Shown: one piece after another, positions 1 through 64,000 of the stretch | How the letters are laid out: each line of letters begins with the position of its first letter | How positions within the stretch are numbered: position 1 is the first letter of the stretch | Notes under the pieces: generated by a model | What the model was told of the DNA's origin: nothing | Seen by the model: the letters and a program-made list of their open reading frames with translations, nothing else | Databases searched by the model: none | DNA from: Gallionella sp. | Lineage (GTDB): Bacteria > Pseudomonadota > Gammaproteobacteria > Burkholderiales > Gallionellaceae | Direction: 5' to 3' | DNA: 64,000 nucleotides | NCBI GenBank assembly: GCA_028707275.1 | Contig: JAQTUP010000004.1 | Span: 1 to 64,000 of the forward strand | Position numbers and translations under genes: made by a program

Positions 1-78
1 AATCACAACTGATTCTTAAAGCTTTTCTGGTTTCCCGTCCGGCTCCGTTTCAAACCTCGTTTCAGCGAAGAGGTGCGC

Positions 79-106
79 ATTATAGAGATCTGAACCCTCA
101 CGTCAA
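79..106 (-). promoter_or_regulatory. Strong sigma70 promoter reading left out of the window
   Basis: On the minus strand a TTGACG -35 (101-106) is followed after 16 bases by a perfect TATAAT -10 (79-84) and then a GCGC stretch. A GC-rich discriminator next to a near-consensus promoter is typical of stringently controlled rRNA, tRNA or ribosomal-protein promoters. The transcript would run off the left edge, so its gene cannot be seen. No rRNA or protein start can be recognised in the remaining ~70 bases. Confidence 0.6.
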
Positions 107-167
107 CACATTTCGGAAATATTACTGTAATCAAAGCTCGTCACCCTACTCTGACCGATGTGCTCTG

Positions 168-359
168 TTAACTTTTTTTGATCAACTCCAGCTTCGTACG
201 GGAGTGATGCAAAAGCTCATTTAACTCCCGCACAGAGTCATACGCCTCTTCGTGTGTCTCATTGGCCAGCCTGCGCCCCATTTCCTGGGCAACAAAAAGC
301 AAACCTGACAATTCATCAATCGTTCCGAGCCTATCCCCATCCTGCGCTTCTTCTTTCAT
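168..359 (-). CDS. Small hypothetical protein (63 aa)
   Basis: A short acidic and helical ORF, rich in Glu, Leu and Arg, with no signal peptide or membrane segment. I do not recognise the family. The ATG at 359 is preferred because a purine-rich GGGGGTGG lies about 5 bases upstream; an in-frame ATG at 386 is possible and would add nine residues. It lies divergently from tsaD. The composition looks like real coding sequence, but nothing else supports it. Confidence 0.45.
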   Translation of the reverse strand: MKEEAQDGDRLGTIDELSGLLFVAQEMGRRLANETHEEAYDSVRELNELLHHSRTKLELIKKS

Positions 360-589
360 GATAGCCACCCCCGCACGATATTTCATGCCACACCGTAACC
401 ACGCACCCCCCGATCGTCAATATGCCAAACGACATAGGCATTCATGCGCAGCAGCAAAAATAGCGCGCTTACTCTGCGGAAAATCATCTCAATTCCAGCG
501 ACCGATAAGATAGCGCAGGTCGACAGCGGAAATTCAGGTGGTTTATTCATGAAAAATATCTACAATGCAGCCTCTTCTGAAAGGCTGTT

Positions 590-1675
590 GTGATTACACT
601 TGGAATTGAATCATCCTGCGATGAAACCGGCATCGCGCTCTACCAAACGGGGCGCGGATTACTCTCGCATACGCTGCACAGCCAGATTGCCATGCACAGC
701 GAATACGGCGGTGTCGTCCCCGAACTCGCCTCACGCGATCATGTGCAGCGCGTTATCCCGCTGATACGTCAGGCCATGCAGGACGCCGACGTATCGCTCG
801 ATCAACTGGACGCGATCGCCTATACCCAGGGACCGGGTCTTGGTGGCGCCCTGTTGGTCGGTGCCAGCGTCGCCAATTCGTTAGCTTATGCCCTCGACAT
901 ACCGACTATCGGCATTCATCACCTGGAGGGTCATTTACTCTCGCCGCTATTGTCCGATCCCGCACCCGAATTCCCGTTCATAGCCCTCCTGGTGTCAGGC
1001 GGCCACACGCAACTGATGCGCGTGGACGGGGTCGGACGATATGAGCTGCTGGGAGAAACGGTAGATGACGCCGCCGGCGAAGCCTTCGACAAGAGCGCCA
1101 AATTGCTGGGATTAGGCTATCCGGGCGGCCCGGCATTGTCGCTGCTCGCAGCCTCAGGCAGACCGGGGCTCTATAAATTGCCACGCCCGATGTTGCACAG
1201 CGGGGATCTCAACTTCAGCTTCAGCGGCTTGAAAACGGCAGTTCTTACCCTGGTCAGACAAAGCGACCTCCCTCACCCCACCCCTCTCCCGCAAGCGGGC
1301 GAGGGGACAAACGAATCGCTGCGCGAATTTCAAATTATCGAACAAACTCGTGCCGACATCGCTTATGCGACACAGGAAGCCATCATAGATGTACTGGCAC
1401 ACAAGGCGCGCGCAGCCCTGGCGCAAACCGGCCTGACACAACTGGTCGTGGCAGGAGGAGTAGGCGCAAATCAGATGTTGCGCAGCCGGTTGATCTGCGA
1501 CATTGAACGCCGTGGCGGCCGCGTGTTTTATCCGGACCTGGAATTTTGCACCGACAACGGCGCGATGATCGCCTTCGCCGGCGCATTGCGTCTGGCAGAA
1601 CAGCAGGGCTCAAAGGATTACCGCTTCAACGTCAAACCGCGCTGGAATCTGGAACAAATGGTATCGGCGCTGTAA
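590..1675 (+). CDS. tsaD: tRNA N6-adenosine threonylcarbamoyltransferase TsaD
   Basis: TsaD transfers the threonylcarbamoyl group from TC-AMP to A37 of ANN-decoding tRNAs (t6A synthesis), working with TsaB and TsaE. The N-terminal [10 protein letters not shown], the metal-binding HHLEGH (about residues 110-115) and SGGHTQL are all present. The start is GTG at 590, the only start that gives the conserved N-terminus. The product is 361 aa, against about 337-345 usual for the family. The excess is a low-complexity insert (about residues 227-249, with PLPQAGEG and SLRE) encoded by a palindromic dispersed repeat at 1268-1336. The frame is kept on both sides and conserved sequence resumes at [13 protein letters not shown], so the gene is probably still functional. 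TsaC, which makes TC-AMP, is at 34147-34701. Confidence 0.96.
1268..1336 (+). repeat. Palindromic dispersed repeat, copy A (inside tsaD)
   Basis: A C-rich arm, the palindrome CTCCCGCAAGCGGGCGAG and a tail with CGAATCGCTGCGCGAATTT. The same order (C-rich lead, CCCGCAAGCGGG-like palindrome, CGAA, TCGCTGCGCGAGT-like tail, often ATTA) recurs at 4724-4832, 24897-24955, 28763-28830 and 39279-39350. Here it is translated in frame within tsaD. Confidence 0.8.
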
Positions 1676-1791
1676 TACAGAGGTGAATCGCCGCGACAGT
1701 GGCAGGTTTTCGGCGATCCTCGCGACCGAATCACATGCCGCAGACTTGAGACAACGGGCGCCTACAGGAGTAGGATGAACGCCCGGATAAA

Positions 1792-4131
1792 ATGATTTTC
1801 CATCACCCGATCATGTCCTCACTCGCCAGGCAAAAATCTCTCATCCTGATGCAACTGGGGGTTGCTGCAACCTACCTGCTGTTCGGGACAATAACTCATC
1901 ATTATTTTATCAGCCACGGCATTGTAGGGGTTGTCTGGCCGGGCAGTGGCATAGCGCTGGCCGCCTTACTCATTGGTGGCCGACGCTTCATCTGGGGTGT
2001 TTTTCTCGGCTCACTGCTGCTCAATGCATTATCCAACAGTTCACTCTGGGCTGTTTTCGGAATCACCTTAGCCAATGTACTGGAAGCGCTGACAGGTTTT
2101 TGGCTGATCATACGCCCGGGACACATGACCTCACCCATCGGGACTCTGGCAGGCTACCTGCGACTGATTGCACTGGGAGGCGGAATAACCAGCATGGTCG
2201 GCGCATTGATAGGCACATCATCCCTGCTCCTTGCCGGTTATTTCCCGCCAGGCGAACACTTTGAAAATCTCTCGCACTGGTGGATGGGGGATACGATAGG
2301 TGTGGTGCTGCTCACCCCCTTTATATTGGCATGGCGCCAACCCAGGATCGTGCAACTCACCGCCATGAACCGGCTGGAAGCTGCCATTTTGCTCGGCATC
2401 ACATTTATTGCCGGACAAATTGTTTTCATGGGATGGTTTCACGCCTTCCTGAGCGACACCCCCAAGGGTTACTGGATGTTTCTTTTTACTTCCTGGGCGG
2501 CAATACGCCTGGGGGCTCGCGGCGCCACACTCGTTCTGCTGATGACGTCGATCCAGGCATTATCTGGCGCGTATCAGGAAGTGGGATTTTTCGCCCAGGA
2601 CTTTGCCCGAGCCGATCTGCACAACTACTGGGCTTACATGCTGATTTTATCCATAGTCGGTATGGCTTTATCGACCTATGTCAATGAAATTAAAAATGGC
2701 CTTGAAGCCCTGAAGCTAAAAGACTCAGCACTTAATGCCGCCGCGAACGGCATTGTAATAACGGACCGGACAGGACGCATCGAATGGGCGAATCAGGCTT
2801 TTTGCCAAGCCACGGGATATAGCCTGGACGAAGCTTTAGGGAAAAATTCAGGGCAACTTGTAAAGTCAGGAGCACATGACCTGGCATATTACAAACTGAT
2901 GTGGCAAACCATACTCAGTCACAAGGTTTGGCACGGTGAAATCGTCAATCGTCGCAAGGATGGAGCGCAGTTTGACGAAGAAATGACGATTACGCCCATT
3001 TCGAATGAACGAGGAACCATCACCCACTTCGTTGCGGTAAAACAGGACATTACCGGGCGAAAATATGCCGAAAAGTACGAACGGTTTCAAAGGCACACAT
3101 TGGAAATGCTGGCTGAAAACAATCAGCTTTCAAATATTCTGGATGCCATTGTGCGGGGCATGGAACAACTCAACCCCCGGATGTTGTGCAGTATTTTATT
3201 GCTCGACCAGGAAGGCCGCCACCTTTATCACGGTGCGGCTCCCAGCCTGCCCGACTTTTATAATGCAGCAATCGACGGGATTGAAATTGGCATGGGCGTG
3301 GGTTCCTGCGGCACAGCCGCCTTTACCGGCGAGCGAGTCATCGTTGATGACATAACGACTCACCCCTACTGGGCGCCCTACAAGGCGCTCGCCGCCCGTG
3401 CCGGAATTGGTTCGTGCTGGTCTCAGCCGATACGCTCATCGACAGGTCAGATACTGGGCACCTTTGCCATCTATCATCATGAAGCGCACACACCCGCAGA
3501 ATCTGACATCTCCATTATCGAACAAACTGCCCGTCTGGCAAGCATTGCCATTGAACACCAGCGGATGGCCGAACAGGTGCGTCAGCTTGCGTTCTACGAC
3601 ACTCTCACCAAACTGCCCAACCGGCGTCTGCTCAATGACCGTTTGAGCCAAACCCTCGCCGCCAACAAGCGCAGTGACTGCTACAGCGCACTGATGTTTA
3701 TTGATCTTGACAACTTCAAACCGCTCAATGACACCTATGGTCATATAGTCGGAGATCTGCTGCTGTCTCAGGCGGCCGACAGGTTGAAGAATTGCGTGCG
3801 CGAAACGGACACGGTAGCGCGCTTCGGCGGCGATGAATTTGTGGTAATGCTCAGCGAACTCGACACAGACAAGAGCGAATCAACCCGACAAGCGGGCGTC
3901 GTGGCAGAAAAAATTCGTGCCGCCTTGTGCGCACCCTATCTGCTGCGCATCAGGCACGAAGGCGAGACCGACTCCACGATTGAGCATCGCAGCAGCGCAA
4001 GCATAGGCGTAGTCGTTTTTAAAAATCACGTTGAAGATCAGGACGACATCCTCAAATGGGCGGATGCGGCGATGTATCAGGCCAAAGAAGCCGGACGCAA
4101 TCTGATCCGGTTTTACGCACAGGAAAGATGA
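1792..4131 (+). CDS. MASE1-PAS-GAF-GGDEF diguanylate cyclase
   Basis: A 779-aa membrane sensor predicted to make cyclic di-GMP. Residues about 15-305 contain many hydrophobic helices and match a MASE1-type membrane sensing domain (VVWPGSGIALAALL). A PAS domain follows (about 310-425, ending in QDITGRKYAE), then a GAF domain (about 440-590, with GSCGTAAFTGERVIVDDI) and a C-terminal GGDEF domain (about 600-779). The catalytic motif RFGGDEF is intact, and RETD sits five residues before it as a normal inhibitory I-site, so active and product-inhibited catalysis is expected. There is no EAL domain. The start could be 1792 or the ATG at 1813. It stands alone between tsaD and the bufferin operon, and its signal is unknown. 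Confidence 0.9.
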   Translation: MIFHHPIMSSLARQKSLILMQLGVAATYLLFGTITHHYFISHGIVGVVWPGSGIALAALLIGGRRFIWGVFLGSLLLNALSNSSLWAVFGITLANVLEALTGFWLIIRPGHMTSPIGTLAGYLRLIALGGGITSMVGALIGTSSLLLAGYFPPGEHFENLSHWWMGDTIGVVLLTPFILAWRQPRIVQLTAMNRLEAAILLGITFIAGQIVFMGWFHAFLSDTPKGYWMFLFTSWAAIRLGARGATLVLLMTSIQALSGAYQEVGFFAQDFARADLHNYWAYMLILSIVGMALSTYVNEIKNGLEALKLKDSALNAAANGIVITDRTGRIEWANQAFCQATGYSLDEALGKNSGQLVKSGAHDLAYYKLMWQTILSHKVWHGEIVNRRKDGAQFDEEMTITPISNERGTITHFVAVKQDITGRKYAEKYERFQRHTLEMLAENNQLSNILDAIVRGMEQLNPRMLCSILLLDQEGRHLYHGAAPSLPDFYNAAIDGIEIGMGVGSCGTAAFTGERVIVDDITTHPYWAPYKALAARAGIGSCWSQPIRSSTGQILGTFAIYHHEAHTPAESDISIIEQTARLASIAIEHQRMAEQVRQLAFYDTLTKLPNRRLLNDRLSQTLAANKRSDCYSALMFIDLDNFKPLNDTYGHIVGDLLLSQAADRLKNCVRETDTVARFGGDEFVVMLSELDTDKSESTRQAGVVAEKIRAALCAPYLLRIRHEGETDSTIEHRSSASIGVVVFKNHVEDQDDILKWADAAMYQAKEAGRNLIRFYAQER

Positions 4132-4247
4132 TCGTTCTTTAACGGACAGGCTCTCTTCTGACAATTCAGTTCACTCACCTCCCCGCTCGTTTAACGGTTT
4201 CTCCCCGGCTTGAATGAACGCCCATCAAAAAATATATGCAGCACCCT

Positions 4248-4275
4248 GTAACCTTTTTTCGCGCCCCGACGAATC
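4248..4275 (+). promoter_or_regulatory. ECF-sigma-like promoter upstream of the bufferin operon
   Basis: GTAACC (4248-4253) is followed after 16 bases by CGAATC (4270-4275). From memory, GTAACC and CGAA are the -35 and -10 elements of the SigF (ECF) regulon that controls bufferin genes in Caulobacter. Transcription would begin about 4283, leaving a leader of about 110 bases before bufA. No sigma or anti-sigma gene lies in this window, so any regulator would be encoded elsewhere. This is an inference from motif and position. Confidence 0.5.
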
Positions 4276-4391
4276 TGTGGGTGCGTGGAAGATGCGACAA
4301 AAGTTCATCGAAAACGCGAAGACATCACGCCGCCGGACTCTCCGGCCTGCGTTTAATTACAACCTTTCTCAACCAAAATGGAGTTTCAAAC

Positions 4392-4673
4392 ATGAACAAG
4401 CAATTGACAGCAGCAATCGGCGGTTTACTGGCACTGGGTCTTGCGGGCGCGGCAAGTGCGGCTGACCAGAAAATGGAAAAATGCTACGGTATTGCCAAGG
4501 CGGGTATGAACGACTGCGGCAGCAAAAAAGCGGGACACTCCTGTGCAGGACAGGCCAGCAAGAACAGCGACGCAAACGATTTCGTCGCGCTGCCCAAGGG
4601 AACATGCAACAAGATTGCCAACGGCAGCCTGGGCGAGGCTGGCGACGCGATGATGATGAAAAAGACCATGTAA
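4392..4673 (+). CDS. bufA: Bufferin precursor (DUF2282, BufA1 type)
   Basis: A 93-aa exported small protein. Residues 1-23 form a clear signal peptide ending in ASAADQ. The mature part has exactly four cysteines in the contexts EKCYG, NDCGS, HSCAG and GTCNK, the DUF2282 pattern. In the family these cysteines are post-translationally modified by the partner MNIO enzyme, and the product binds copper in the periplasm and protects against metal stress. The start is the ATG at 4392, which alone gives a signal peptide; an upstream in-frame ATG at 4236 would add an unrelated leader. It is first in an operon with bufB, bufC and a DoxX protein. The family assignment is clear; the copper role is taken from characterised homologues. 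Confidence 0.9.
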   Translation: MNKQLTAAIGGLLALGLAGAASAADQKMEKCYGIAKAGMNDCGSKKAGHSCAGQASKNSDANDFVALPKGTCNKIANGSLGEAGDAMMMKKTM

Positions 4674-4723
4674 CGGGCATGATATTTAAACCATTACAGA
4701 CGGAGAGACCTGCCATGCCCGTT

Positions 4724-4832
4724 CCCTCACCCCAACCCTCTCCCGCAAGCCTGCCTGTGCGTTGCACGCAGACAGGCACCCAGTCAGGCGGGCGAGGGAG
4801 CGAACGAACGCTTGCGCGAGTTTTACGTTAAT
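4724..4832 (+). repeat. Palindromic dispersed repeat, copy B (bufA-bufB spacer), with nested palindrome
   Basis: The C-rich lead and CTCTCCCGCAAG half-arm begin the element. The palindrome is then interrupted by a second palindromic segment (TGCCTGTGCG...CAGACAGGCA, about 4751-4778) before the GGCGGGCGAGGGAGCGAACG arm resumes. The tail TTGCGCGAGTTTTACGTTA ends at the ATG of bufB. This appears to be one repeat inserted in another. Confidence 0.7.
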
Positions 4833-5658
4833 GAAGCGGCCCGCAACGCTTCCCTGTACCGCAGGTATTGGCTTGCGGGCGCCTCATTACCGCGAGGTAC
4901 TGAACACCTTACCGCCTCTTGGCTGGGTAGAGGTGCATAACGAGAATTTTTTTGGCGGGGGGGCGGCATTGAGCACCCTGCTCAAGGTACGCGAGCATTA
5001 CCCTGTCAGCCTGCATGGCGTCGGCATGGGACTGGCTTCGACGACACCGCTGGACCTGCACCATTTGACTGAACTGCATCGTTTGTGCGATGCGGTCAAA
5101 CCACAGGCCGTCTCCGAACATCTGTGCTGGAATGCTGCCGATGGCTTTGTGATCAACGACTTATTGCCCTTCCCCTACACCCGGGAAGCGCTGGCGCATG
5201 TGGCGAGCCGCATCGACCAGGTGCAGGAAAAACTGGGGCGACAGTTACTGGTCGAAAACCTCTCCAGCTACCTGTCCTTCTCGCACAGCGAAATGACCGA
5301 AGGCGAATTTTTGGCCGAACTCACCCGCCGTACCGGGTGCGGCATCCTGTTCGATGTTGAAAACCTGTATGTGAATACGCGCAATCTGGGCGTGGACGCA
5401 GAAGCTTTTATCAGAGCGATCCCGCCTGATGCCGTCAGGGAATACCACCTGGCCGGATACTCGGTGATGGATGGCTGCCTGGTCGATACGCACAACCATC
5501 CTGTATACCCGGAAGTATGGGCGCTCTATGAGTATGTGCTGCAACAGATCGGGCCGCGCCCCACCCTGATCGAGTGGGACAGCGATATTCCTGCGCTGGC
5601 CGTGCTGATGAATGAAGCTGCCTGTGCACAGCAAAGGATGGATGCCTGCCATGAGTGA
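4831..5658 (+). CDS. bufB: MNIO-family enzyme BufB (DUF692)
   Basis: A 275-aa TIM-barrel multinuclear non-heme iron oxidase. It is expected to bind BufA through BufC and modify its cysteines. DUF692 signature blocks are present in order: GIGLRAPHYREV, EVHNENFF, SLHGVGMGL, SEHLCW, VENLSSYL, FDVENLYVN, EYHLAGY, DTHNHPV and IEWDSDIP. The His, Glu and Asp residues expected to bind iron lie within them. The start is the ATG at 4831, directly after repeat copy B; an upstream in-frame start at 4762 would only translate the repeat. The stop overlaps the bufC start by 8 bases, which implies translational coupling. Substrate and chemistry are inferred from family and operon. Confidence 0.92.
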   Translation: MKRPATLPCTAGIGLRAPHYREVLNTLPPLGWVEVHNENFFGGGAALSTLLKVREHYPVSLHGVGMGLASTTPLDLHHLTELHRLCDAVKPQAVSEHLCWNAADGFVINDLLPFPYTREALAHVASRIDQVQEKLGRQLLVENLSSYLSFSHSEMTEGEFLAELTRRTGCGILFDVENLYVNTRNLGVDAEAFIRAIPPDAVREYHLAGYSVMDGCLVDTHNHPVYPEVWALYEYVLQQIGPRPTLIEWDSDIPALAVLMNEAACAQQRMDACHE

Positions 5659-6427
5659 GTACACTGACGAACTTGCGCATTTTGCACGCGCCATCGTCTG
5701 CTGCGAGTCTCCCTCGCAAAAGGTGTGCAGGACATACCCCGATTACACCGCCGCGACCGCCATGGAAGTCTATCGCAACAACTATCGAGGCAATCTGCAC
5801 GATGCGCTGGCCGTGGCTTATCCTGTCATCCTGCAACTGGTAGGCGATGATTTTTTTCGGTTCATGGCAAGAAAATATATCGGTGAACATCCGTCGCAAA
5901 GCGCCAACCTCCATCATTATGGCGCCGAATTAGCCGCTTTTCTGTCGGGCTTCGCGCCCGCGCAGGAACTGCCTTATCTGCCGGATGTGGCAAGGCTGGA
6001 GTGGCACTGCCACCTGGCTTATTTCGCACCCGATGCCCCCTCCTTTTCGCTGGCTTATCTGGCAGAAATACCCGCCGAACACTATGCGGAATTGAGTATA
6101 GGAACCGCTTGCCGGATGGTGCGCTCCGACTTTCCCGTCATGCAAATATGGCAGGCGCACCAGCCAGGCGCCGACAGCGATTTTCGCATCGATCTCGATA
6201 ACGGCGGCGGTATTGCGCTGGTGAGTCGCAAGGAATATGTCATACGGGTCAGTGAACTCCCGGAGGCTGCCGCCTGCTGGCTGCAACACATACAAGACGG
6301 CGACACGCTGGGCCTGGCGACACATGCCACACTGGAACGCCATCCCCGCTTCGACTTGCAGGCCACCTTGATCAACCTGCTCGCGCAAGGCGCACTCACA
6401 AGCTTTACTTCGGCTGCGACATCGTGA
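5651..6427 (+). CDS. bufC: BufC, DUF2063 partner protein of the MNIO
   Basis: A 258-aa protein with an N-terminal DUF2063-type domain (HFARAIVC..., YPDYTAATAMEVYRNNYRGN, AYPVILQLVGDDFF) and a C-terminal domain of about 150 residues. In characterised MNIO pathways the equivalent protein helps recruit the precursor to the enzyme. The N-terminal family is annotated as putative DNA-binding, but the operon position argues for a RiPP-recognition role. The start at 5651 overlaps bufB by 8 bases; the end overlaps the next start by 4 (GTGA). No signal peptide, as expected for a cytoplasmic maturation factor. Confidence 0.88.
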   Translation: MSEYTDELAHFARAIVCCESPSQKVCRTYPDYTAATAMEVYRNNYRGNLHDALAVAYPVILQLVGDDFFRFMARKYIGEHPSQSANLHHYGAELAAFLSGFAPAQELPYLPDVARLEWHCHLAYFAPDAPSFSLAYLAEIPAEHYAELSIGTACRMVRSDFPVMQIWQAHQPGADSDFRIDLDNGGGIALVSRKEYVIRVSELPEAAACWLQHIQDGDTLGLATHATLERHPRFDLQATLINLLAQGALTSFTSAATS

Positions 6428-6888
6428 ATATCATTCTTCGCCTCACACGGCTTTACTACCGTGCATCCCGTCTGCCGGAACATCTGGCTCCCCTGATCGA
6501 CCTGGGGCTGAAATTATTTCTGGCTCAGGTATTTTTTAAATCGGGGCTGACCAAGATACAGACCTGGGACAGCACCCTTTATTTGTTCGCTGATGTTTAC
6601 CAGGTGCCGCTGCTCAATCCCGAATTTGCGGCCTGGCTGGCCACAGGCGCGGAACTGGGATTGCCGGTTTTTCTGGTCGCAGGACTCTTCGGGCGCTTTG
6701 CCGCTGCCGGACTGTTCATCCTCAATCTGGTCGCCGTCATTTCCTATTATTCAGAACTGAGCGAAGCCGGACTCAATCAGCATCTGTACTGGGGAATCTT
6801 GCTGACCGTGCTGCTCTCGATCAGCCGCAGCGCCTGGTCAGTGGATCACTGGCTGGAAAACAGGTTGGAAAAATCAGCCAGATCTTAA
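6424..6888 (+). CDS. DoxX-family membrane protein (bufferin operon)
   Basis: A 154-aa integral membrane protein with about four hydrophobic helices and DoxX features (LFLAQVFFKSGLTKIQTWD near residues 31-49). It starts at GTG 6424, overlapping the bufC stop by 4 bases. DoxX proteins are frequent last members of DUF2282/DUF692/DUF2063 operons. Their role there is not settled; a link to quinone or redox supply, or to export, is speculation. Confidence 0.85.
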   Translation: MNIILRLTRLYYRASRLPEHLAPLIDLGLKLFLAQVFFKSGLTKIQTWDSTLYLFADVYQVPLLNPEFAAWLATGAELGLPVFLVAGLFGRFAAAGLFILNLVAVISYYSELSEAGLNQHLYWGILLTVLLSISRSAWSVDHWLENRLEKSARS

Positions 6889-6918
6889 CTTCGATGCACG
6901 CACACCAAGGAGACTCTC

Positions 6919-7584
6919 TTGAATCTGTCACACCCTAAACGCATCAGCCGCCGGAACATCATCGTGTATATCCTGGTCGCATTATTCATCGGCATCGCAT
7001 TCATGATGGTGACGGAGCAGCTCAACCGTCAGAATGCCGCGATTGAAAAAGAAGAGGCCAGAATGCATGAGGCTGCCATTAAAAATACTGCTCGCACAAC
7101 GCTGGCAAAAGAGATTCATACGCACGCCGAAGCCAGTGCCGGTCAGCTGGCTCTGCTCTTCGTCCTGAACGACAAGGACAAAAGGATCACGGCCTATGGC
7201 GAGATGGACAGACACAACGCGTCCATGGATCTGGCAATCGAGCGCATCGGGCCGTTGCTCGAAGGTGCGGATGATAAAAAGACCCGTTTGATCAGTTTGC
7301 GCGATGCCTTTCGTGACGGCCTGCAAGAGTCCGTGGACGCGCTGGAATTGAATGACAAGGAAAAAGGGAAGCTGCTTTTATCCACGGTGACACTGAAAAA
7401 TCTTCAGGCGCTGCGCAGCCTGGTGGAGCAGATCGCAACTGAACAGCCAGCACGCCCGATGGCGCCGGAAAAATCCACTTTCATGGATTCCCGGACTGCC
7501 GTCATCGGACTGGGCCTGGGTTCTGCCGTGATCGCATTGCTGCTGGGCATGATGCTCACCAGAAAGGTGGCATCAATTACATAG
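6919..7584 (+). CDS. Chemoreceptor-like four-helix sensor without signalling domain
   Basis: A 221-aa protein with a membrane helix near residues 14-33, about 145 residues of periplasmic helical sequence resembling the four-helix-bundle ligand domain of methyl-accepting proteins, and a second membrane helix near 195-214. It ends only a few residues after that helix, with no HAMP or signalling domain. The start is TTG 6919, supported by an AAGGAGA ribosome site six bases upstream. It lies 30 bases after the DoxX gene and may be the last gene of the bufferin operon. It could be a truncated receptor, or a periplasmic sensor acting through a partner. Confidence 0.7.
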   Translation: MNLSHPKRISRRNIIVYILVALFIGIAFMMVTEQLNRQNAAIEKEEARMHEAAIKNTARTTLAKEIHTHAEASAGQLALLFVLNDKDKRITAYGEMDRHNASMDLAIERIGPLLEGADDKKTRLISLRDAFRDGLQESVDALELNDKEKGKLLLSTVTLKNLQALRSLVEQIATEQPARPMAPEKSTFMDSRTAVIGLGLGSAVIALLLGMMLTRKVASIT

Positions 7585-7602
7585 CCTGCCTCAGGAAAAA
7601 TC

Positions 7603-9249
7603 TCAGTTCAGCTGCTGTCCGTGTTCCCGCGTCGCGAAAAATTGCACCTTGGGCCAGCGCTCCTGAACCAGACGAAGATTCACGCCTGAATCGGCAAGAT
7701 AGGCATAATTTCCGTCCACATCTTTTGCCAGACGGCTCTGGTTGGCCTTGACGAACTCATTCAAATGAGCCGTATCAGGACAAGTCACCCAGCGCGCGGT
7801 ATGGATACCCGCACGTTCAAACACGGCATCCACCCCGTACTCGGCCTTGAGGCGGTGCTCGACCACTTCAAACTGCAACTGACCCACGGCGCCGATCAGC
7901 GGGTTGCTCGTGTCAACCAGAGGTTCGAATACCTGCACCGCGCCCTCTTCACCTAACTGGCGCAAGCCCTTTTGCAATTGTTTGGCCTTCATCGGGTCGC
8001 GCAGCCGCGCGCGGCTGAACAACTCAGGCGCAAAGTACGGGATGCCCTTGAAGGTCAGTGCCTCACCTTCTGTCAGGACATCGCCGATCTGCAACTGGCC
8101 GTGGTTGTGGACGCCGATAATGTCGCCCGCATAAGCCTCATCCATACGCGTGCGCTCATTCGCCATGAAGGTCACCGCATTGGCAAGCTTCATTTCCTTG
8201 CCGGTACGGCGATGTTTGACCTTCATGCCCGAACTGTAACGCCCCGAACACACGCGCATAAAAGCGATACGGTCGCGGTGATTCGGATCCATATTGGCCT
8301 GAATCTTGAAGACAAATCCGGTGAACGCGGGCTCGGTGGGCAACACCTGCCGCACATCGGTGGCACGCGGCAGAGGCGCTGGCGCCCAATCGACCAGTGC
8401 GCGCAATATTTCGCGCACGCCGAAGTTATTCACGCCTGAGCCGAAAAACACCGGTGATTGCTGGCCTTTGAGAAACTCGTCCAGATCGAATGAGGCGCCC
8501 GCCCCCATCACCAGCTCTGTTTCCTCACGCATGGTCTGCATCTCGGCAGGACACTGCTTCGCCAGCTGATCGATCTGGGCGCCTTGCAATGTCTCGACTT
8601 CCTGACCCGCCTTGGCTTCGCCTGGCAAAAAGCGCAGCACTTCATCGTTGAGCAGGTGATAGACGCCCTGAAAGCGCTTACCCATGCCGATAGGCCAGGT
8701 CACCGGGGCACATTTGATCTTCAGGACAGATTCAATCTCGTCCAGCACTTCCAGCGGTTCGCGCACTTCGCGATCCATCTTGTTGATGAAGGTGATGATC
8801 GGCGTGTTGCGCAAGCGGCACACTTCCAGCAGCTTGATGGTCTGCTCTTCCACGCCCTTGGCCGCATCGACCACCATCACCGCCGCATCCACGGCAGTCA
8901 GTACGCGATAGGTATCTTCCGAGAAATCCTGGTGACCCGGCGTATCGAGCAGGTTGATGACGCAATCGTCGTAGGTGAACTGCATCACCGAACTGGCGAC
9001 AGAAATACCGCGCTGTTTCTCGATTTCCAGCCAGTCTGAAGTCGCGTGACGCCCACTCTTGCGCGCTTTTACCGTCCCTGCCATCTGAATCGCGCCACCG
9101 AACAGCAACAGTTTTTCGGTGAGCGTAGTCTTACCCGCATCAGGGTGAGAGATGATCGCAAAAGTGCGGCGGCGTTTAACTTCGCGCACGATGCCATCCT
9201 GGCTGACAGGCTCATCACCGGTACGGATTTCTTCGGATACTTGAATCAT
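7603..9249 (-). CDS. prfC: Peptide chain release factor 3 (RF3)
   Basis: A translational GTPase that removes RF1/RF2 from the ribosome after peptide release. The G1 loop [15 protein letters not shown], the G3 motif [14 protein letters not shown] and NKMDRE (G4) are intact. The length is 548 aa, near the usual ~530. The ATG at 9249 is chosen (MIQVSEE) over an upstream in-frame start at 9282, which would add a hydrophobic leader absent from the family. It ends a few bases from the convergent end of the four-helix protein and lies downstream of the tRNA-Phe terminator. Confidence 0.96.
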
Positions 9250-9267
9250 ATTTTTACACCATAATGC

Positions 9268-9299
9268 AAAAAGGCTCACCAAAATTTGGTAAGCCTTAA
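9268..9299 (-). terminator. Rho-independent terminator after tRNA-Phe
   Basis: A near-perfect inverted repeat AAGGCTtACCAAA / TTTGGTgAGCCTT (9271-9297), followed on the minus strand by TTTTT. It separates tRNA-Phe from prfC. Confidence 0.75.
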
Positions 9300-9352
9300 A
9301 TTAATTAATCAGAACTACCTGACTAATTTTGCGTGCTATCGCACGCCAAATT

Positions 9353-9428
9353 TGGTGGCCCGGGGCGGAATCGAACCACCGACACAAGGATTTTCAATCC
9401 TCTGCTCTACCGACTGAGCTACCAGGCC
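9353..9428 (-). tRNA. tRNA-Phe (GAA)
   Basis: 76 bases including an encoded CCA (9353-9355). On the minus strand the acceptor GGCCTGG pairs with CCGGGCC (one T-G wobble), the D arm is AGCTCAGTCGGTAGAGC, the anticodon loop reads TTGAAAA with anticodon GAA, and the T arm contains GGTTCGATTCC. Confidence 0.97.
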
Positions 9429-9482
9429 ATTTGCAACATTTTCGCAGAAACTTTGTTACACATCATCCCTTGCGAGTCGCGC

Positions 9483-9510
9483 ATTATACCCACTTTTTTT
9501 AGATACGCAA
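9483..9510 (-). promoter_or_regulatory. tRNA-Phe promoter
   Basis: Minus strand: TTGCGT (9505-9510), a 16-base spacer and TATAAT (9483-9488), with a GCGC discriminator as in stringently controlled stable-RNA promoters. The tRNA 5' end is about 55 bases downstream. Confidence 0.7.
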
Positions 9511-9514
9511 TACA

Positions 9515-9541
9515 AATAACAAACCCCGCGTGAGCGGGGTT
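9515..9541 (-). terminator. Terminator of groES-groEL
   Basis: Stem AACCCCGC / GCGGGGTT with a TCAC loop (9522-9541), followed on the minus strand by a T-rich stretch. It begins about 55 bases after the groEL stop. Confidence 0.8.
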
Positions 9542-9596
9542 GTTATTGGTCAAACAAACCTCTTTCAGAAAGCGGCGACAAGTCGCCGCACTCTTA

Positions 9597-11387
<1,791 letters not shown>

Positions 11388-11678
11388 TTAGGCTTCGACT
11401 ACGCCGATGATGTCATCTTCGCGCATGGTCATGTATTCCTGGCCGTCCATCTTGAAAGCCTGACCTGCATATTTGCCGAACAGAACGCGGTCGCCCACCT
11501 TGACAGTCATCGCTTGCAAACGACCGTCGTCTCCAACTTTACCATTGCCCACGGCGATGATTTCGCCCTGATCCGGCTTTTCGGTTGCTGCATCTGGAAT
11601 CACGATACCAGAAGCGGTTTTACGCTCTTCTTCCATACGCTTGACGATGACGCGATCGTTCAAAGGACGAATCTTCAT
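11388..11678 (-). CDS. groES: Co-chaperonin GroES (Hsp10)
   Basis: A 96-aa lid subunit of the GroEL folding chamber. [14 protein letters not shown] at the start, the mobile-loop region with GIVIPD and the C-terminal [11 protein letters not shown] are typical. An AGGAGA-type ribosome site precedes the ATG. It is transcribed from an RpoH-type promoter at 11754-11785. Confidence 0.98.
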
Positions 11679-11753
11679 ATTTATATCTCCTGAATCAATG
11701 AATTAAATTAAATGCGAGAGGTGAAGCATGAGATGCTCCGCCCGCAAGCGCTA

Positions 11754-11785
11754 ACAATGGGGATAGCGGCCTGCAATTTCAAGGG
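11754..11785 (-). promoter_or_regulatory. RpoH (sigma32) heat-shock promoter of groES-groEL
   Basis: Minus strand: CCCTTGAAA (11777-11785), a 14-base spacer and CCCCATTGT (11754-11762), almost the full sigma32 consensus. No CIRCE inverted repeat (TTAGCACTC-N9-GAGTGCTAA) is seen, so control appears to be RpoH-only. Confidence 0.85.
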
Positions 11786-11797
11786 CGGAGGTCAAAT

Positions 11798-13048
11798 TTA
11801 TTTTCTTGCAGGCAGTGCGATCTTATTGTCTTTACTGAACTGATAATCTTTAAAGATATGCTCGGTGCTCAAGATTTGATACGTTCCATCTTCATTGCGA
11901 TGCGAGGTGTCTTTCAGACGGTAGACATAATGACCGCAGGTCCACAGATCATAGTTGCGCATGTGAGTACACAGACAAGTCTTGTCCAGCACGGAGATTT
12001 TTTTCGCATCAGGATTAGCTTCAACAACGCGGTTGTAAGCGTCAATATAGCCACAGCGACCGTTGCCGTCGAGCACGTAACCGAACGCCTCGCAATTCGG
12101 ACGAATACCTGAGCCGATGGCAGGACAGCCCTTGATCATGCGCATCGGATAACCCGTCGGCGACAAGGTATTCACCTCGATGTCCGCTTCGCTGGCCTTG
12201 AAATACTCCTGCTGTATCTTTTCAGGAATTCCGCATTCCCGGGCTACGGTAAAGCGCGTCGCAACCTGCACGGCAGATGAACCCGTTTCCAGATAACTGA
12301 CCGCATCGCTGCCGGTAAAAATACCTCCGGCCGGAATCACCGGAATATCCAGCTGTTCATTTTTCAGGAACTGAATGACTTCCGCAACAATGGTGCGCAG
12401 ATCATATTGCGCCCAGTCCATGCCGAAACCCAGATGACCGCCGGCCAGCGGGCCTTCCACCACGATATAGTCAGGCAAACGGTCGGTTTTGACATTCTTG
12501 CGCAAAAACAACTGCAATGCGCGCACGGAAGAAACGATGATGCCCAGCTTGGCATCGCGAAAGCGCGGGTGATCCTGCATCATGGCAAATGAGCCCAGAT
12601 GCAGTCCGGCTGCCAGCGTGATGCCATCAATACCTTCGTCCAGCGCGGTCAGCATGCGGGTGCGCAGTGTTTCGCGCGGCGCATTCATGGTCAGTTTTTC
12701 CATGCAGTTGATGAAGACCATCCCGTCGCCGCGTTTGGCTTCCATGGTGTGTCGAACATGCAGGCGCGATGCTTCGGCAACCTGTTCCAGATCGAATTTC
12801 ACGATGGATTTATCGGCCTTCAGAATGTTCAGTTTGTACTGCTTCTGTTTTTCGCTGACAAATTTAGTCTTGTAACGTTTATCCGTCACAGTCGGCAGCA
12901 TCGCATCGGAAATATGACCGACCCCGCCCAGGCGAGCCGCTTCCAGCGCCAGTTCAGCGGTAGAAATATCTACCCCCATACCGCCGATCATAATCGGCAC
13001 TAATTCGCGCTTCCCGAAACGCAGGCGAAAATCATCTACACATTTCAT
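11798..13048 (-). CDS. Nitronate monooxygenase/FabK-like flavoprotein with Cys-rich C-terminus
   Basis: A 416-aa TIM-barrel flavin enzyme of the nitronate monooxygenase family. The N-terminal PIMIGGMG, central VVEGPLAGGHLG and VIPAGGIF and following GSSAVQVATRF match the FMN-binding barrel. Usual members have about 320-360 residues. This one has a C-terminal extension (from about 320) with several Cys: KGCPAIGSG, PNCEAFG, RCGYID, KTCLCTH and TCGHYVY. That suggests a metal or iron-sulfur site. A strong GGAGGAGGG ribosome site precedes the ATG. The true substrate cannot be told from sequence. It lies divergently from bioA. Confidence 0.8.
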   Translation of the reverse strand: MKCVDDFRLRFGKRELVPIMIGGMGVDISTAELALEAARLGGVGHISDAMLPTVTDKRYKTKFVSEKQKQYKLNILKADKSIVKFDLEQVAEASRLHVRHTMEAKRGDGMVFINCMEKLTMNAPRETLRTRMLTALDEGIDGITLAAGLHLGSFAMMQDHPRFRDAKLGIIVSSVRALQLFLRKNVKTDRLPDYIVVEGPLAGGHLGFGMDWAQYDLRTIVAEVIQFLKNEQLDIPVIPAGGIFTGSDAVSYLETGSSAVQVATRFTVARECGIPEKIQQEYFKASEADIEVNTLSPTGYPMRMIKGCPAIGSGIRPNCEAFGYVLDGNGRCGYIDAYNRVVEANPDAKKISVLDKTCLCTHMRNYDLWTCGHYVYRLKDTSHRNEDGTYQILSTEHIFKDYQFSKDNKIALPARK

Positions 13049-13279
13049 TGCTACCCTCCTCCAGCTGTCGTCCTTAAATTCTAAAAATCAGGGCGTTATC
13101 AGTAATTATATTAAATGCTCGCAAGATGCCAAGGATGCCACAGTTGGAGCAATACTCAAAGCAAAGCCGACATTGTCATCAATGACATTGCCATAAAAAC
13201 TTGCTTTTCCAGCGATTACACCGCGCAGACTGACGACTTAACTTTCGTTCAGGCGTCAAAAATTCGTTATGATTCACAG

Positions 13280-14608
13280 ATGCAAAAAATAAACCGAACC
13301 AATGCCCGCCTGATCGAGCGCAGCCTGTCCGCCGTATGGCATCCTTGCTCGCAGATGAAACATTACCAGACATTTGCGCTGATGCCGATTGCTCGCGGCA
13401 AAGACGCATGGCTTTATGACTATGACGGAAAAAGATATTTAGACGCGGTCAGCTCGTGGTGGGTAAATTTATTTGGTCACAGCAACCCGCGCATCAATGC
13501 GGCTCTGCGTGACCAGCTGGAAACGCTGGAGCACGTGATGCTGGCGGGGTTCACCCATGAACCCGTAATCGAACTCTCCGAACGACTGCGCGATTTAGCC
13601 CCGCCAGGCCTCGGGCACTGTTTCTATGGTTCGGACGGCGCATCGGCCACAGAAATCGCGCTCAAGATGAGCGCACACTACTGGCGCAATACCGGCCATC
13701 CGGGCAAGTGCCAGTTTATAAGTTTGCAAAACAGCTATCACGGCGAGACGATAGGCGCGCTGTCAGTGACCGATGTTGCCCTGTTCCGCGACGCCTATTC
13801 CCCGCTTATCCGGCAACAGGCGACGGTCGTGAGCCCCGATTCTCGCAACGCGGAACCCGGGGAGACGAGCGAAGCTTTTGCCATACGCTGCGCAAAAGCA
13901 CTGGAAACACATTTGCAAAGACACCATGCAATACTTGCCGCCTTCATCATCGAGCCGCTGGTGCAAGGCGCTGCAGGCATGGCGATGTATCACCCGGTTT
14001 ATCTCGAACGCGCGAGAGAGCTTTGCAACAAATATGAAGTACACCTGATTGCCGATGAGATTGCGGTCGGCATGGGAAGAACCGGGACGATGTTCGGCTG
14101 CGAACAGGGAAAAATAACCCCGGACTTCCTGCTGCTCTCCAAAGGCATCACCGGCGGCTACCTACCTTTATCTGTCGTGATGACGACAGATCAGATCTAT
14201 CAGGCCTTCTATTCGGACGAGACCGCGCGCGGCTTCTTGCATTCGCATTCCTACACCGGCAATCCGCTGGCCTGCCGCGCAGCACTGGCCACACTGGATA
14301 TTTTTGCACAGGACGACATTTTGGCCGCCAACCGGCACAAGGCCGCCTGGCTGAACAATATCGCGCATCCGCTGCGCGAGCTGCCGTGCGTACGAAACTG
14401 GCGCAACACCGGCATGATATGGGCGTTCGAAGTGGATACACCGCACCCGGACTTTGCACAACGTTGCTTTCATCTGGGCTTGCAGCATGAACTGCTGTTG
14501 CGCCCGATGGGGAAAACCGTGTACTTCATGCCGCCTTACATCCTCTCCGAGGAGGAAATTCAGCTTCTGGTCGGGCGAACACGCGCAATCATCGACGAGC
14601 TGACATGA
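13280..14608 (+). CDS. bioA: Adenosylmethionine-8-amino-7-oxononanoate aminotransferase BioA
   Basis: A PLP enzyme of biotin synthesis that converts KAPA to DAPA with S-adenosylmethionine as amino donor. Diagnostic pieces are YLDAVSSWWVNLFGH, YHGETIGALSVTD, ADEIAVGMGRTG and the PLP lysine in LLLSKGITGGYLPLS. From the ATG at 13280 the product is 442 aa, typical for BioA; the frame stays open upstream to 13115 but that part does not look like the family. No other bio gene is in the window. The stop overlaps the dacB start by 4 bases (ATGA). Confidence 0.95.
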   Translation: MQKINRTNARLIERSLSAVWHPCSQMKHYQTFALMPIARGKDAWLYDYDGKRYLDAVSSWWVNLFGHSNPRINAALRDQLETLEHVMLAGFTHEPVIELSERLRDLAPPGLGHCFYGSDGASATEIALKMSAHYWRNTGHPGKCQFISLQNSYHGETIGALSVTDVALFRDAYSPLIRQQATVVSPDSRNAEPGETSEAFAIRCAKALETHLQRHHAILAAFIIEPLVQGAAGMAMYHPVYLERARELCNKYEVHLIADEIAVGMGRTGTMFGCEQGKITPDFLLLSKGITGGYLPLSVVMTTDQIYQAFYSDETARGFLHSHSYTGNPLACRAALATLDIFAQDDILAANRHKAAWLNNIAHPLRELPCVRNWRNTGMIWAFEVDTPHPDFAQRCFHLGLQHELLLRPMGKTVYFMPPYILSEEEIQLLVGRTRAIIDELT

Positions 14609-16023
14609 AATCCGCACTCGGCATCATCTTGTTGCATGCCTGGCTCATCGCCTCCTTTACAGCACTGGCCATCCCTCTGCCGCCCACCGTTGTCCAGCAA
14701 TTGAGAAAGGCCAACATCCCGACCAAGGCCATCGCCATTGAAATACGCGAGGCGGATAAATCATCGCCGCTCATCAGCCTCAACGGTCGGCAAAGTATGA
14801 ACCCGGCGTCAACCATGAAACTGCTCACCACCTATGCCGGCCTGGAGATACTGGGGCCTGCGTATCGCTGGAAGACTGAAGCCTATCTCGATGGCCGACT
14901 GGTGGACGGGGTTTTATACGGCAATGTTATTTTCAAAGGGTACGGCGATCCTAAGCTGACCATCGAGGAATTCTGGTTGTGGCTGCGCGAATTGCGTCAA
15001 CGCGGCTTGCGCGAGATTCGCGGCGACATCGTGCTCGATGGCAGTTTTTTTCCTGCCATCAACCATGACCCGGCAGCATTTGACAACAAACCGACCCGCG
15101 CCTACAACGTCGGAGCGAACGCACTTCTTCTCAATTTAAACGCCATGCATTTGCGTCTGCTGCCCGAAAACGCAAAGGTCACCGCGCTGCTGGAGCCCGA
15201 ACTGTACGGCTACCCGCTCGTCAACCGGATTACGGTGTCAGCCAGTTTGCCCTGCAACGAAGAGGACGCTTACCAGTCGCGCCTTGAAGGGCATAGCATC
15301 GTGCTCGAAGGACAGATTCCCGCTCTGTGCGGCGAAGCGCATGACTATTTTTCACTGCTGACGCCCGATGAGTATTTTTTTTCCGTATTCGCCGCACTGT
15401 GGCACGAACTCGGAGGACAGGTGACAGGCAGTGTCCGGCAGGGCAAATACACCGGCCCTCAACCCGCGTTTTCCACCCACCTCTCACCGCCCTTGTCGGA
15501 AGTGATACGTGACATCAACAAATTCAGCAACAACACCATGGCGCGCCAGCTGTTCCTGACGCTGGGTTCCTCAGGGGGGGAGAGTGCAGAACTCGCGGGC
15601 GCCCCCCTGTCCATCGAACGCAGTGTGCAGACCCTGCATCAATGGCTGGAACAACATCAGCTGCAATTTTCCGGGCTGGTACTGGAAAACGGCGCGGGTT
15701 TGTCGCGCACTGAGCGCATCAGCGCACAAAACCTGGCTCACATACTGCAACTCGCGGCGAGCGGCCCGTTCGCCGCCGAGCTGGAAGCCTCCTTGCCTAT
15801 CCTGGGCATGGACGGCACGGTAAAGGGGCGCTTTAAAGGAAGCCCGATCGCAGGCTACGCCCACCTCAAGACAGGATCGCTCGAAGGCGTCAAATCCATC
15901 GCCGGCTACATCCATTCCAGGAGCGGCAAGAAGTGGATCGTCGTGTTTTTCATCAACCATCCCAACGCCAGACACGGACAGGCCGCGCAGGACGCACTGA
16001 TAGAGTGGGTGCAAGCGCAGTGA
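14605..16023 (+). CDS. dacB: D-alanyl-D-alanine carboxypeptidase/endopeptidase (PBP4, DacB)
   Basis: A 472-aa periplasmic class C penicillin-binding protein that trims or cleaves peptidoglycan cross-links. It has an N-terminal signal peptide (about 1-22), the catalytic PASTMK (SxxK), NKFSNNTMARQ (SxN) and LKTGSLEG (KTG). The large insert between SxxK and SxN is the usual DacB domain. It is coupled to bioA by an ATGA overlap although their roles are unrelated. Followed by a repeat-rich gene-poor stretch. Confidence 0.94.
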   Translation: MKSALGIILLHAWLIASFTALAIPLPPTVVQQLRKANIPTKAIAIEIREADKSSPLISLNGRQSMNPASTMKLLTTYAGLEILGPAYRWKTEAYLDGRLVDGVLYGNVIFKGYGDPKLTIEEFWLWLRELRQRGLREIRGDIVLDGSFFPAINHDPAAFDNKPTRAYNVGANALLLNLNAMHLRLLPENAKVTALLEPELYGYPLVNRITVSASLPCNEEDAYQSRLEGHSIVLEGQIPALCGEAHDYFSLLTPDEYFFSVFAALWHELGGQVTGSVRQGKYTGPQPAFSTHLSPPLSEVIRDINKFSNNTMARQLFLTLGSSGGESAELAGAPLSIERSVQTLHQWLEQHQLQFSGLVLENGAGLSRTERISAQNLAHILQLAASGPFAAELEASLPILGMDGTVKGRFKGSPIAGYAHLKTGSLEGVKSIAGYIHSRSGKKWIVVFFINHPNARHGQAAQDALIEWVQAQ

Positions 16024-16377
16024 GGCCGGGGTTGCCCGGCAGCAAGCTACTTTTCTTGTCTTGCCAAGAAAAGTAGCCCAAAGAAATCGCCCCCGGTTTG
16101 CCGTCCCTACGGGATACCCTGCGTTGCTCGACAGGTCAGGCGGCTGCGGAACTCGCGCTATGCGCTCAGACAGTCCTCGCCGAAATCTCCTGACCAGTCT
16201 GCGCTACTCGGCGGCGCACAGGGGATGCAACTGACACGCCAAGATTATCCCCAAAAATTAATTTTATGGCCCATCAGGCCGGATTTTTAAAAGCTTGTGA
16301 GTAACATCCATCCAGAACTTTATACCAAGCAACTTACGTTGGGCGTAAAAACCAAACAGAACTGGTATGATCCCCGC
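16024..16377. other. Gene-free repeat-like stretch after dacB
   Basis: No convincing ORF. It begins with a perfect 13-base inverted repeat (16046-16077) and continues with a GC-rich segment (TCGCCCCCGGTTTGCCG through CTCGGCGGCGCACAGGGG) that resembles, from memory, dispersed intergenic repeats of other Betaproteobacteria. No second copy was found in this window, so that remains unproven. Confidence 0.4.
16046..16077. repeat. Perfect 13-bp inverted repeat after dacB
   Basis: GCTACTTTTCTTG (16046-16058) and CAAGAAAAGTAGC (16065-16077) flank a 6-base loop. It lies about 20 bases past the dacB stop. There is no T-run directly after it, so it is not a classical terminator but may slow or stop transcription. 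Confidence 0.7.
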
Positions 16378-16482
16378 ATGTCTCCAACCGTATTTCGTGA
16401 AGGTGCATTTTTTCGCGCGAAGCGGGTTAACGTTCATGTCGCTCACACTGATGGCGAGGTTCTGGCTGAAACCTGGGATTAA
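16378..16482 (+). pseudogene. Remnant of a DUF4160-type gene
   Basis: Reads MSPTVFREG, then FFRAKRVNVHVAHTDGEV, then stops at residue 34. The start and the VHVxHxDGE block match my memory of DUF4160 proteins (often paired with DUF2442 in toxin-antitoxin-like loci), but the segment between them is shortened and everything after the first ~35 residues is missing. No DUF2442 partner follows. Best read as a decayed or internally deleted gene. Confidence 0.5.
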
Positions 16483-16540
16483 ATCAGTCCAGCCGACGCG
16501 CTAACACGCGCAGCTGAATTCAAACGTCACTACCTCATTA

Positions 16541-16573
16541 GCCCAACCTTGCCCCCGGTGCGCCGCTGAAGAT
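16541..16573 (+). repeat. 33-bp direct repeat, copy 1
   Basis: Begins GCCCAACCTTGCCCCCGG. It matches 17092-17124 at 30 of 33 positions. The two copies are 551 bases apart and flank the small membrane-protein ORF. The second copy continues into a hairpin; this one does not. Confidence 0.8.
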
Positions 16574-16638
16574 ATTCCGCCAACGAAGTGAACATGGTCT
16601 GGCCATAATCTCGTTTATTTTATGGTTTTGCGTTGGTG

Positions 16639-16662
16639 GTTTCAGTTTCAGTTTCAGTTTCA
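16639..16662 (+). repeat. Tandem hexamer GTTTCA x4
   Basis: Four perfect GTTTCA units in the spacer upstream of the small membrane-protein ORF. A simple-sequence tract that could change copy number by slippage. Confidence 0.9.
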
Positions 16663-16742
16663 AATGTAACATTAGCTCAAAAGCTATAAAATAAAGGCCT
16701 GCCCCCGATAATACGGAGCATTTGGAGCAAACTTACACCACA

Positions 16743-17066
16743 ATGTTTAAATTTCCCTCCGCGTTACTATGGCTTCCGATCTTGGCCAACGGCTATGTTG
16801 CAGCCATGATTTCCGAGTTTGCCTGGAAAAGAGCGAATGGTATTTTTGAGGCGCAGGCGGATTTTGAACTCGCAATGCTTATTGCCGCGATCAGCCTTCC
16901 AATCTCGGGCGTTTTTGTTGTTGGTTTAACTGTCTGGGCGGTTTTGCGCTTCGCTGTCCGGCGTTCCGTGAGCTCCCAGATTTCCATTGGCCCACTCGCC
17001 GTATCGGCGTTGAACATCGCGGCGCCTTTTCTGCTGTGGTTGTCCCTCAAGTGGATTGTCAGGTGA
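16743..17066 (+). CDS. Small hypothetical membrane protein (107 aa)
   Basis: Three hydrophobic helices (about residues 5-22, 40-65 and 85-104) with little sequence between them. I do not recognise the family. The start is uncertain: ATG 16743 is listed, but TTG 16722 would add seven residues and neither has a well-spaced ribosome site. The ORF is bracketed by 33-bp direct repeats, the downstream one forming an attC-like hairpin 25 bases after the stop. That arrangement resembles a gene cassette. Confidence 0.5.
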   Translation: MFKFPSALLWLPILANGYVAAMISEFAWKRANGIFEAQADFELAMLIAAISLPISGVFVVGLTVWAVLRFAVRRSVSSQISIGPLAVSALNIAAPFLLWLSLKWIVR

Positions 17067-17091
17067 GCCAAGTCGAGTTCCCGCTACCCCA

Positions 17092-17167
17092 GCTCAACCT
17101 TGCACCCGGTGCGCCGCCGAAGATTGCCTGTATACAGGCAGAAAGGCAAACAGCGGTGCAGTTGGGC
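17092..17167 (+). repeat. attC-like hairpin downstream of the membrane-protein ORF
   Basis: Starts GCTCAAC (fits RYYYAAC) and ends GTTGGGC (fits GTTRRRY), 76 bases in all. The outer boxes pair with one T-G mismatch, and the adjoining TGCACC (17101-17106) pairs with GGTGCA (17155-17160). Two extra bases lie only on the left arm. Canonical attC sites have an unpaired spacer between the R and L boxes, which is absent here, and no integrase is in the window. Confidence 0.35.
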
Positions 17168-17339
17168 GAGGATTGTTTGAGCAGCCGCGCAGCGTGCGAG
17201 TAGCTCACTCGCTTGTTTGTGGAATATCGAGGGCATGCCGCCAGCTTGTACACAGGCTGACGGCACGGCAAACCCTGCCTGCGGCAGGCAGGCGGGGTCG
17301 CCAGCAGCCGGGCAACCCCCCGCGAAGTTGATGTTGCCT

Positions 17340-17370
17340 GTTCATGCTTCGACGAGCTCAGCACGAACGG
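17340..17370. repeat. Palindromic element (TTCGACGAGCTCAGCACGAAC type)
   Basis: Arms GTTC-TGCT and AGCA-GAAC enclose TCGACGAGCTC. The core recalls a very widespread bacterial intergenic palindrome of the TTCGACAAGCTCAG type. It ends six bases from the ubiD stop and may serve as its terminator. Confidence 0.6.
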
Positions 17371-17375
17371 TCAAT

Positions 17376-18839
17376 TTATAAGCCCAGCTCGCCCCACATC
17401 GCATCTACGCGCGCCTTGGTCGCGGCATCCATGACTATCGGCGTACCCCATTCCCGCAGCGTCTCACCCGGCCATTTGTTGGTCGCATCCAGCCCCATCT
17501 TGCCGCCCAGACCCGACACGGGACTGGCGAAATCCAGATAATCGATCGGCGTGTTTTCGACCAGCAAGGTGTCTCGCACCGGATCCATGCGGGTGGTAAT
17601 CGCCCAGATCACTTCCTGCCAGTTGCGAATATCGACATCCTCGTCCACCACCACGATGAACTTGGTGTACATGAACTGGCGAAGATAGGACCAGATGCCG
17701 AACATGACGCGTTTGGCGTGACCTGCGTATTGTTTCTTTATCGACACGATCGCCATGCGATAGCTGCAACCTTCCGGCGGCAGATAAAAGTCGACAATTT
17801 CCGGGAACTGTTTTTGCAGCAGCGGCACGAACACTTCGTTGAGCGCAACGCCCAGCATCGCCGGTTCATCAGGCGGCTTTCCCGTGTAAGTTGAATGATA
17901 GATAGCATCGCGCCGCATCGTGATGCGCTCTATGGTGAACACGGGAAAGCTGTCTTGTTCGTTGTAATAGCCGGTATGGTCGCCGTAAGGCCCTTCCATC
18001 GCCATCTCACCGGGATGAATCACGCCTTCGAGCACAATCTCAGAGGAGGCGGGCACCTGCAGATCGCTGCCCAGACATTTCACCAGCTCGGTCTTCGAGC
18101 CTCTTAACAAACCGGCGAACTGGTATTCGGACAGGCTGTCGGGCACCGGGGTGACCGCACCCAGTATGGTCGCGGGATCTGCCCCGATCACCACCGCCAC
18201 AGGAAAGGGCACGCCGGGATGCTTCAGACAATGATCGCGAAAATCCAGCGCGCCGCCGCGATGCGCCAGCCAGCGCATGATGACCTTGTCGGGTGCGACC
18301 ACCTGCTGGCGATAGATACCCAGATTCTGGCGCGTTTTTTCAGGGCCTTTTGTCACCACCAGTCCCCAGGTGATCAGCGGCGCAATGTCCCCGGGCCAGC
18401 AGTGCTGGATCGGCAACTTACCCAGATCCACGTCGGCGCCCTCCCATACCACGTCCTGGCAGGGCGCGCGGGAGAGCACTTTCGGCGACATGTTCATCAC
18501 CTGCTTCAATACCGGCCATTTATCCCACGCATCCTTCAGCCCGCGAGGCGGCTCGGGTTCTTTCAGATAGGCCAGCAGACGGCCGACTTCGCGCAGCGCC
18601 ACAACAGATTCTTCACCCATACCCAGCGCCACGCGGCGCGGCGTGCCGAACAGGTTGGCCAGCACGGGCATGCTGTGTCCTGCCACATTCTCAAACAGAA
18701 TCGCGGGTCCTTGTGCGCGCAACACGCGGTCACAGATTTCCGTCATTTCCAGATGCGTAGAGACCGGGACGCTGATGCGTTTGAGCTCGCCGATTTTTTC
18801 CAGCTGCGCGATAAAATCGCGAAGATCTTTATATTTCAT
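17376..18839 (-). CDS. ubiD: 4-hydroxy-3-polyprenylbenzoate decarboxylase UbiD
   Basis: A 487-aa prenylated-FMN-dependent decarboxylase of ubiquinone synthesis, acting after UbiA. The N-terminal [20 protein letters not shown] and the internal [26 protein letters not shown] and [14 protein letters not shown] blocks are characteristic. The start is ATG 18839; the frame is open further up to 18884, but that part is translated heptamer repeat. The UbiX partner that makes prenyl-FMN is not in the window. A period-7 repeat array separates it from the upstream acyltransferase genes. Confidence 0.96.
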
Positions 18840-18852
18840 TTTTTCCCTTGAA

Positions 18853-18922
18853 GCGGGTAGCTGGTGGCGCGTAGCGGGTAGCAACGACTGGCTACTTGCT
18901 ACTGACTACTGGCTACAAGCTA
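18853..18922. repeat. Period-7 repeat array, inverted (ubiD/lpxL junction)
   Basis: Ten consecutive 7-base units: GCGGGTA, GCTGGTG, GCGCGTA, GCGGGTA, GCAACGA, CTGGCTA, CTTGCTA, CTGACTA, CTGGCTA, CAAGCTA. The last five are approximate reverse complements of the first four, so the array can fold on itself. The final unit supplies the TAG stop of the lpxL-type gene. Confidence 0.85.
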
Positions 18923-19789
18923 ATAAAATCTCTTTTCGCCTTCAGGGCGTGTCTTGAAGCGCTTGTGCAGCCAGAAATACTGCTCCGGCATTTCCAGTAT
19001 GCGCTGCTCGATAAATTCGTTCATGCGCCGCGCATCCGCCACTTCGTCACCGCCAGGATAATTCTCCCAGGCGGGGTAGAAGGTCAGCACATACCCGCCG
19101 CCCCCCGGCAACACCCGCGTGATGCAAGGCACAACCTTGGCACCTGTCATCTGCGCGATACGCGATACAGAGGTCATGGTCGCGGCAGGCACGCCGAAGA
19201 ACGGAATGAACACGCCGTCCTTGACCCCCTGATCCTGATCGGGCGGATAAATGAACGGCATGCCTTGCCGCATCCCCTTGATGATGGGACGCAGTCCCTG
19301 CTGGCGCGAATAGAGCAGCTGATTGCGAAAGCGTGCTCGCTTTTTCAAAAGCAAGTCAGTCAGGTAGACATTTTTTTGATTCGCATACATGCATACCGTA
19401 TCAGTATGCTGCGCGATCCACTGCCCCCCCGCATCCATCCCGACAAAATGGGGCGTGAGCAAAATGGCAGACTGGCCTTTTATCGCCTCGAAATGCTCGA
19501 CTCCCTCGACGCGTATCAGACGGCTGATACGCTCTGCACTGGCCCACCACAAAATACTGCGCTCGATGAGACTGCGGACAAACATCTTGAAGTGATCCCG
19601 CATAAGCTTCTCCCGCGCAGCATCGCTCATATCGGGGAAGCATAGCTTCAGATTGATTTCACCCACACGGCGACGCTCGGCGGCCACACGATAGAGCAAG
19701 GAACCCAGCCCGTTGCCGATGGAAACGATGACGCGAAATGGCAGAAAATGTATCAGCCACAAAATAAATACACCCGAACGCACCAGCAT
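18920..19789 (-). CDS. lpxL: Lipid A late acyltransferase (LpxL/HtrB family)
   Basis: A 289-aa inner-membrane acyltransferase that adds a secondary acyl chain to Kdo2-lipid IVA or its equivalent. It has an N-terminal membrane anchor and the HX4D catalytic motif HFVGMD (about residues 115-120). The ATG at 19789 is chosen because AGGAG lies five bases upstream; it overlaps the stop of the preceding paralogue by one base (TGATG), so the two are coupled. Its own stop lies in the repeat array. Confidence 0.9.
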   Translation of the reverse strand: MLVRSGVFILWLIHFLPFRVIVSIGNGLGSLLYRVAAERRRVGEINLKLCFPDMSDAAREKLMRDHFKMFVRSLIERSILWWASAERISRLIRVEGVEHFEAIKGQSAILLTPHFVGMDAGGQWIAQHTDTVCMYANQKNVYLTDLLLKKRARFRNQLLYSRQQGLRPIIKGMRQGMPFIYPPDQDQGVKDGVFIPFFGVPAATMTSVSRIAQMTGAKVVPCITRVLPGGGGYVLTFYPAWENYPGGDEVADARRMNEFIEQRILEMPEQYFWLHKRFKTRPEGEKRFY

Positions 19790-20643
19790 CACGACTCCTG
19801 TTCAGGGGGCTGCACCCCCCGTGAAACTTTATAGCGGTTATAACTCCACAAATATTGTGCGGGATGAGCCCGTATCACCTGCTCCAGCGCCGCATTGATT
19901 TGCTGCGGGACAGAGCGTGAAAAGTCCAGCTGCAAGGGCTCAAAACTGATCGCATAACCGCGCCCTTGCCGCACGGCACTCACCAACAGCACTGTCGCAT
20001 CGCTCGCTTTTGCCAGGCGACCTACCAGTGTCATGGTGTAGGCAGATCGGCCAAAGAAATCCACCCATTCGCCCTCCCCCCCGCTTGGCACCTGATCGGG
20101 CAGCAAGCCGATGGCCTCACCTCGCTTGAGCGCCTTGTACAACAAACGCACCCCGCTCAAATCGGCCCGGGCAAGTTTAGCCTGGCCGCGCTCGCGCCCG
20201 GCGCGCATGACGCCTTCGAGCCAGCGCAACTTTGGCTGCCGGTACAGCATGGTGAACGGCATGCGCCTCGCGACATACAGGCCGACGATTTCGAAACAGC
20301 CCAGATGCGGCGTCAGAATAATCGTGCCCTGGCCCCGCGCCTGAGCCGCCTCGACATGCTCCATGCCGCGACACTCCAGTACCTTGTCCAGCACCTCGTC
20401 GTAAGGCCGCCCCCACACCCAGGGCAATTCAAGGATGCTTTTGCCGGCCTCGTCGATCACGGCAGACAACAGCTCATCGCCTGGCATGAATCCGGCCTGC
20501 TGCAAATTTTCCCGTATACGCGCGGCATACTGAGGCGATAACGCATAGGTCAGCCGCCCGAGCAAAGCGCCCAGACGATGCAGGAGACTCAGAGGCAAAA
20601 AGGTCAACAAACGAAAAATTATTTTGAAGAGAAAAGTAGTCAT
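19789..20643 (-). CDS. Second LpxL/HtrB-family acyltransferase
   Basis: A 284-aa paralogue of the following gene, with an N-terminal hydrophobic anchor (FLFKIIFRLLTFLPLSLLH) and an HX4E motif HLGCFE in place of HX4D. DQVPSGGEGEWVDFFG matches the family's second block. Tandem paralogues usually divide the two secondary acylations of lipid A, but which chain each adds cannot be told. It is divergent from metK with about 78 bases between starts. Confidence 0.88.
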   Translation of the reverse strand: MTTFLFKIIFRLLTFLPLSLLHRLGALLGRLTYALSPQYAARIRENLQQAGFMPGDELLSAVIDEAGKSILELPWVWGRPYDEVLDKVLECRGMEHVEAAQARGQGTIILTPHLGCFEIVGLYVARRMPFTMLYRQPKLRWLEGVMRAGRERGQAKLARADLSGVRLLYKALKRGEAIGLLPDQVPSGGEGEWVDFFGRSAYTMTLVGRLAKASDATVLLVSAVRQGRGYAISFEPLQLDFSRSVPQQINAALEQVIRAHPAQYLWSYNRYKVSRGVQPPEQES

Positions 20644-20721
20644 GGGAGCAATGCTACCAAGTTTTACAGAATTTGATAGAATGCTTTTCCTTTTTTGCCA
20701 TTAATCACTGAGCGGTCAACC

Positions 20722-21885
20722 ATGAGCGAATTTCTTTTTACATCCGAATCTGTATCCGAAGGCCATCCTGACAAGGTTTCAGACCAGATTTCCGACGCCA
20801 TTCTGGATGCGATTTTAGCGCAGGACCCCTATGCGCGAGTAGCCGCCGAGACGCTGACCAACACCGGACTCGTGGTACTGGCCGGCGAAATCACCACCAC
20901 AGCCAACGTCGATTACATTCAGGTGGCGCGCAACACCATCAAGCGCATCGGCTACGACAACACCGAATACGGCATCGACTACAAAGGTTGCGCGGTACTG
21001 GTCGCCTATGACAAGCAAAGCCCGGACATCGCTCAGGGCGTGGATCGCGCATCCGACGATTTCCTGAATCAGGGCGCGGGCGACCAGGGCCTGATGTTCG
21101 GTTACGCTTGCGATGAAACCCCGACCTTGATGCCGCTGGCGATTTACCTGGCTCATCAGGTAGTTCAGCGCCAGGCGCAACTGCGCCACGACGGCCGCCT
21201 TCCATGGCTGCGTCCGGACGCAAAATCTCAAGTGACCATCCGTTACGTCGACGGCAAGCCGCATTCCATTGACACCGTGGTGCTCTCGACCCAGCACGCG
21301 CCTGAGATGACGCTGGAGGCGATCCGTGAAGCTGCGATCGAAGAAATCATCAAGCCTATGCTGCCCAGGGAACTGATCAAGGGCAACATCAACTATCTGG
21401 TGAATCCGACAGGGCGTTTCGTTGTCGGCGGCCCGCAAGGCGATTGCGGCCTGACCGGTCGCAAGATCATCGTGGACACCTACGGTGGTGCAGCGCCTCA
21501 CGGCGGCGGTGCCTTCTCAGGCAAGGATCCATCGAAAGTGGATCGTTCGGCCGCTTACGCCGGTCGTTATGTCGCCAAGAATATCGTTGCAGCGGGGCTC
21601 GCCAGCAAATGTCTGGTTCAGGTTTCCTACGCGATTGGTGTTGCAAAACCCACCAGCGTGATGGTGGATACCTACGGCACCGGCAAAATCGCTGATGACA
21701 AGCTGACAGAGCTGGTCTTGCGCCACTTCGATCTTCGTCCAAAAGGTATCGTGCAAATGCTCGACCTGTTGCGCCCCATCTATGAAAAGACGGCAGCTTA
21801 CGGCCACTTCGGCCGCGAAGAGCCTGAATTCACCTGGGAAAATACCGACAAGGCAGCAGCGCTGCGCGCGGATGCCGGACTGTAA
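20722..21885 (+). CDS. metK: S-adenosylmethionine synthetase MetK
   Basis: A 387-aa enzyme that makes SAM from methionine and [28 protein letters not shown] and [19 protein letters not shown] are present. ATG 20722 gives the canonical [19 protein letters not shown]; a TTG start at 20695 is unlikely. The gene is followed by its own terminator and then by the SAH-riboswitch-controlled ahcY operon, so synthesis and recycling of SAM are adjacent but separately transcribed. Confidence 0.98.
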
Positions 21886-21944
21886 GACCTGACAGCATTT
21901 TGTCGTATTAACAGGCAGCAGCCTTTTAAACGCTGATGATTCAA

Positions 21945-21976
21945 GGCCGCACCCTGACAAGGGGGGCGGCTTTTTT
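21945..21976 (+). terminator. metK terminator
   Basis: GCCGC (21946-21950) pairs with GCGGC (21966-21970), extended by CCC/GGG, and is followed by TTTTTT (21971-21976). Confidence 0.85.
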
Positions 21977-22028
21977 CGTCTGTGACAAGTCGAAATCACA
22001 CTTTTTTCACCCGACAAACACGAGCACC

Positions 22029-22058
22029 TTAGCCAAAAATATTTTTTGCGTTTATAAT
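22029..22058 (+). promoter_or_regulatory. Promoter of the ahcY operon
   Basis: A perfect TATAAT -10 (22053-22058) with a weak TTAGCC -35 (22029-22034) 18 bases before it. Transcription would begin about 22064, right at the riboswitch. Confidence 0.6.
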
Positions 22059-22063
22059 TCGCA

Positions 22064-22138
22064 CTCTCCGAGAGGTGCTGCAGCGGTTCAAAATACCCCG
22101 TCAGGCTCGGAGCAGTGATTTCGCATCAACGGCACCTA
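22064..22138 (+). promoter_or_regulatory. S-adenosylhomocysteine (SAH) riboswitch
   Basis: Base pairing matches the SAH riboswitch: AGGTGC (22073-22078) with GCACCT (22132-22137) forms P1, and CTCCGAG (22066-22072) with CTCGGAG (22106-22112) gives the pseudoknot. The conserved GCTGCAGCGG, GTCAGGCTCGG and CAACGGCACC segments are also present. It lies about 30 bases before the ahcY ATG. The class turns on ahcY when SAH accumulates, and control probably extends to the holin-like gene and metF. Confidence 0.92.
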
Positions 22139-22169
22139 TTCATTAACCAATACAATGAATGGAGTATTT

Positions 22170-23597
22170 ATGAACGCTGTTGCAAACGGATTCACCGACT
22201 ATATCGTAGCTGACATGTCACTGGCGGCCTGGGGACGCAAGGAACTGGCCATCGCCGAAATCGAAATGCCAGGCCTGATGGCTATCCGCAATGAATATGC
22301 AGCCAGCCAGCCTTTAAAAGGCGCACGCATCACAGGCTCGTTGCATATGACCATCCAGACCGGCGTGCTGATCGAAACACTGACAGCGCTGGGCGCTGAA
22401 GTTCGCTGGGCTTCATGCAACATCTATTCCACACAGGATCATGCCGCCGCTGCCATCGTGGCAACAGGTACGCCTGTTTTCGCAGTCAAAGGTGAAACAC
22501 TGACCGAATACTGGGATTACACACACCGCATCTTCGAATGGGCTGACGCACCGAACGGTGACAAGGTTCTATCAAACATGATCCTCGATGACGGCGGCGA
22601 TGCCACCTTGTTGCTGCATCTGGGTGCGCGCGCTGAAAAAGACGCAACTTTGCTGGATAACCCTAGCTCTGAAGAAGAAATCTGCCTGTTCAATGCAATT
22701 AAGGCCAAGCTGGCTGTCGACAACACCTGGTATTCCATCCGTCTGGCGGCCATCATGGGCGTGACTGAAGAAACCACCACCGGCGTACATCGTTTGTACC
22801 AGATGCATGAACGCGGCGAACTCAAATTCCCGGCAATCAACGTAAACGATTCCGTCACCAAGTCCAAGTTCGACAACCTGTATGGCTGCCGCGAATCACT
22901 GGTGGACGCGATCAAGCGTGCCACCGACGTGATGATCGCCGGCAAGATCGCGGTTATCGTAGGTTACGGCGATGTGGGCAAAGGCTCGGCACAAGCCATG
23001 CGCGCACTCTCGGCTCAGGTCTGGGTGACAGAAATTGACCCTATCTGCGCATTGCAGGCGGCAATGGAAGGCTACCGCGTCGTGACCATGGATTACGCTT
23101 GTGAGCATGGCGACATTTTCGTCACCACCACCGGCAACTTCCATGTCATCACGCATGATCACATGGTGAAGATGAAGAACAACGCCATCGTCTCCAACAT
23201 CGGTCACTTCGACAACGAAATCGATGTCGCATCGCTCAAGCAATATCAGTGGGAAAACATCAAGCCGCAAGTCGATCACGTGATTTTCCCGGACGGCAAA
23301 CGTATCCTGTTGCTGGCTGAAGGTCGTCTGGTCAACTTAGGTTGCGGTACAGGCCATCCGTCTTATGTCATGTCATCAAGCTTCGCTAACCAGACTATCG
23401 CTCAGATCGAGTTGTTTACCCGCCTCGACCAATATCCGGTCGGCGTATACACACTGCCCAAGCATCTGGACGAGAAGGTTGCGCGTTTGCAACTGACTAC
23501 ACTCAATGCTCAGCTGAGCGAACTGACAGACCAGCAGGCAGCTTACATCGGCGTACCCAAGAACGGCCCGTACAAGGCTGATCACTACCGCTACTAA
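22170..23597 (+). CDS. ahcY: Adenosylhomocysteinase AhcY
   Basis: A 475-aa NAD-dependent enzyme that hydrolyses S-adenosylhomocysteine to homocysteine and adenosine. The Rossmann motif [13 protein letters not shown] and [11 protein letters not shown] are characteristic, as is the C-terminal [11 protein letters not shown] 22170 is chosen for its GGAG ribosome site; the ATG at 22155 lies just before it. First gene of an operon behind the SAH riboswitch. A purine/pyrimidine heptamer array separates it from the next gene. Confidence 0.98.
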
Positions 23598-23601
23598 AAG
23601 C

Positions 23602-23708
23602 AGAGAAGGGGGAAGGGAAAAAGGAAGAAGGGAGACGATGCGGGGGTAAATTTAAAATCGTGACAATCCCACTGCTTTTACTCTTCACCCTTCACCCTTC
23701 CCTGTCCA
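23602..23708. repeat. Period-7 repeat array, inverted (ahcY/holin spacer)
   Basis: Purine units AGAGAAG, GGGGAAG, GGAAAAA, GGAAGAA, GGGAGAC (23602-23636), then about 44 unrelated bases, then pyrimidine units CTCTTCA, CCCTTCA, CCCTTCC, CTGTCCA (23681-23708). The two halves are roughly complementary and could form a long hairpin within the operon. Confidence 0.8.
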
Positions 23709-23717
23709 AGGAGGCAC

Positions 23718-24068
23718 ATGAAACTCATCCTGCTCTGGATTCTGAACGCGATGGCGTTGATTGCCGTAGCCAGCTTCGTGCCTGGCATCCATGTGGATGG
23801 CTTTTTCGCAGCACTTGTTGCCGCCTTCCTGCTGGGCCTGGTCAACACACTGATCCGCCCAGTGCTGTTGCTGCTCACACTGCCTGTAACGATCTTCACC
23901 CTGGGGCTGTTCATCTTCGTGGTCAACGGCCTGCTTTTCTGGCTGGTAGGTTCGGTATTGCGCGGTTTTATGGTCGATAATTTCTGGCACGGATTCCTGG
24001 GAGCCGTTCTGTACAGCCTTTTTTCCTGGGCACTGACTTCAGCTGCCGCACAATTATTGAGAAAATAA
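23718..24068 (+). CDS. Phage-holin-4-like (YvlD-type) membrane protein
   Basis: A 116-aa protein of four hydrophobic helices with LVNTLIRPVLLLLTLPVT, the recognisable core of the family often annotated as phage holin family 4. Despite the name these are usually chromosomal proteins of unknown function. Conserved placement between ahcY and metF is common in Betaproteobacteria (from memory). An AAGGAGG ribosome site precedes the ATG. The stop overlaps the metF start (TAATG). Confidence 0.85.
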   Translation: MKLILLWILNAMALIAVASFVPGIHVDGFFAALVAAFLLGLVNTLIRPVLLLLTLPVTIFTLGLFIFVVNGLLFWLVGSVLRGFMVDNFWHGFLGAVLYSLFSWALTSAAAQLLRK

Positions 24069-24892
24069 TGAGCAATTCACATATCAGTTTTGAATTTTTC
24101 CCGCCCCAGACCACAGAGGGCGTGGAAAAGCTTACCGTTGCGCGCGAAAAATTAGCCGCGCTCAACCCCGAATTTTTCTCCGTCACCTTCGGCGCGGGCG
24201 GATCAACCCGCGACCGCACGCTGGAGACCGTCACACAAATCAAGGCGGAAGGCTTTGATGCAGCACCCCATCTGTCCTGCGTAGGCTCCACGCGCGCGAA
24301 CATCAGGGATATTTTAAACACTTACCGGGATGCCGGTATCCGCCGCATCGTCGCCTTGCGCGGCGACCTGCCCTCAGGCATGGCCACGGCCGGCGAATTT
24401 CAGTATGCCAACGAACTGGTCGAATTTATCCGCGCCGAGACGGGCGAGTATTTCCACCTCGAAGTCGCAGCCTACCCGGAGTTTCACCCGCAGGCCAAAT
24501 CGGCGCGTGATGACATCCTCAACTTTAAACGCAAGATCGATGCGGGCGCAAACTCCGCGATCACGCAATACTTTTACAACGCCGACAGCTACTTCCACTT
24601 CGTCGATGAATGCCAGAAACTGGGCATCACCGCCCCTATCGTTCCGGGTATCATGCCCATCGTGAGATTTTCACAACTGGCGCGCTTTTCTGATGCATGC
24701 GGCGCGGAAATACCGCGCTGGATGAGAAAAACCATGGAAGGATATGGCGACGACAACGAGTCGGTGCAGGCTTTTGGCCGCGACGTGGTGGTCTCCATGT
24801 GCGAAAAACTGCTCAAAGGCGGTGTGCCGGGTCTGCATTTCTACACCCTTAACCAGGCAGCACCCTGCCTCTCGATTATCGAGAGGCTGTAA
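24068..24892 (+). CDS. metF: Methylenetetrahydrofolate reductase MetF
   Basis: A 274-aa FAD enzyme that makes 5-methyl-THF for methionine synthesis, closing the methyl cycle with AhcY and MetK. SFEFFPPQT at the start, VTFGAGGSTRDRT, ALRGDLP and PGIMPI are typical. One base overlaps the preceding gene. Likely under the SAH riboswitch through operon read-through. Confidence 0.97.
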   Translation: MSNSHISFEFFPPQTTEGVEKLTVAREKLAALNPEFFSVTFGAGGSTRDRTLETVTQIKAEGFDAAPHLSCVGSTRANIRDILNTYRDAGIRRIVALRGDLPSGMATAGEFQYANELVEFIRAETGEYFHLEVAAYPEFHPQAKSARDDILNFKRKIDAGANSAITQYFYNADSYFHFVDECQKLGITAPIVPGIMPIVRFSQLARFSDACGAEIPRWMRKTMEGYGDDNESVQAFGRDVVVSMCEKLLKGGVPGLHFYTLNQAAPCLSIIERL

Positions 24893-24896
24893 CTGA

Positions 24897-24955
24897 ATCC
24901 CCTCGCCCGAAAACGTGCGGGGGAACAAATGAATCACTACGCAGGTTTGAAATTG
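24897..24955 (+). repeat. Palindromic dispersed repeat, copy C (before trhP)
   Basis: A decayed copy: CCCCTCGCCCGAAAACGTGC, then GGGGGAACAAATGAATCACT and ACGCAGGTTTGAAATT. The tail aligns well with the tsaD copy (GGGGACAAACGAATCGCTGC, then GCGAATTTCAAATT). It runs up to the trhP start and probably supplies part of its leader. Confidence 0.65.
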
Positions 24956-26302
24956 ATGAGTACATTACGCGCACCAGAACTGTTATTACCCGCAGGCAGC
25001 CTCGACAAGATGCGTGCGGCTTACGCCTTCGGCGCAGACGCTGTCTATGCCGGACAGCCGCGTTATTCTCTGCGTGCGCGCAACAACGAATTCAAGCTCG
25101 AAGAGTTGCAGACCGGCATACAGGAGGCGCATGCGCTGGGCAAAAAGCTGTTCGTCGCCAGCAACCTGATGCCGCACAACGCCAAGGTCAAGACCTACAT
25201 GGCCGACATGGAACCTGTCATCTCCATGAAACCGGACGCGCTGATCATGGCCGATCCGGGGCTGATCGCAATGGTCAGAGAACGCTGGCCGGAAGTGCCG
25301 GTGCATCTGTCTGTGCAGGCCAACACAGTCAATTACGCGGCAGTCAAATTCTGGAAGTCGCTGGGGCTCACCCGCGTCATTTTATCGCGCGAATTATCGC
25401 TCGATGAAATAGCAGAAATCCGTCAGGAATGCCCTGACATGGAACTCGAAGTGTTCGTGCATGGCGCGCTGTGCATCGCCTACTCCGGACGCTGCCTGCT
25501 CTCGGGCTACTTCAACCATCGCGATGCCAATCAGGGCACCTGCACCAACTCCTGCCGCTGGGATTACAAGATAGACAATGCGGAGGAAAACGGTACAGGC
25601 GACATCGAAAAGCTTGATTTCGATTTCGACAAGGCACTGAGCCAGTCCGCATTGTCCGATTGCGGCGAGCAAAAGCGCCATCCCATGGCTGACCGCGTGT
25701 ATGTCATCGCGCGCCAGGATCACCCGAACGAACTGATGCCGGTGATGGAAGACGAGCACGGCACTTACATCATGAATTCCAAGGACCTGCGCGCGGTCGA
25801 GCACGTCGAAAAGCTGACCAAGATCGGCATCGATTCGCTGAAAGTCGAAGGGCGCACCAAGTCCATCTATTATGTCGCACGCACAGCCCAGGTCTATCGT
25901 CAGGCGATCGACGATGCCGTTGCAGGCCGTCCGTTCAACTACGGGTTGCTCGGCGCGCTCGATGCGCTGGCCAATCGCGGCTATACGGATGGTTTTTACG
26001 AGCGCCACCATACCCACGAGCAGCAGAACTACATGCGCGGCCACTCCGAGAGCTCGCGCCAGCAATATGTAGGGGATATCGTGTCCTGTGCGGGAGGGTA
26101 TGCCGAAATCGACGTAAAAAACAAGTTCCAGGTCGGCGACAAACTCGAAATCATTCACCCGAAGGGCAATCTGATCATTGAACTCAATGAGATGCGCGAC
26201 AAGAAGGGTGAGATTATTTCTGTCGCCCCCGGCAGCGGCCACCGCGTGCAGATCCCCTTGCAGGGCGACTTATCCAAAGGGATGATCGCGAGATTTTTGT
26301 AG
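24956..26302 (+). CDS. trhP: tRNA 5-hydroxyuridine synthesis protein TrhP (U32 peptidase family)
   Basis: A 448-aa U32-family protein, the YegQ/TrhP type needed for hydroxylation of U34 in tRNA. Strong family blocks: LLLPAGSLDKMRAAYAFGAD, YAGQPRYSLRARNNEF, VHLSVQANTVN, GALCIAYSGRCLLSGY, NQGTCTNSCRW and VEGRTKSIYYVARTAQ. The cysteines in GRCLLSGY and GTCTNSC suit the iron-sulfur site proposed for this family. ATG 24956 (MSTLRAPELL) is chosen; an upstream in-frame ATG at 24929 would translate repeat copy C. Confidence 0.94.
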   Translation: MSTLRAPELLLPAGSLDKMRAAYAFGADAVYAGQPRYSLRARNNEFKLEELQTGIQEAHALGKKLFVASNLMPHNAKVKTYMADMEPVISMKPDALIMADPGLIAMVRERWPEVPVHLSVQANTVNYAAVKFWKSLGLTRVILSRELSLDEIAEIRQECPDMELEVFVHGALCIAYSGRCLLSGYFNHRDANQGTCTNSCRWDYKIDNAEENGTGDIEKLDFDFDKALSQSALSDCGEQKRHPMADRVYVIARQDHPNELMPVMEDEHGTYIMNSKDLRAVEHVEKLTKIGIDSLKVEGRTKSIYYVARTAQVYRQAIDDAVAGRPFNYGLLGALDALANRGYTDGFYERHHTHEQQNYMRGHSESSRQQYVGDIVSCAGGYAEIDVKNKFQVGDKLEIIHPKGNLIIELNEMRDKKGEIISVAPGSGHRVQIPLQGDLSKGMIARFL

Positions 26303-26349
26303 GCAGGCGCGATTTTTGATTCCGGCGGGTCCTGCGTGAAAGGAAGACA

Positions 26350-26898
26350 ATGAACTGGAAAGGTACCACGGGGCGCTATAGCCTGTATTCAATCAGCCTC
26401 CACTGGCTGATGCTGCTTTTATTCATCGCGGTGTATGGCTGCATAGAGCTGCGGGTGCTCTACCCCAAGGGAAGCGATCTGCGGGAGGGGCTCAAGAACT
26501 GGCATTTCATGCTCGGCATGCTGGTATTCATCCTGGTATGGCTGCGTCTGGCGGCACGTCTGGCAGGACGCACGCCGCATATCAGACCCGAACCTCCCGC
26601 CTGGCAGCAGTTATCGGCTCGCCTGCTGCACCTGGCGCTGTATGCGCTGATGATAGGAATGCCGTTGACCGGCTGGCTGTTGCTCAGCGCGAGCGGCAAG
26701 ATCATCCCCTTCTTCGGCCTGCAACTGCCCGCGCTGATGGCTGAAAACAAGGAGACCGCGAAGCTGATCAAAGAGGCTCATGAACTTGTCGGCACGACGG
26801 GATATTATCTCATCGGCCTGCATGCGGCGGCGGCCTTGTACCATCACTACATCAAACGCGACAACACCCTGACCCGGATGCTCCCGGGACGCAGATAG
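26350..26898 (+). CDS. Cytochrome b561
   Basis: A 182-aa four-helix membrane cytochrome of the CybB/YceJ type. Candidate haem-ligand histidines lie in SLHWLML, NWHFMLG, EAHELVG and GLHAAAALYHHY. These proteins pass electrons between quinol and periplasmic acceptors, including superoxide. AGGAAG ribosome site. The partner is unknown. Confidence 0.9.
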   Translation: MNWKGTTGRYSLYSISLHWLMLLLFIAVYGCIELRVLYPKGSDLREGLKNWHFMLGMLVFILVWLRLAARLAGRTPHIRPEPPAWQQLSARLLHLALYALMIGMPLTGWLLLSASGKIIPFFGLQLPALMAENKETAKLIKEAHELVGTTGYYLIGLHAAAALYHHYIKRDNTLTRMLPGRR

Positions 26899-26915
26899 AA
26901 CGCCCGGGCCTGCTC

Positions 26916-27362
26916 ATGATTCTTTCCACTCTCTCCCAATCCGACCGCTATGCGGGTCTTCATCCTCTGTTCCCGCACGCGTTCGAATACATGCGAAACA
27001 CCGACCTTTATGCCCTCGCGCCGGGGCGTTATCCGATTGCAGGCGAGAATCTGTTCGCCATCGTCGAGCATGTGCCGGGACGCTGCCGCGAGATGGCCAG
27101 ATTGGAGGCACACCAGCGCTATATCGACATCCAGCTGGTGCTAGGTGGCGATGAGACGATGGGCTGGAAGCCGCTGGCGGACTGCCATAACCCGGTGAGC
27201 GAACACAGCATCGAGCGTGACATCCGCTTCTTCCATGATGCGCCTGCGTCGTGGATCGCCACCCCGCCCGATCATTTCTGCATATTTTTTCCCGAGGATG
27301 CGCACGCGCCGCTGGTGGGTACAGAACAGATTCGCAAGGTGATCTTCAAAATCGCCGTGTAA
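26916..27362 (+). CDS. YhcH/YjgK/YiaL family protein (DUF386)
   Basis: A 148-aa cupin-like protein. LEAHQRYIDIQLVLGGDE, PPDHFCIFFPEDAHAP and KVIFKIAV match the family. Members are linked to sugar-acid or sialic-acid metabolism, but no such genes are nearby and the role here is open. It lies 17 bases after the b561 gene. Confidence 0.88.
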   Translation: MILSTLSQSDRYAGLHPLFPHAFEYMRNTDLYALAPGRYPIAGENLFAIVEHVPGRCREMARLEAHQRYIDIQLVLGGDETMGWKPLADCHNPVSEHSIERDIRFFHDAPASWIATPPDHFCIFFPEDAHAPLVGTEQIRKVIFKIAV

Positions 27363-27425
27363 CTGTTTTTAAGTCACGGTCGGTTATAATCCGCCACAGC
27401 GATTAACCTTAAAACCTCATTTCAT

Positions 27426-27550
27426 CCACGAAAAGCACGAAAGTCACGAAATAAAACAAGTAATTACATAGATCAACTCGCCCAACGGGCGATACGACAA
27501 ATTCTGACATGCATTTGAATTTGTTCGTGTTTTTTGTGGATTTCGTGGAC
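27426..27550. repeat. Inverted pair of period-9 arrays before ridA
   Basis: CCACGAAAA, GCACGAAAG, TCACGAAAT (27426-27452) and, about 70 bases on, TTCGTGTTT, TTTGTGGAT, TTCGTGGAC (27524-27550), which is the complementary orientation. Same plan as the period-7 arrays but with 9-base units. The 229-base spacer around it has no gene. Confidence 0.75.
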
Positions 27551-27591
27551 AACTGCTTTTTTTAGGATTAACTACTGACAGGATTTCCGAC

Positions 27592-27978
27592 ATGACCAAC
27601 AAGCAATTCATCCAGACCCCTGATGCACCGGCCGCGATCGGCACCTATTCCCAGGGGATACGCGTCAATGACACCGTATATCTGTCAGGCCAGATTGGCC
27701 TGGATCCTGCCACCATGCAGATGGTCGAGGGCATCGACGAGCAGATACATCGCGTATTCCAGAATCTGCGCGCCGTAACAACCGCTGCCAACAGCAACCT
27801 CGATGGTATCGTCAAGCTCAACGTATATCTGACCGATCTGAAAAATTTCGCCAAGGTCAACGAAATCATGGCGGGCTATTTCCAGCAACCCTACCCTGCA
27901 CGTGCTGCCATCGGCGTATCCGCCCTGCCGCGCGGCGCACTGGTGGAAATGGACGGCGTTTTAGTCGTTCAAGGCTAA
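27592..27978 (+). CDS. ridA: RidA family enamine/imine deaminase
   Basis: A 128-aa homotrimeric enzyme that removes reactive enamines formed by PLP dehydratases such as IlvA (43774-45291). [21 protein letters not shown] and [21 protein letters not shown], including the catalytic Arg, are present. In many related genomes spoT lies before and recG after this gene; here recG is absent from the window and small ORFs follow. Confidence 0.95.
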
Positions 27979-28009
27979 TTCCTTTTAATTTCATTACGCA
28001 GCCTGTGCC

Positions 28010-28234
28010 ATGTTTTTCACGATAGACGGCGAAATATCGGGTGTTGAGACCATCGCGCAAGGTTCCGGCATTCGTTGCCTTGGCAGGTTGCAAAAAGCTT
28101 ATGGCATTGGCAGCTGGAAGAAGAAAAAAGGGTTTGCCACTGTTGTATTTGAGGACGGAGCCTCTGCGAAGGCCGAAGTACACTGGTATGAGGCGCATGG
28201 CATTGGCAAAATGAAAATCAAAGAGTTTATTTGA
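28010..28234 (+). CDS. Small conserved hypothetical protein (74 aa)
   Basis: A compact basic protein (RLQKAYGIGSWKKKKG, EVHWYEAHGIGKMKIK). I recognise the pattern from pairs of small genes in many bacteria, but no function is known to me. The partner gene downstream (28243-28466) is broken by a 5-base duplication, which may leave this one without its mate. Toxin-antitoxin-like pairing is speculation. Confidence 0.65.
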   Translation: MFFTIDGEISGVETIAQGSGIRCLGRLQKAYGIGSWKKKKGFATVVFEDGASAKAEVHWYEAHGIGKMKIKEFI

Positions 28235-28242
28235 GGTGCATC

Positions 28243-28466
28243 ATGGAAAAATACGTCATCTGCCTGAACAATGAAGGATATGCAGCGTCACTGGAAGTGC
28301 GAAAACTATATGAACGGCTGCCGGATCCAAAGGCCGAGGCCATGCACTGCACTGCATCCGCATTGTGGATGAAGATGGCGAGGATTACATTTATCCTGAA
28401 AAACTTTTCATGCCGATGGAAGTCTCCGAATCGGTATCCCTCGCCCTGCATAAACTAGCGGCCTGA
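28243..28466 (+). pseudogene. Frameshifted small conserved gene (partner of 28010-28234)
   Basis: The first frame reads MEKYVICLNNEGYAASLEVR through DPKAEAMHC. The natural continuation HCIRIVDEDGEDYIYPEK and ESVSLALHKLAA lies in another frame and stops at 28466. The break is a tandem duplication CACTG-CACTG (28345-28354). Removing five bases restores one 72-residue ORF ending exactly at that stop. The mutation looks recent because both halves remain intact. Confidence 0.8.
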
Positions 28467-28749
28467 CTCCCATCTTTCCGGACTTTAAGTCACAAACTGT
28501 GACCTTAAAGAGTGCCCAAGGGCTGCACCAACGTATTCACCCGTATTGAATTGACCGCTCCCGCTAAAATTTCTCCCGCAACCCTGGTTCATCTTGCCAG
28601 GCTGGGCATGGCGCGTATCGTCGCTTGCGAATTGGGGCGGGATTACGCGGATGTTGCGCATGCCTGTTTGCAGCACTGGATGCCGAACAAACATGATTAT
28701 TTGCATGCGTAAAGGTCATGGCCAACAATGATGAAATCCAAAATCCAAC
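28467..28749. other. Spacer with imperfect palindrome, no supported gene
   Basis: Contains TTTAAGTCACA (28484-28494) and TGTGACCTTAAA (28498-28509), a palindrome with one extra base. A 66-codon ORF at 28512-28712 has no recognisable family or ribosome site and is not called. Confidence 0.5.
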
Positions 28750-29409
28750 ATGCCCTTTTCCCTCTCTCCTGACTCTCCCCCGCAAGCGGGGGAGAGGGAC
28801 GAAGGCTCGCTGCGCGAGTCTCGCATTAACGACACATTTTGGAACGCCGCCGCGTGGGGGGCTAATGCCGAATTGATGCCCTGGCTGCGCGACCATGGAT
28901 CGCTCACACAAAGGATACAGCAACGCTGCGGGCGTTTTACCGTACAAAAGGTAAGAAGCGGACTGGCCCGCATCGCACAGGATGAATCCTTCCTGCTGGG
29001 TATCGCGTCACGACAACTCGCATGGTCGCGCGAAGTGTTCCTGTGCGCCGACGATCAACCCGTGGTGTTCGCTCACAGCGCCTGCGCGGCAAAAGAGCTG
29101 CGCCGCGTCTGGTCGCAGGTGAGACATCTGGGCAACAAACCCTTGGGTGCGGTACTATTCTCGCACCCGCTCATTAGCAGAGAACCCCTGCATTACCAGG
29201 CTTTACATGCACACCATCCACTGTATCGGCGCGCCGCCGCAGTCCTGAGCTGCCCGCCGGACCGGCTGTGGGCGCGCAGATCATTGTTTTATTTGCACGG
29301 TGCGCCCCTGCTGGTCACCGAAGTGTTCTTGCCGGAAATCCTGAAATGCAGGATCAAGGATCGAGGAGTCGGGATCGAGTTAAAATCACTCCTGAATCCT
29401 GAATCCTGA
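28750..29409 (+). CDS. ubiC: Chorismate pyruvate-lyase UbiC
   Basis: The first step of ubiquinone synthesis, chorismate to 4-hydroxybenzoate plus pyruvate. WLRDHGSLTQR, REVFLCADDQP, LGKxPLG-like LGNKPLGAVLFSH and LWARRSLFYLHGAPLLVTEVFLPE match the family. The product is 219 aa, against about 165-190 usual. Residues 1 to about 27 come from repeat copy D, which supplies the only upstream ATG; a start at 28876 (MPWLRDHG) would cut conserved residues. The last residues and stop come from a heptamer array. Both ends have thus been rewritten by repeats. The ubiA start follows by about 30 bases. Confidence 0.88.
   Translation: MPFSLSPDSPPQAGERDEGSLRESRINDTFWNAAAWGANAELMPWLRDHGSLTQRIQQRCGRFTVQKVRSGLARIAQDESFLLGIASRQLAWSREVFLCADDQPVVFAHSACAAKELRRVWSQVRHLGNKPLGAVLFSHPLISREPLHYQALHAHHPLYRRAAAVLSCPPDRLWARRSLFYLHGAPLLVTEVFLPEILKCRIKDRGVGIELKSLLNPES
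28763..28830 (+). repeat. Palindromic dispersed repeat, copy D (5' end of ubiC)
   Basis: CTCTCCCCCGCAAGCGGGG palindrome, GGGACGAAGGCTCGCTGCG and a tail CGAGTCTCGCATTA. Translated as the extra N-terminus of UbiC (PPQAGERDEGSLRESRI). Confidence 0.8.
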
Positions 29410-29439
29410 ATCCTGAATCCTGAATCCTGAATCCTGACT
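29391..29439 (+). repeat. Period-7 repeat array CCTGAAT (ubiC/ubiA)
   Basis: Six perfect CCTGAAT units and one CCTGACT. It encodes the last residues and the stop of UbiC and ends one base before the ubiA ATG, so ubiA has no recognisable ribosome site. The same 7-mer, in phase AATCCTG, forms the array at 37763-37811. Confidence 0.95.
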
Positions 29440-29440
29440 T

Positions 29441-30304
29441 ATGACTCTCACCGAACGCTTATCGCTGTACCTGCAACTCACCCGCATGAATAAACCCATC
29501 GGCATTCTGTTGCTGTTATGGCCGACGCTCTGGGGCGTGTGGATCGCAGCGGACGGCAAGCCTGCCTGGCACATCGTGCTGATATTCACACTGGGCACGG
29601 TCCTCATGCGCTCTGCAGGTTGCGTCATCAACGATTTTGCCGATCAGCACATCGATCTTCACGTCGAACGAACGCGCCAACGGCCCATCACCAGCGGGCG
29701 CATCGGCTCGGCTGAATCCCTGTGGCTGGCAGGATTCCTTGCCTTGGCAGCCTTCATGCTGATCCTGCCGCTCAATACGCTGACTAAATTGTTGTCAATT
29801 CCGGCGGTGTTCCTGGCCGCCAGTTACCCGTACACCAAACGTTTTTTTGTCATTCCGCAAGCCTACCTGGGCATCGCTTTCGGCTTCGGCATCCCGATGG
29901 CCTTCGCCGCACAGTTGGGCAGCATCCCGCCTGTGGCCTGGCTATTGCTGGCAGCCAACCTGTTCTGGGCCATCGCCTACGATACCGAATACGCGATGGT
30001 AGACCGTGACTGCGACACCCGTCTGGGCATCCATTCATCGGCGCTGTTTTTCGGCAAATACGACGTCGCGGCTGTGATGTGCTGCTACGCCGCCACGCTG
30101 CTCTTGCTGGCAATCGCAGGACTGATGACAGGCATGGGAATCGCTTATTTTGCGGGCTTAATCGTCGCAGAAGGCATCACCTTACATCATTATCACCTCA
30201 TCAAACATCGCCAGCGTGAGGCTTGCTTCCAAGCTTTTCTGCACAACAACTGGTTTGGTCTGGCCATATTTTCAGGCATCGCCCTGGACTACCTGCTCCG
30301 ATGA
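29441..30304 (+). CDS. ubiA: 4-hydroxybenzoate polyprenyltransferase UbiA
   Basis: A 287-aa integral membrane enzyme that attaches the polyprenyl tail to 4-hydroxybenzoate. The two Asp-rich motifs are present: NDFADQHID (about 68-76) and [12 protein letters not shown] (about 180-192). Eight or so hydrophobic helices. No clear ribosome site because the heptamer array abuts the ATG; coupling to ubiC is possible. It overlaps the next gene by 4 bases (ATGA). Confidence 0.96.
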
Positions 30305-30915
30305 AAACAAACTACAGCAAGATCCTGTGCTCAAGTTACAGCCTGATCGCACCCGTCTACGATTTAGTCATCGAACGTCCGATGCGCGCCGCACGCAGGC
30401 AATCACTACAAGCCTTACCGTCAGCACAGGCCGGACGGGTATTGTTAAGCGGCATCGGTACGGGACTTGATCTGCCCCTGCTGCCCGCCCTGCATCACTA
30501 TACCGCGCTCGATTTCAACGCCGAAATGCTGGACCGAGCCCGTCCACGCGGCGGCGCATTACAGGTGGACTGGGTACTGGGTGACAGCATGGCCTTGCCG
30601 TTTATAGATCAGTATTTTGACCACGTCGTACTGCACCTGATCACCGCCGTCGTCCCTGAACCCGAACGCTGCCTGTCTGAAGCCGCACGCGTACTCAAAC
30701 CCGGCGGCACCATTATCCTGTTCGACAAGTTTTTGCAGCCCGGCCGGAGCGCTCCTCTGCGCCGGTGGTTGACCCCCGTCTCTCGCCGCATCGCAACCAG
30801 GATGGACGTGGTATTCGAAGAAGTGTTACAAGGGGTGCCGGATCTGGAAATACTGAGCGATATGCCACTGATGGCCGGTGGCTGGTTCAGAGGGATAGTC
30901 CTGAGAAAAAACTGA
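30301..30915 (+). CDS. Class I SAM-dependent methyltransferase (ubiA operon)
   Basis: A 204-aa methyltransferase. [13 protein letters not shown] is the SAM-binding motif [13 protein letters not shown] motif II and [13 protein letters not shown] motif post-III. The ATG at 30301 overlaps the ubiA stop, so it is cotranslated. This could be a ubiquinone-pathway or membrane-lipid enzyme (UbiE/PmtA-like), but the substrate cannot be decided from sequence. Confidence 0.85.
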
Positions 30916-30938
30916 ACCTTGTAACCGTGAGGGAGGCT

Positions 30939-31880
30939 CTACATCAAACAGTAATTCACCGGTATTAATGGTGCCAGCTCGTGCTTATCCCCTATCGCAT
31001 CACGCAAGTTGATTTCAATTCCCCGGCAGATTGCATCCAGGGCCAGGTCATTAGGTAAATTGCCGAACGGCTCTTCGATTTCATCGCCCAGCGCATCCAG
31101 CCCGAAAAAAGTATAAGCGACGATCCCCACCACAAAAGGCGTCATAAAACCTATCGTATCGATCAGACCAAAGGGCAACAAGAAGCAATACAGGTAAGCT
31201 GTCCGATGCAGCATCAGCATATAGGAAAAAGGGATGGGGGTACTCTTGATCCGTTCGCAGGCCGCAGCGGCGGCTGCCATCGACGAGATGGTCGCATCAA
31301 TGGCCGAAGCCAGACAGCCGTCGACTCGCTTTTCATCCAGACACAAACGCAAATCTCGCCCCATCTGATGCATCAGATAATCGGGAATATTTGCGGCATC
31401 AAGAGTTTTCTGCCATTCGTGTTGCACGAGCAACGGTTTAAGTTCAGCGCTGGCATCGGTATTGCGCAGCAGGTGACGCAGCGCATGAGCAAAGGCCACG
31501 GTACGCACAATCATCCTGACACGCACATCGTTTAATCCCAAGTCGGGTTTGACAGGCTCGGCGAATTCAATCAGCGTCAGGCATTGACGGGCAAAATTGC
31601 GACTTTGCAGCACGATTTCACCCCATAGCTTACGGCCTTCGCAGTAACGATCATAAGCCGCATTATTGCGAAAGCCCAGAAAGATGGCTAAAGGCAAGCC
31701 AATCAGCGTAAAAGGAATCGCCGTCAGGGTGATTTTGTGAGAATAAATGTCACCATGACTCAAGGTGACCAGGGTGGCGAGCGCAACATTGACGAACAGA
31801 ACGCCTTTGATTTGCGACAATACCGAACCGCGATAAATGAAAAACAATCCAAATCCAGACGGCCTGCTGCGAATAATCAT
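30939..31880 (-). CDS. Bestrophin-family (YneE/RFP-TM) channel protein
   Basis: A 313-aa bacterial bestrophin homologue. [29 protein letters not shown]-like block (here [15 protein letters not shown]), central [21 protein letters not shown] and [12 protein letters not shown] are diagnostic. Homologues are pentameric anion or cation channels. Transcribed toward the convergent ubiA operon. Confidence 0.9.
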   Translation of the reverse strand: [313 protein letters not shown]

Positions 31881-31935
31881 AAATAACCTCTTGGTTTAGC
31901 GAACAAGGAGTAAAACCAAAGAGCTTTACGAAAAG

Positions 31936-32550
31936 TCAGCAGCGTCGGCAGTAACAGTAAACAAACTGCTGCATCGTGCCAAATGGCGTGTGGTGTTCTT
32001 CCTTCTGGTGATTCATCAGGACAAACGCGCTGCCGAACTGTTCGTGCAACGCTTCCGGACGATAGCGCATCACAGGCAATCCGCTGCATTGCAACGGCCC
32101 CTCTTCGGAAAAAGTAGCGACGATAACATGGCCTCCCGGCTTGACCGAGCGCAACACGGTCGCCACGTAGGCCGCGCGGTCTGCCGGATCGGTGAGAAAA
32201 TGAAACACCGCCCGGTCATGCCAGATATCGTAACGGTCAAGGGGAAGTTCCACGCGAGTGATGTCCGCCTGGATCCAGCTCACCTCGTTCGCATGAAGGA
32301 CCAGTCGCTTACGCGCCAGCTCCAGGGCAGCGGCCGAAAGATCGAGTACCGTCAGATCGGTATAACCATCTGCCGCGAGATCGTCCACCAGCGTCGATGC
32401 GCCGCCGCCCACATCGATGATACCGGCATCAGCCCCGAGACCAGTTGCCCTGATGAGGGCAAGAGACATATCCGCATGCGGCTGAAACCAGCTCACCGCA
32501 TCTTCGGCTTTGGTTGAATAAACCTTCTCCCAATGTTCTTTGGACTGCAT
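31936..32550 (-). CDS. Class I SAM-dependent methyltransferase
   Basis: A 204-aa protein beginning with HWEKVYSTKAEDAVSWFQP, typical of small methyltransferases of unknown substrate. VGGGASTLVDDL is SAM motif I and LKxGG-like VKPGGHVIVATF the later strand. FHDRAVFHFL-like HDRAVFHFLTDP recalls thiopurine- or tellurite-type enzymes. No operon partner. Confidence 0.85.
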   Translation of the reverse strand: MQSKEHWEKVYSTKAEDAVSWFQPHADMSLALIRATGLGADAGIIDVGGGASTLVDDLAADGYTDLTVLDLSAAALELARKRLVLHANEVSWIQADITRVELPLDRYDIWHDRAVFHFLTDPADRAAYVATVLRSVKPGGHVIVATFSEEGPLQCSGLPVMRYRPEALHEQFGSAFVLMNHQKEEHHTPFGTMQQFVYCYCRRC

Positions 32551-32685
32551 GAGACCCCCGCCTGGATATTTTTACATCAGCACATCATTTGTTCCGGCAT
32601 TATCGCCGAATTGACCGCGATAGTGTTTTATCACGGCGTGCTATTTTGCAATAGTCCATGCAAAGAGCATCACGCGGGGCATCTG

Positions 32686-33000
32686 TTAATCTCCCTTGAA
32701 GCGTTCCGGATAGGCCTTGCCCTGAGATTGATACCATGAGCGCATGTGGCGTTCACGTATTTCACCCGCCTGGTGTGACTTGCGAAGTGCTGCGGTGCTT
32801 TGGGCGCCTGAATTCATTTTGGTTGGGTGTTCCAATATCACCGGCGAGTTGTGAATATCAACCACGTTTTCGAATGACGGCACGGTCCCGCCGGATGCGC
32901 GGCGTTTTTTCTCATCGTCCGATTCCAGCTCTGCGGCGAAGGACGCCATCGAGAATACAGACCCCAGTATTACAGTTGCGATTGAAAATTGCGGATACAT
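32686..33000 (-). CDS. Small secreted hypothetical protein (104 aa)
   Basis: Residues 1-23 form a signal peptide ending in SFAAELES; the mature part is polar and basic without cysteines. GGAGTAAGGA precedes the ATG as ribosome site. I do not recognise the family. It lies alone between a methyltransferase and hemF on the minus strand. Confidence 0.65.
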   Translation of the reverse strand: MYPQFSIATVILGSVFSMASFAAELESDDEKKRRASGGTVPSFENVVDIHNSPVILEHPTKMNSGAQSTAALRKSHQAGEIRERHMRSWYQSQGKAYPERFKGD

Positions 33001-33127
33001 TCCTTACTCCAAACGGTTAAATGGCGAAATACCGGAGATAGTGACTAAACATGTCACTAATAGTTCCATTTAAACCATACCATAACCAGTTCATCATTAA
33101 GGAATAAACATAGCCACCGCAGAGACC

Positions 33128-33152
33128 AAAAAGCCCGCGAAGGCGGGCTTTT
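33128..33152 (-). terminator. hemF terminator
   Basis: AAAAGCCCGC and GCGGGCTTTT pair around a short loop, with a T-run on the minus strand, directly after the hemF stop. Confidence 0.9.
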
Positions 33153-33158
33153 GACAAT

Positions 33159-34085
33159 CTACACCCAGTCTTTGGGCTGCAAAAAGGTATCATACAGTGC
33201 AGCTTCCGGCGTTCCTGCCTCCGGATGCCAGTCATAGCGCCATTTTACCAGTGGCGGCATGGACAGGAGAATGGATTCGGTGCGTCCGTTGGACTGCAAA
33301 CCGAAAATCGTGCCACGGTCAATCACCAGGTTGAATTCCACGTAACGCCCGCGACGATACAGCTGAAAGTCGCGTTCACGTTCACCGTAGGGCGTGTCCA
33401 TGCGTTTTTCCAAAATCGGCACATAGGCCGACAGGAAGTGGTCGCCCACGCTTTGCTGCACGGCAAATGCCGTGGCAAAATCAGGTGTACTCAGGTCATC
33501 GAAGAAGATACCGCCGATCCCGCGCGGCTCGTTGCGATGCTTGAGAAAGAAATACTCGTCACACCATTTCTTGTATTTCGCATGCAGATCATCGCCAAAG
33601 GGTGCGAGCGAATTTTTGCACACCTGGTGAAAATGCACGGCATCTTCTTCGAAACCGTAATAGGGAGTCAGATCCATGCCGCCGCCAAACCAGAACACCG
33701 ACTCACCGTCCGGCTTGTGAGCCATGAACATGCGCACGTTCGCATGGGTTGTCGGCGCATAAGGATTGCGCGGGTGGATCACCAGTGAAACGCCCATCGC
33801 CTCCCAACTGCATCCGGCAAGTTCAGGGCGATGCGCAGTCGCTGAGGCCGGCATCTTGTCCCCTTGCACATGCGAGAAGGCCACGCCGCCGCGTTCTAGC
33901 ACGTTGCCCTCCTCCAGGATACAGCTGATACCGCCGCCCGCGCCTATGCCCGTGCCCCCTGGTTCCCGCTGCCACTTGTCACGGGTAAAGGTCTTGCCGT
34001 CCACCTGCTCCAGACGGGTGACAATCAGGTCTTGCAATTCGAGCAGGTATTCCTTAACGGCTGCGCTGTTCACGGTAGCACTCAT
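33159..34085 (-). CDS. hemF: Oxygen-dependent coproporphyrinogen III oxidase HemF
   Basis: A 308-aa haem-biosynthesis enzyme that uses O2 to convert coproporphyrinogen III to protoporphyrinogen IX. [20 protein letters not shown] start, [33 protein letters not shown] and [19 protein letters not shown] are family blocks. Its presence implies the cell can respire oxygen. Confidence 0.97.
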
Positions 34086-34146
34086 ATTCTCTCCTTATGG
34101 GATGATTCTTCATCCTGATTATTTAACGCGCAACTACGCATTCCCT

Positions 34147-34701
34147 TTAACGCACGATTTTACCATCCGTCCATCCGATTATCTTCGATGGCTTGCGGCT
34201 TTTTCCGACTAATCCGGGCAACACCCACACGCGGGAGCCGAACATGCGCTGACACTGGGCAAAAGTTCTGGCGGGCGTCATCCCGCTATGGTTGGCGCTG
34301 GTGGATACTAACGCACTGCGCACGCCTTCACACAGCTGCCTGGTAAACGGGAATGAAGTCAGGCGTACCGCCTGCGTGTCATGGGATCCGCGCAACCAGC
34401 GCGGCGCAGAATTTCGCGCCGGCATCAGACAGGTAGTCGCCTGAGCGCCGAGTTCGGTGAGCCGTTGCTGCTCCGCCTGTGTCAACGGCCGCAAATAACG
34501 CGCCACCTGCCGATAGCGGGACGCAATCAGAATCAATCCCTTGTGTTGCGGTCGCCCCTTGAGCCTGAGCAAACGCCGCACGGCGCCAGGATTGGCCGGA
34601 TCGCACCCCAGCCCGTAGCACGATTCGGTGGGATAGGCGATCAGCCCTCCCGAGCGCAGATGACTGATGATGCGGCGATACAACGGATGAGCGCAATACA
34701 T
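34147..34701 (-). CDS. tsaC: Threonylcarbamoyl-AMP synthase TsaC (YrdC/Sua5)
   Basis: A 184-aa enzyme that makes threonylcarbamoyl-AMP for the t6A modification completed by TsaD (590-1675). AYPTESCYGLGCDP, LKGRPQHKGLI and STSANHSGM are the substrate-binding blocks. ATG 34701 is chosen because AGGAGGA lies just upstream; an in-frame GTG at 34716 would overlap that site. It sits between purD and hemF on the minus strand. Confidence 0.92.
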   Translation of the reverse strand: MYCAHPLYRRIISHLRSGGLIAYPTESCYGLGCDPANPGAVRRLLRLKGRPQHKGLILIASRYRQVARYLRPLTQAEQQRLTELGAQATTCLMPARNSAPRWLRGSHDTQAVRLTSFPFTRQLCEGVRSALVSTSANHSGMTPARTFAQCQRMFGSRVWVLPGLVGKSRKPSKIIGWTDGKIVR

Positions 34702-34751
34702 TCTGTCCTCCTGCACGCGTCACCCTACCTGCCGAGGGAGAGTGAAAGACA

Positions 34752-36044
34752 TTAATGGGCCGTTGACTTATGGTTGTTGGCGATGGCACGAAAACCGATG
34801 TCGCGACGCATCTGGCACCCTTCGAATGAAATGCCGTCTGCCACCTGATAAGCGCGACGCTGAGCCATGCGCACGCTGTCCCCCAGCGCCGTCACGCAAA
34901 GCACCCGTCCGCCGCTGGTGACGACGCGCCCGTCCTGCATCGCAGTGCCGGCGTGAAACACATGCACATCCTCTTCGGCTCTGGCGGGCAGACCGCTGAT
35001 CGCATCGCCCTTGCGCGGCGTGTCAGGATAATTTCCCGCAGCCAGCACCACGCCTAACGCGACCCGCCTGTCCCATTCCACGTCCACCGTATCGAGCGTA
35101 CCGTTCACCGCATGTTCTATGAGTACCAGCAGATCGCTCTTCAAACGCAACATGATAGGCTGAGTCTCAGGGTCGCCCAGGCGACAGTTGAATTCCAGCA
35201 CACGGATCGCTCCGTCAGGAGAGATCATCAGCCCGGCGTATAAGAAACCCGTATAGGTATGGCCTTCCATTTCCATGCCCTGAACAGTCGGCATAATCAC
35301 TTCGCGCAACGCCCGCGCATACACTTCAGGCGTGACCACAGGAGCCGGGGAATACGCGCCCATGCCACCGGTATTGGGCCCCATGTCGCCGTCCGCCAGG
35401 CGTTTGTGATCCTGGCTGGTGGCCAGCGGCAGGACGTTTTTGCCATCCACCATCACAATAAAGCTGGCTTCTTCGCCGACCAGGAACTCTTCAATCACCA
35501 CACGCGCGCCCGCATCGCCCAGCTTATTGCCGGACAACATCATGTCGATCGCCTCATGCGCCTCATCCGTCGACATCGCGACGACCACGCCCTTGCCGGC
35601 CGCCAGACCATCGGCCTTGATGACAATCGGTGCACCATGCTTGTTCACGTAGGCATGCGCCGTAACAGGGTCGCTGAAGGTCTCGTAAAACGCAGTGGGG
35701 ATATTGTGCCGCACCATGAACGCCTTGGCGAAATCCTTGGAGGATTCGAGCTGTGCTGCAGCACGGGTCGGGCCGAAGATCTTCAGGCCGGATTTTCGAA
35801 AAGCATCCACCACGCCCTGCGCCAGCGGTGCTTCTGGCCCCACCACCGTAAGATAAATATGTTCGTTTTTCGCGAATTCCAGCAGCTCATCGACACTGCT
35901 GATCGCCACGTTTTCCACGCCGTCCTCCAGTGCCGTGCCGGCGTTCCCCGGTGCAACATAGACTTTTTGCACCTTGGGCGCCTGCGCCATACGCCATGCC
36001 AGCGCGTGCTCGCGACCACCAGAACCTATCACTAATATTTTCAT
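34752..36044 (-). CDS. purD: Phosphoribosylamine-glycine ligase PurD
   Basis: A 430-aa ATP-grasp ligase, second step of purine synthesis. MKILVIGSGGREHALAWR, the ATP-grasp lysine region KADGLAAGKGVVVA and GPNTGGMGAYSPAPV are typical. Downstream of purH with a heptamer array between. Confidence 0.98.
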   Translation of the reverse strand: MKILVIGSGGREHALAWRMAQAPKVQKVYVAPGNAGTALEDGVENVAISSVDELLEFAKNEHIYLTVVGPEAPLAQGVVDAFRKSGLKIFGPTRAAAQLESSKDFAKAFMVRHNIPTAFYETFSDPVTAHAYVNKHGAPIVIKADGLAAGKGVVVAMSTDEAHEAIDMMLSGNKLGDAGARVVIEEFLVGEEASFIVMVDGKNVLPLATSQDHKRLADGDMGPNTGGMGAYSPAPVVTPEVYARALREVIMPTVQGMEMEGHTYTGFLYAGLMISPDGAIRVLEFNCRLGDPETQPIMLRLKSDLLVLIEHAVNGTLDTVDVEWDRRVALGVVLAAGNYPDTPRKGDAISGLPARAEEDVHVFHAGTAMQDGRVVTSGGRVLCVTALGDSVRMAQRRAYQVADGISFEGCQMRRDIGFRAIANNHKSTAH

Positions 36045-36064
36045 GTCGCTATTCCATCTAAAAA

Positions 36065-36151
36065 TGAGAAGGGTGAAGGGTTAAAGGGGAAAGGGCGTGA
36101 CGCGCGGCAAGTCTTTGCTTTTACCCTTATCACTTCCCCCTTCTCCCTTCC
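36065..36151. repeat. Period-7 repeat array, inverted (purH/purD junction)
   Basis: Purine units TGAGAAG, GGTGAAG, GGTTAAA, GGGGAAA (36065-36092), a 31-base spacer, then pyrimidine units CCCTTAT, CACTTCC, CCCTTCT, CCCTTCC (36124-36151). The halves are roughly complementary. It ends five bases from the purH stop. Confidence 0.85.
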
Positions 36152-36156
36152 CGATA

Positions 36157-37719
36157 TTAGTGCCTGAAATGCCTGTATCCGGTGTAAACCATCGCAATGC
36201 CGTGCTCGTCGGCTGCGGCAATCACTTCCGCATCGCGCATCGAGCCGCCCGGTTGAATCACAGCCTTCGCGCCGGCGGCGGCCAATACATCCAGCCCGTC
36301 ACGGAACGGGAAGAACGCATCCGATGCCACAACCGATCCTGCCAGAGTCAGCCCCGCGTTCTGCGCCTTGATCGCGGCGATACGCGTGCTGTCCACACGA
36401 CTCATTTGACCTGCGCCCACGCCCAGCGTCTGGCCGTTCTTGCAGAACACGATCGCGTTGGATTTCACATATTTTGCGACGCGCCAGGCGAACAACAAAT
36501 CCTGCATCTGTGCGGCATCAGGCTGCACTTTTGTCACCACACGCAGCTGATCGGCCTGGACATTCAAAATATCCGGGGTTTGCACCAGCAAGCCACCGCC
36601 GACACGCTTCACGTCATAAATATTATGCGCATTGGACAACGGCACGATCAGAACCCGCACGTTAGGCTTGGCGGCGAAGACCTGCAAAGCCGCCTCGCTG
36701 TATTCAGGGGCAATCACCACTTCAACGAATTGCTGGGCGACGGCTTCGGCAGCGGCTGCATCCACCGTCCGGTTAAACGCAATAATGCCGCCGAAAGCGG
36801 AGGTAGGATCGGTCGCCAGTGCCAGTTTGTAAGCTGACAGCGCGGTGTCGGCAATGGCCACGCCACAAGGATTGGCATGCTTGACGATCACGCAGGCGCA
36901 CTGCTCGAAAGTCTTGACCAGCTCCCAGGTCGCATCGGCATCACCGATGTTGTTGTAGGAAAGCTCTTTCCCCTGCACCTGGGTGTAGTTGGCGATGCTG
37001 CCCGCAACGGTCGCAAGTTCGCGGTAAAAAGCCGCATTCTGATGCGGATTTTCGCCGTAGCGCATGTCCTGAACCTTGGCGAAATTAAAATTGATCTGCG
37101 CCGGAAATTCGGTGCGGGTGCCATCGCTGCCGACTGTCGTCAGGTAGTTGCTGATCGCGGAATCGTAAGCTGCCGTGTGCGAGAAAGCCTTTTTCGCAAG
37201 ATCGAAGCGAGTCGCATCTGACACTGCGCCGTCATTGGTCTGCATCTCGGCCAGCACCGATGTGTAGTCGGCAGGGTCGGTGACAATCGCGACGTGCCCG
37301 TGATTCTTGGCCGCCGCGCGCACCATGGTAGGCCCGCCGATGTCGATATTTTCAATCGCGTCTTCCAAAGAGCAACCGGGGCGGGCGATGGTCGCCGCAA
37401 ACGGGTACAGATTCACCACGACCAGATCAATCGTCGGGATGCCGTGCTCAGTCAGCGTTGCGACATGTTCGGGCAGATCGCGGCGCGCCAGAATACCGGC
37501 GTGAACCTTGGGCTGCAAGGTCTTGACACGGCCGTCGAGCATTTCCGGAAAACCTGTGTAATCCGCCACTTCCGTGACCGGAATACCGTTGTCGGCAAAC
37601 AGTTTGGCTGTGCCGCCGGTAGAGAGAATTTTCACACCGAGATCATTTAAACCTCTTGCGAATTCGAGGACGCCGGATTTATCCGAAACGCTGATGAGTG
37701 CCTGTTTGATAGTTGCCAT
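36157..37719 (-). CDS. purH: Bifunctional AICAR formyltransferase/IMP cyclohydrolase PurH
   Basis: A 520-aa enzyme for the last two steps of IMP synthesis. The N-terminal cyclohydrolase domain ([46 protein letters not shown]) is followed by the transformylase domain ([26 protein letters not shown]). Located between fis and purD. Confidence 0.98.
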
Positions 37720-37762
37720 GATGAAGTCCAGTTAATATAAATTCGGTAAGTCGTAAGTCCGC

Positions 37763-37811
37763 AATCCTGAATCCTGAATTCTGAATCCTGAATCCTGAAT
37801 CCTGAATCCTG
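37763..37811 (+). repeat. Period-7 repeat array AATCCTG (fis/purH junction)
   Basis: Seven units: six perfect AATCCTG and one AATTCTG. Same 7-mer as the ubiC/ubiA array, 8.3 kb away. It follows the fis gene on the minus strand, and purH is read from beyond it. Confidence 0.95.
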
Positions 37812-37815
37812 TCCT

Positions 37816-38067
37816 TTATTCGATGCCGTGCTGCAACATTTTCTTGCGCAGGGTATTGCGATTAATCCCGAGCATGGCGGCCGCGCGCGACTGATTGCCG
37901 CCCACCTGCACCAGCACCATCTCGATCAGGGGCTTTTCGACACAATTCATCACCATGTCATACAAGCCACAGCCTGGCTCCTCACCTTCTAGGTCGCTGA
38001 AATATTCAGTCAAGGCAAGACGCACGTGGCGTGCCATCTCGTTTTCGTCTATTGCGCCTTCGCTCAT
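37816..38067 (-). CDS. fis: Nucleoid protein Fis
   Basis: An 83-aa DNA-bending protein with the C-terminal helix-turn-helix NQSRAAAMLGINRNTLRKKM. The start at 38067 overlaps the dusB stop by 4 bases (ATGA); a start at 38076 is possible. The dusB-fis pairing is the ancestral order and Fis is likely cotranscribed. Shorter than the 98-aa enterobacterial Fis, as usual in Betaproteobacteria. Confidence 0.95.
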   Translation of the reverse strand: MSEGAIDENEMARHVRLALTEYFSDLEGEEPGCGLYDMVMNCVEKPLIEMVLVQVGGNQSRAAAMLGINRNTLRKKMLQHGIE

Positions 38068-39086
38068 GCCGCCCACCCTTCAAGCCCCAGGTTATCAAGA
38101 TAGCGCAGCTGCAACCCGCGCTGAGCCTGCTCTGCAAAAAATTCATCCACCGCCGCCAGTTGCCCGACGGGGCTCTCCAGCTGATTCATCTGATGACGAA
38201 AGTGTGCAGAACCCACCAGCCCTTTCGTGTACCACGAGATGTGTTTACGCGCGATGCGCAGCCCCGTGTGCTCGCCGTAAAAATCATACAATTCAACAAT
38301 ATGCGCCAGCAACACTTTATGTATTTCATCCACCCGGGGCGGTGGAAGATGCTCACCTGTTTGTAAAAAATGGTCGATTTCACGGAACAACCAGGGACGC
38401 CCCTGAGCCGCTCGACCTATCATCACCGCATCCGCACCACTGTACTGCAACACATAGCGCGCCTTCTCAGGCGTGGTGATATCACCGTTGGCAATGATGG
38501 GGATATTCACACAGGCTTTAACGGCCGCAATGGTGTCGTATTCCGCCTCCCCGGTGTAGGCGCAGGCTCTTGTCCTGCCATGAATCGCCAGCGCCTGAAT
38601 GCCCGAAGCTTCTGCAATCCGTGCAATATTAACCGCATTACGGTTATTCTTGTCCCAGCCTGTGCGAATTTTGAGCGTCACCGGCGCATTCACGGCACCC
38701 ACGACCGCTTCGAGCAACTTGGCCACCAGGGGTTCATTTTGCAGCAACGCCGAGCCTGCCATCACGTTACAGATCTTTTTTGCAGGACACCCCATGTTGA
38801 TGTCGATAATTTGTGCGCCGTGATCCACATTGTATTTCGCCGCTTCCGCCAGCATTTTGGCATCAGCGCCTACAATCTGAACAGAGATCGGATCAGCCTC
38901 GCCTTCATGATTGGCGCGGCGTTTAGTCTTTTCCGAGCCATACAGCAGCGAATTGGAGGCAACCATTTCGCTCACGGCCATACCCGCACCCATGCGTTTG
39001 CACAGCATGCGAAAAGGCCTGTCGGTTACCCCGGCCATAGGGGCGACGATAAGATTATTTTTGAGTTCGTAAGGACCGATGCGCAT
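38064..39086 (-). CDS. dusB: tRNA-dihydrouridine synthase B DusB
   Basis: A 340-aa flavoenzyme that reduces uridine at position 17 of tRNA. NLIVAPMAGVTDRPFRMLC, INMGCPAKKICN (catalytic Cys), AIHGRTRACAYTGEA and NGDITTPE are present. First gene of the dusB-fis-purH-purD series on the minus strand. Confidence 0.97.
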   Translation of the reverse strand: MRIGPYELKNNLIVAPMAGVTDRPFRMLCKRMGAGMAVSEMVASNSLLYGSEKTKRRANHEGEADPISVQIVGADAKMLAEAAKYNVDHGAQIIDINMGCPAKKICNVMAGSALLQNEPLVAKLLEAVVGAVNAPVTLKIRTGWDKNNRNAVNIARIAEASGIQALAIHGRTRACAYTGEAEYDTIAAVKACVNIPIIANGDITTPEKARYVLQYSGADAVMIGRAAQGRPWLFREIDHFLQTGEHLPPPRVDEIHKVLLAHIVELYDFYGEHTGLRIARKHISWYTKGLVGSAHFRHQMNQLESPVGQLAAVDEFFAEQAQRGLQLRYLDNLGLEGWAA

Positions 39087-39172
39087 TGATGACTTTCCAA
39101 GAGGGTTGGGGATTATAAAGCATGCGGACAGGCATGGAAAATATCGCTATGATTCACCCCATGGAAAAATCG

Positions 39173-40411
39173 ATGAAATACGATGTCGTCATTATCGGAG
39201 GAGGACTGGTCGGCGCCAGTCTGGCCGCCGCATTACAGGGCAGCGGACTGTCGCTGGCCCTGGTGGAAGCGGGCGAGAACCCCCACTCCAACCCGCCCCC
39301 TGAACAGGGGGCGGGGGCGAACGGCTCGCTTCACGAGGCTTCCATTGACAACGACTGGGACAACAGAATTTACGCGATCAGCCCCGGGAGCCGACTATTT
39401 CTGAAAAAAATGGGCGCATGGGATTTTCTCGACCCGACGCGCATCGAAGCTGTCGTAAAAATGCGGGTATTCGGCGATACCCGCCCCGAATCCCTCCCAT
39501 GCGGGGGTGCCGAGCTGGAATTTGACGCCTGTCAGATGGGAGTGCCCGAGCTGGCCTGCATACTGGAAAACCGCGCACTGCAACACGCGCTGCTGCAAAC
39601 GCTACAGGCGCATGGAAACACGACCTTGCTCAATCCGGCACGCTGCGCGGCAGTCAGTTTTACCGATACCGCAGCAGAACTCACGCTCGATGACGGGCGC
39701 ACCCTGAGTGCAAAACTGATCGTGGGCGCGGACGGGCGCAACTCATGGATACGCAATCGGGCGGGAATTTCGGCGGCTCCCGTGGACTACCGGCAGCACG
39801 GGGTGGTCGCCAACTTCAGCTGCGAACTGCCGCATCGGGGCATCGCTCACCAATGGTTTGATGCAGAGGGCATCCTGGCGCTGCTGCCACTGCCGGGTCG
39901 GCGAATTTCCATGGTGTGGTCGGTCAGCCCTGAAAAAGCGCAAGAGTTATTGTCGCTCTCGCACGAAGCGCTGTGCGCCCGGGTAGCCGCCGCCTCGCAT
40001 CGAACACTGGGCAAACTCGAACTCATCACCGCTGCGGCCGCATTTCCGCTGCGCCTGCTGACACTGCCGCAGATCGTCGCAAAACGGGTTGCTTTGATCG
40101 GAGACGCCGCGCACAATATGCACCCGTTGGCAGGACAAGGCGTAAACACCGGCTTTCGCGATGCGCGCCAGCTGGCCGAGCTGTTGCAAAATCGCGGCGG
40201 ATGCACGGACTGCGGCGATGCACAATTACTGCGTCGGTATGACAGAATGCGGCGCGAAGACATTCACACCATGCAGGCTGCGACCTATGGCCTGAAAAAT
40301 TTGTTCTGCAATGACGATCCCCTGTTGCGCAGTCTGCGCAACATCGGTTTAAATGCCACGAATCACCTCGTTCCGCTGAAAAAAATGCTGATGCGACACG
40401 CCCTTAATTAA
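39173..40411 (+). CDS. UbiH/UbiF-type FAD-dependent hydroxylase of ubiquinone synthesis
   Basis: A 412-aa flavoprotein monooxygenase of the UbiH/UbiF/VisC/COQ6 family, which hydroxylates the ubiquinone ring. GGGLVGASLA (FAD GxGxxG), VGADGRNSWIR and GDAAHNMHPLAGQGVNTGFRDA are intact. Which ring position it acts on cannot be told. ATG 39173 (MKYDVVIIGG) is preferred, with GGAA upstream. Residues about 36-59 are a translated copy of the palindromic repeat, placed after the second strand of the FAD domain (ALVEAGE); normal sequence resumes at WDNRIYAISPGS. The frame is kept. Confidence 0.92.
   Translation: MKYDVVIIGGGLVGASLAAALQGSGLSLALVEAGENPHSNPPPEQGAGANGSLHEASIDNDWDNRIYAISPGSRLFLKKMGAWDFLDPTRIEAVVKMRVFGDTRPESLPCGGAELEFDACQMGVPELACILENRALQHALLQTLQAHGNTTLLNPARCAAVSFTDTAAELTLDDGRTLSAKLIVGADGRNSWIRNRAGISAAPVDYRQHGVVANFSCELPHRGIAHQWFDAEGILALLPLPGRRISMVWSVSPEKAQELLSLSHEALCARVAAASHRTLGKLELITAAAAFPLRLLTLPQIVAKRVALIGDAAHNMHPLAGQGVNTGFRDARQLAELLQNRGGCTDCGDAQLLRRYDRMRREDIHTMQAATYGLKNLFCNDDPLLRSLRNIGLNATNHLVPLKKMLMRHALN
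39279..39350 (+). repeat. Palindromic dispersed repeat, copy E (inside the ubiH-like gene)
   Basis: CCCCCACTCCAACCCGCC, a CCCCCTGAACAGGGGGC palindrome, GGGGGCGAACGGCTCGCT and tail CACGAGGCTTCCATTGA. Same layout as copies A-D with a diverged palindrome core. Translated in frame as NPHSNPPPEQGAGANGSLHE. Confidence 0.75.
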
Positions 40412-40435
40412 CCAATCAATCCTGACAGGTCTGCC

Positions 40436-41143
40436 ATGAAAAAAATACTCGCTCTGCTTTTGCTGCTCACAAGCGTCGGCGCACAGGCCGGAGAAACTGA
40501 AATCCGCCAGTCACTGCAAAGCAAATTCCCGAACATCGGAAAACTGGAACATATCGTTAAAACCTCCTACTCAGGACTTTATGAGGTCGTGGTAGGGGAC
40601 CAGCTGCTGTATACCGATGAGCAAGGCTTATACCTGTTCGACGGCAACATCATCGAAATCAAGAGCCGCAGCAACTTGTCCGAGCAACGCCGCCATCAAT
40701 TATTTGCCGTGGAATTTGGCAAACTTCCACTGGAGCTGGCCGTTAAAAAAGTCAAGGGCAACGGCAGTCGCAAGATGGCCTATTTTACCGATCCCAATTG
40801 CGGTTACTGCAAGAAGCTGGAACAGGAGCTGATCAAGGTCAACGACGTAACGCTGTATGTATTCCTGTACCCTATCTTCCAGGGATCGGACGAAATTGTA
40901 CGCAACGTGCGCTGCGCAAAAGACCCGGTCAGGGCCTGGGATAACCTGATGCAAAAAGGAATCTCACCCTCTGTGGCCACCTGCAAAACGCCCACGGATC
41001 AGGTCATCGCGCTTGCCAAGAAGCTGCGCATCAACGGCACGCCCAATCTGATTTTTTCCGATGGCACACAAAATCCCGGCTACTTGCCTGCAGAAGAACT
41101 CGAAAAGCACCTGAGTCAGCCGGATAAAGCCCGCAAATCTTAA
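40436..41143 (+). CDS. dsbC: Thiol:disulfide interchange protein DsbC
   Basis: A 235-aa periplasmic disulfide isomerase. A signal peptide (1-18, ending GAQAGET), an N-terminal dimerisation domain and a thioredoxin fold with the active site DPNCGYCKKLE (about residues 119-129) and cis-Pro in INGTPNLIFSDG. It reshuffles wrong disulfides with DsbD as reductant. Follows the ubiH-like gene by 24 bases. Confidence 0.96.
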   Translation: MKKILALLLLLTSVGAQAGETEIRQSLQSKFPNIGKLEHIVKTSYSGLYEVVVGDQLLYTDEQGLYLFDGNIIEIKSRSNLSEQRRHQLFAVEFGKLPLELAVKKVKGNGSRKMAYFTDPNCGYCKKLEQELIKVNDVTLYVFLYPIFQGSDEIVRNVRCAKDPVRAWDNLMQKGISPSVATCKTPTDQVIALAKKLRINGTPNLIFSDGTQNPGYLPAEELEKHLSQPDKARKS

Positions 41144-41176
41144 AACGTTTTTTCTACCACGGACACGAAAATCGAC

Positions 41177-42130
41177 ATGGATGTTCCGCTCAAAATTTCA
41201 CGCGACCTGCTGGCGCTTGCCATCGACCAGTCACGCGATGGCATTACCATCGCCGATGCCAGACTGCCAGGTTGGCCCCTGATTTATGTGAATGCGGGAT
41301 TTGAGCGGCTGACCGGCTATGTTGCCTCGGAATTGCTGGGTAAAAGTGTCCGATTCCTTCAGGGGACAGACACCGATCAGCCCGAAATAAATATACTCCG
41401 CGAGGCGTTGCGCAAGGAACAGAGCTGCGTGGTCACATTGCGCAATTATCGCCGCGATGGATCGATGTTCTGGAATGAATTGAGCTTGTCCTCGGTACAC
41501 GACACCGACGGCACGCTCACCCATTTCATCGGCATTCAAAATGACGTGACCGCGCGCGTCACACTCGATCAGCACCTGCGTCAGTCCAACCAGGATTTGC
41601 ACGCGCTGAATCAGCAGCTCTACAGACTGGCACATACCGACCCGCTGGTGGGCATCAGCAACCGCCTGCACTTCGAGGAGCAGCTGGGTCAGATGCTCAA
41701 AACGGCTCAACGCACACACAGCCTGTTATCGGTACTGGTTGTCAATCTCGATCTTTTCAAACGCTTCAACAACCGATACGGGCGCGCAGCGGGCGATACC
41801 TGTCTGCGCATGGTAGGCGATCTCATCACCCGGTCATTCGCGCGCGGCGCGGATTGCGTCGCGCGCTACGATAATGACGAGTTTGCCATCGTATCGATGG
41901 GCGGCAGTATTGAAGGCCTGCAACAGCATCTGCACAAACTTCGCTCACAGGTACGCGCACTGAACATCCCGCACAGCGATTCACCCGAAGGGGTGGTGAC
42001 CATTTGCGGTGGCGGCATCAGCCTGATTCCGCAGCGCGACAGCACGGCGCAGGAGCTGCTTCAGCGCGCGAGCGCCGCACTTTTGGAGGCAAAACGGCTC
42101 GGCAACGACAGCGAAAATATCGTCAGTTGA
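41177..42130 (+). CDS. PAS(LOV-like)-GGDEF protein with degenerate motifs
   Basis: A 317-aa cytoplasmic protein. Residues about 10-135 form a PAS domain with a LOV-like signature, but the photoactive GxNCRFLQ motif reads GKSVRFLQG, with Val replacing the adduct-forming Cys. The C-terminal GGDEF-like domain (about 155-317) has RYDNDEF in place of RYGGDEF, so GTP binding and cyclase activity are doubtful. It may act as a receptor or scaffold rather than an enzyme. It converges on mltA with an 8-base overlap of their 3' ends. Confidence 0.85.
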   Translation: MDVPLKISRDLLALAIDQSRDGITIADARLPGWPLIYVNAGFERLTGYVASELLGKSVRFLQGTDTDQPEINILREALRKEQSCVVTLRNYRRDGSMFWNELSLSSVHDTDGTLTHFIGIQNDVTARVTLDQHLRQSNQDLHALNQQLYRLAHTDPLVGISNRLHFEEQLGQMLKTAQRTHSLLSVLVVNLDLFKRFNNRYGRAAGDTCLRMVGDLITRSFARGADCVARYDNDEFAIVSMGGSIEGLQQHLHKLRSQVRALNIPHSDSPEGVVTICGGGISLIPQRDSTAQELLQRASAALLEAKRLGNDSENIVS

Positions 42131-43316
42131 GCGCAGGCTCCATTCCCCTGGGAAAGAGCACCCACATCTGCCCGCGTTGCTTCATGCGCCCGGCCTTATC
42201 ACCGGCCTGATCACCAAAACCCCAGAAAAAATCCGCCCGCACAGCGCCCCTGATCGCGCCGCCGGTATCTTGCGCGAGCATCAGGCGGTTTAACGGTTCC
42301 GCCGTAGCAGGATAGGTCGTCGAGAGAAACACCGGCACGCCCAGCGGGATCGAGGCAGGATCAATCGCAATACTGTATTGCTCTGTCAGCGGCACACCCA
42401 GCGCGCCCAGCGGGGCTGACAAATTCTCGGGCAGCTCGCGGAAAAACACAAAACTTGGATTTTGCGCCAACAGGGCTGACAATTTCGCCGGATTTTGTGC
42501 AGCCCAGCGCCTGATACCCTGCATGGAGGCCTGATCGGCGTTAAGCTCTCCCGTTTCGATCAGTTTGCGGCCGATGGAAACATAGGGGCGACCATTCTGG
42601 TCGGCATATCCCACCTTGACCTGACGACCATCGGGCAATTCTATGCGCCCCGAACCCTGAATTTGCAGAAAAAACAGGTCAACTTCGTTTTCCACCCAGA
42701 ACAACTCGCGCAGCGACCCCTGACCTGCGGCAAGATCGGCACGGCTGTAATAGGGCACGATACGTTTTCCCTCGATGCGTCCGCGCAGGCGCAAGTTTTT
42801 CAGCTGAGGATAAACCTCGCTCAAATCTATCGTCAACAGATCATCGGGAGCGGCATACAAAGGATATTTGAAACGCGCCGTCTTGACGCGACTGCCGGAC
42901 AACCTGGGTTCGTAATAGCCGGTGATCAGCCCTTGCGCTGTGCCATCGGGATTGAACACCTGATAAGGCGTGAACGCTTCTTCAAAAAAAGACCTCAATG
43001 CATCATTGTCAGGCGTCTGCAGCGCACGAGCTCGCGCACAAACGGCACGCCACTCAGGCCTGTGCCCGAGCGCGTGACAACTTTGCGAAAAGGCAGCCCA
43101 GCTATGCCTTAAATCAAGCGTCTGCCAGTCGGGCAACATTTCCCACTTGCTGACGGAAAACGTGACGGCTGCCGCTGCCACTTGCGGCACGGCAACGGTC
43201 GGCGGCGCGGCACATACGGGCGGTTTGGGCGAAGCGGCACAGGCCGCCAGAAGCGGCAGCAACGCCATGCTCAGCCGCACAGAGGCGGAAAAGTTAATGC
43301 AGAACACGCGGCACAC
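42123..43316 (-). CDS. mltA: Membrane-bound lytic murein transglycosylase A MltA
   Basis: A 397-aa outer-membrane lipoprotein that cleaves peptidoglycan with formation of 1,6-anhydromuramic acid. A lipobox LLAAC near residues 22-26, LITGYYEPRLSGS, FFLQIQGSGRI and the catalytic region AQDTGGAIRG with ADFFWGFG are present. Its 5' end overlaps apaG by 23 bases; its 3' end overlaps the PAS-GGDEF gene. Confidence 0.95.
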   Translation of the reverse strand: MCRVFCINFSASVRLSMALLPLLAACAASPKPPVCAAPPTVAVPQVAAAAVTFSVSKWEMLPDWQTLDLRHSWAAFSQSCHALGHRPEWRAVCARARALQTPDNDALRSFFEEAFTPYQVFNPDGTAQGLITGYYEPRLSGSRVKTARFKYPLYAAPDDLLTIDLSEVYPQLKNLRLRGRIEGKRIVPYYSRADLAAGQGSLRELFWVENEVDLFFLQIQGSGRIELPDGRQVKVGYADQNGRPYVSIGRKLIETGELNADQASMQGIRRWAAQNPAKLSALLAQNPSFVFFRELPENLSAPLGALGVPLTEQYSIAIDPASIPLGVPVFLSTTYPATAEPLNRLMLAQDTGGAIRGAVRADFFWGFGDQAGDKAGRMKQRGQMWVLFPRGMEPALN

Positions 43317-43686
43317 TCAGAACGAATTCGGGAATCTCGACTTCAAAATCAGAGCCATCATCGCCGCGCATCAGGTAACTGCCGCGCATCGTTCCAACCT
43401 GAGTCGGGAGCACCGTGCCGCTGGTGTATTCAAACCCCTGACCTGGCTGCAACATCGGCTGTTCGCCCACCACCCCCTGGCCGCGCACCTCCTGAACATG
43501 GTTGTACGCATCGGTGATCACCCAGTGACGACTGATCAGCCGGGCTGCGACCTTGCCCAGATTGGTGATGCTGATCGTGTAGGAAAATACGAAACGTTCA
43601 GCCTGTTCATCGGACTGATCGGACAGGTATTTCACCTGTGTCTGTATGAGGATGTCGCATGGTTCAGTTTTTTTCATGCGTAGCAT
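43294..43686 (-). CDS. apaG: ApaG domain protein (Co2+/Mg2+ efflux protein ApaG)
   Basis: A 130-aa FN3-like protein. YTISITNLGKVAARLISRHWVIT, VRGQGVVGEQPMLQPGQ and GTMRGSYLM match ApaG. The molecular role is unclear in the family. The start at 43686 has AGG upstream; 43677 is an alternative. Overlaps mltA by 23 bases. Confidence 0.93.
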   Translation of the reverse strand: MLRMKKTEPCDILIQTQVKYLSDQSDEQAERFVFSYTISITNLGKVAARLISRHWVITDAYNHVQEVRGQGVVGEQPMLQPGQGFEYTSGTVLPTQVGTMRGSYLMRGDDGSDFEVEIPEFVLSVPRVLH

Positions 43687-43773
43687 TTGAACCTATTTTG
43701 CCGTGTATCGCAATAGATAACGCCCTCTTTTATGCTAATCTGCACAGCTGATAAGGCACACACAATAAGAATT

Positions 43774-45291
43774 ATGAATGGTTATCTGAAACGCATACTC
43801 AACGCCCGTGTCTACGACGTGGCCATTGAAACCCCGCTGGAAATGGCTCCGAATTTATCGGCGCGCACCGGCAACACCATCTTGCTCAAAAGAGAAGACA
43901 TGCAGCCGGTGTTTTCCTTCAAGCTGCGCGGCGCGTACAACAAGATGGCACAACTCACCGCCGAGCAACTCAAACGAGGCGTGATCACCGCATCGGCCGG
44001 CAATCACGCTCAGGGCGTTGCCCTCTCCGCTCACAAAATGGGCTGCCGCGCGATCATCGTGATGCCGACCACCACGCCGCAGGTGAAAATCGAAGCGGTG
44101 AAGCACTTCGGCCAGCGCTCTGTCGAAATCGTGCTGCATGGCGACAGTTACAACGACGCCTATGATCATGCGCTGGAGCTGGAGAAGAAAAACCAGCTCA
44201 CCTTTGTGCATCCGTTTGATGATCCTGATGTCATTGCAGGCCAGGGCACCATCGGCATGGAAATACTGCGCCAGCGCAGCGCGCCGATACACGCCATCTT
44301 CTGCGCCATCGGCGGCGGCGGATTGATCGCCGGCATAGCAGCTTACGTCAAACAGGTTCGCCCGGACATCAAGATCATCGGCGTACAAACCACCGACTCG
44401 GACGCGATGTACCAATCCATGCTGGTGGACAAGCGCGTGCAGCTTGCGGACGTCGGCCTGTTCGCGGACGGCACGGCGGTCAAGCTGGCCGGCGTCGAGA
44501 CGCTGCGCATCTGCCAAAAATATGTAGACGAGATCGTGCTCGTGAATACCGATTCAGTGTGCGCCGCGATCAAGGACGTGTTTCAGGACACGCGCTCCAT
44601 ACTCGAACCTTCAGGGGCGCTGGCCATTGCGGGCGCCAAGTTATATGCGGCGCGCGAACAGCTCAGGCATGAGGCGCTGGTCACCGTTTGCAGCGGCGCG
44701 AACATGAATTTCGACCGGCTGCGTTTTGTCGCCGAGCGCGCCGAGATCGGCGAGAAGCGCGAATCCATCCTGGCCGTGACCATACCCGAGACGCCGGGCA
44801 GTTTCCGCAAATTCTGCACTTTGCTGGGTCGTCGCAACATCACCGAATTCAACTACCGATTTGCCAACCCGAAAGCCGCTCAGGTTTTTGTCGGCCTCCA
44901 GGTACATAACGCGGCTGAAAGCTGCGAGCTGGTGGAAAAATTACAGTCCCACAAACTGCCAGCGCTCGATTTGACCGACAACGAAATGGCCAAACTGCAT
45001 CTGCGCCATCTGGTGGGTGGCCATGCGCCAGAAGTACAGGACGAAATCCTGTTCCGCTTCGAATTTCCCGAACGCCCGGGCGCCTTGATGCAATTTTTGA
45101 ACAGCATGAATCACAACTGGAACATCAGTTTGTTCCACTACCGCAATCACGGCGCGGATTACGGCCGGGTGCTGGTCGGCATGCAGGTGCCCGATCACGA
45201 CAAACAGGCGTTCACCGACTTTCTCAACACCCTGGGCTACCGCTACTGGGACGAGACCGACAATCCGGCCTACAAGCTGTTTCTTGGGTAA
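43774..45291 (+). CDS. ilvA: Threonine ammonia-lyase IlvA, biosynthetic
   Basis: A 505-aa PLP enzyme that deaminates threonine to 2-oxobutanoate, first step of isoleucine synthesis. The PLP lysine lies in FSFKLRGAYNKM, SAGNHAQGVA binds phosphate and GGGGLIAGIA follows. Two C-terminal ACT-like regulatory domains (PGSFRKFCTLLG, PGALMQFLNSM) provide feedback by Ile/Val. ATG 43774 is chosen over an in-frame 43732 start. Its reactive product is the classical substrate of RidA. It borders the toxin-antitoxin island. Confidence 0.97.
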   Translation: MNGYLKRILNARVYDVAIETPLEMAPNLSARTGNTILLKREDMQPVFSFKLRGAYNKMAQLTAEQLKRGVITASAGNHAQGVALSAHKMGCRAIIVMPTTTPQVKIEAVKHFGQRSVEIVLHGDSYNDAYDHALELEKKNQLTFVHPFDDPDVIAGQGTIGMEILRQRSAPIHAIFCAIGGGGLIAGIAAYVKQVRPDIKIIGVQTTDSDAMYQSMLVDKRVQLADVGLFADGTAVKLAGVETLRICQKYVDEIVLVNTDSVCAAIKDVFQDTRSILEPSGALAIAGAKLYAAREQLRHEALVTVCSGANMNFDRLRFVAERAEIGEKRESILAVTIPETPGSFRKFCTLLGRRNITEFNYRFANPKAAQVFVGLQVHNAAESCELVEKLQSHKLPALDLTDNEMAKLHLRHLVGGHAPEVQDEILFRFEFPERPGALMQFLNSMNHNWNISLFHYRNHGADYGRVLVGMQVPDHDKQAFTDFLNTLGYRYWDETDNPAYKLFLG

Positions 45292-45331
45292 AATCGTAAC
45301 TGCTTATTCGCACGACGAGGAGCTCGCACCC

Positions 45332-45625
45332 ATGAAAAAGCAAGATGCTTTAGATTTTCTTAAATCACACAAGACGCTTTTTGTGGAAAAATTTGGTGTG
45401 AAACACCTCGCTCTGTTTGGCTCGACTGTACGTGACGAGGCTCGTGCGGATAGCGATCTGGATGTGTTGGTAGAATTTGAGGGCGGGGAAACTTACCGCA
45501 ACTACTTCGATCTGCTGTTCTATCTTGAAGACCATTTGCATTGCGAGATTGATCTGGTGACTCGTGATGCACTGCGCCCGCAACTTAAACCCTATATCGA
45601 AAAAGAGGCGCTTTATGTCGCGTGA
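45332..45625 (+). CDS. mntA: MntA-type antitoxin nucleotidyltransferase (pair 1)
   Basis: A 97-aa minimal nucleotidyltransferase. LFGSTVRDEARADSDLDVLV fits GSx10DxD, with downstream EIDLV providing the third carboxylate. In HepT-MntA systems this enzyme polyadenylylates the HEPN toxin near its active site to silence it. ATG 45332 (MKKQDALDF) is chosen; an in-frame start at 45284 overlaps ilvA. Overlaps the toxin gene by 11 bases. Confidence 0.9.
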   Translation: MKKQDALDFLKSHKTLFVEKFGVKHLALFGSTVRDEARADSDLDVLVEFEGGETYRNYFDLLFYLEDHLHCEIDLVTRDALRPQLKPYIEKEALYVA

Positions 45626-45977
45626 GTGGAAACTGTATTTCGACGACATGCTAAGTTTTTGCGAAAAGGTCGAGAGTTACACGCACGGTCTGACTCGTGA
45701 AGAGTTTGAGGTTAGCGGACTAAACTACGATGCCACTTTGTGGAATGTACAGTTATTTGGCGAAGCCGCCAAAAACATCCCGGAAGAAATACGCCTTCAG
45801 ATACCGGAAGTCCCCTGGCGAGAATTGATCGGGATGCGCAACCGATTAGCGCACGGCTATTTTGGTATCAACAATAGCATTCTGTGGCACGTTATCGAGG
45901 TGGAAGTGCCGAAATTGCAGCACGCTTTGCAGCACACACTCGCGACACGTCCTGAATTATTTGTCGAGCAATCTTAA
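45615..45977 (+). CDS. hepT: HepT-type HEPN toxin (pair 1, DUF86)
   Basis: A 120-aa all-helical HEPN RNase. GMRNRLAHGYFGIN carries the RX4-6H catalytic motif and the Tyr that MntA modifies. The ATG at 45615 overlaps the mntA stop, the usual antitoxin-toxin coupling. The target is expected to be RNA (in some systems tRNA). Both motif residues are intact, so it is probably active. Confidence 0.9.
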   Translation: MSREWKLYFDDMLSFCEKVESYTHGLTREEFEVSGLNYDATLWNVQLFGEAAKNIPEEIRLQIPEVPWRELIGMRNRLAHGYFGINNSILWHVIEVEVPKLQHALQHTLATRPELFVEQS

Positions 45978-46034
45978 CCATCAACTCAGCTAACCACACT
46001 GACGATCAAAAACAAAACCAACCACGAATAACTC

Positions 46035-46190
46035 ATGCCCACACTCAACTGGATCGGCAAAGAAGCCGAAGATGACCGGCTCATTGGCGGACTCTGGGCT
46101 GAATTGTCCGGCGGACGCTGCCGCTTCGTCATGGTGAAAGACAAAAAATGGGAAGGAATTGAAACACAGTTATCGGGGGTGGCAACATGA
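46035..46190 (+). pseudogene. Probable type III restriction-modification deletion scar (51 aa)
   Basis: The N-terminus MPTLNWIGKEA resembles the start of type III Mod adenine methyltransferases (MPTLxWIGKxAV). The remainder, from about DRLIGGLWAELSGG to KDKKWEGI, resembles the C-terminal end of an associated Res/helicase subunit. Joined in frame with nothing between, they suggest one deletion that removed most of mod and res. GAAG/GCCGAAG microhomology lies at the junction. It overlaps the next gene by 4 bases (ATGA), as a Res gene would. Both halves are matched from memory; it might be an ordinary small gene. Confidence 0.45.
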
Positions 46191-46537
46191 GCGAACCTAC
46201 ACCCTTACACCCAGAGCAATGTTTTGCACGACTTGCCGTGGCAGTTCAAGAGCTGAATCAACAAGCGGCGGCAGAGTATGCGCCCATTATCGAAGCCATC
46301 TTGCACACCCACAGTCTGGATAAATGCCATATAGAACGTACACTCGATGGTTTGCTTGATTTCTGCGGATACAAACCCGCGCTGCAACTTTACCGTCGCC
46401 TCTGTCGTTACTATTGGGACATTGATTCCGCTGCTGCCACCGACTACGTCAACGCCTATAGAATTACATGGGATACAGAAGAAACGAATGAAATAGCGGT
46501 CGGAAGGAATGCTATGCGTAAGAACTTTAAGGCATAG
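46187..46537 (+). CDS. Restriction-modification-associated hypothetical protein (116 aa)
   Basis: A soluble protein with HIERTLDGLLDFCGYKPALQ and LYRRLCRYYWDIDSAAATDY. I recall this pattern from genes in type III restriction operons beside nucleotidyltransferase-HEPN pairs, with no known function. It starts within the stop of the scar ORF and lies 12 bases before the second mntA, so the three may be one operon. Confidence 0.7.
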   Translation: MSEPTPLHPEQCFARLAVAVQELNQQAAAEYAPIIEAILHTHSLDKCHIERTLDGLLDFCGYKPALQLYRRLCRYYWDIDSAAATDYVNAYRITWDTEETNEIAVGRNAMRKNFKA

Positions 46538-46549
46538 AGGTTGAATAGC

Positions 46550-46960
46550 ATGAGCATTCAAACCGTTTTGAACCGCGAGGCCATCGTGCAAATCCTGCAA
46601 GTCAGTGTGCCAAATATACTGGCGATTTACGCCTTCGGCAGTCGCGTGCAAGGCACAGCGGGATTGGCGAGCGATCTTGATCTGGCTGTGCTGGTATCAG
46701 GCTACGCCGAACCAGTGGCGCTTTGGCGGCTGTCGGGTGAACTCGCGGATATCGCAGGATGCGCGGTAGACTTGCTCGACCTGCGCGCCGCCTCCACGGT
46801 GATGCAGTATCAGATACTCATAAGCGGTGAACGCTGGTGGGCCAAGGATGTGCAGGCGGCCTTGTTCGAGTCCGCTATACTGAGCGAGAAAACAGAATTA
46901 GACACGGCGCGCACCGGGTTGCTGGAAGACATTCAAAAAGAAGGGAAAATTTATGGCTGA
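46550..46960 (+). CDS. mntA: MntA-type antitoxin nucleotidyltransferase (pair 2)
   Basis: A 136-aa nucleotidyltransferase with AFGSRVQGTAGLASDLDLAV (GSx10DxD) and VDLLDL. Longer than the copy at 45332 and only distantly alike, so it is not a recent duplication. The start is ATG 46550. Overlaps the HEPN gene by 8 bases. Confidence 0.9.
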   Translation: MSIQTVLNREAIVQILQVSVPNILAIYAFGSRVQGTAGLASDLDLAVLVSGYAEPVALWRLSGELADIAGCAVDLLDLRAASTVMQYQILISGERWWAKDVQAALFESAILSEKTELDTARTGLLEDIQKEGKIYG

Positions 46961-47375
46961 TGACGTGCTGATCAACAAGGCCGCAACCATCGAACGTTGC
47001 GTCAGGCGCGTACGCGAGGAATACGCCCACAACCCTGCAACTTTCGCGACCGACTACACCCGCCAGGATGCAGCCATCCTGAACATTCAGCGCGCCTGTG
47101 AAGCCGCGCTGGACATGGGGCAACACCTGATCCGCCGTGAAAAACTCGGCGTACCGCAAAGCGCACGAGATGTGTTTGCGTTACTGGCGCAAGGAAACTG
47201 GATCAGCGCAGCGCTGGCCGAGAGCCTCAAGCACATGGTGGGGTTTCGCAATATTGCCGTGCACGACTACCAAACCCTGCAACTGCCGATCACCGTGAGC
47301 ATCATCACCTCGCATCTCGATGAGTTTCTGCAATACAGTCAGGCATTGCTGTTGCGCGATGCATCAAAAACATGA
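46953..47375 (+). CDS. hepT: HepT-type HEPN toxin (pair 2, DUF86)
   Basis: A 140-aa HEPN protein with the catalytic block GFRNIAVHDYQTLQ (RX4H plus Tyr), of the longer DUF86 subfamily. AAGGGAAAATTT precedes the ATG. Its stop overlaps the ygfA start by 4 bases (ATGA), so a housekeeping folate gene is translationally coupled to this toxin operon. Confidence 0.9.
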   Translation: MADDVLINKAATIERCVRRVREEYAHNPATFATDYTRQDAAILNIQRACEAALDMGQHLIRREKLGVPQSARDVFALLAQGNWISAALAESLKHMVGFRNIAVHDYQTLQLPITVSIITSHLDEFLQYSQALLLRDASKT

Positions 47376-47998
47376 CGCTTGCATCAGAGAAACAACAGAT
47401 CAGGAGCCGCATCTTGGCTGCACGCGAGCAGCTGCCGCCCGAGAGACGCGCGGCCTGCAACGCGGCGATCACGGAGCGTTTATTGCAACTGCCTGCATAC
47501 CTCGACGCTGATACGGTGCTGGGCTACATGAATTTCGGCAGCGAATATGCCAGCGAGTGTTGGGTGGCGCGGGTGCTGGCCGATGGTAAACGCCTCGCAT
47601 TGCCCAAGGTAAATCGCCATACCAACATGCTTGATTTGTACTGGATAGATGATCCAAAAAACCAGTTGGCATCAGGCTTATGGGGGATACAGGAACCGGT
47701 CATCGAACGCTGCGAACGGCCAATCTCTATAAATGAGGTAGAATTCGTCCTGTTACCCGGAATCGCGTTCAGCCGTGATGGCGCGCGATTGGGTTACGGC
47801 GGCGGTTTTTACGACAAGCTGCTGGCGCATGCGCCGCCCGCGCGGGTTACAGCCGCGTTCGGGCTGCAAGTCGTGGCACAGATCCCACAAGAAGCGACGG
47901 ATGTACGCGTCGAGTGGATCGTCACCGAAACTGCAACCATAGACTGCAATGCAATAGAAAATCCCTCAGATCCTATTCCAAAAAACCGGAACGACTGA
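47372..47998 (+). CDS. ygfA: 5-formyltetrahydrofolate cyclo-ligase
   Basis: A 208-aa enzyme that recycles 5-formyl-THF to 5,10-methenyl-THF with ATP. RSRILAAREQLPPE at the start, LPGIAFSRDGARLGYGGGFYDKLL and the glycine-rich end are typical. Cotranslated with hepT 2 through an ATGA overlap, an unusual pairing that may have arisen by island insertion. Confidence 0.92.
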   Translation: MTLASEKQQIRSRILAAREQLPPERRAACNAAITERLLQLPAYLDADTVLGYMNFGSEYASECWVARVLADGKRLALPKVNRHTNMLDLYWIDDPKNQLASGLWGIQEPVIERCERPISINEVEFVLLPGIAFSRDGARLGYGGGFYDKLLAHAPPARVTAAFGLQVVAQIPQEATDVRVEWIVTETATIDCNAIENPSDPIPKNRND

Positions 47999-48036
47999 GT
48001 ATTTTCATAAGAATAACTTTAGTGAGAGAGTGGAAG

Positions 48037-50703
<2,667 letters not shown>

Positions 50704-50707
50704 ACCC

Positions 50708-50742
50708 GGTTTACGGTTTAGAGTTTACGGTTTGGAGCTTAG
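50708..50742 (+). repeat. Period-7 repeat array (aceE/aceF junction)
   Basis: GGTTTAC, GGTTTAG, AGTTTAC, GGTTTGG, AGCTTAG, followed by GAGAGAC. It fills the gap between aceE and aceF, and its last units provide the GGAGAGAC ribosome site of aceF. Confidence 0.8.
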
Positions 50743-50751
50743 GAGAGACAC

Positions 50752-52026
50752 GTGGCAGAAATGAAACAGGTATTAGTGCCGGACATCGGCGATTACAAGG
50801 GCGTGAGCGTCATCGAAGTGATGGTAAAAGTCGGCGACACGGTCAATGCGGAAGACACCCTGCTGACCCTGGAGACCGACAAGGCGGCGATGGATATCCC
50901 CTCCCCTTTTTCCGGCGTGGTTAAAGAATTAAACGTTGAAATCGGCGACAAGGTGTCCCGTGGATCGCTGATTCTGGTGCTGGAGTGTGCAGATGCGCCA
51001 GTGGCCGGCGGCGATGCAGCTTCAGCATCGGCACCTGTGGCTCAGGTAGCCGCACCCGTCGCCGTGCAAACCGCGGCACCCGTCACAGCGCAGATGGTTA
51101 GCGCAGACATGCCTGCGCACTCCAATACAGCGCACGCAAGTCCTGCGATACGTCGCTTCGCGCGCGAACTGGGCGTGGATATCGCAAAGGTCAAAGGCAG
51201 CGGCGAAAAAGGCCGTGTCACCCGCGATGACGTGCAGCTGTTCGTCAAGGCTGCACTGGCTCAACCTCGCAGCGCGCAAGGGACAGGGGGCGGCCTGCAG
51301 GTATTGGATATGCCGACCTTCGATTTCGCAAAATATGGCGCCATCGAGACGCGCCCGCTGTCGCGCATCCAGAAAATTTCCGGCGCCAATCTGCACCGCA
51401 ACTGGGTGACGATTCCACATGTCACACAGTTCGACGAGGCCGACATCACCGACATGGAAGCTTTCCGCAAGCAACTGGGTGCGGAGTATGCCAAGCAAAA
51501 TATCAAGATCACGCCGCTGGCCTTCATGCTCAAGGCGGTGGTCGCGGCTTTGCAGAAATTCCCGACATTCAACGCATCCCTCGACGGCGAAAATCTGATC
51601 CTCAAGCAATACTTCAACATCGGGGTGGCGGTCGATACGCCGGACGGCCTGATGGTGCCTGTACTGCGCGATGTGGACAAGAAGGGCATCGTGCAACTGG
51701 CTCAGGAGCTCGCCGAGATCTCGGCTCGCGCACGCGACAAAAAAATCACCGCGAACGATATGCAAGGCGGCTGCTTTACCATTTCCAGCCTGGGCGGCAT
51801 CGGCGGCACAGCCTTTACGCCCATCATCAATGCCCCCGAGGTAGCCATTCTGGGCGTCTCTCGTTCTGCGATGAAACCTGTGTATCAGGACGGCGTATTT
51901 GTGCCGCGCCTGATGTTGCCCTTGTCGGTATCCTACGACCATCGCGTGATCGACGGTGCGGCAGCGGCACGCTTCACCACTTATCTGTCACAGATGCTGT
52001 CCGACATACGCCGTCTGGCACTGTAA
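50752..52026 (+). CDS. aceF: Dihydrolipoamide acetyltransferase AceF (E2)
   Basis: A 424-aa E2 core of pyruvate dehydrogenase. One lipoyl domain (lysine in ETDKAAMD, about residue 44), an Ala/Pro-rich linker, a peripheral-subunit-binding domain ([20 protein letters not shown]) and a catalytic domain ending in [10 protein letters not shown]. coli AceF has three lipoyl domains; one is common outside enterics. It starts at GTG 50752. The E3 gene (lpd) does not follow; nadD comes next. Confidence 0.96.
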
Positions 52027-52028
52027 CA

Positions 52029-52688
52029 TTGAACAAAAAACCGATCGGCATCCTGGGCGGCACATTTGACCCGATACACTACGGTCATCTGCGCCTGGCA
52101 GAGGAGATGCTGGAATTAGCCGGATTGCAGCAAATTCGCTTCATTCCGACCGGCAATCCGCCTCACCGGGATACGCCACAGGTTCCGGCAAAGCATCGAA
52201 GCCAGATGGTGCAACTGGCCATCGCCGATCAGCCCGCCTTCGTGCTCGATGAACGCGAAGTGAAGCGTACTGCAAAATGTTATACGATACACACCTTGCA
52301 GGAATTACGTGCCGAACTGGGGAAGGATCAACCGCTGTGCCTGCTGATGGGCGGAGATGCTTTCCTGCAATTACACACCTGGCACGAGTGGGAGAAAATA
52401 CTCGGTCTGGCGCACATCGTGGTGGGTTTCCGGCCCGGCTTTACGCTCGAAGAACGCATTCACAGTGCGACGCCCGCGCTGCAACAGCACTACCAGCAAC
52501 GCTTGTGTGACGTGAACTATTTATCGCAGCATGCTTTTGGCGGTATCGCAGAACTGGCCATACCCAAGCTGGAAATATCCGCCACGCTGATTCGCGCGCG
52601 CGTAGCTGAAAATCGCACCATCCGCTATCTATTGCCAGCTGTTGTGGCCAACTACATTTACCAACATAATTTATACACCCCATGCTAA
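52029..52688 (+). CDS. nadD: Nicotinate-nucleotide adenylyltransferase NadD
   Basis: A 219-aa enzyme that forms deamido-NAD from nicotinate mononucleotide and ATP. GILGGTFDPIHYGHLRLAEE carries the (H/T)xGH nucleotidyl-transfer motif and ISATLIRAR is the second. It begins at TTG 52029, two bases after aceF; no better start preserves the first strand. Overlaps rsfS by 7 bases. Confidence 0.95.
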   Translation: MNKKPIGILGGTFDPIHYGHLRLAEEMLELAGLQQIRFIPTGNPPHRDTPQVPAKHRSQMVQLAIADQPAFVLDEREVKRTAKCYTIHTLQELRAELGKDQPLCLLMGGDAFLQLHTWHEWEKILGLAHIVVGFRPGFTLEERIHSATPALQQHYQQRLCDVNYLSQHAFGGIAELAIPKLEISATLIRARVAENRTIRYLLPAVVANYIYQHNLYTPC

Positions 52689-53050
52689 CTACTGAAGAAA
52701 AAACCAAAGCCGTCATCGCAGCCTTAGAAGACATCAAGGCCACTGACATCACCGTCATCGACACCAGCAAACTCAGCTCGCTGTTCGATCGCATGATTAT
52801 CGCGTCCGCGAACTCCACCCGCCAGACCAAGGCCTTAGCCGACAACGTCGCCGTCAAGCTCAAAGAGCTGGGCGAAGAAGTTTACGGGCGCGAAGGCGAA
52901 GAAAGCGGCGAATGGATACTGGTCGATCTGGGCGAAGTGCTGGTACACATCATGCAGCCGGCTACCCGCACCTATTACAACCTCGAAGAACTGTGGAGCA
53001 AGGCACAGGCGGCGCGTCCTAAACTTGCCCAGTTGCCTGACGCAGAGTAA
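52682..53050 (+). CDS. rsfS: Ribosomal silencing factor RsfS
   Basis: A 122-aa protein that binds L14 and blocks subunit joining under starvation. FDRMIIASANSTRQTKALAD, GEESGEWILVDLGEVLVHIM and YYNLEELW are the family blocks. It overlaps nadD and is followed by rlmH, the standard order. Confidence 0.96.
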   Translation: MLTTEEKTKAVIAALEDIKATDITVIDTSKLSSLFDRMIIASANSTRQTKALADNVAVKLKELGEEVYGREGEESGEWILVDLGEVLVHIMQPATRTYYNLEELWSKAQAARPKLAQLPDAE

Positions 53051-53095
53051 GCCGTTGTGTGCGAATGAGTTCGCACCTACTATTGCATACAGAGC

Positions 53096-53566
53096 ATGAA
53101 ACTATTGATAATCTCGGTCGGACACAAGATGCCCGCATGGATCACGACCGGCTTTAACGAATACGCCAAGCGCATGCCAAGGGAGGCGAAGATCGAACTG
53201 CTGGAAATTCGCCCGGAGCCGCGCACGACAGGCAAGAGCACGCCGCAGATCATGGAAGCCGAAGCGCAGCGCATCTTGAACAGCCTGCCGCCGACCTGCC
53301 GTCGCATAGCGCTCGACGAGCACGGCGCTATGCCTACTACAAAGCAGCTCGCCGCCCAGCTGAAAGACTGGCAGGGGGAAGGTCGGGATGTTGCGTTCAT
53401 CATCGGCGGCGCAGATGGCCTGCACGATTCAGTCAAACAGTCGGCTCATCAGCTGATGGCCTTGTCCGCATGCACCTTGCCGCATGCGTTTGTGCGGGTA
53501 TTATTGGCAGAACAGCTGTATCGAGCGCACAGTCTGATGCACAATCATCCTTATCATCGAGAGTAG
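53096..53566 (+). CDS. rlmH: 23S rRNA m3-pseudouridine-1915 methyltransferase RlmH
   Basis: A 156-aa SPOUT methyltransferase acting on assembled 70S ribosomes. IIGGADGLHDSVK and the knot region LPHAFVRVLLAEQLYRAHSL, ending in NHPYHRE, are clear. Its stop lies inside the first unit of a heptamer array. Confidence 0.97.
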   Translation: MKLLIISVGHKMPAWITTGFNEYAKRMPREAKIELLEIRPEPRTTGKSTPQIMEAEAQRILNSLPPTCRRIALDEHGAMPTTKQLAAQLKDWQGEGRDVAFIIGGADGLHDSVKQSAHQLMALSACTLPHAFVRVLLAEQLYRAHSLMHNHPYHRE

Positions 53567-53603
53567 GGAGTGGGAAGTGGGTAGTGGTTGTCCCTACTCC
53601 CCA
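53562..53603. repeat. Period-7 repeat array, inverted (rlmH/maf junction)
   Basis: AGTAGGG, AGTGGGA, AGTGGGT, AGTGGTT, then GTCCCTA, CTCCCCA. CCCTACT-CCCCACT is the complement of the first units, so a hairpin with almost no loop can form. It overlaps the rlmH stop codon. Confidence 0.85.
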
Positions 53604-53649
53604 CTGAGGCGCGCAGCGCAGATCCATTTACCACTTACGAGATTTTGAA

Positions 53650-54270
53650 ATGAACATCATCCAACCACGCCTCTACCTGGCCTCACAAAGCCCGCGACGC
53701 CGCGAATTGCTCGACCAGGCGGGCATTGCCTTCGAGCTGTTATTGTTGCGCACCGACAGCCGCCGTCCCGTTGACGTCGATGAAACGCCGCACCCGGGGG
53801 AGTCGCCGGGCGCCTATGTACAACGCGTCTGCCGGGACAAGGCCAGGACAGGCGCCAAGGTGCTGCAACTGCGCCATTTACCCGTGCTGCCGGTATTGGC
53901 GGCGGACACCATGGTTACGATGGATGGTAAAATTTTCGGCAAACCGGACAATGCCGAGCACGCGCATGCCATGCTGCAAACGCTGTCCGACCGCGAACAT
54001 CAGGTCGTGACGGCTGTCGCCGTCGCCATGGGCGAACATGTGGAAGTGATCCTGTCTACCTCAACGGTGCGGTTCACCAATCTGAGCGACAGCCGCATCA
54101 GGCGCTATCTGCAAACCTGCGAATATGCTGACAAAGCCGGGGGATACGGCATTCAGGGGCAGGCTGCCGCCTTTATCGAACACTTGAGTGGCAGTTACTC
54201 AGGAGTGATGGGATTGCCATTGTTTGAAACGGTTCAACTGTTAAAACGCTTTGATATTCCGACACCATAA
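53650..54270 (+). CDS. maf: Maf-family nucleotide pyrophosphatase
   Basis: A 206-aa house-cleaning enzyme (YhdE type, dTTP/UTP and modified pyrimidines). LASQSPRRRELL, the catalytic Asp in VLAADTMV, FGKP and YADKAGGYGIQG are typical. Followed by rng, a common order. Confidence 0.94.
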   Translation: MNIIQPRLYLASQSPRRRELLDQAGIAFELLLLRTDSRRPVDVDETPHPGESPGAYVQRVCRDKARTGAKVLQLRHLPVLPVLAADTMVTMDGKIFGKPDNAEHAHAMLQTLSDREHQVVTAVAVAMGEHVEVILSTSTVRFTNLSDSRIRRYLQTCEYADKAGGYGIQGQAAAFIEHLSGSYSGVMGLPLFETVQLLKRFDIPTP

Positions 54271-54321
54271 AGACAAGTAATTTTCACACCTGACAACTAC
54301 GATCATATAAATTTTAAATCC

Positions 54322-55770
54322 ATGAGCGAAGAAATACTGATCAACGTCACGCCGCAAGAAACACGCGTTGCAGTGATGCAACTGGGCGTAGTGCAGGAAT
54401 TACATATCGAGCGCAGCAGTAATCGCGGGATTGCAGGGAATGTCTATCTGGGTCGCATCAAACGCGTCCTGCCGGGCATGCAGTCCGCATTTATCGACAT
54501 CGGCCTGGAACGCTCGGCGTTCTTGCATGTGGCGGACATATGGGAAAACAGCAACGAGCATGCCCGCCCCATCGAACGCATCCTGTTTGAAGGACAGAAT
54601 TTACTGGTGCAGGTCATCAAGGAGCCCATAGGCAGCAAGGGTGCCAGACTGACCACACAGCTGAGCTTTGCAGGGCGCTTACTGGTGTATCTGCCTCAGG
54701 AATCCCGCATCGGTGTCTCTCAACGTATCGAAGGCGTGGAGCAACGCGATGCCTTGCGCAGCAGATTGCAAGCGGCCTTGCCCGCTGAACACCAAGGCGG
54801 CTACATCATTCGCACCGTGACAGAAGGCAAGGAAGAGGCCAATTTTGCAACCGATATCGTTTATCTGGGCAAACTGTGGAGCAACCTGCAAACTCTGGCT
54901 AAAACAGCCAGCGCGCCGCAACTGTTGTACCAGGAACTGGACATCAGCCTGCGTGTCTTGCGCGATTTTGTCAGCACCGAAACGACGCGTATTCTGGTCG
55001 ACTCGCGCAGTACCAGCAAGAAAATGCTGGAGTTTGCAGAAAACTACAACGAAGATGCCGCACACCTGATCGAACACTACCTGGGTGTTCGTCCCTTGTT
55101 CGACATGTACAACATCGAAGAAGAAATCGAGCGCGCCTTATCCAAGCGGGTCGATTTAAAGTCCGGCGGCTATCTGATCATCGATCAGACCGAGGCGCTG
55201 ACCACCGTCGATGTCAACACGGGAGGCTTTGTCGGCGTACGCAATTTTGACGACACCATTTTCAAGACCAACCTGGAAGCAACTCAGGTCATTGCAAGAC
55301 AGCTGCGCCTGCGCAATCTGGGCGGCATCATCATCTGCGACTTTATCGACATGGATAACCTGCAACACCGAGACACGGTGCTGGAGGAATTCAAAAAAGC
55401 GCTGGCTCGCGACCATACCCGCATCAGCGTGAATAACTTTTCACCGCTGGGTCTGGTCGAGATGACGCGCAAACGTACGCGCGAGAGTCTGGCGCATGTG
55501 CTTTGCGAGCCCTGCCCCACCTGCCGTGGGCGCGGCGAGGTGAAAACCGCGCAGACGGTATGCTACGAAATACTGCGTGAAATAGTACGAGAGGCGCGTC
55601 AGTTTGATGCGCGTGAATATCGCATCCTGGGCTCACAACAGGTCATTGATTTATTTCTGGAAGAAGAATCCCAGGCTCTGGCCGGGTTGTCCGATTTCAT
55701 CGGCAGGCCGATCTCGATGCTGGTGGAAAATCAATACAATCAGGAACAATATGATGTTATTTTGATGTAA
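54322..55770 (+). CDS. rng: Ribonuclease G
   Basis: A 482-aa endoribonuclease that processes the 16S rRNA 5' end and decays some mRNAs. An N-terminal S1 domain (GNVYLGRIKRVLPGMQSAFIDIG), a catalytic region with TVDVNTGGFVG and CDFIDMDN supplying the two metal Asp, and the zinc-link CEPCPTCRGRGE are present. The length fits RNase G; there is no long RNase E-type C-terminal scaffold. Confidence 0.97.
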   Translation: MSEEILINVTPQETRVAVMQLGVVQELHIERSSNRGIAGNVYLGRIKRVLPGMQSAFIDIGLERSAFLHVADIWENSNEHARPIERILFEGQNLLVQVIKEPIGSKGARLTTQLSFAGRLLVYLPQESRIGVSQRIEGVEQRDALRSRLQAALPAEHQGGYIIRTVTEGKEEANFATDIVYLGKLWSNLQTLAKTASAPQLLYQELDISLRVLRDFVSTETTRILVDSRSTSKKMLEFAENYNEDAAHLIEHYLGVRPLFDMYNIEEEIERALSKRVDLKSGGYLIIDQTEALTTVDVNTGGFVGVRNFDDTIFKTNLEATQVIARQLRLRNLGGIIICDFIDMDNLQHRDTVLEEFKKALARDHTRISVNNFSPLGLVEMTRKRTRESLAHVLCEPCPTCRGRGEVKTAQTVCYEILREIVREARQFDAREYRILGSQQVIDLFLEEESQALAGLSDFIGRPISMLVENQYNQEQYDVILM

Positions 55771-55870
55771 GTTTGGCGCAAGACTCTCGCGTTAGAATAA
55801 CGAGTCTGCTAGACTTTAAACCGCGTTTCACAAGAAGCGCGACCAATCATAAAAATTCAGGGAAAAGAAC

Positions 55871-56590
55871 ATGATCAAAAAGAAACTCGTATCTTTGCTG
55901 TTTGCCGCCACACTGGTCACGCCATTCATGGCATCAGCACACGAGCATGGCGAAGCCGGCATCGCACGTTCATTTATCAAGGAAATTCAGGCTGTAGAAT
56001 CATCCTATGCGAGCGTGCATGGCGCGGCCTTCTTTCAGGAATTGTCCAAAGGGCAGCACCCGCGTGCAACCGTTGTCACCTGTTCCGATTCACGCGTACA
56101 CACTAACATGCTGGATCAAAGCCCTGAAGGCGATCTGTTCATGATCCGCGATATCGGCAATCAGATTGCTACTGCACGAGGTTCTGTCGAATACGGCATC
56201 AATCATCTGGGTTCATCCTTGCTGCTCATCATCGGCCACTCAAAATGCGGCGCGATTGCAGCAGCCAGCAACGACTACTCCTCGCTGGAACCGGCTATCA
56301 AGAAGGAATTGGACACTATCAAGGTGGACAAGGGGGTCGCCAGCATCGACGGCGTAAAGACCAACGTCAACAACCAGGTCGCTGACGCGATGAACGAATA
56401 CGCTGAAGCCGTCAAGGAAGGCCACCTGCTGATCATCGGTGCCGTGTATGACTTCGCCGACGACATGAAGCAAGGTGCTGGCAAGCTGAATCTGATCAAT
56501 GTTAACGGTCAGACTGATGCGGGGAAAATGCAATCTGAACTGGTTCGTAAAGACATCGCTGACGAAAAAGATGCGGTCAAGCACCACTAA
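55871..56590 (+). CDS. Periplasmic beta-carbonic anhydrase
   Basis: A 239-aa beta-class carbonic anhydrase with a signal peptide (about 1-23, ending ASAHEHGE), so the enzyme acts in the periplasm. Zinc ligands lie in VTCSDSRVH (Cys and the Asp/Arg dyad) and GHSKCGA (His, Cys). It interconverts CO2 and bicarbonate, perhaps for carbon supply or pH balance. The His-rich start of the mature protein may also bind metal. Its own terminator follows. Confidence 0.93.
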   Translation: MIKKKLVSLLFAATLVTPFMASAHEHGEAGIARSFIKEIQAVESSYASVHGAAFFQELSKGQHPRATVVTCSDSRVHTNMLDQSPEGDLFMIRDIGNQIATARGSVEYGINHLGSSLLLIIGHSKCGAIAAASNDYSSLEPAIKKELDTIKVDKGVASIDGVKTNVNNQVADAMNEYAEAVKEGHLLIIGAVYDFADDMKQGAGKLNLINVNGQTDAGKMQSELVRKDIADEKDAVKHH

Positions 56591-56604
56591 AGAGCAGGAA
56601 TCAA

Positions 56605-56628
56605 AAAAACCGGCGCAAGCCGGTTTTT
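56605..56628 (+). terminator. Carbonic anhydrase terminator
   Basis: AAACCGGC and GCCGGTTT pair around GCAA, followed by a T-run. Flanking A- and T-runs make it usable from both strands, so it may also serve yggT. Confidence 0.9.
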
Positions 56629-56649
56629 TCATTTCCAAGCCGACAACAC

Positions 56650-57219
56650 TCAAAAAAGTCTGGTCGCCGCGTGCTCCAGCATCGCCACCGGCACAATCAT
56701 GATCAACTGACATATGATCAGGAGCAACATGGGCGATAAGTCGATATTACCCAACATCGGCACGATGCGGCGCAGCGGCTGCAAAAATCGCCGGGTGGTG
56801 ACATCAAGAACAGATGTTGCGGGATTCTGAGGATTCAGCCATGACAAAATGGCCTGGGCAAACACGGCTCCCATCAACAAGTAAAGGCTGATCTTGAACA
56901 GTTTGACGGCGGCCAGCATCAGCAAACCTGCCAGAGGGAAAAAATGCCCGACATAGCCTTGTATCCACATCACCCCTGTCAGATAAAGCGTCTCGACCAG
57001 CAACGCCAGCAACAGCGTCGAACTGTCAAACCCCCACAGTGAGGGAATATAACGGCGCACACGCAATACGATGAAGTCCGTGAATACCATGACAAATTCG
57101 CCTATCGGGTTGCGCATGGGGGCTCGCAGCCATTGCAGGTGAAAACGCAACAGCAATATCGCGGCAAAGGATTGCAGCACCACATCCAGCAAAAACAACA
57201 GCGCTTCGTTGACCATCAC
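56650..57219 (-). CDS. yggT: YggT family membrane protein
   Basis: A 189-aa protein with two YGGT repeats (RNPIGEFVMVFTDFIVLRVRR and the later TRRFLQPLRRIVPMLGNIDLSP) and four membrane helices. Usually next to proC and yggS; function is not firmly known (linked to osmotic or K+ physiology). Overlaps proC by 4 bases. Confidence 0.92.
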   Translation of the reverse strand: MMVNEALLFLLDVVLQSFAAILLLRFHLQWLRAPMRNPIGEFVMVFTDFIVLRVRRYIPSLWGFDSSTLLLALLVETLYLTGVMWIQGYVGHFFPLAGLLMLAAVKLFKISLYLLMGAVFAQAILSWLNPQNPATSVLDVTTRRFLQPLRRIVPMLGNIDLSPMLLLIICQLIMIVPVAMLEHAATRLF

Positions 57220-58025
57220 GATTTCCCCAGTTCATCGCCCATTTCGCGCGAGCGGGCATCCGCTGCCACGGCCGCCTGCACCAGAAGATCGGCAACCTGA
57301 TTATCCGCAAGACTCAGCAGGGCGCGCTCGGTCGTACCATTTTTTGAAGTGACCCGGGCGCGCAACACGGCGACGTCTTCCTCGCTGGCGGCAGCCAGTT
57401 TACTGCCGCCCAGAAAAGTTGCTACACTCAGGCGGCGCGCATCGACTGCATTGAAGCCCAGTTTTTCTGCCGCCTGTTGCAAAGCCTCGATCAGATAAAA
57501 AACATAAGCCGGACCACTGCCGGAAATCGCCGTCACCGCATCGACCATCGCCTCATTCTCCAGCCACAGTGTCTGCCCCACAGCCGCCAGGATGCGCTGC
57601 GCGATTTCCCGCTGGCCTGCGCTCACCCCCGGCATCGCATACAGGCCTGTCATGCCGCTTTGAATCAATGCGGGGGTATTGGGCATGGCGCGCACCACAG
57701 ACTGACTGTCCGTCCAGCGCGCAAGGTCTGCCGCACGGATGCCCGCCGCGATGGAAATCAACAATTGACCCGTGAGTATTGGCGCGAGTTGCAGCGCCAC
57801 GTCACGCAGTTGTTGCGGCTTGACGGCCAGGACGATCACCTCGCTGCCCTTGATGCCGTCAGCGACACTCTCCACGGCCCGAACCGAAAAATCATCCTGC
57901 AGACGCCGACGGTTTTCCGCATTGATTTCCACTACGCTGATCTGGTGAGCCGTAAATCCCTGCCCCAACAATCCGCCGATCAGCGCCGTCGCCATGTTGC
58001 CGCCACCGATAAAACAAATATTCAT
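57216..58025 (-). CDS. proC: Pyrroline-5-carboxylate reductase ProC
   Basis: A 269-aa NADPH enzyme, last step of proline synthesis. IGGGNMATALIGGLL is the dinucleotide motif; RAMPNTPALIQSGMTG and AISGSGPAYVFYLIEAL are typical. In line with yggS and yggT on the minus strand. Confidence 0.96.
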   Translation of the reverse strand: MNICFIGGGNMATALIGGLLGQGFTAHQISVVEINAENRRRLQDDFSVRAVESVADGIKGSEVIVLAVKPQQLRDVALQLAPILTGQLLISIAAGIRAADLARWTDSQSVVRAMPNTPALIQSGMTGLYAMPGVSAGQREIAQRILAAVGQTLWLENEAMVDAVTAISGSGPAYVFYLIEALQQAAEKLGFNAVDARRLSVATFLGGSKLAAASEEDVAVLRARVTSKNGTTERALLSLADNQVADLLVQAAVAADARSREMGDELGKS

Positions 58026-58036
58026 AGCCTGTCCTT

Positions 58037-58723
58037 TTAATAAATCCGCTCGCCAAAAATGGCAGAACCCACGCGCACCATAGTCGCCCCTTCTGCAATT
58101 GCGGCGGTAAAATCGTGCGACATGCCCATCGACAAGGTATCTAACCCCATACCCTGCCGGTTCAGTCCATCAAAAATTTCGCGCAGTTGCGCGAACGCTG
58201 CGCGCTGTTCGGCATAGACTTCGCTCGGTGCAGGAACCGCCATCAGCCCGCGCAAGGCCAAATTAGGCAAACCGGCAATCACCTTCGCCAGCTCCGGAAC
58301 CTCACCGACAGACACCCCGCTTTTGCTCGCTTCATGACTGATATTGACCTGCAAACAGATTTGCAACGGCGGCAGGTGCAACGGGCGCTGTGCGGAGAGT
58401 CGCTCGGCGATCTTCAGTCTGTCCACGCTGTGCACCCATGCAAAGTGCTCGGCAACAGCCCGCGTCTTGTTGCTTTGTATCGGCCCGATGAAATGCCATT
58501 CGATGTTCAAATCCTGCAATACAGCGAGTTTCTCCAGCGCTTCTTGCAAATAACTCTCGGCAAAACGTGTCTGCCCTGCCAGATACGCCCGACGAATTTC
58601 CTCAGCGGCAAAGGTTTTGCTCACCGCCAGCAGACTGATGTCACCCGCTGATCGGCCTGCCAAAACAGCGGCAGCCGATATTGCGGTACGCACAACTTGC
58701 AAGTTGGAAGCTATTGTTGTCAT
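58037..58723 (-). CDS. yggS: YggS family PLP homeostasis protein
   Basis: A 228-aa monomeric PLP-binding protein (PROSC family). LLAVSKTFAAEEI carries the PLP lysine; WHFIGPIQSNK and LSMGMSHDFTAAIAEGATMVRVG complete the pattern. ATG 58723 is used; a GTG two codons upstream is possible. It is divergent from pilT, the classic arrangement. Confidence 0.95.
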   Translation of the reverse strand: MTTIASNLQVVRTAISAAAVLAGRSAGDISLLAVSKTFAAEEIRRAYLAGQTRFAESYLQEALEKLAVLQDLNIEWHFIGPIQSNKTRAVAEHFAWVHSVDRLKIAERLSAQRPLHLPPLQICLQVNISHEASKSGVSVGEVPELAKVIAGLPNLALRGLMAVPAPSEVYAEQRAAFAQLREIFDGLNRQGMGLDTLSMGMSHDFTAAIAEGATMVRVGSAIFGERIY

Positions 58724-58792
58724 AATCACTTACTCGCTCTACCTTTTTCACCTAAGCTTGCGGCTGACCGCCTCTACACCGGGAACATTATA

Positions 58793-59836
58793 ATGGATAT
58801 AACCGAACTGCTAGCCTTCGGCGTCAAGAACAAGGCATCCGACCTGCACCTCTCCGCAGGTCTGCCGCCGATGATACGTGTGCATGGAGACATGCGCCGC
58901 ATCAATTTGCCCGCGATGGAACATAAAGAAGTTCATGCAATGGTCTATGACATCATGAATGACGGACAGCGCAAATTTTACGAGGAAAACAAGGAAGTCG
59001 ATTTTTCCTTCGAGATTCCCAACCTGGCCCGGTTCCGTGTGAATGCATTTATTCAGCAACGCGGCGCGGCAGCGGTACTGCGTACCATTCCGGCAAAAGT
59101 ATTCAGTCTGGAAGATCTCAAGTGCCCGAAAATATTTACCGACATCGCCAGCTATCCGCGCGGCATGGTGCTGGTGACAGGCCCTACCGGCTCCGGAAAA
59201 TCCACCACTCTGGCGGCGATGGTCAATTACATCAACGAAAAGGAACAGGGCCATATCCTGACCGTTGAGGATCCAATCGAATTTGTGCACGAATCGAAGA
59301 AGTGCCTGATCAACCAGCGTGAAGTCGGCCGCGATACCTTATCGTTCAACGCCGCACTGCGCTCCGCACTGCGCGAAGATCCTGACGTGATTCTCGTCGG
59401 TGAAATGCGCGACCTGGAAACCATACGTCTGGCGATGACGGCGGCGGAAACCGGCCATCTGGTGTTTGGTACGCTGCATACCAGTTCGGCCGCCAAAACT
59501 ATCGACCGTATCATCGACGTGTTCCCCGCAGATGAAAAGGAAATGGTGCGCGCGATGTTGTCAGAGTCGCTGCGCGCGGTTATTTCTCAGGCACTGATTA
59601 AGACCAAGGATGGAGCCGGCCGTGTCGCCGCTCATGAAATCATGATCTGCACCCCCGGCATTCGAAACCTTATTCGCGAAGCCAAGGTACCGCAGATGTA
59701 TTCTGCCATTCAGACCGGCCAAGGCATGGGCATGCAGACGCTGGATCAGTGTCTCACCACGCTTGTGAAAAGCAACATGATTTCCTCGGCGGACGCCCGC
59801 ACCAAGGCGATGAACAGGGATTTGTTCCCGGGATAA
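58793..59836 (+). CDS. pilT: Type IV pilus retraction ATPase PilT
   Basis: A 347-aa hexameric ATPase that powers pilus retraction. Walker A GPTGSGKSTTLA, Walker B PDVILVGEMRD, the Asp box and the GIRNLIREAK motif needed for retraction are present. ATG 58793 gives MDITELLAFGV. Followed by pilU. Confidence 0.98.
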   Translation: MDITELLAFGVKNKASDLHLSAGLPPMIRVHGDMRRINLPAMEHKEVHAMVYDIMNDGQRKFYEENKEVDFSFEIPNLARFRVNAFIQQRGAAAVLRTIPAKVFSLEDLKCPKIFTDIASYPRGMVLVTGPTGSGKSTTLAAMVNYINEKEQGHILTVEDPIEFVHESKKCLINQREVGRDTLSFNAALRSALREDPDVILVGEMRDLETIRLAMTAAETGHLVFGTLHTSSAAKTIDRIIDVFPADEKEMVRAMLSESLRAVISQALIKTKDGAGRVAAHEIMICTPGIRNLIREAKVPQMYSAIQTGQGMGMQTLDQCLTTLVKSNMISSADARTKAMNRDLFPG

Positions 59837-59880
59837 GGCGATTGCGGATTGCGGCTACAAAATAAATTAGGAGTATTTGC

Positions 59881-61026
59881 ATGGAAAGAGATCAAGCGAC
59901 CGATCTGATACACAACTTATTGCGCGGCATGGCCGCAAAAAAAGCATCCGATTTGTTCATTACGGCCGGCTTTCCGCCGGCTTTCAAAATTGACGGCAAG
60001 ATGACTCCGGTGTCGAGTCAGCCGCTGACGCATCAGCACACCCGTGAACTGGCTCGCAGCATCATGAACGACCGTCAGACCACCGAGTTTGAGACCACAC
60101 ACGAGTGCAACTTTGCGATCAGCCCGCACGGCATAGGGCGCTTCCGCGTCAACGTATTCATGCAGCAGCAGCATGTGGCCATGGTCATGCGTACCATCAC
60201 CACCAAGATTCCGGATCTGGATGCCATGGGCATGCCGGCCGTGCTCAAGGAAATCGTGATGGTCAAGCGCGGCCTGGTCATTCTGGTAGGCGGCACGGGT
60301 TCGGGCAAATCCACCACCCTGGCCGGCATGATAGGTTACCGCAACCAGAACAGTTACGGGCATATCATCACCATCGAAGACCCGGTTGAATATGTGCATG
60401 AGCACGCTCACTGCATCGTCACGCATCGCGAGGTCGGCGTGGATACCATCACCTGGGAGGCGGCGCTGAAAAATACCCTGCGCCAGGCGCCCGATGTGAT
60501 TCTGATCGGCGAAATCCGCGACCGGGAAACCATGGAGTTTGCGGTGGCCTTTGCCGAAACGGGGCACCTTTGCATGGCGACGCTGCACGCGAACAGCGCC
60601 AATCAGGCGCTGGACCGGATCATCAACTTCTTCCCCGAAGAGCGGCGCGAACAGTTGTTAATGGACTTGTCGCTGAACGTCAAGGCGCTGATATCGCAAC
60701 GCCTGATCCCGAAAGTGGATGGCACGGGGCGTGCCGCCGCGATTGAAATATTGCTCAACTCGCCGCTGATTTCCGACCTGATCTTCAAGGGTGATGTGCA
60801 CGGCATCAAGGGCGTCATGGCCAAGTCGCGCGAGCTGGGCATGCAGACCTTCGATCAGGCTCTGTATGATCTGTATGAGTCGGGCAGCATCAGCTACGAG
60901 GAAGTGCTGAAAAATGCGGACTCGGTAAACGATGTACGCCTGAAAATCAAACTCGAAAGCAAGCATTCTACTGACCGAAACCTGATGAGCAGCAGCGCCG
61001 GCGGACATCAACTGAAAATGACTTAA
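59881..61026 (+). CDS. pilU: Type IV pilus accessory retraction ATPase PilU
   Basis: A 381-aa PilT paralogue that assists retraction. Walker A VGGTGSGKSTTLA, PDVILIGEIRDRETMEF and an extended, polar C-terminus are as in PilU. A TAGGAG ribosome site precedes the ATG. No pilin genes are in the window. Confidence 0.97.
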   Translation: MERDQATDLIHNLLRGMAAKKASDLFITAGFPPAFKIDGKMTPVSSQPLTHQHTRELARSIMNDRQTTEFETTHECNFAISPHGIGRFRVNVFMQQQHVAMVMRTITTKIPDLDAMGMPAVLKEIVMVKRGLVILVGGTGSGKSTTLAGMIGYRNQNSYGHIITIEDPVEYVHEHAHCIVTHREVGVDTITWEAALKNTLRQAPDVILIGEIRDRETMEFAVAFAETGHLCMATLHANSANQALDRIINFFPEERREQLLMDLSLNVKALISQRLIPKVDGTGRAAAIEILLNSPLISDLIFKGDVHGIKGVMAKSRELGMQTFDQALYDLYESGSISYEEVLKNADSVNDVRLKIKLESKHSTDRNLMSSSAGGHQLKMT

Positions 61027-61263
61027 AGGCAACGCAATCCGTTTGTCACCGGCCTTTGAGCCGGTGAATTCAGCCACGCAGATTTACACCCCCCTCCCGC
61101 TTCGCCTGTCAAAATATTGCACCATTGCCTTTCGTAAAGCGGTAATATAACCATGCTATCGTAATGTCTGTGTCCGCAATCATGAAATCTGCGGACGCCA
61201 CCAGCCTCACCCTACTTGGCGGTTAATTCGCGATGAACTCGCAAGAAGCATAAGGGAGATTGC

Positions 61264-62808
61264 ATGCGGCGCACCTGGATTATCATCGGCCTGCTGGTTG
61301 TCACGACCGCCAGTGCGGCTGTCTACCAAAAAGGGCGCAACTGGAAAGAATTTCACTTTACCGGCACGCGACTGATGGCCGACCTGGCTCATCCTGACGC
61401 ACTGATCCGCACCGTTAGCTTATCAAAACTCCCGCACGACTTACTCACGGTGCCAATAGCCCGTGACGTACTGACCGAAGACCTGGCGTTCTATTACGAG
61501 CAGAATGAAGACAGGCTGGGGCTCTTTGGCGCCGTCAAACGCATCGCATACGAGCATCATCTGGACTGGTCTGACCGCCTGCTGATCAACATCCTGAACG
61601 AGCCGGCCGAAGTGGGGCTGTGGCGCGATGGCAAGGGCGCGCTGCGCCACTATGCGATCGTCATGCACCGCAATACCCTGACCCGCGCATTACAGGCGGC
61701 GGCAGACGTGGCACTCAAAGACAGCCAGCTCAAACGCGCCGGTGAAATCGACACAGGCAGCGGCAAGGCCGCCGTGTTCGCGCTGGAGATCAATCCGCGC
61801 CGCACTTTTTTGTTTGTCAGCCAGGGCGAACGGATAGTGCTGCTGTCCGATCCGGGCATGCTGTTCAACACCGGCAACAAGATTGTGCCTGCGGCAAGGG
61901 CGGCCGTTACAGGCTGGCTGAAAACCGAAGGCGCGCTGGCACAGCAGTTCGCACTCGATGGCGTTAATCCTGAAGCTGTCACCCACACCCTGGCCGTCGG
62001 CACACCGACACTGGCGCTCGGATACGGCGCATTTTTGAAAGGATTCAATGGGCTGCGTTTCGATTTTGGCGGCAGCTGGTCAACTTCTGTCCGAACCAGT
62101 CAAAAAGGGCTGTCTGACGCGATGCCGGGCGATGCCCGTCTGTGGCGCGCGGCGAGCGCCAATCCCGCCGCATGCATCGTGTTACCCGTCGACTGGCCCG
62201 CAGTGCAAAGAGTCATCGACAAGGCAAAGCCGCCCGGGATAGCCACATTCGCCATGCTCGACGGCCCGGCGCTCGCCTGCTGGTATGGCGAGTCCACCTT
62301 ATATTCGCCGGTGTTCACAGCACGCATAAAAAAGGGCCAGCCTGCGAGCTCGGCCTCGATGCAGGCGCTGGCCGACTGGTCTATCGCGTCAGGCGGCACG
62401 GTCGACAAAGGCTCGGTCGGCAATCAAATGGTCTGGCGAGGCACGGGCAACACAGCGGCACTTGCGACCCTGGGCGACTACGTGGTGTTCTCGCCCGATG
62501 GCGCACTGGTCGACAAGGCGCTCGACACCATCGCGCGCAAATATCCGAGCGTGGCCGACCAGCTGCCCGCCTCCGATACGACGCTGGCATTGATGATGCC
62601 GCCCCCCCTGTCGAAAATGGCCGAACAGGAAATATTCAAGGCTCTGAATGGCGCTGCGGATGCCAACTTGTTAGCGGCCGCGCAAACCCATCTGCCCGCC
62701 CGCATGCTGGCGCTGGCGGCCTACCCGCCGTATCGCCTCGAATTAACGCCGCAAAGAAAAGGCGAGTGGCAACGCGTCGAATGGCGCACTGCGGTGACAC
62801 CCAGGTGA
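61264..62808 (+). CDS. DUF2138 family protein (YfaA-like)
   Basis: A 514-aa protein with an N-terminal membrane helix or signal (about 3-20) and a large periplasmic part. Overall length and the block LMADLAHPDALIRTVSLSKLPHD match DUF2138, found with YfaS-type alpha-2-macroglobulins. Function unknown. A GGGAGA ribosome site. It overlaps the next gene by 4 bases (GTGA). Confidence 0.8.
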   Translation: MRRTWIIIGLLVVTTASAAVYQKGRNWKEFHFTGTRLMADLAHPDALIRTVSLSKLPHDLLTVPIARDVLTEDLAFYYEQNEDRLGLFGAVKRIAYEHHLDWSDRLLINILNEPAEVGLWRDGKGALRHYAIVMHRNTLTRALQAAADVALKDSQLKRAGEIDTGSGKAAVFALEINPRRTFLFVSQGERIVLLSDPGMLFNTGNKIVPAARAAVTGWLKTEGALAQQFALDGVNPEAVTHTLAVGTPTLALGYGAFLKGFNGLRFDFGGSWSTSVRTSQKGLSDAMPGDARLWRAASANPAACIVLPVDWPAVQRVIDKAKPPGIATFAMLDGPALACWYGESTLYSPVFTARIKKGQPASSASMQALADWSIASGGTVDKGSVGNQMVWRGTGNTAALATLGDYVVFSPDGALVDKALDTIARKYPSVADQLPASDTTLALMMPPPLSKMAEQEIFKALNGAADANLLAAAQTHLPARMLALAAYPPYRLELTPQRKGEWQRVEWRTAVTPR

Positions 62809-63467
62809 ACCGGCGAAATTTCCTGGCAGGGATGATGGCCGCAGCTTTATGCAGCGCGCCGCAGCTGAAGGCTTTTGCGGCAACACGCACGGACCTGGTC
62901 GCTATGCTGACACCTGCGCAATCGCGCGCCTTTCGCGCCTGGATGGTGCGCATCATCCAGGCGCAACTGGCAGCAGGCCCGACACCGCGCTGGCAGCAAC
63001 GCGACTGTGCAGGGCTGGTGCGCTTCGCCGTCGCCGAAGCATTGCGCGATCACGATGAAAAATGGAAACACGCCAATGGCCTGGCAGGACTCGCGTCTCC
63101 GCCTGAGATCGCGCTCGAACCCGGACAGCAATCAATGCGTCACAGCTGGCGTCTGGCCGATGGCTCCCTCTCGGCTTATGTCGGCGCACTGGAGCTGGTT
63201 CAGGGAAACACACGCTTCCTGACAAAAAACTGCAATCAGGCCGCCGCGGGCGATCTGTTGTTCTTCGATCAGGGGGACGCGCAACATCTGATGGTGTGGA
63301 TGGGTTCATACATCGCCTATCACACGGGGACGGTCAACAAAAACGACAACGGACTGCGCGCCATCGCCCTGCACGAGTTGCAGCGCTGGCCGGACACGCG
63401 CTGGCATCCGTTGCAGGACAATCCTAATTTTGCGGGCGTCTATCGCATAAACTTTCTGACGGCCTGA
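62805..63467 (+). CDS. DUF1175 family protein (YfaT-like) with Tat-like signal
   Basis: A 220-aa protein from GTG 62805, overlapping the DUF2138 stop. NRRNFLAGMMAAALC is a twin-arginine-type signal. The QQRDCAGLVRFAVAEAL and DLLFFDQGDAQHLMVWMG blocks resemble an NlpC/P60-like Cys-His hydrolase fold (Cys in RDCAGL, His in AQHLMVW), as DUF1175 is thought to have. The substrate is unknown; location in a yfa-type cluster suggests a periplasmic envelope role. Confidence 0.8.
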   Translation: MNRRNFLAGMMAAALCSAPQLKAFAATRTDLVAMLTPAQSRAFRAWMVRIIQAQLAAGPTPRWQQRDCAGLVRFAVAEALRDHDEKWKHANGLAGLASPPEIALEPGQQSMRHSWRLADGSLSAYVGALELVQGNTRFLTKNCNQAAAGDLLFFDQGDAQHLMVWMGSYIAYHTGTVNKNDNGLRAIALHELQRWPDTRWHPLQDNPNFAGVYRINFLTA

Positions 63468-63524
63468 TGGCCTGCCGACACCCGAGGCCGAAGCGTTATT
63501 AAACCCAATGGAAAGCAAACTCCG

Positions 63525-64000
63525 ATGAGAAGCCCGAGATCCCGTCACCTCACATTTTTGATCATGCTGTTAGCCTATCTGATGGTCTGGCCGTGTTTCG
63601 CCGAAGAAGGTACGCAGGGCACACCCTTCTTCCTGTTAAGCGATGCGGCCTATGGTTCGACCGATACGGCGATGGTGCGTTTGGAAGCGCAAAGTATGGG
63701 GCCGGTCGCCGAATACGGTGGCGTCGATATTTATGTCTACCGGGTCAGGCAGCCGCTTGATTTTCTCAAGGCGCAGAAAAATTTGCACCGGATCAACACG
63801 GAAGGCGCATACACAGGTTCAGGGCTGTCCAATGCGCTCGCGCGCGCCTGGGACAACTGGTGGGTAGACTCGCGCAAAAGCTGGCGCGGAATTTTTTCGT
63901 CCGATGCGCGACAGGCGGTGACCTCACAGGCGCCTGACGTGCGCTCACACCCGCTGATGAAGGCCGAAACGCCGGTATCCCTGAATCCGAAATACCGGCC
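63525..64000 (+). CDS. Alpha-2-macroglobulin family protein (YfaS-like), 5' part
   Basis: The first 158 codons of a longer gene cut by the window edge. It has a signal peptide (about 1-26, ending CFAEEG), then GTPFFLLSDAAYGSTDTAMVR and VDIYVYRVRQPLDFLKAQKN, like the N-terminus of YfaS-type bacterial alpha-2-macroglobulins. Such proteins are proposed to trap proteases in the periplasm. The thioester region is outside the window and cannot be checked. Confidence 0.8.
   Translation, partial: MRSPRSRHLTFLIMLLAYLMVWPCFAEEGTQGTPFFLLSDAAYGSTDTAMVRLEAQSMGPVAEYGGVDIYVYRVRQPLDFLKAQKNLHRINTEGAYTGSGLSNALARAWDNWWVDSRKSWRGIFSSDARQAVTSQAPDVRSHPLMKAETPVSLNPKYR

Follow-up and report, generated by a model that had tools for sequence, protein, structure and literature searches.

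A Gallionella bufferin operon behind a sigma-F-type promoter, followed by a truncated chemoreceptor gene

The 64,000-nucleotide stretch of Gallionella sp. DNA analysed here (positions 1 to 64,000 of contig JAQTUP010000004.1, hereafter the window) probably carries a bufferin operon under a sigma-F/NrsF promoter, the fifth gene of which is the output-less descendant of the operon's own chemoreceptor. Among bacteria, bufferins are very widely used against copper stress, and we found no tie between them and behaviour in the literature. The chemoreceptor that stands behind doxX in several relatives offers a direct connection, open to testing, from metal sequestration to taxis; what a sensing domain does without its output can be studied in the window's truncated copy, a natural test case. 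A bufferin-linked chemoreceptor appears to be new, no earlier description having been found: a literature search combining DUF692 with methyl-accepting chemotaxis protein returned no paper, and the main text of the MNIO survey (PMC12452194) mentions no receptor.

Results

The operon and its five genes, which like all features described below lie on the + strand unless stated otherwise, were delimited by sequence reading and six-frame translation of the window. Positions 4392–6888 hold a well-supported canonical Buf1 bufferin operon of the gig type (gigPABT), with the order bufA-bufB-bufC-doxX, and so add a further member to a known kind. The first gene, bufA (gigP, 4392–4673), encodes a Buf1 bufferin precursor of 93 residues that scores 82.8 bits against PF10048 (DUF2282; cut-off 22.4) and is the only DUF2282 gene of the genome. 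Its four cysteines align with those of relatives, and a signal peptide, for which the Sec type is the Buf1 criterion, was read from the sequence by eye. The MNIO maturase encoded by bufB (gigA, 4831–5658) reaches 362.3 against NF050167 (MNIO_BufB; NCBIfam equivalog cut-off 310), matches PF05114 with E=2.5e-102 and can be aligned to the solved DUF692 structure 3BWW as well as to MbnB. The DUF2063 partner protein of bufC (gigB, 5651–6427; PF09836, 87.6 bits) and the DoxX-family membrane protein of doxX (gigT, 6424–6888, GTG start; PF07681, 59.8 bits) both exceed the Pfam cut-offs. With all four families beyond curated cut-offs, the bufferin-type operon proposed in an earlier note on this DNA is confirmed. 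That note had all genes from bufA to doxX joined by start/stop overlaps, which is correct for bufB/bufC (8 bp) and bufC/doxX (4 bp) but not for bufA and bufB, which are 157 bp apart. An Rfam scan of the operon gave chance matches only.

Upstream of bufA lies a sigma-F-type promoter (4248–4273), composed of the −35 element GTAACC (4248–4253), a spacer N16 and the −10 element CGAA (4270–4273). The site, already recognized in the earlier note, is identical to the sigma-F sequence of Caulobacter, GTAACC-N16-CGAA (PMC3511200). Its position before bufA is kept across nine genomes of the genus (that of the window and eight others), each time as GTAACCTTT, and one more genome of the order has a variant of it in front of bufA, while the expectation for the exact site is ~0.00025 per 400-bp upstream region. 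Just 3' of the −10 element, the leader block GTGCGTGGA (4281–4289) recurs in 8 of 10 aligned bufA leaders, altered at no more than two positions. As a genome-wide marker, the motif by itself was rejected: its loose form has 16 matches in the genome versus 12 in a reversed control, and thus the evidence for the promoter lies in position and conservation, not in rarity. The sole other GTAACCTTT-N-CGAA site with N16 in the genome (C12:66085) is found on the opposite strand, within a gene region.

The search of the genome for a SigF/anti-sigma pair, which the earlier note had suggested, was successful. At ~657.9–659.1 kb of contig C14 of the window genome (G000), a contig other than that of the operon, nrsF lies behind an ECF sigma gene. 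The anti-sigma factor, with the sigma gene directly 5', is of the NrsF type (PF06532, 132 bits) and stays under the stricter NF042994 cut-off. NrsF occurs in 10 of the 15 genus genomes with bufA versus 8 of the 46 without (Fisher p=0.0007, a statistic that ignores kinship), and G001 carries the sigma and nrsF genes immediately behind a bufferin operon. The 300 bp 5' of the sigma gene in the window genome contain no sigma-F site with two or fewer mismatches, and hence no sign of autoregulation.

The fifth gene (6919–7584) begins with TTG at 6919, 30 bp past doxX, is preceded by the RBS AAGGAGA (6907–6913) and runs open for 221 codons. Aligned to the methyl-accepting chemotaxis proteins (MCPs) of the relatives L085, L086 and L087, its product shows TM1, a periplasmic four-helix bundle and TM2; the alignment runs from residue 1 through the whole of TM2, and the protein ends with ...LTRKVASIT, where HAMP starts in the full receptors. 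HAMP and the MCP signalling domain are absent from 6919–7584 in a profile search, and since prfC, on the opposite strand, ends at 7603, 18 bp away, there is no hidden receptor remnant directly 3' of the gene. AlphaFold2 predicts a helical bundle with a moderate mean pLDDT of 76 (four sequences). The leading Foldseek matches of this model in the PDB, weak ones with a best E of 0.0048, include the ligand-binding domains of MCP2201 and PcaY_PP; the protein scores under the Pfam cut-off for 4HB_MCP (PF12729). Judging from the alignment, the predicted fold and the clade described below, 6919–7584 is the two-TM, four-helix-bundle (4HB) input half of an MCP that has lost its HAMP and signalling parts, in agreement with the receptor-like four-helix protein that the earlier note had placed 30 bases downstream. 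No terminator-like site was found on the + strand between doxX and this gene, and the two may be cotranscribed.

In a search of 101 related genomes, the 221-residue protein has only two relatives at E<0.001, both of them the first ~215 residues of full chemoreceptors encoded directly after bufC-doxX. A scan of 84,980 genomes, one per species, recovered the same two, Kiruna2_bin-1694 (L085) and SZUA-261 (L087), and added a third, Gallionellaceae A2_bin-1030 (L086); it ran on two peptide patterns, which distant members may escape, and neither these patterns nor the 76 genus genomes yielded a further clade member. In all three, which are fragmented metagenome bins, a full-length receptor lies directly behind doxX in differing flanking contexts, with a doxX/receptor overlap of 4 bp in L085. 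Pfam finds 4HB_MCP_1, HAMP and MCPsignal in the receptors of L085 and L086; that of L087 leaves its contig, yet contains an MCP signalling match. The operon of L085/G038 has no sigma-F site upstream, and receptor and promoter are therefore not a fixed pair.

In a tree with 38 other 4HB domains, the four sensor domains linked to bufferin operons group together as one clade (support 99/94). Sequence comparison thus places the fifth gene of the window as a descendant of the operon's chemoreceptor. The earlier note had announced an added, cotranscribed sensor as new; this stands in so far as we found no description of a bufferin-linked receptor, and needs amending in that three relatives have a full receptor at the same position while the window copy is without an output domain. 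Most bufferin operons of the genus are without a sensor gene. As the relevant family, "any 4HB MCP" was rejected: the generic search matched 143 of 399 genomes of the order, and the best matches that were looked at turned out to be long signalling proteins, ordinary MCPs among them, with no bufferin genes next to them. Next to the closest non-bufferin receptor, where a metal-resistance neighbourhood was sought and not found, lie genes for a histidine kinase, an MFS transporter and a LysR regulator. The window genome itself retains MCPs and CheW-domain proteins.

Discussion

The window sensor is 36–39% identical to the full receptors, which share 68–76% among themselves, and its branch length is 1.3 as opposed to 0.15–0.29 in the others (~5–8 times faster). 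BufB and DoxX of the window show no such acceleration, DoxX being 65–77% identical to the DoxX of the full-receptor relatives. Together with the loss of the HAMP and signalling domains, the long branch would fit a decaying pseudogene whose remainder drifts without function, and to this we give a chance that is considerable, if short of even. It agrees with the syntenic buf-prfC junctions of G035, G011 and G050, where neither a sensor gene nor a remnant of one was found, and with decay elsewhere in the same operon family, as L086 has lost bufB and bufC apart from a bufB fragment. However, the gene retains 221 open codons and a good RBS, every indel is in frame, and GC at the three codon positions (0.57/0.38/0.66) resembles that of doxX (0.59/0.39/0.63). 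In neutral simulations to a similar divergence, no more than 4 of 400 runs per setting kept a stop-free frame, which indicates that the divergence arose largely under selection for the frame, before or after the truncation. Conservation is moreover concentrated in a sensor core at residues 59–114 (7093–7260), where, of the positions at which the full receptors do not vary, the window retains 31 of 45, as opposed to 32 of 86 in the rest of the protein (p=0.0008, Fisher test).

The same core speaks for a truncated sensor that works as a stand-alone envelope bundle, its His and Glu residues binding metal or bufferin, or the whole pairing with a full receptor or with DoxX. H69, E71, S73, G75 and H99 are common to the clade, absent in the closest non-bufferin homologues and kept in the window at ~37% identity, in a frame that has held in the face of the neutral simulation. 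The turn between predicted helices 1 and 2 falls at residues 83–85; H69 and H99 are equidistant from it and should therefore lie side by side, where they could face each other. Yet such a protein would be without an output domain and we have no precedent to cite; the histidines could serve another ligand, and the model behind this geometry is of moderate quality. We regard it as a tentative possibility that we would sooner doubt than accept. Unlikely, in our view, is the fuller proposal that the receptor clade of bufferin operons evolved to sense metal or loaded bufferin and to steer the cell, with the window copy as a still-working, cut-down bundle. That the sensor gene just happens to lie between doxX and prfC and has no connection with the bufferin operon is highly improbable: it is absent from most bufferin operons of the genus and, 18 bp from the end of prfC, could have its own expression, but all four members of the clade stand directly behind doxX although their flanking contexts differ, and the clade did not extend further in the genomes searched with the patterns used.

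For a bufferin operon with a chemoreceptor-derived fifth gene, which we prefer, the following course may be envisaged. Periplasmic metal stress would induce sigma-F/NrsF-controlled transcription of the operon; BufB and BufC would modify the two central cysteines of BufA (thiooxazole, by the Buf1 criterion); and the exported, modified BufA would bind excess copper, with DoxX as the presumed usual membrane accessory. In the relatives, the full receptors would let metal stress, or the loaded bufferin, act on movement via CheW/CheA. What the window lineage retains, with HAMP and the signalling domain gone, is a membrane-anchored periplasmic four-helix bundle, which without the part that contacts CheA cannot by itself signal to CheA and may be either a repurposed envelope binding or partner protein or a recent remnant. 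That a receptor became fixed in a bufferin operon hints that copper buffering and swimming were once wired together.

The core gene set of 4392–6888 is that of the Buf1 clusters, known from Caulobacter vibrioides, as defined in PMC12452194: a DUF2282 precursor with signal peptide and four cysteines, the MNIO enzyme BufB, the DUF2063 protein BufC and DoxX. An association of Buf1 clusters with sigma/NrsF is likewise known. The window differs by its unlinked sigma/nrsF pair, the chemoreceptor-derived fifth gene and a REP-like element between bufA and bufB. Cupriavidus metallidurans gigPABT (PMC10304878) matches in its four genes and their arrangement, and an ECF sigma factor, RpoQ, with its anti-sigma factor is present in that genome; there rpoQ-rsqA lies divergently beside gig, without a receptor gene, whereas the window's pair is unlinked. 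By RT-PCR the gig transcript of C. metallidurans ends after gigT (PMC10304878), which counts against cotranscription of the fifth gene. The conserved sigma-F site described here is the type of promoter evidence still missing for the Cupriavidus gig operon. The earlier note went too far in saying that few bufferins had been studied in organisms other than Caulobacter: induction by copper and gold has been demonstrated for the gig operons of C. metallidurans (PMC10304878) and Legionella (PMC5413113), which are bufferin clusters.

With the 4HB_MCP chemoreceptors (PF12729; MCP2201, PcaY_PP) the window sensor shares two TM segments, a periplasmic four-helix bundle, a fold match and a sequence clade with full MCPs; it differs from them in being without HAMP and MCP signalling domain, in its sub-cut-off Pfam score and in its place in a bufferin operon. 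The organism in which a copper chemotaxis receptor was studied is reportedly Caulobacter. Copper chemotaxis as such is known via a cytoplasmic receptor (PMC10579534), in contrast to the periplasmic 4HB domain of the bufferin-linked receptors.

The REP-like element (4724–4830, limits approximate, ~105 bp) belongs to a family, D2, with five copies in the window. In L035, L043, L044, L042 and L038, bufA and bufB overlap by TAATG and are without such an element; the 157-bp gap in the window exists because the element lies in between. In the window strain, the way in which translation of the maturase is coupled to that of the precursor may thus have changed. One D2 copy lies in frame within tsaD.

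A second bufferin precursor gene, followed by a conserved gene for a GGDEF-EAL protein, was found in four related genomes: G006 (L038:3469-6248), G029 (L041:4212-6866), G060 (L057:4638-7299) and G038 (L058:6056-8275). The GGDEF-EAL proteins share 72-77% identity among three of these genomes; their identity to the fourth, matched in two pieces, is 58-72%. The pair closes the bufABC-doxX operon in two genomes and lies apart from it in the remaining two. Precursor and GGDEF-EAL gene form a bufferin/c-di-GMP gene pair that recurs. In the window itself, a MASE1-PAS-GAF-GGDEF diguanylate cyclase gene (1792-4131) is encoded on the same strand as the bufferin operon, with 117 bp between its end and the promoter of that operon.

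Just 3' of the -10 element of this promoter, the leader alignment revealed GTGCGTGGA (window 4281-4289), conserved in eight bufA leaders while the rest of the leader is variable; this block is possibly an operator or an mRNA 5' element. The ECF-sigma/nrsF pair of the window genome (L055:7940-9129) lies on another contig, G000:C14, unlinked to the bufferin genes; no sigma-F site could be recognised in the 300 bp upstream of the pair (up to two mismatches allowed).

At one related locus (L086:4910-7632), bufA, doxX and the full-length chemoreceptor gene are retained, while bufB and bufC are deleted except for a bufB fragment. This arrangement may reflect either a bufferin that persists unmodified or an operon in decay.

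The REP-like family of the bufA/bufB spacer has further copies at window 24902, 28775 and 39294, and another member (1265-1345) sits within tsaD in frame, adding a peptide (given as 20 residues).
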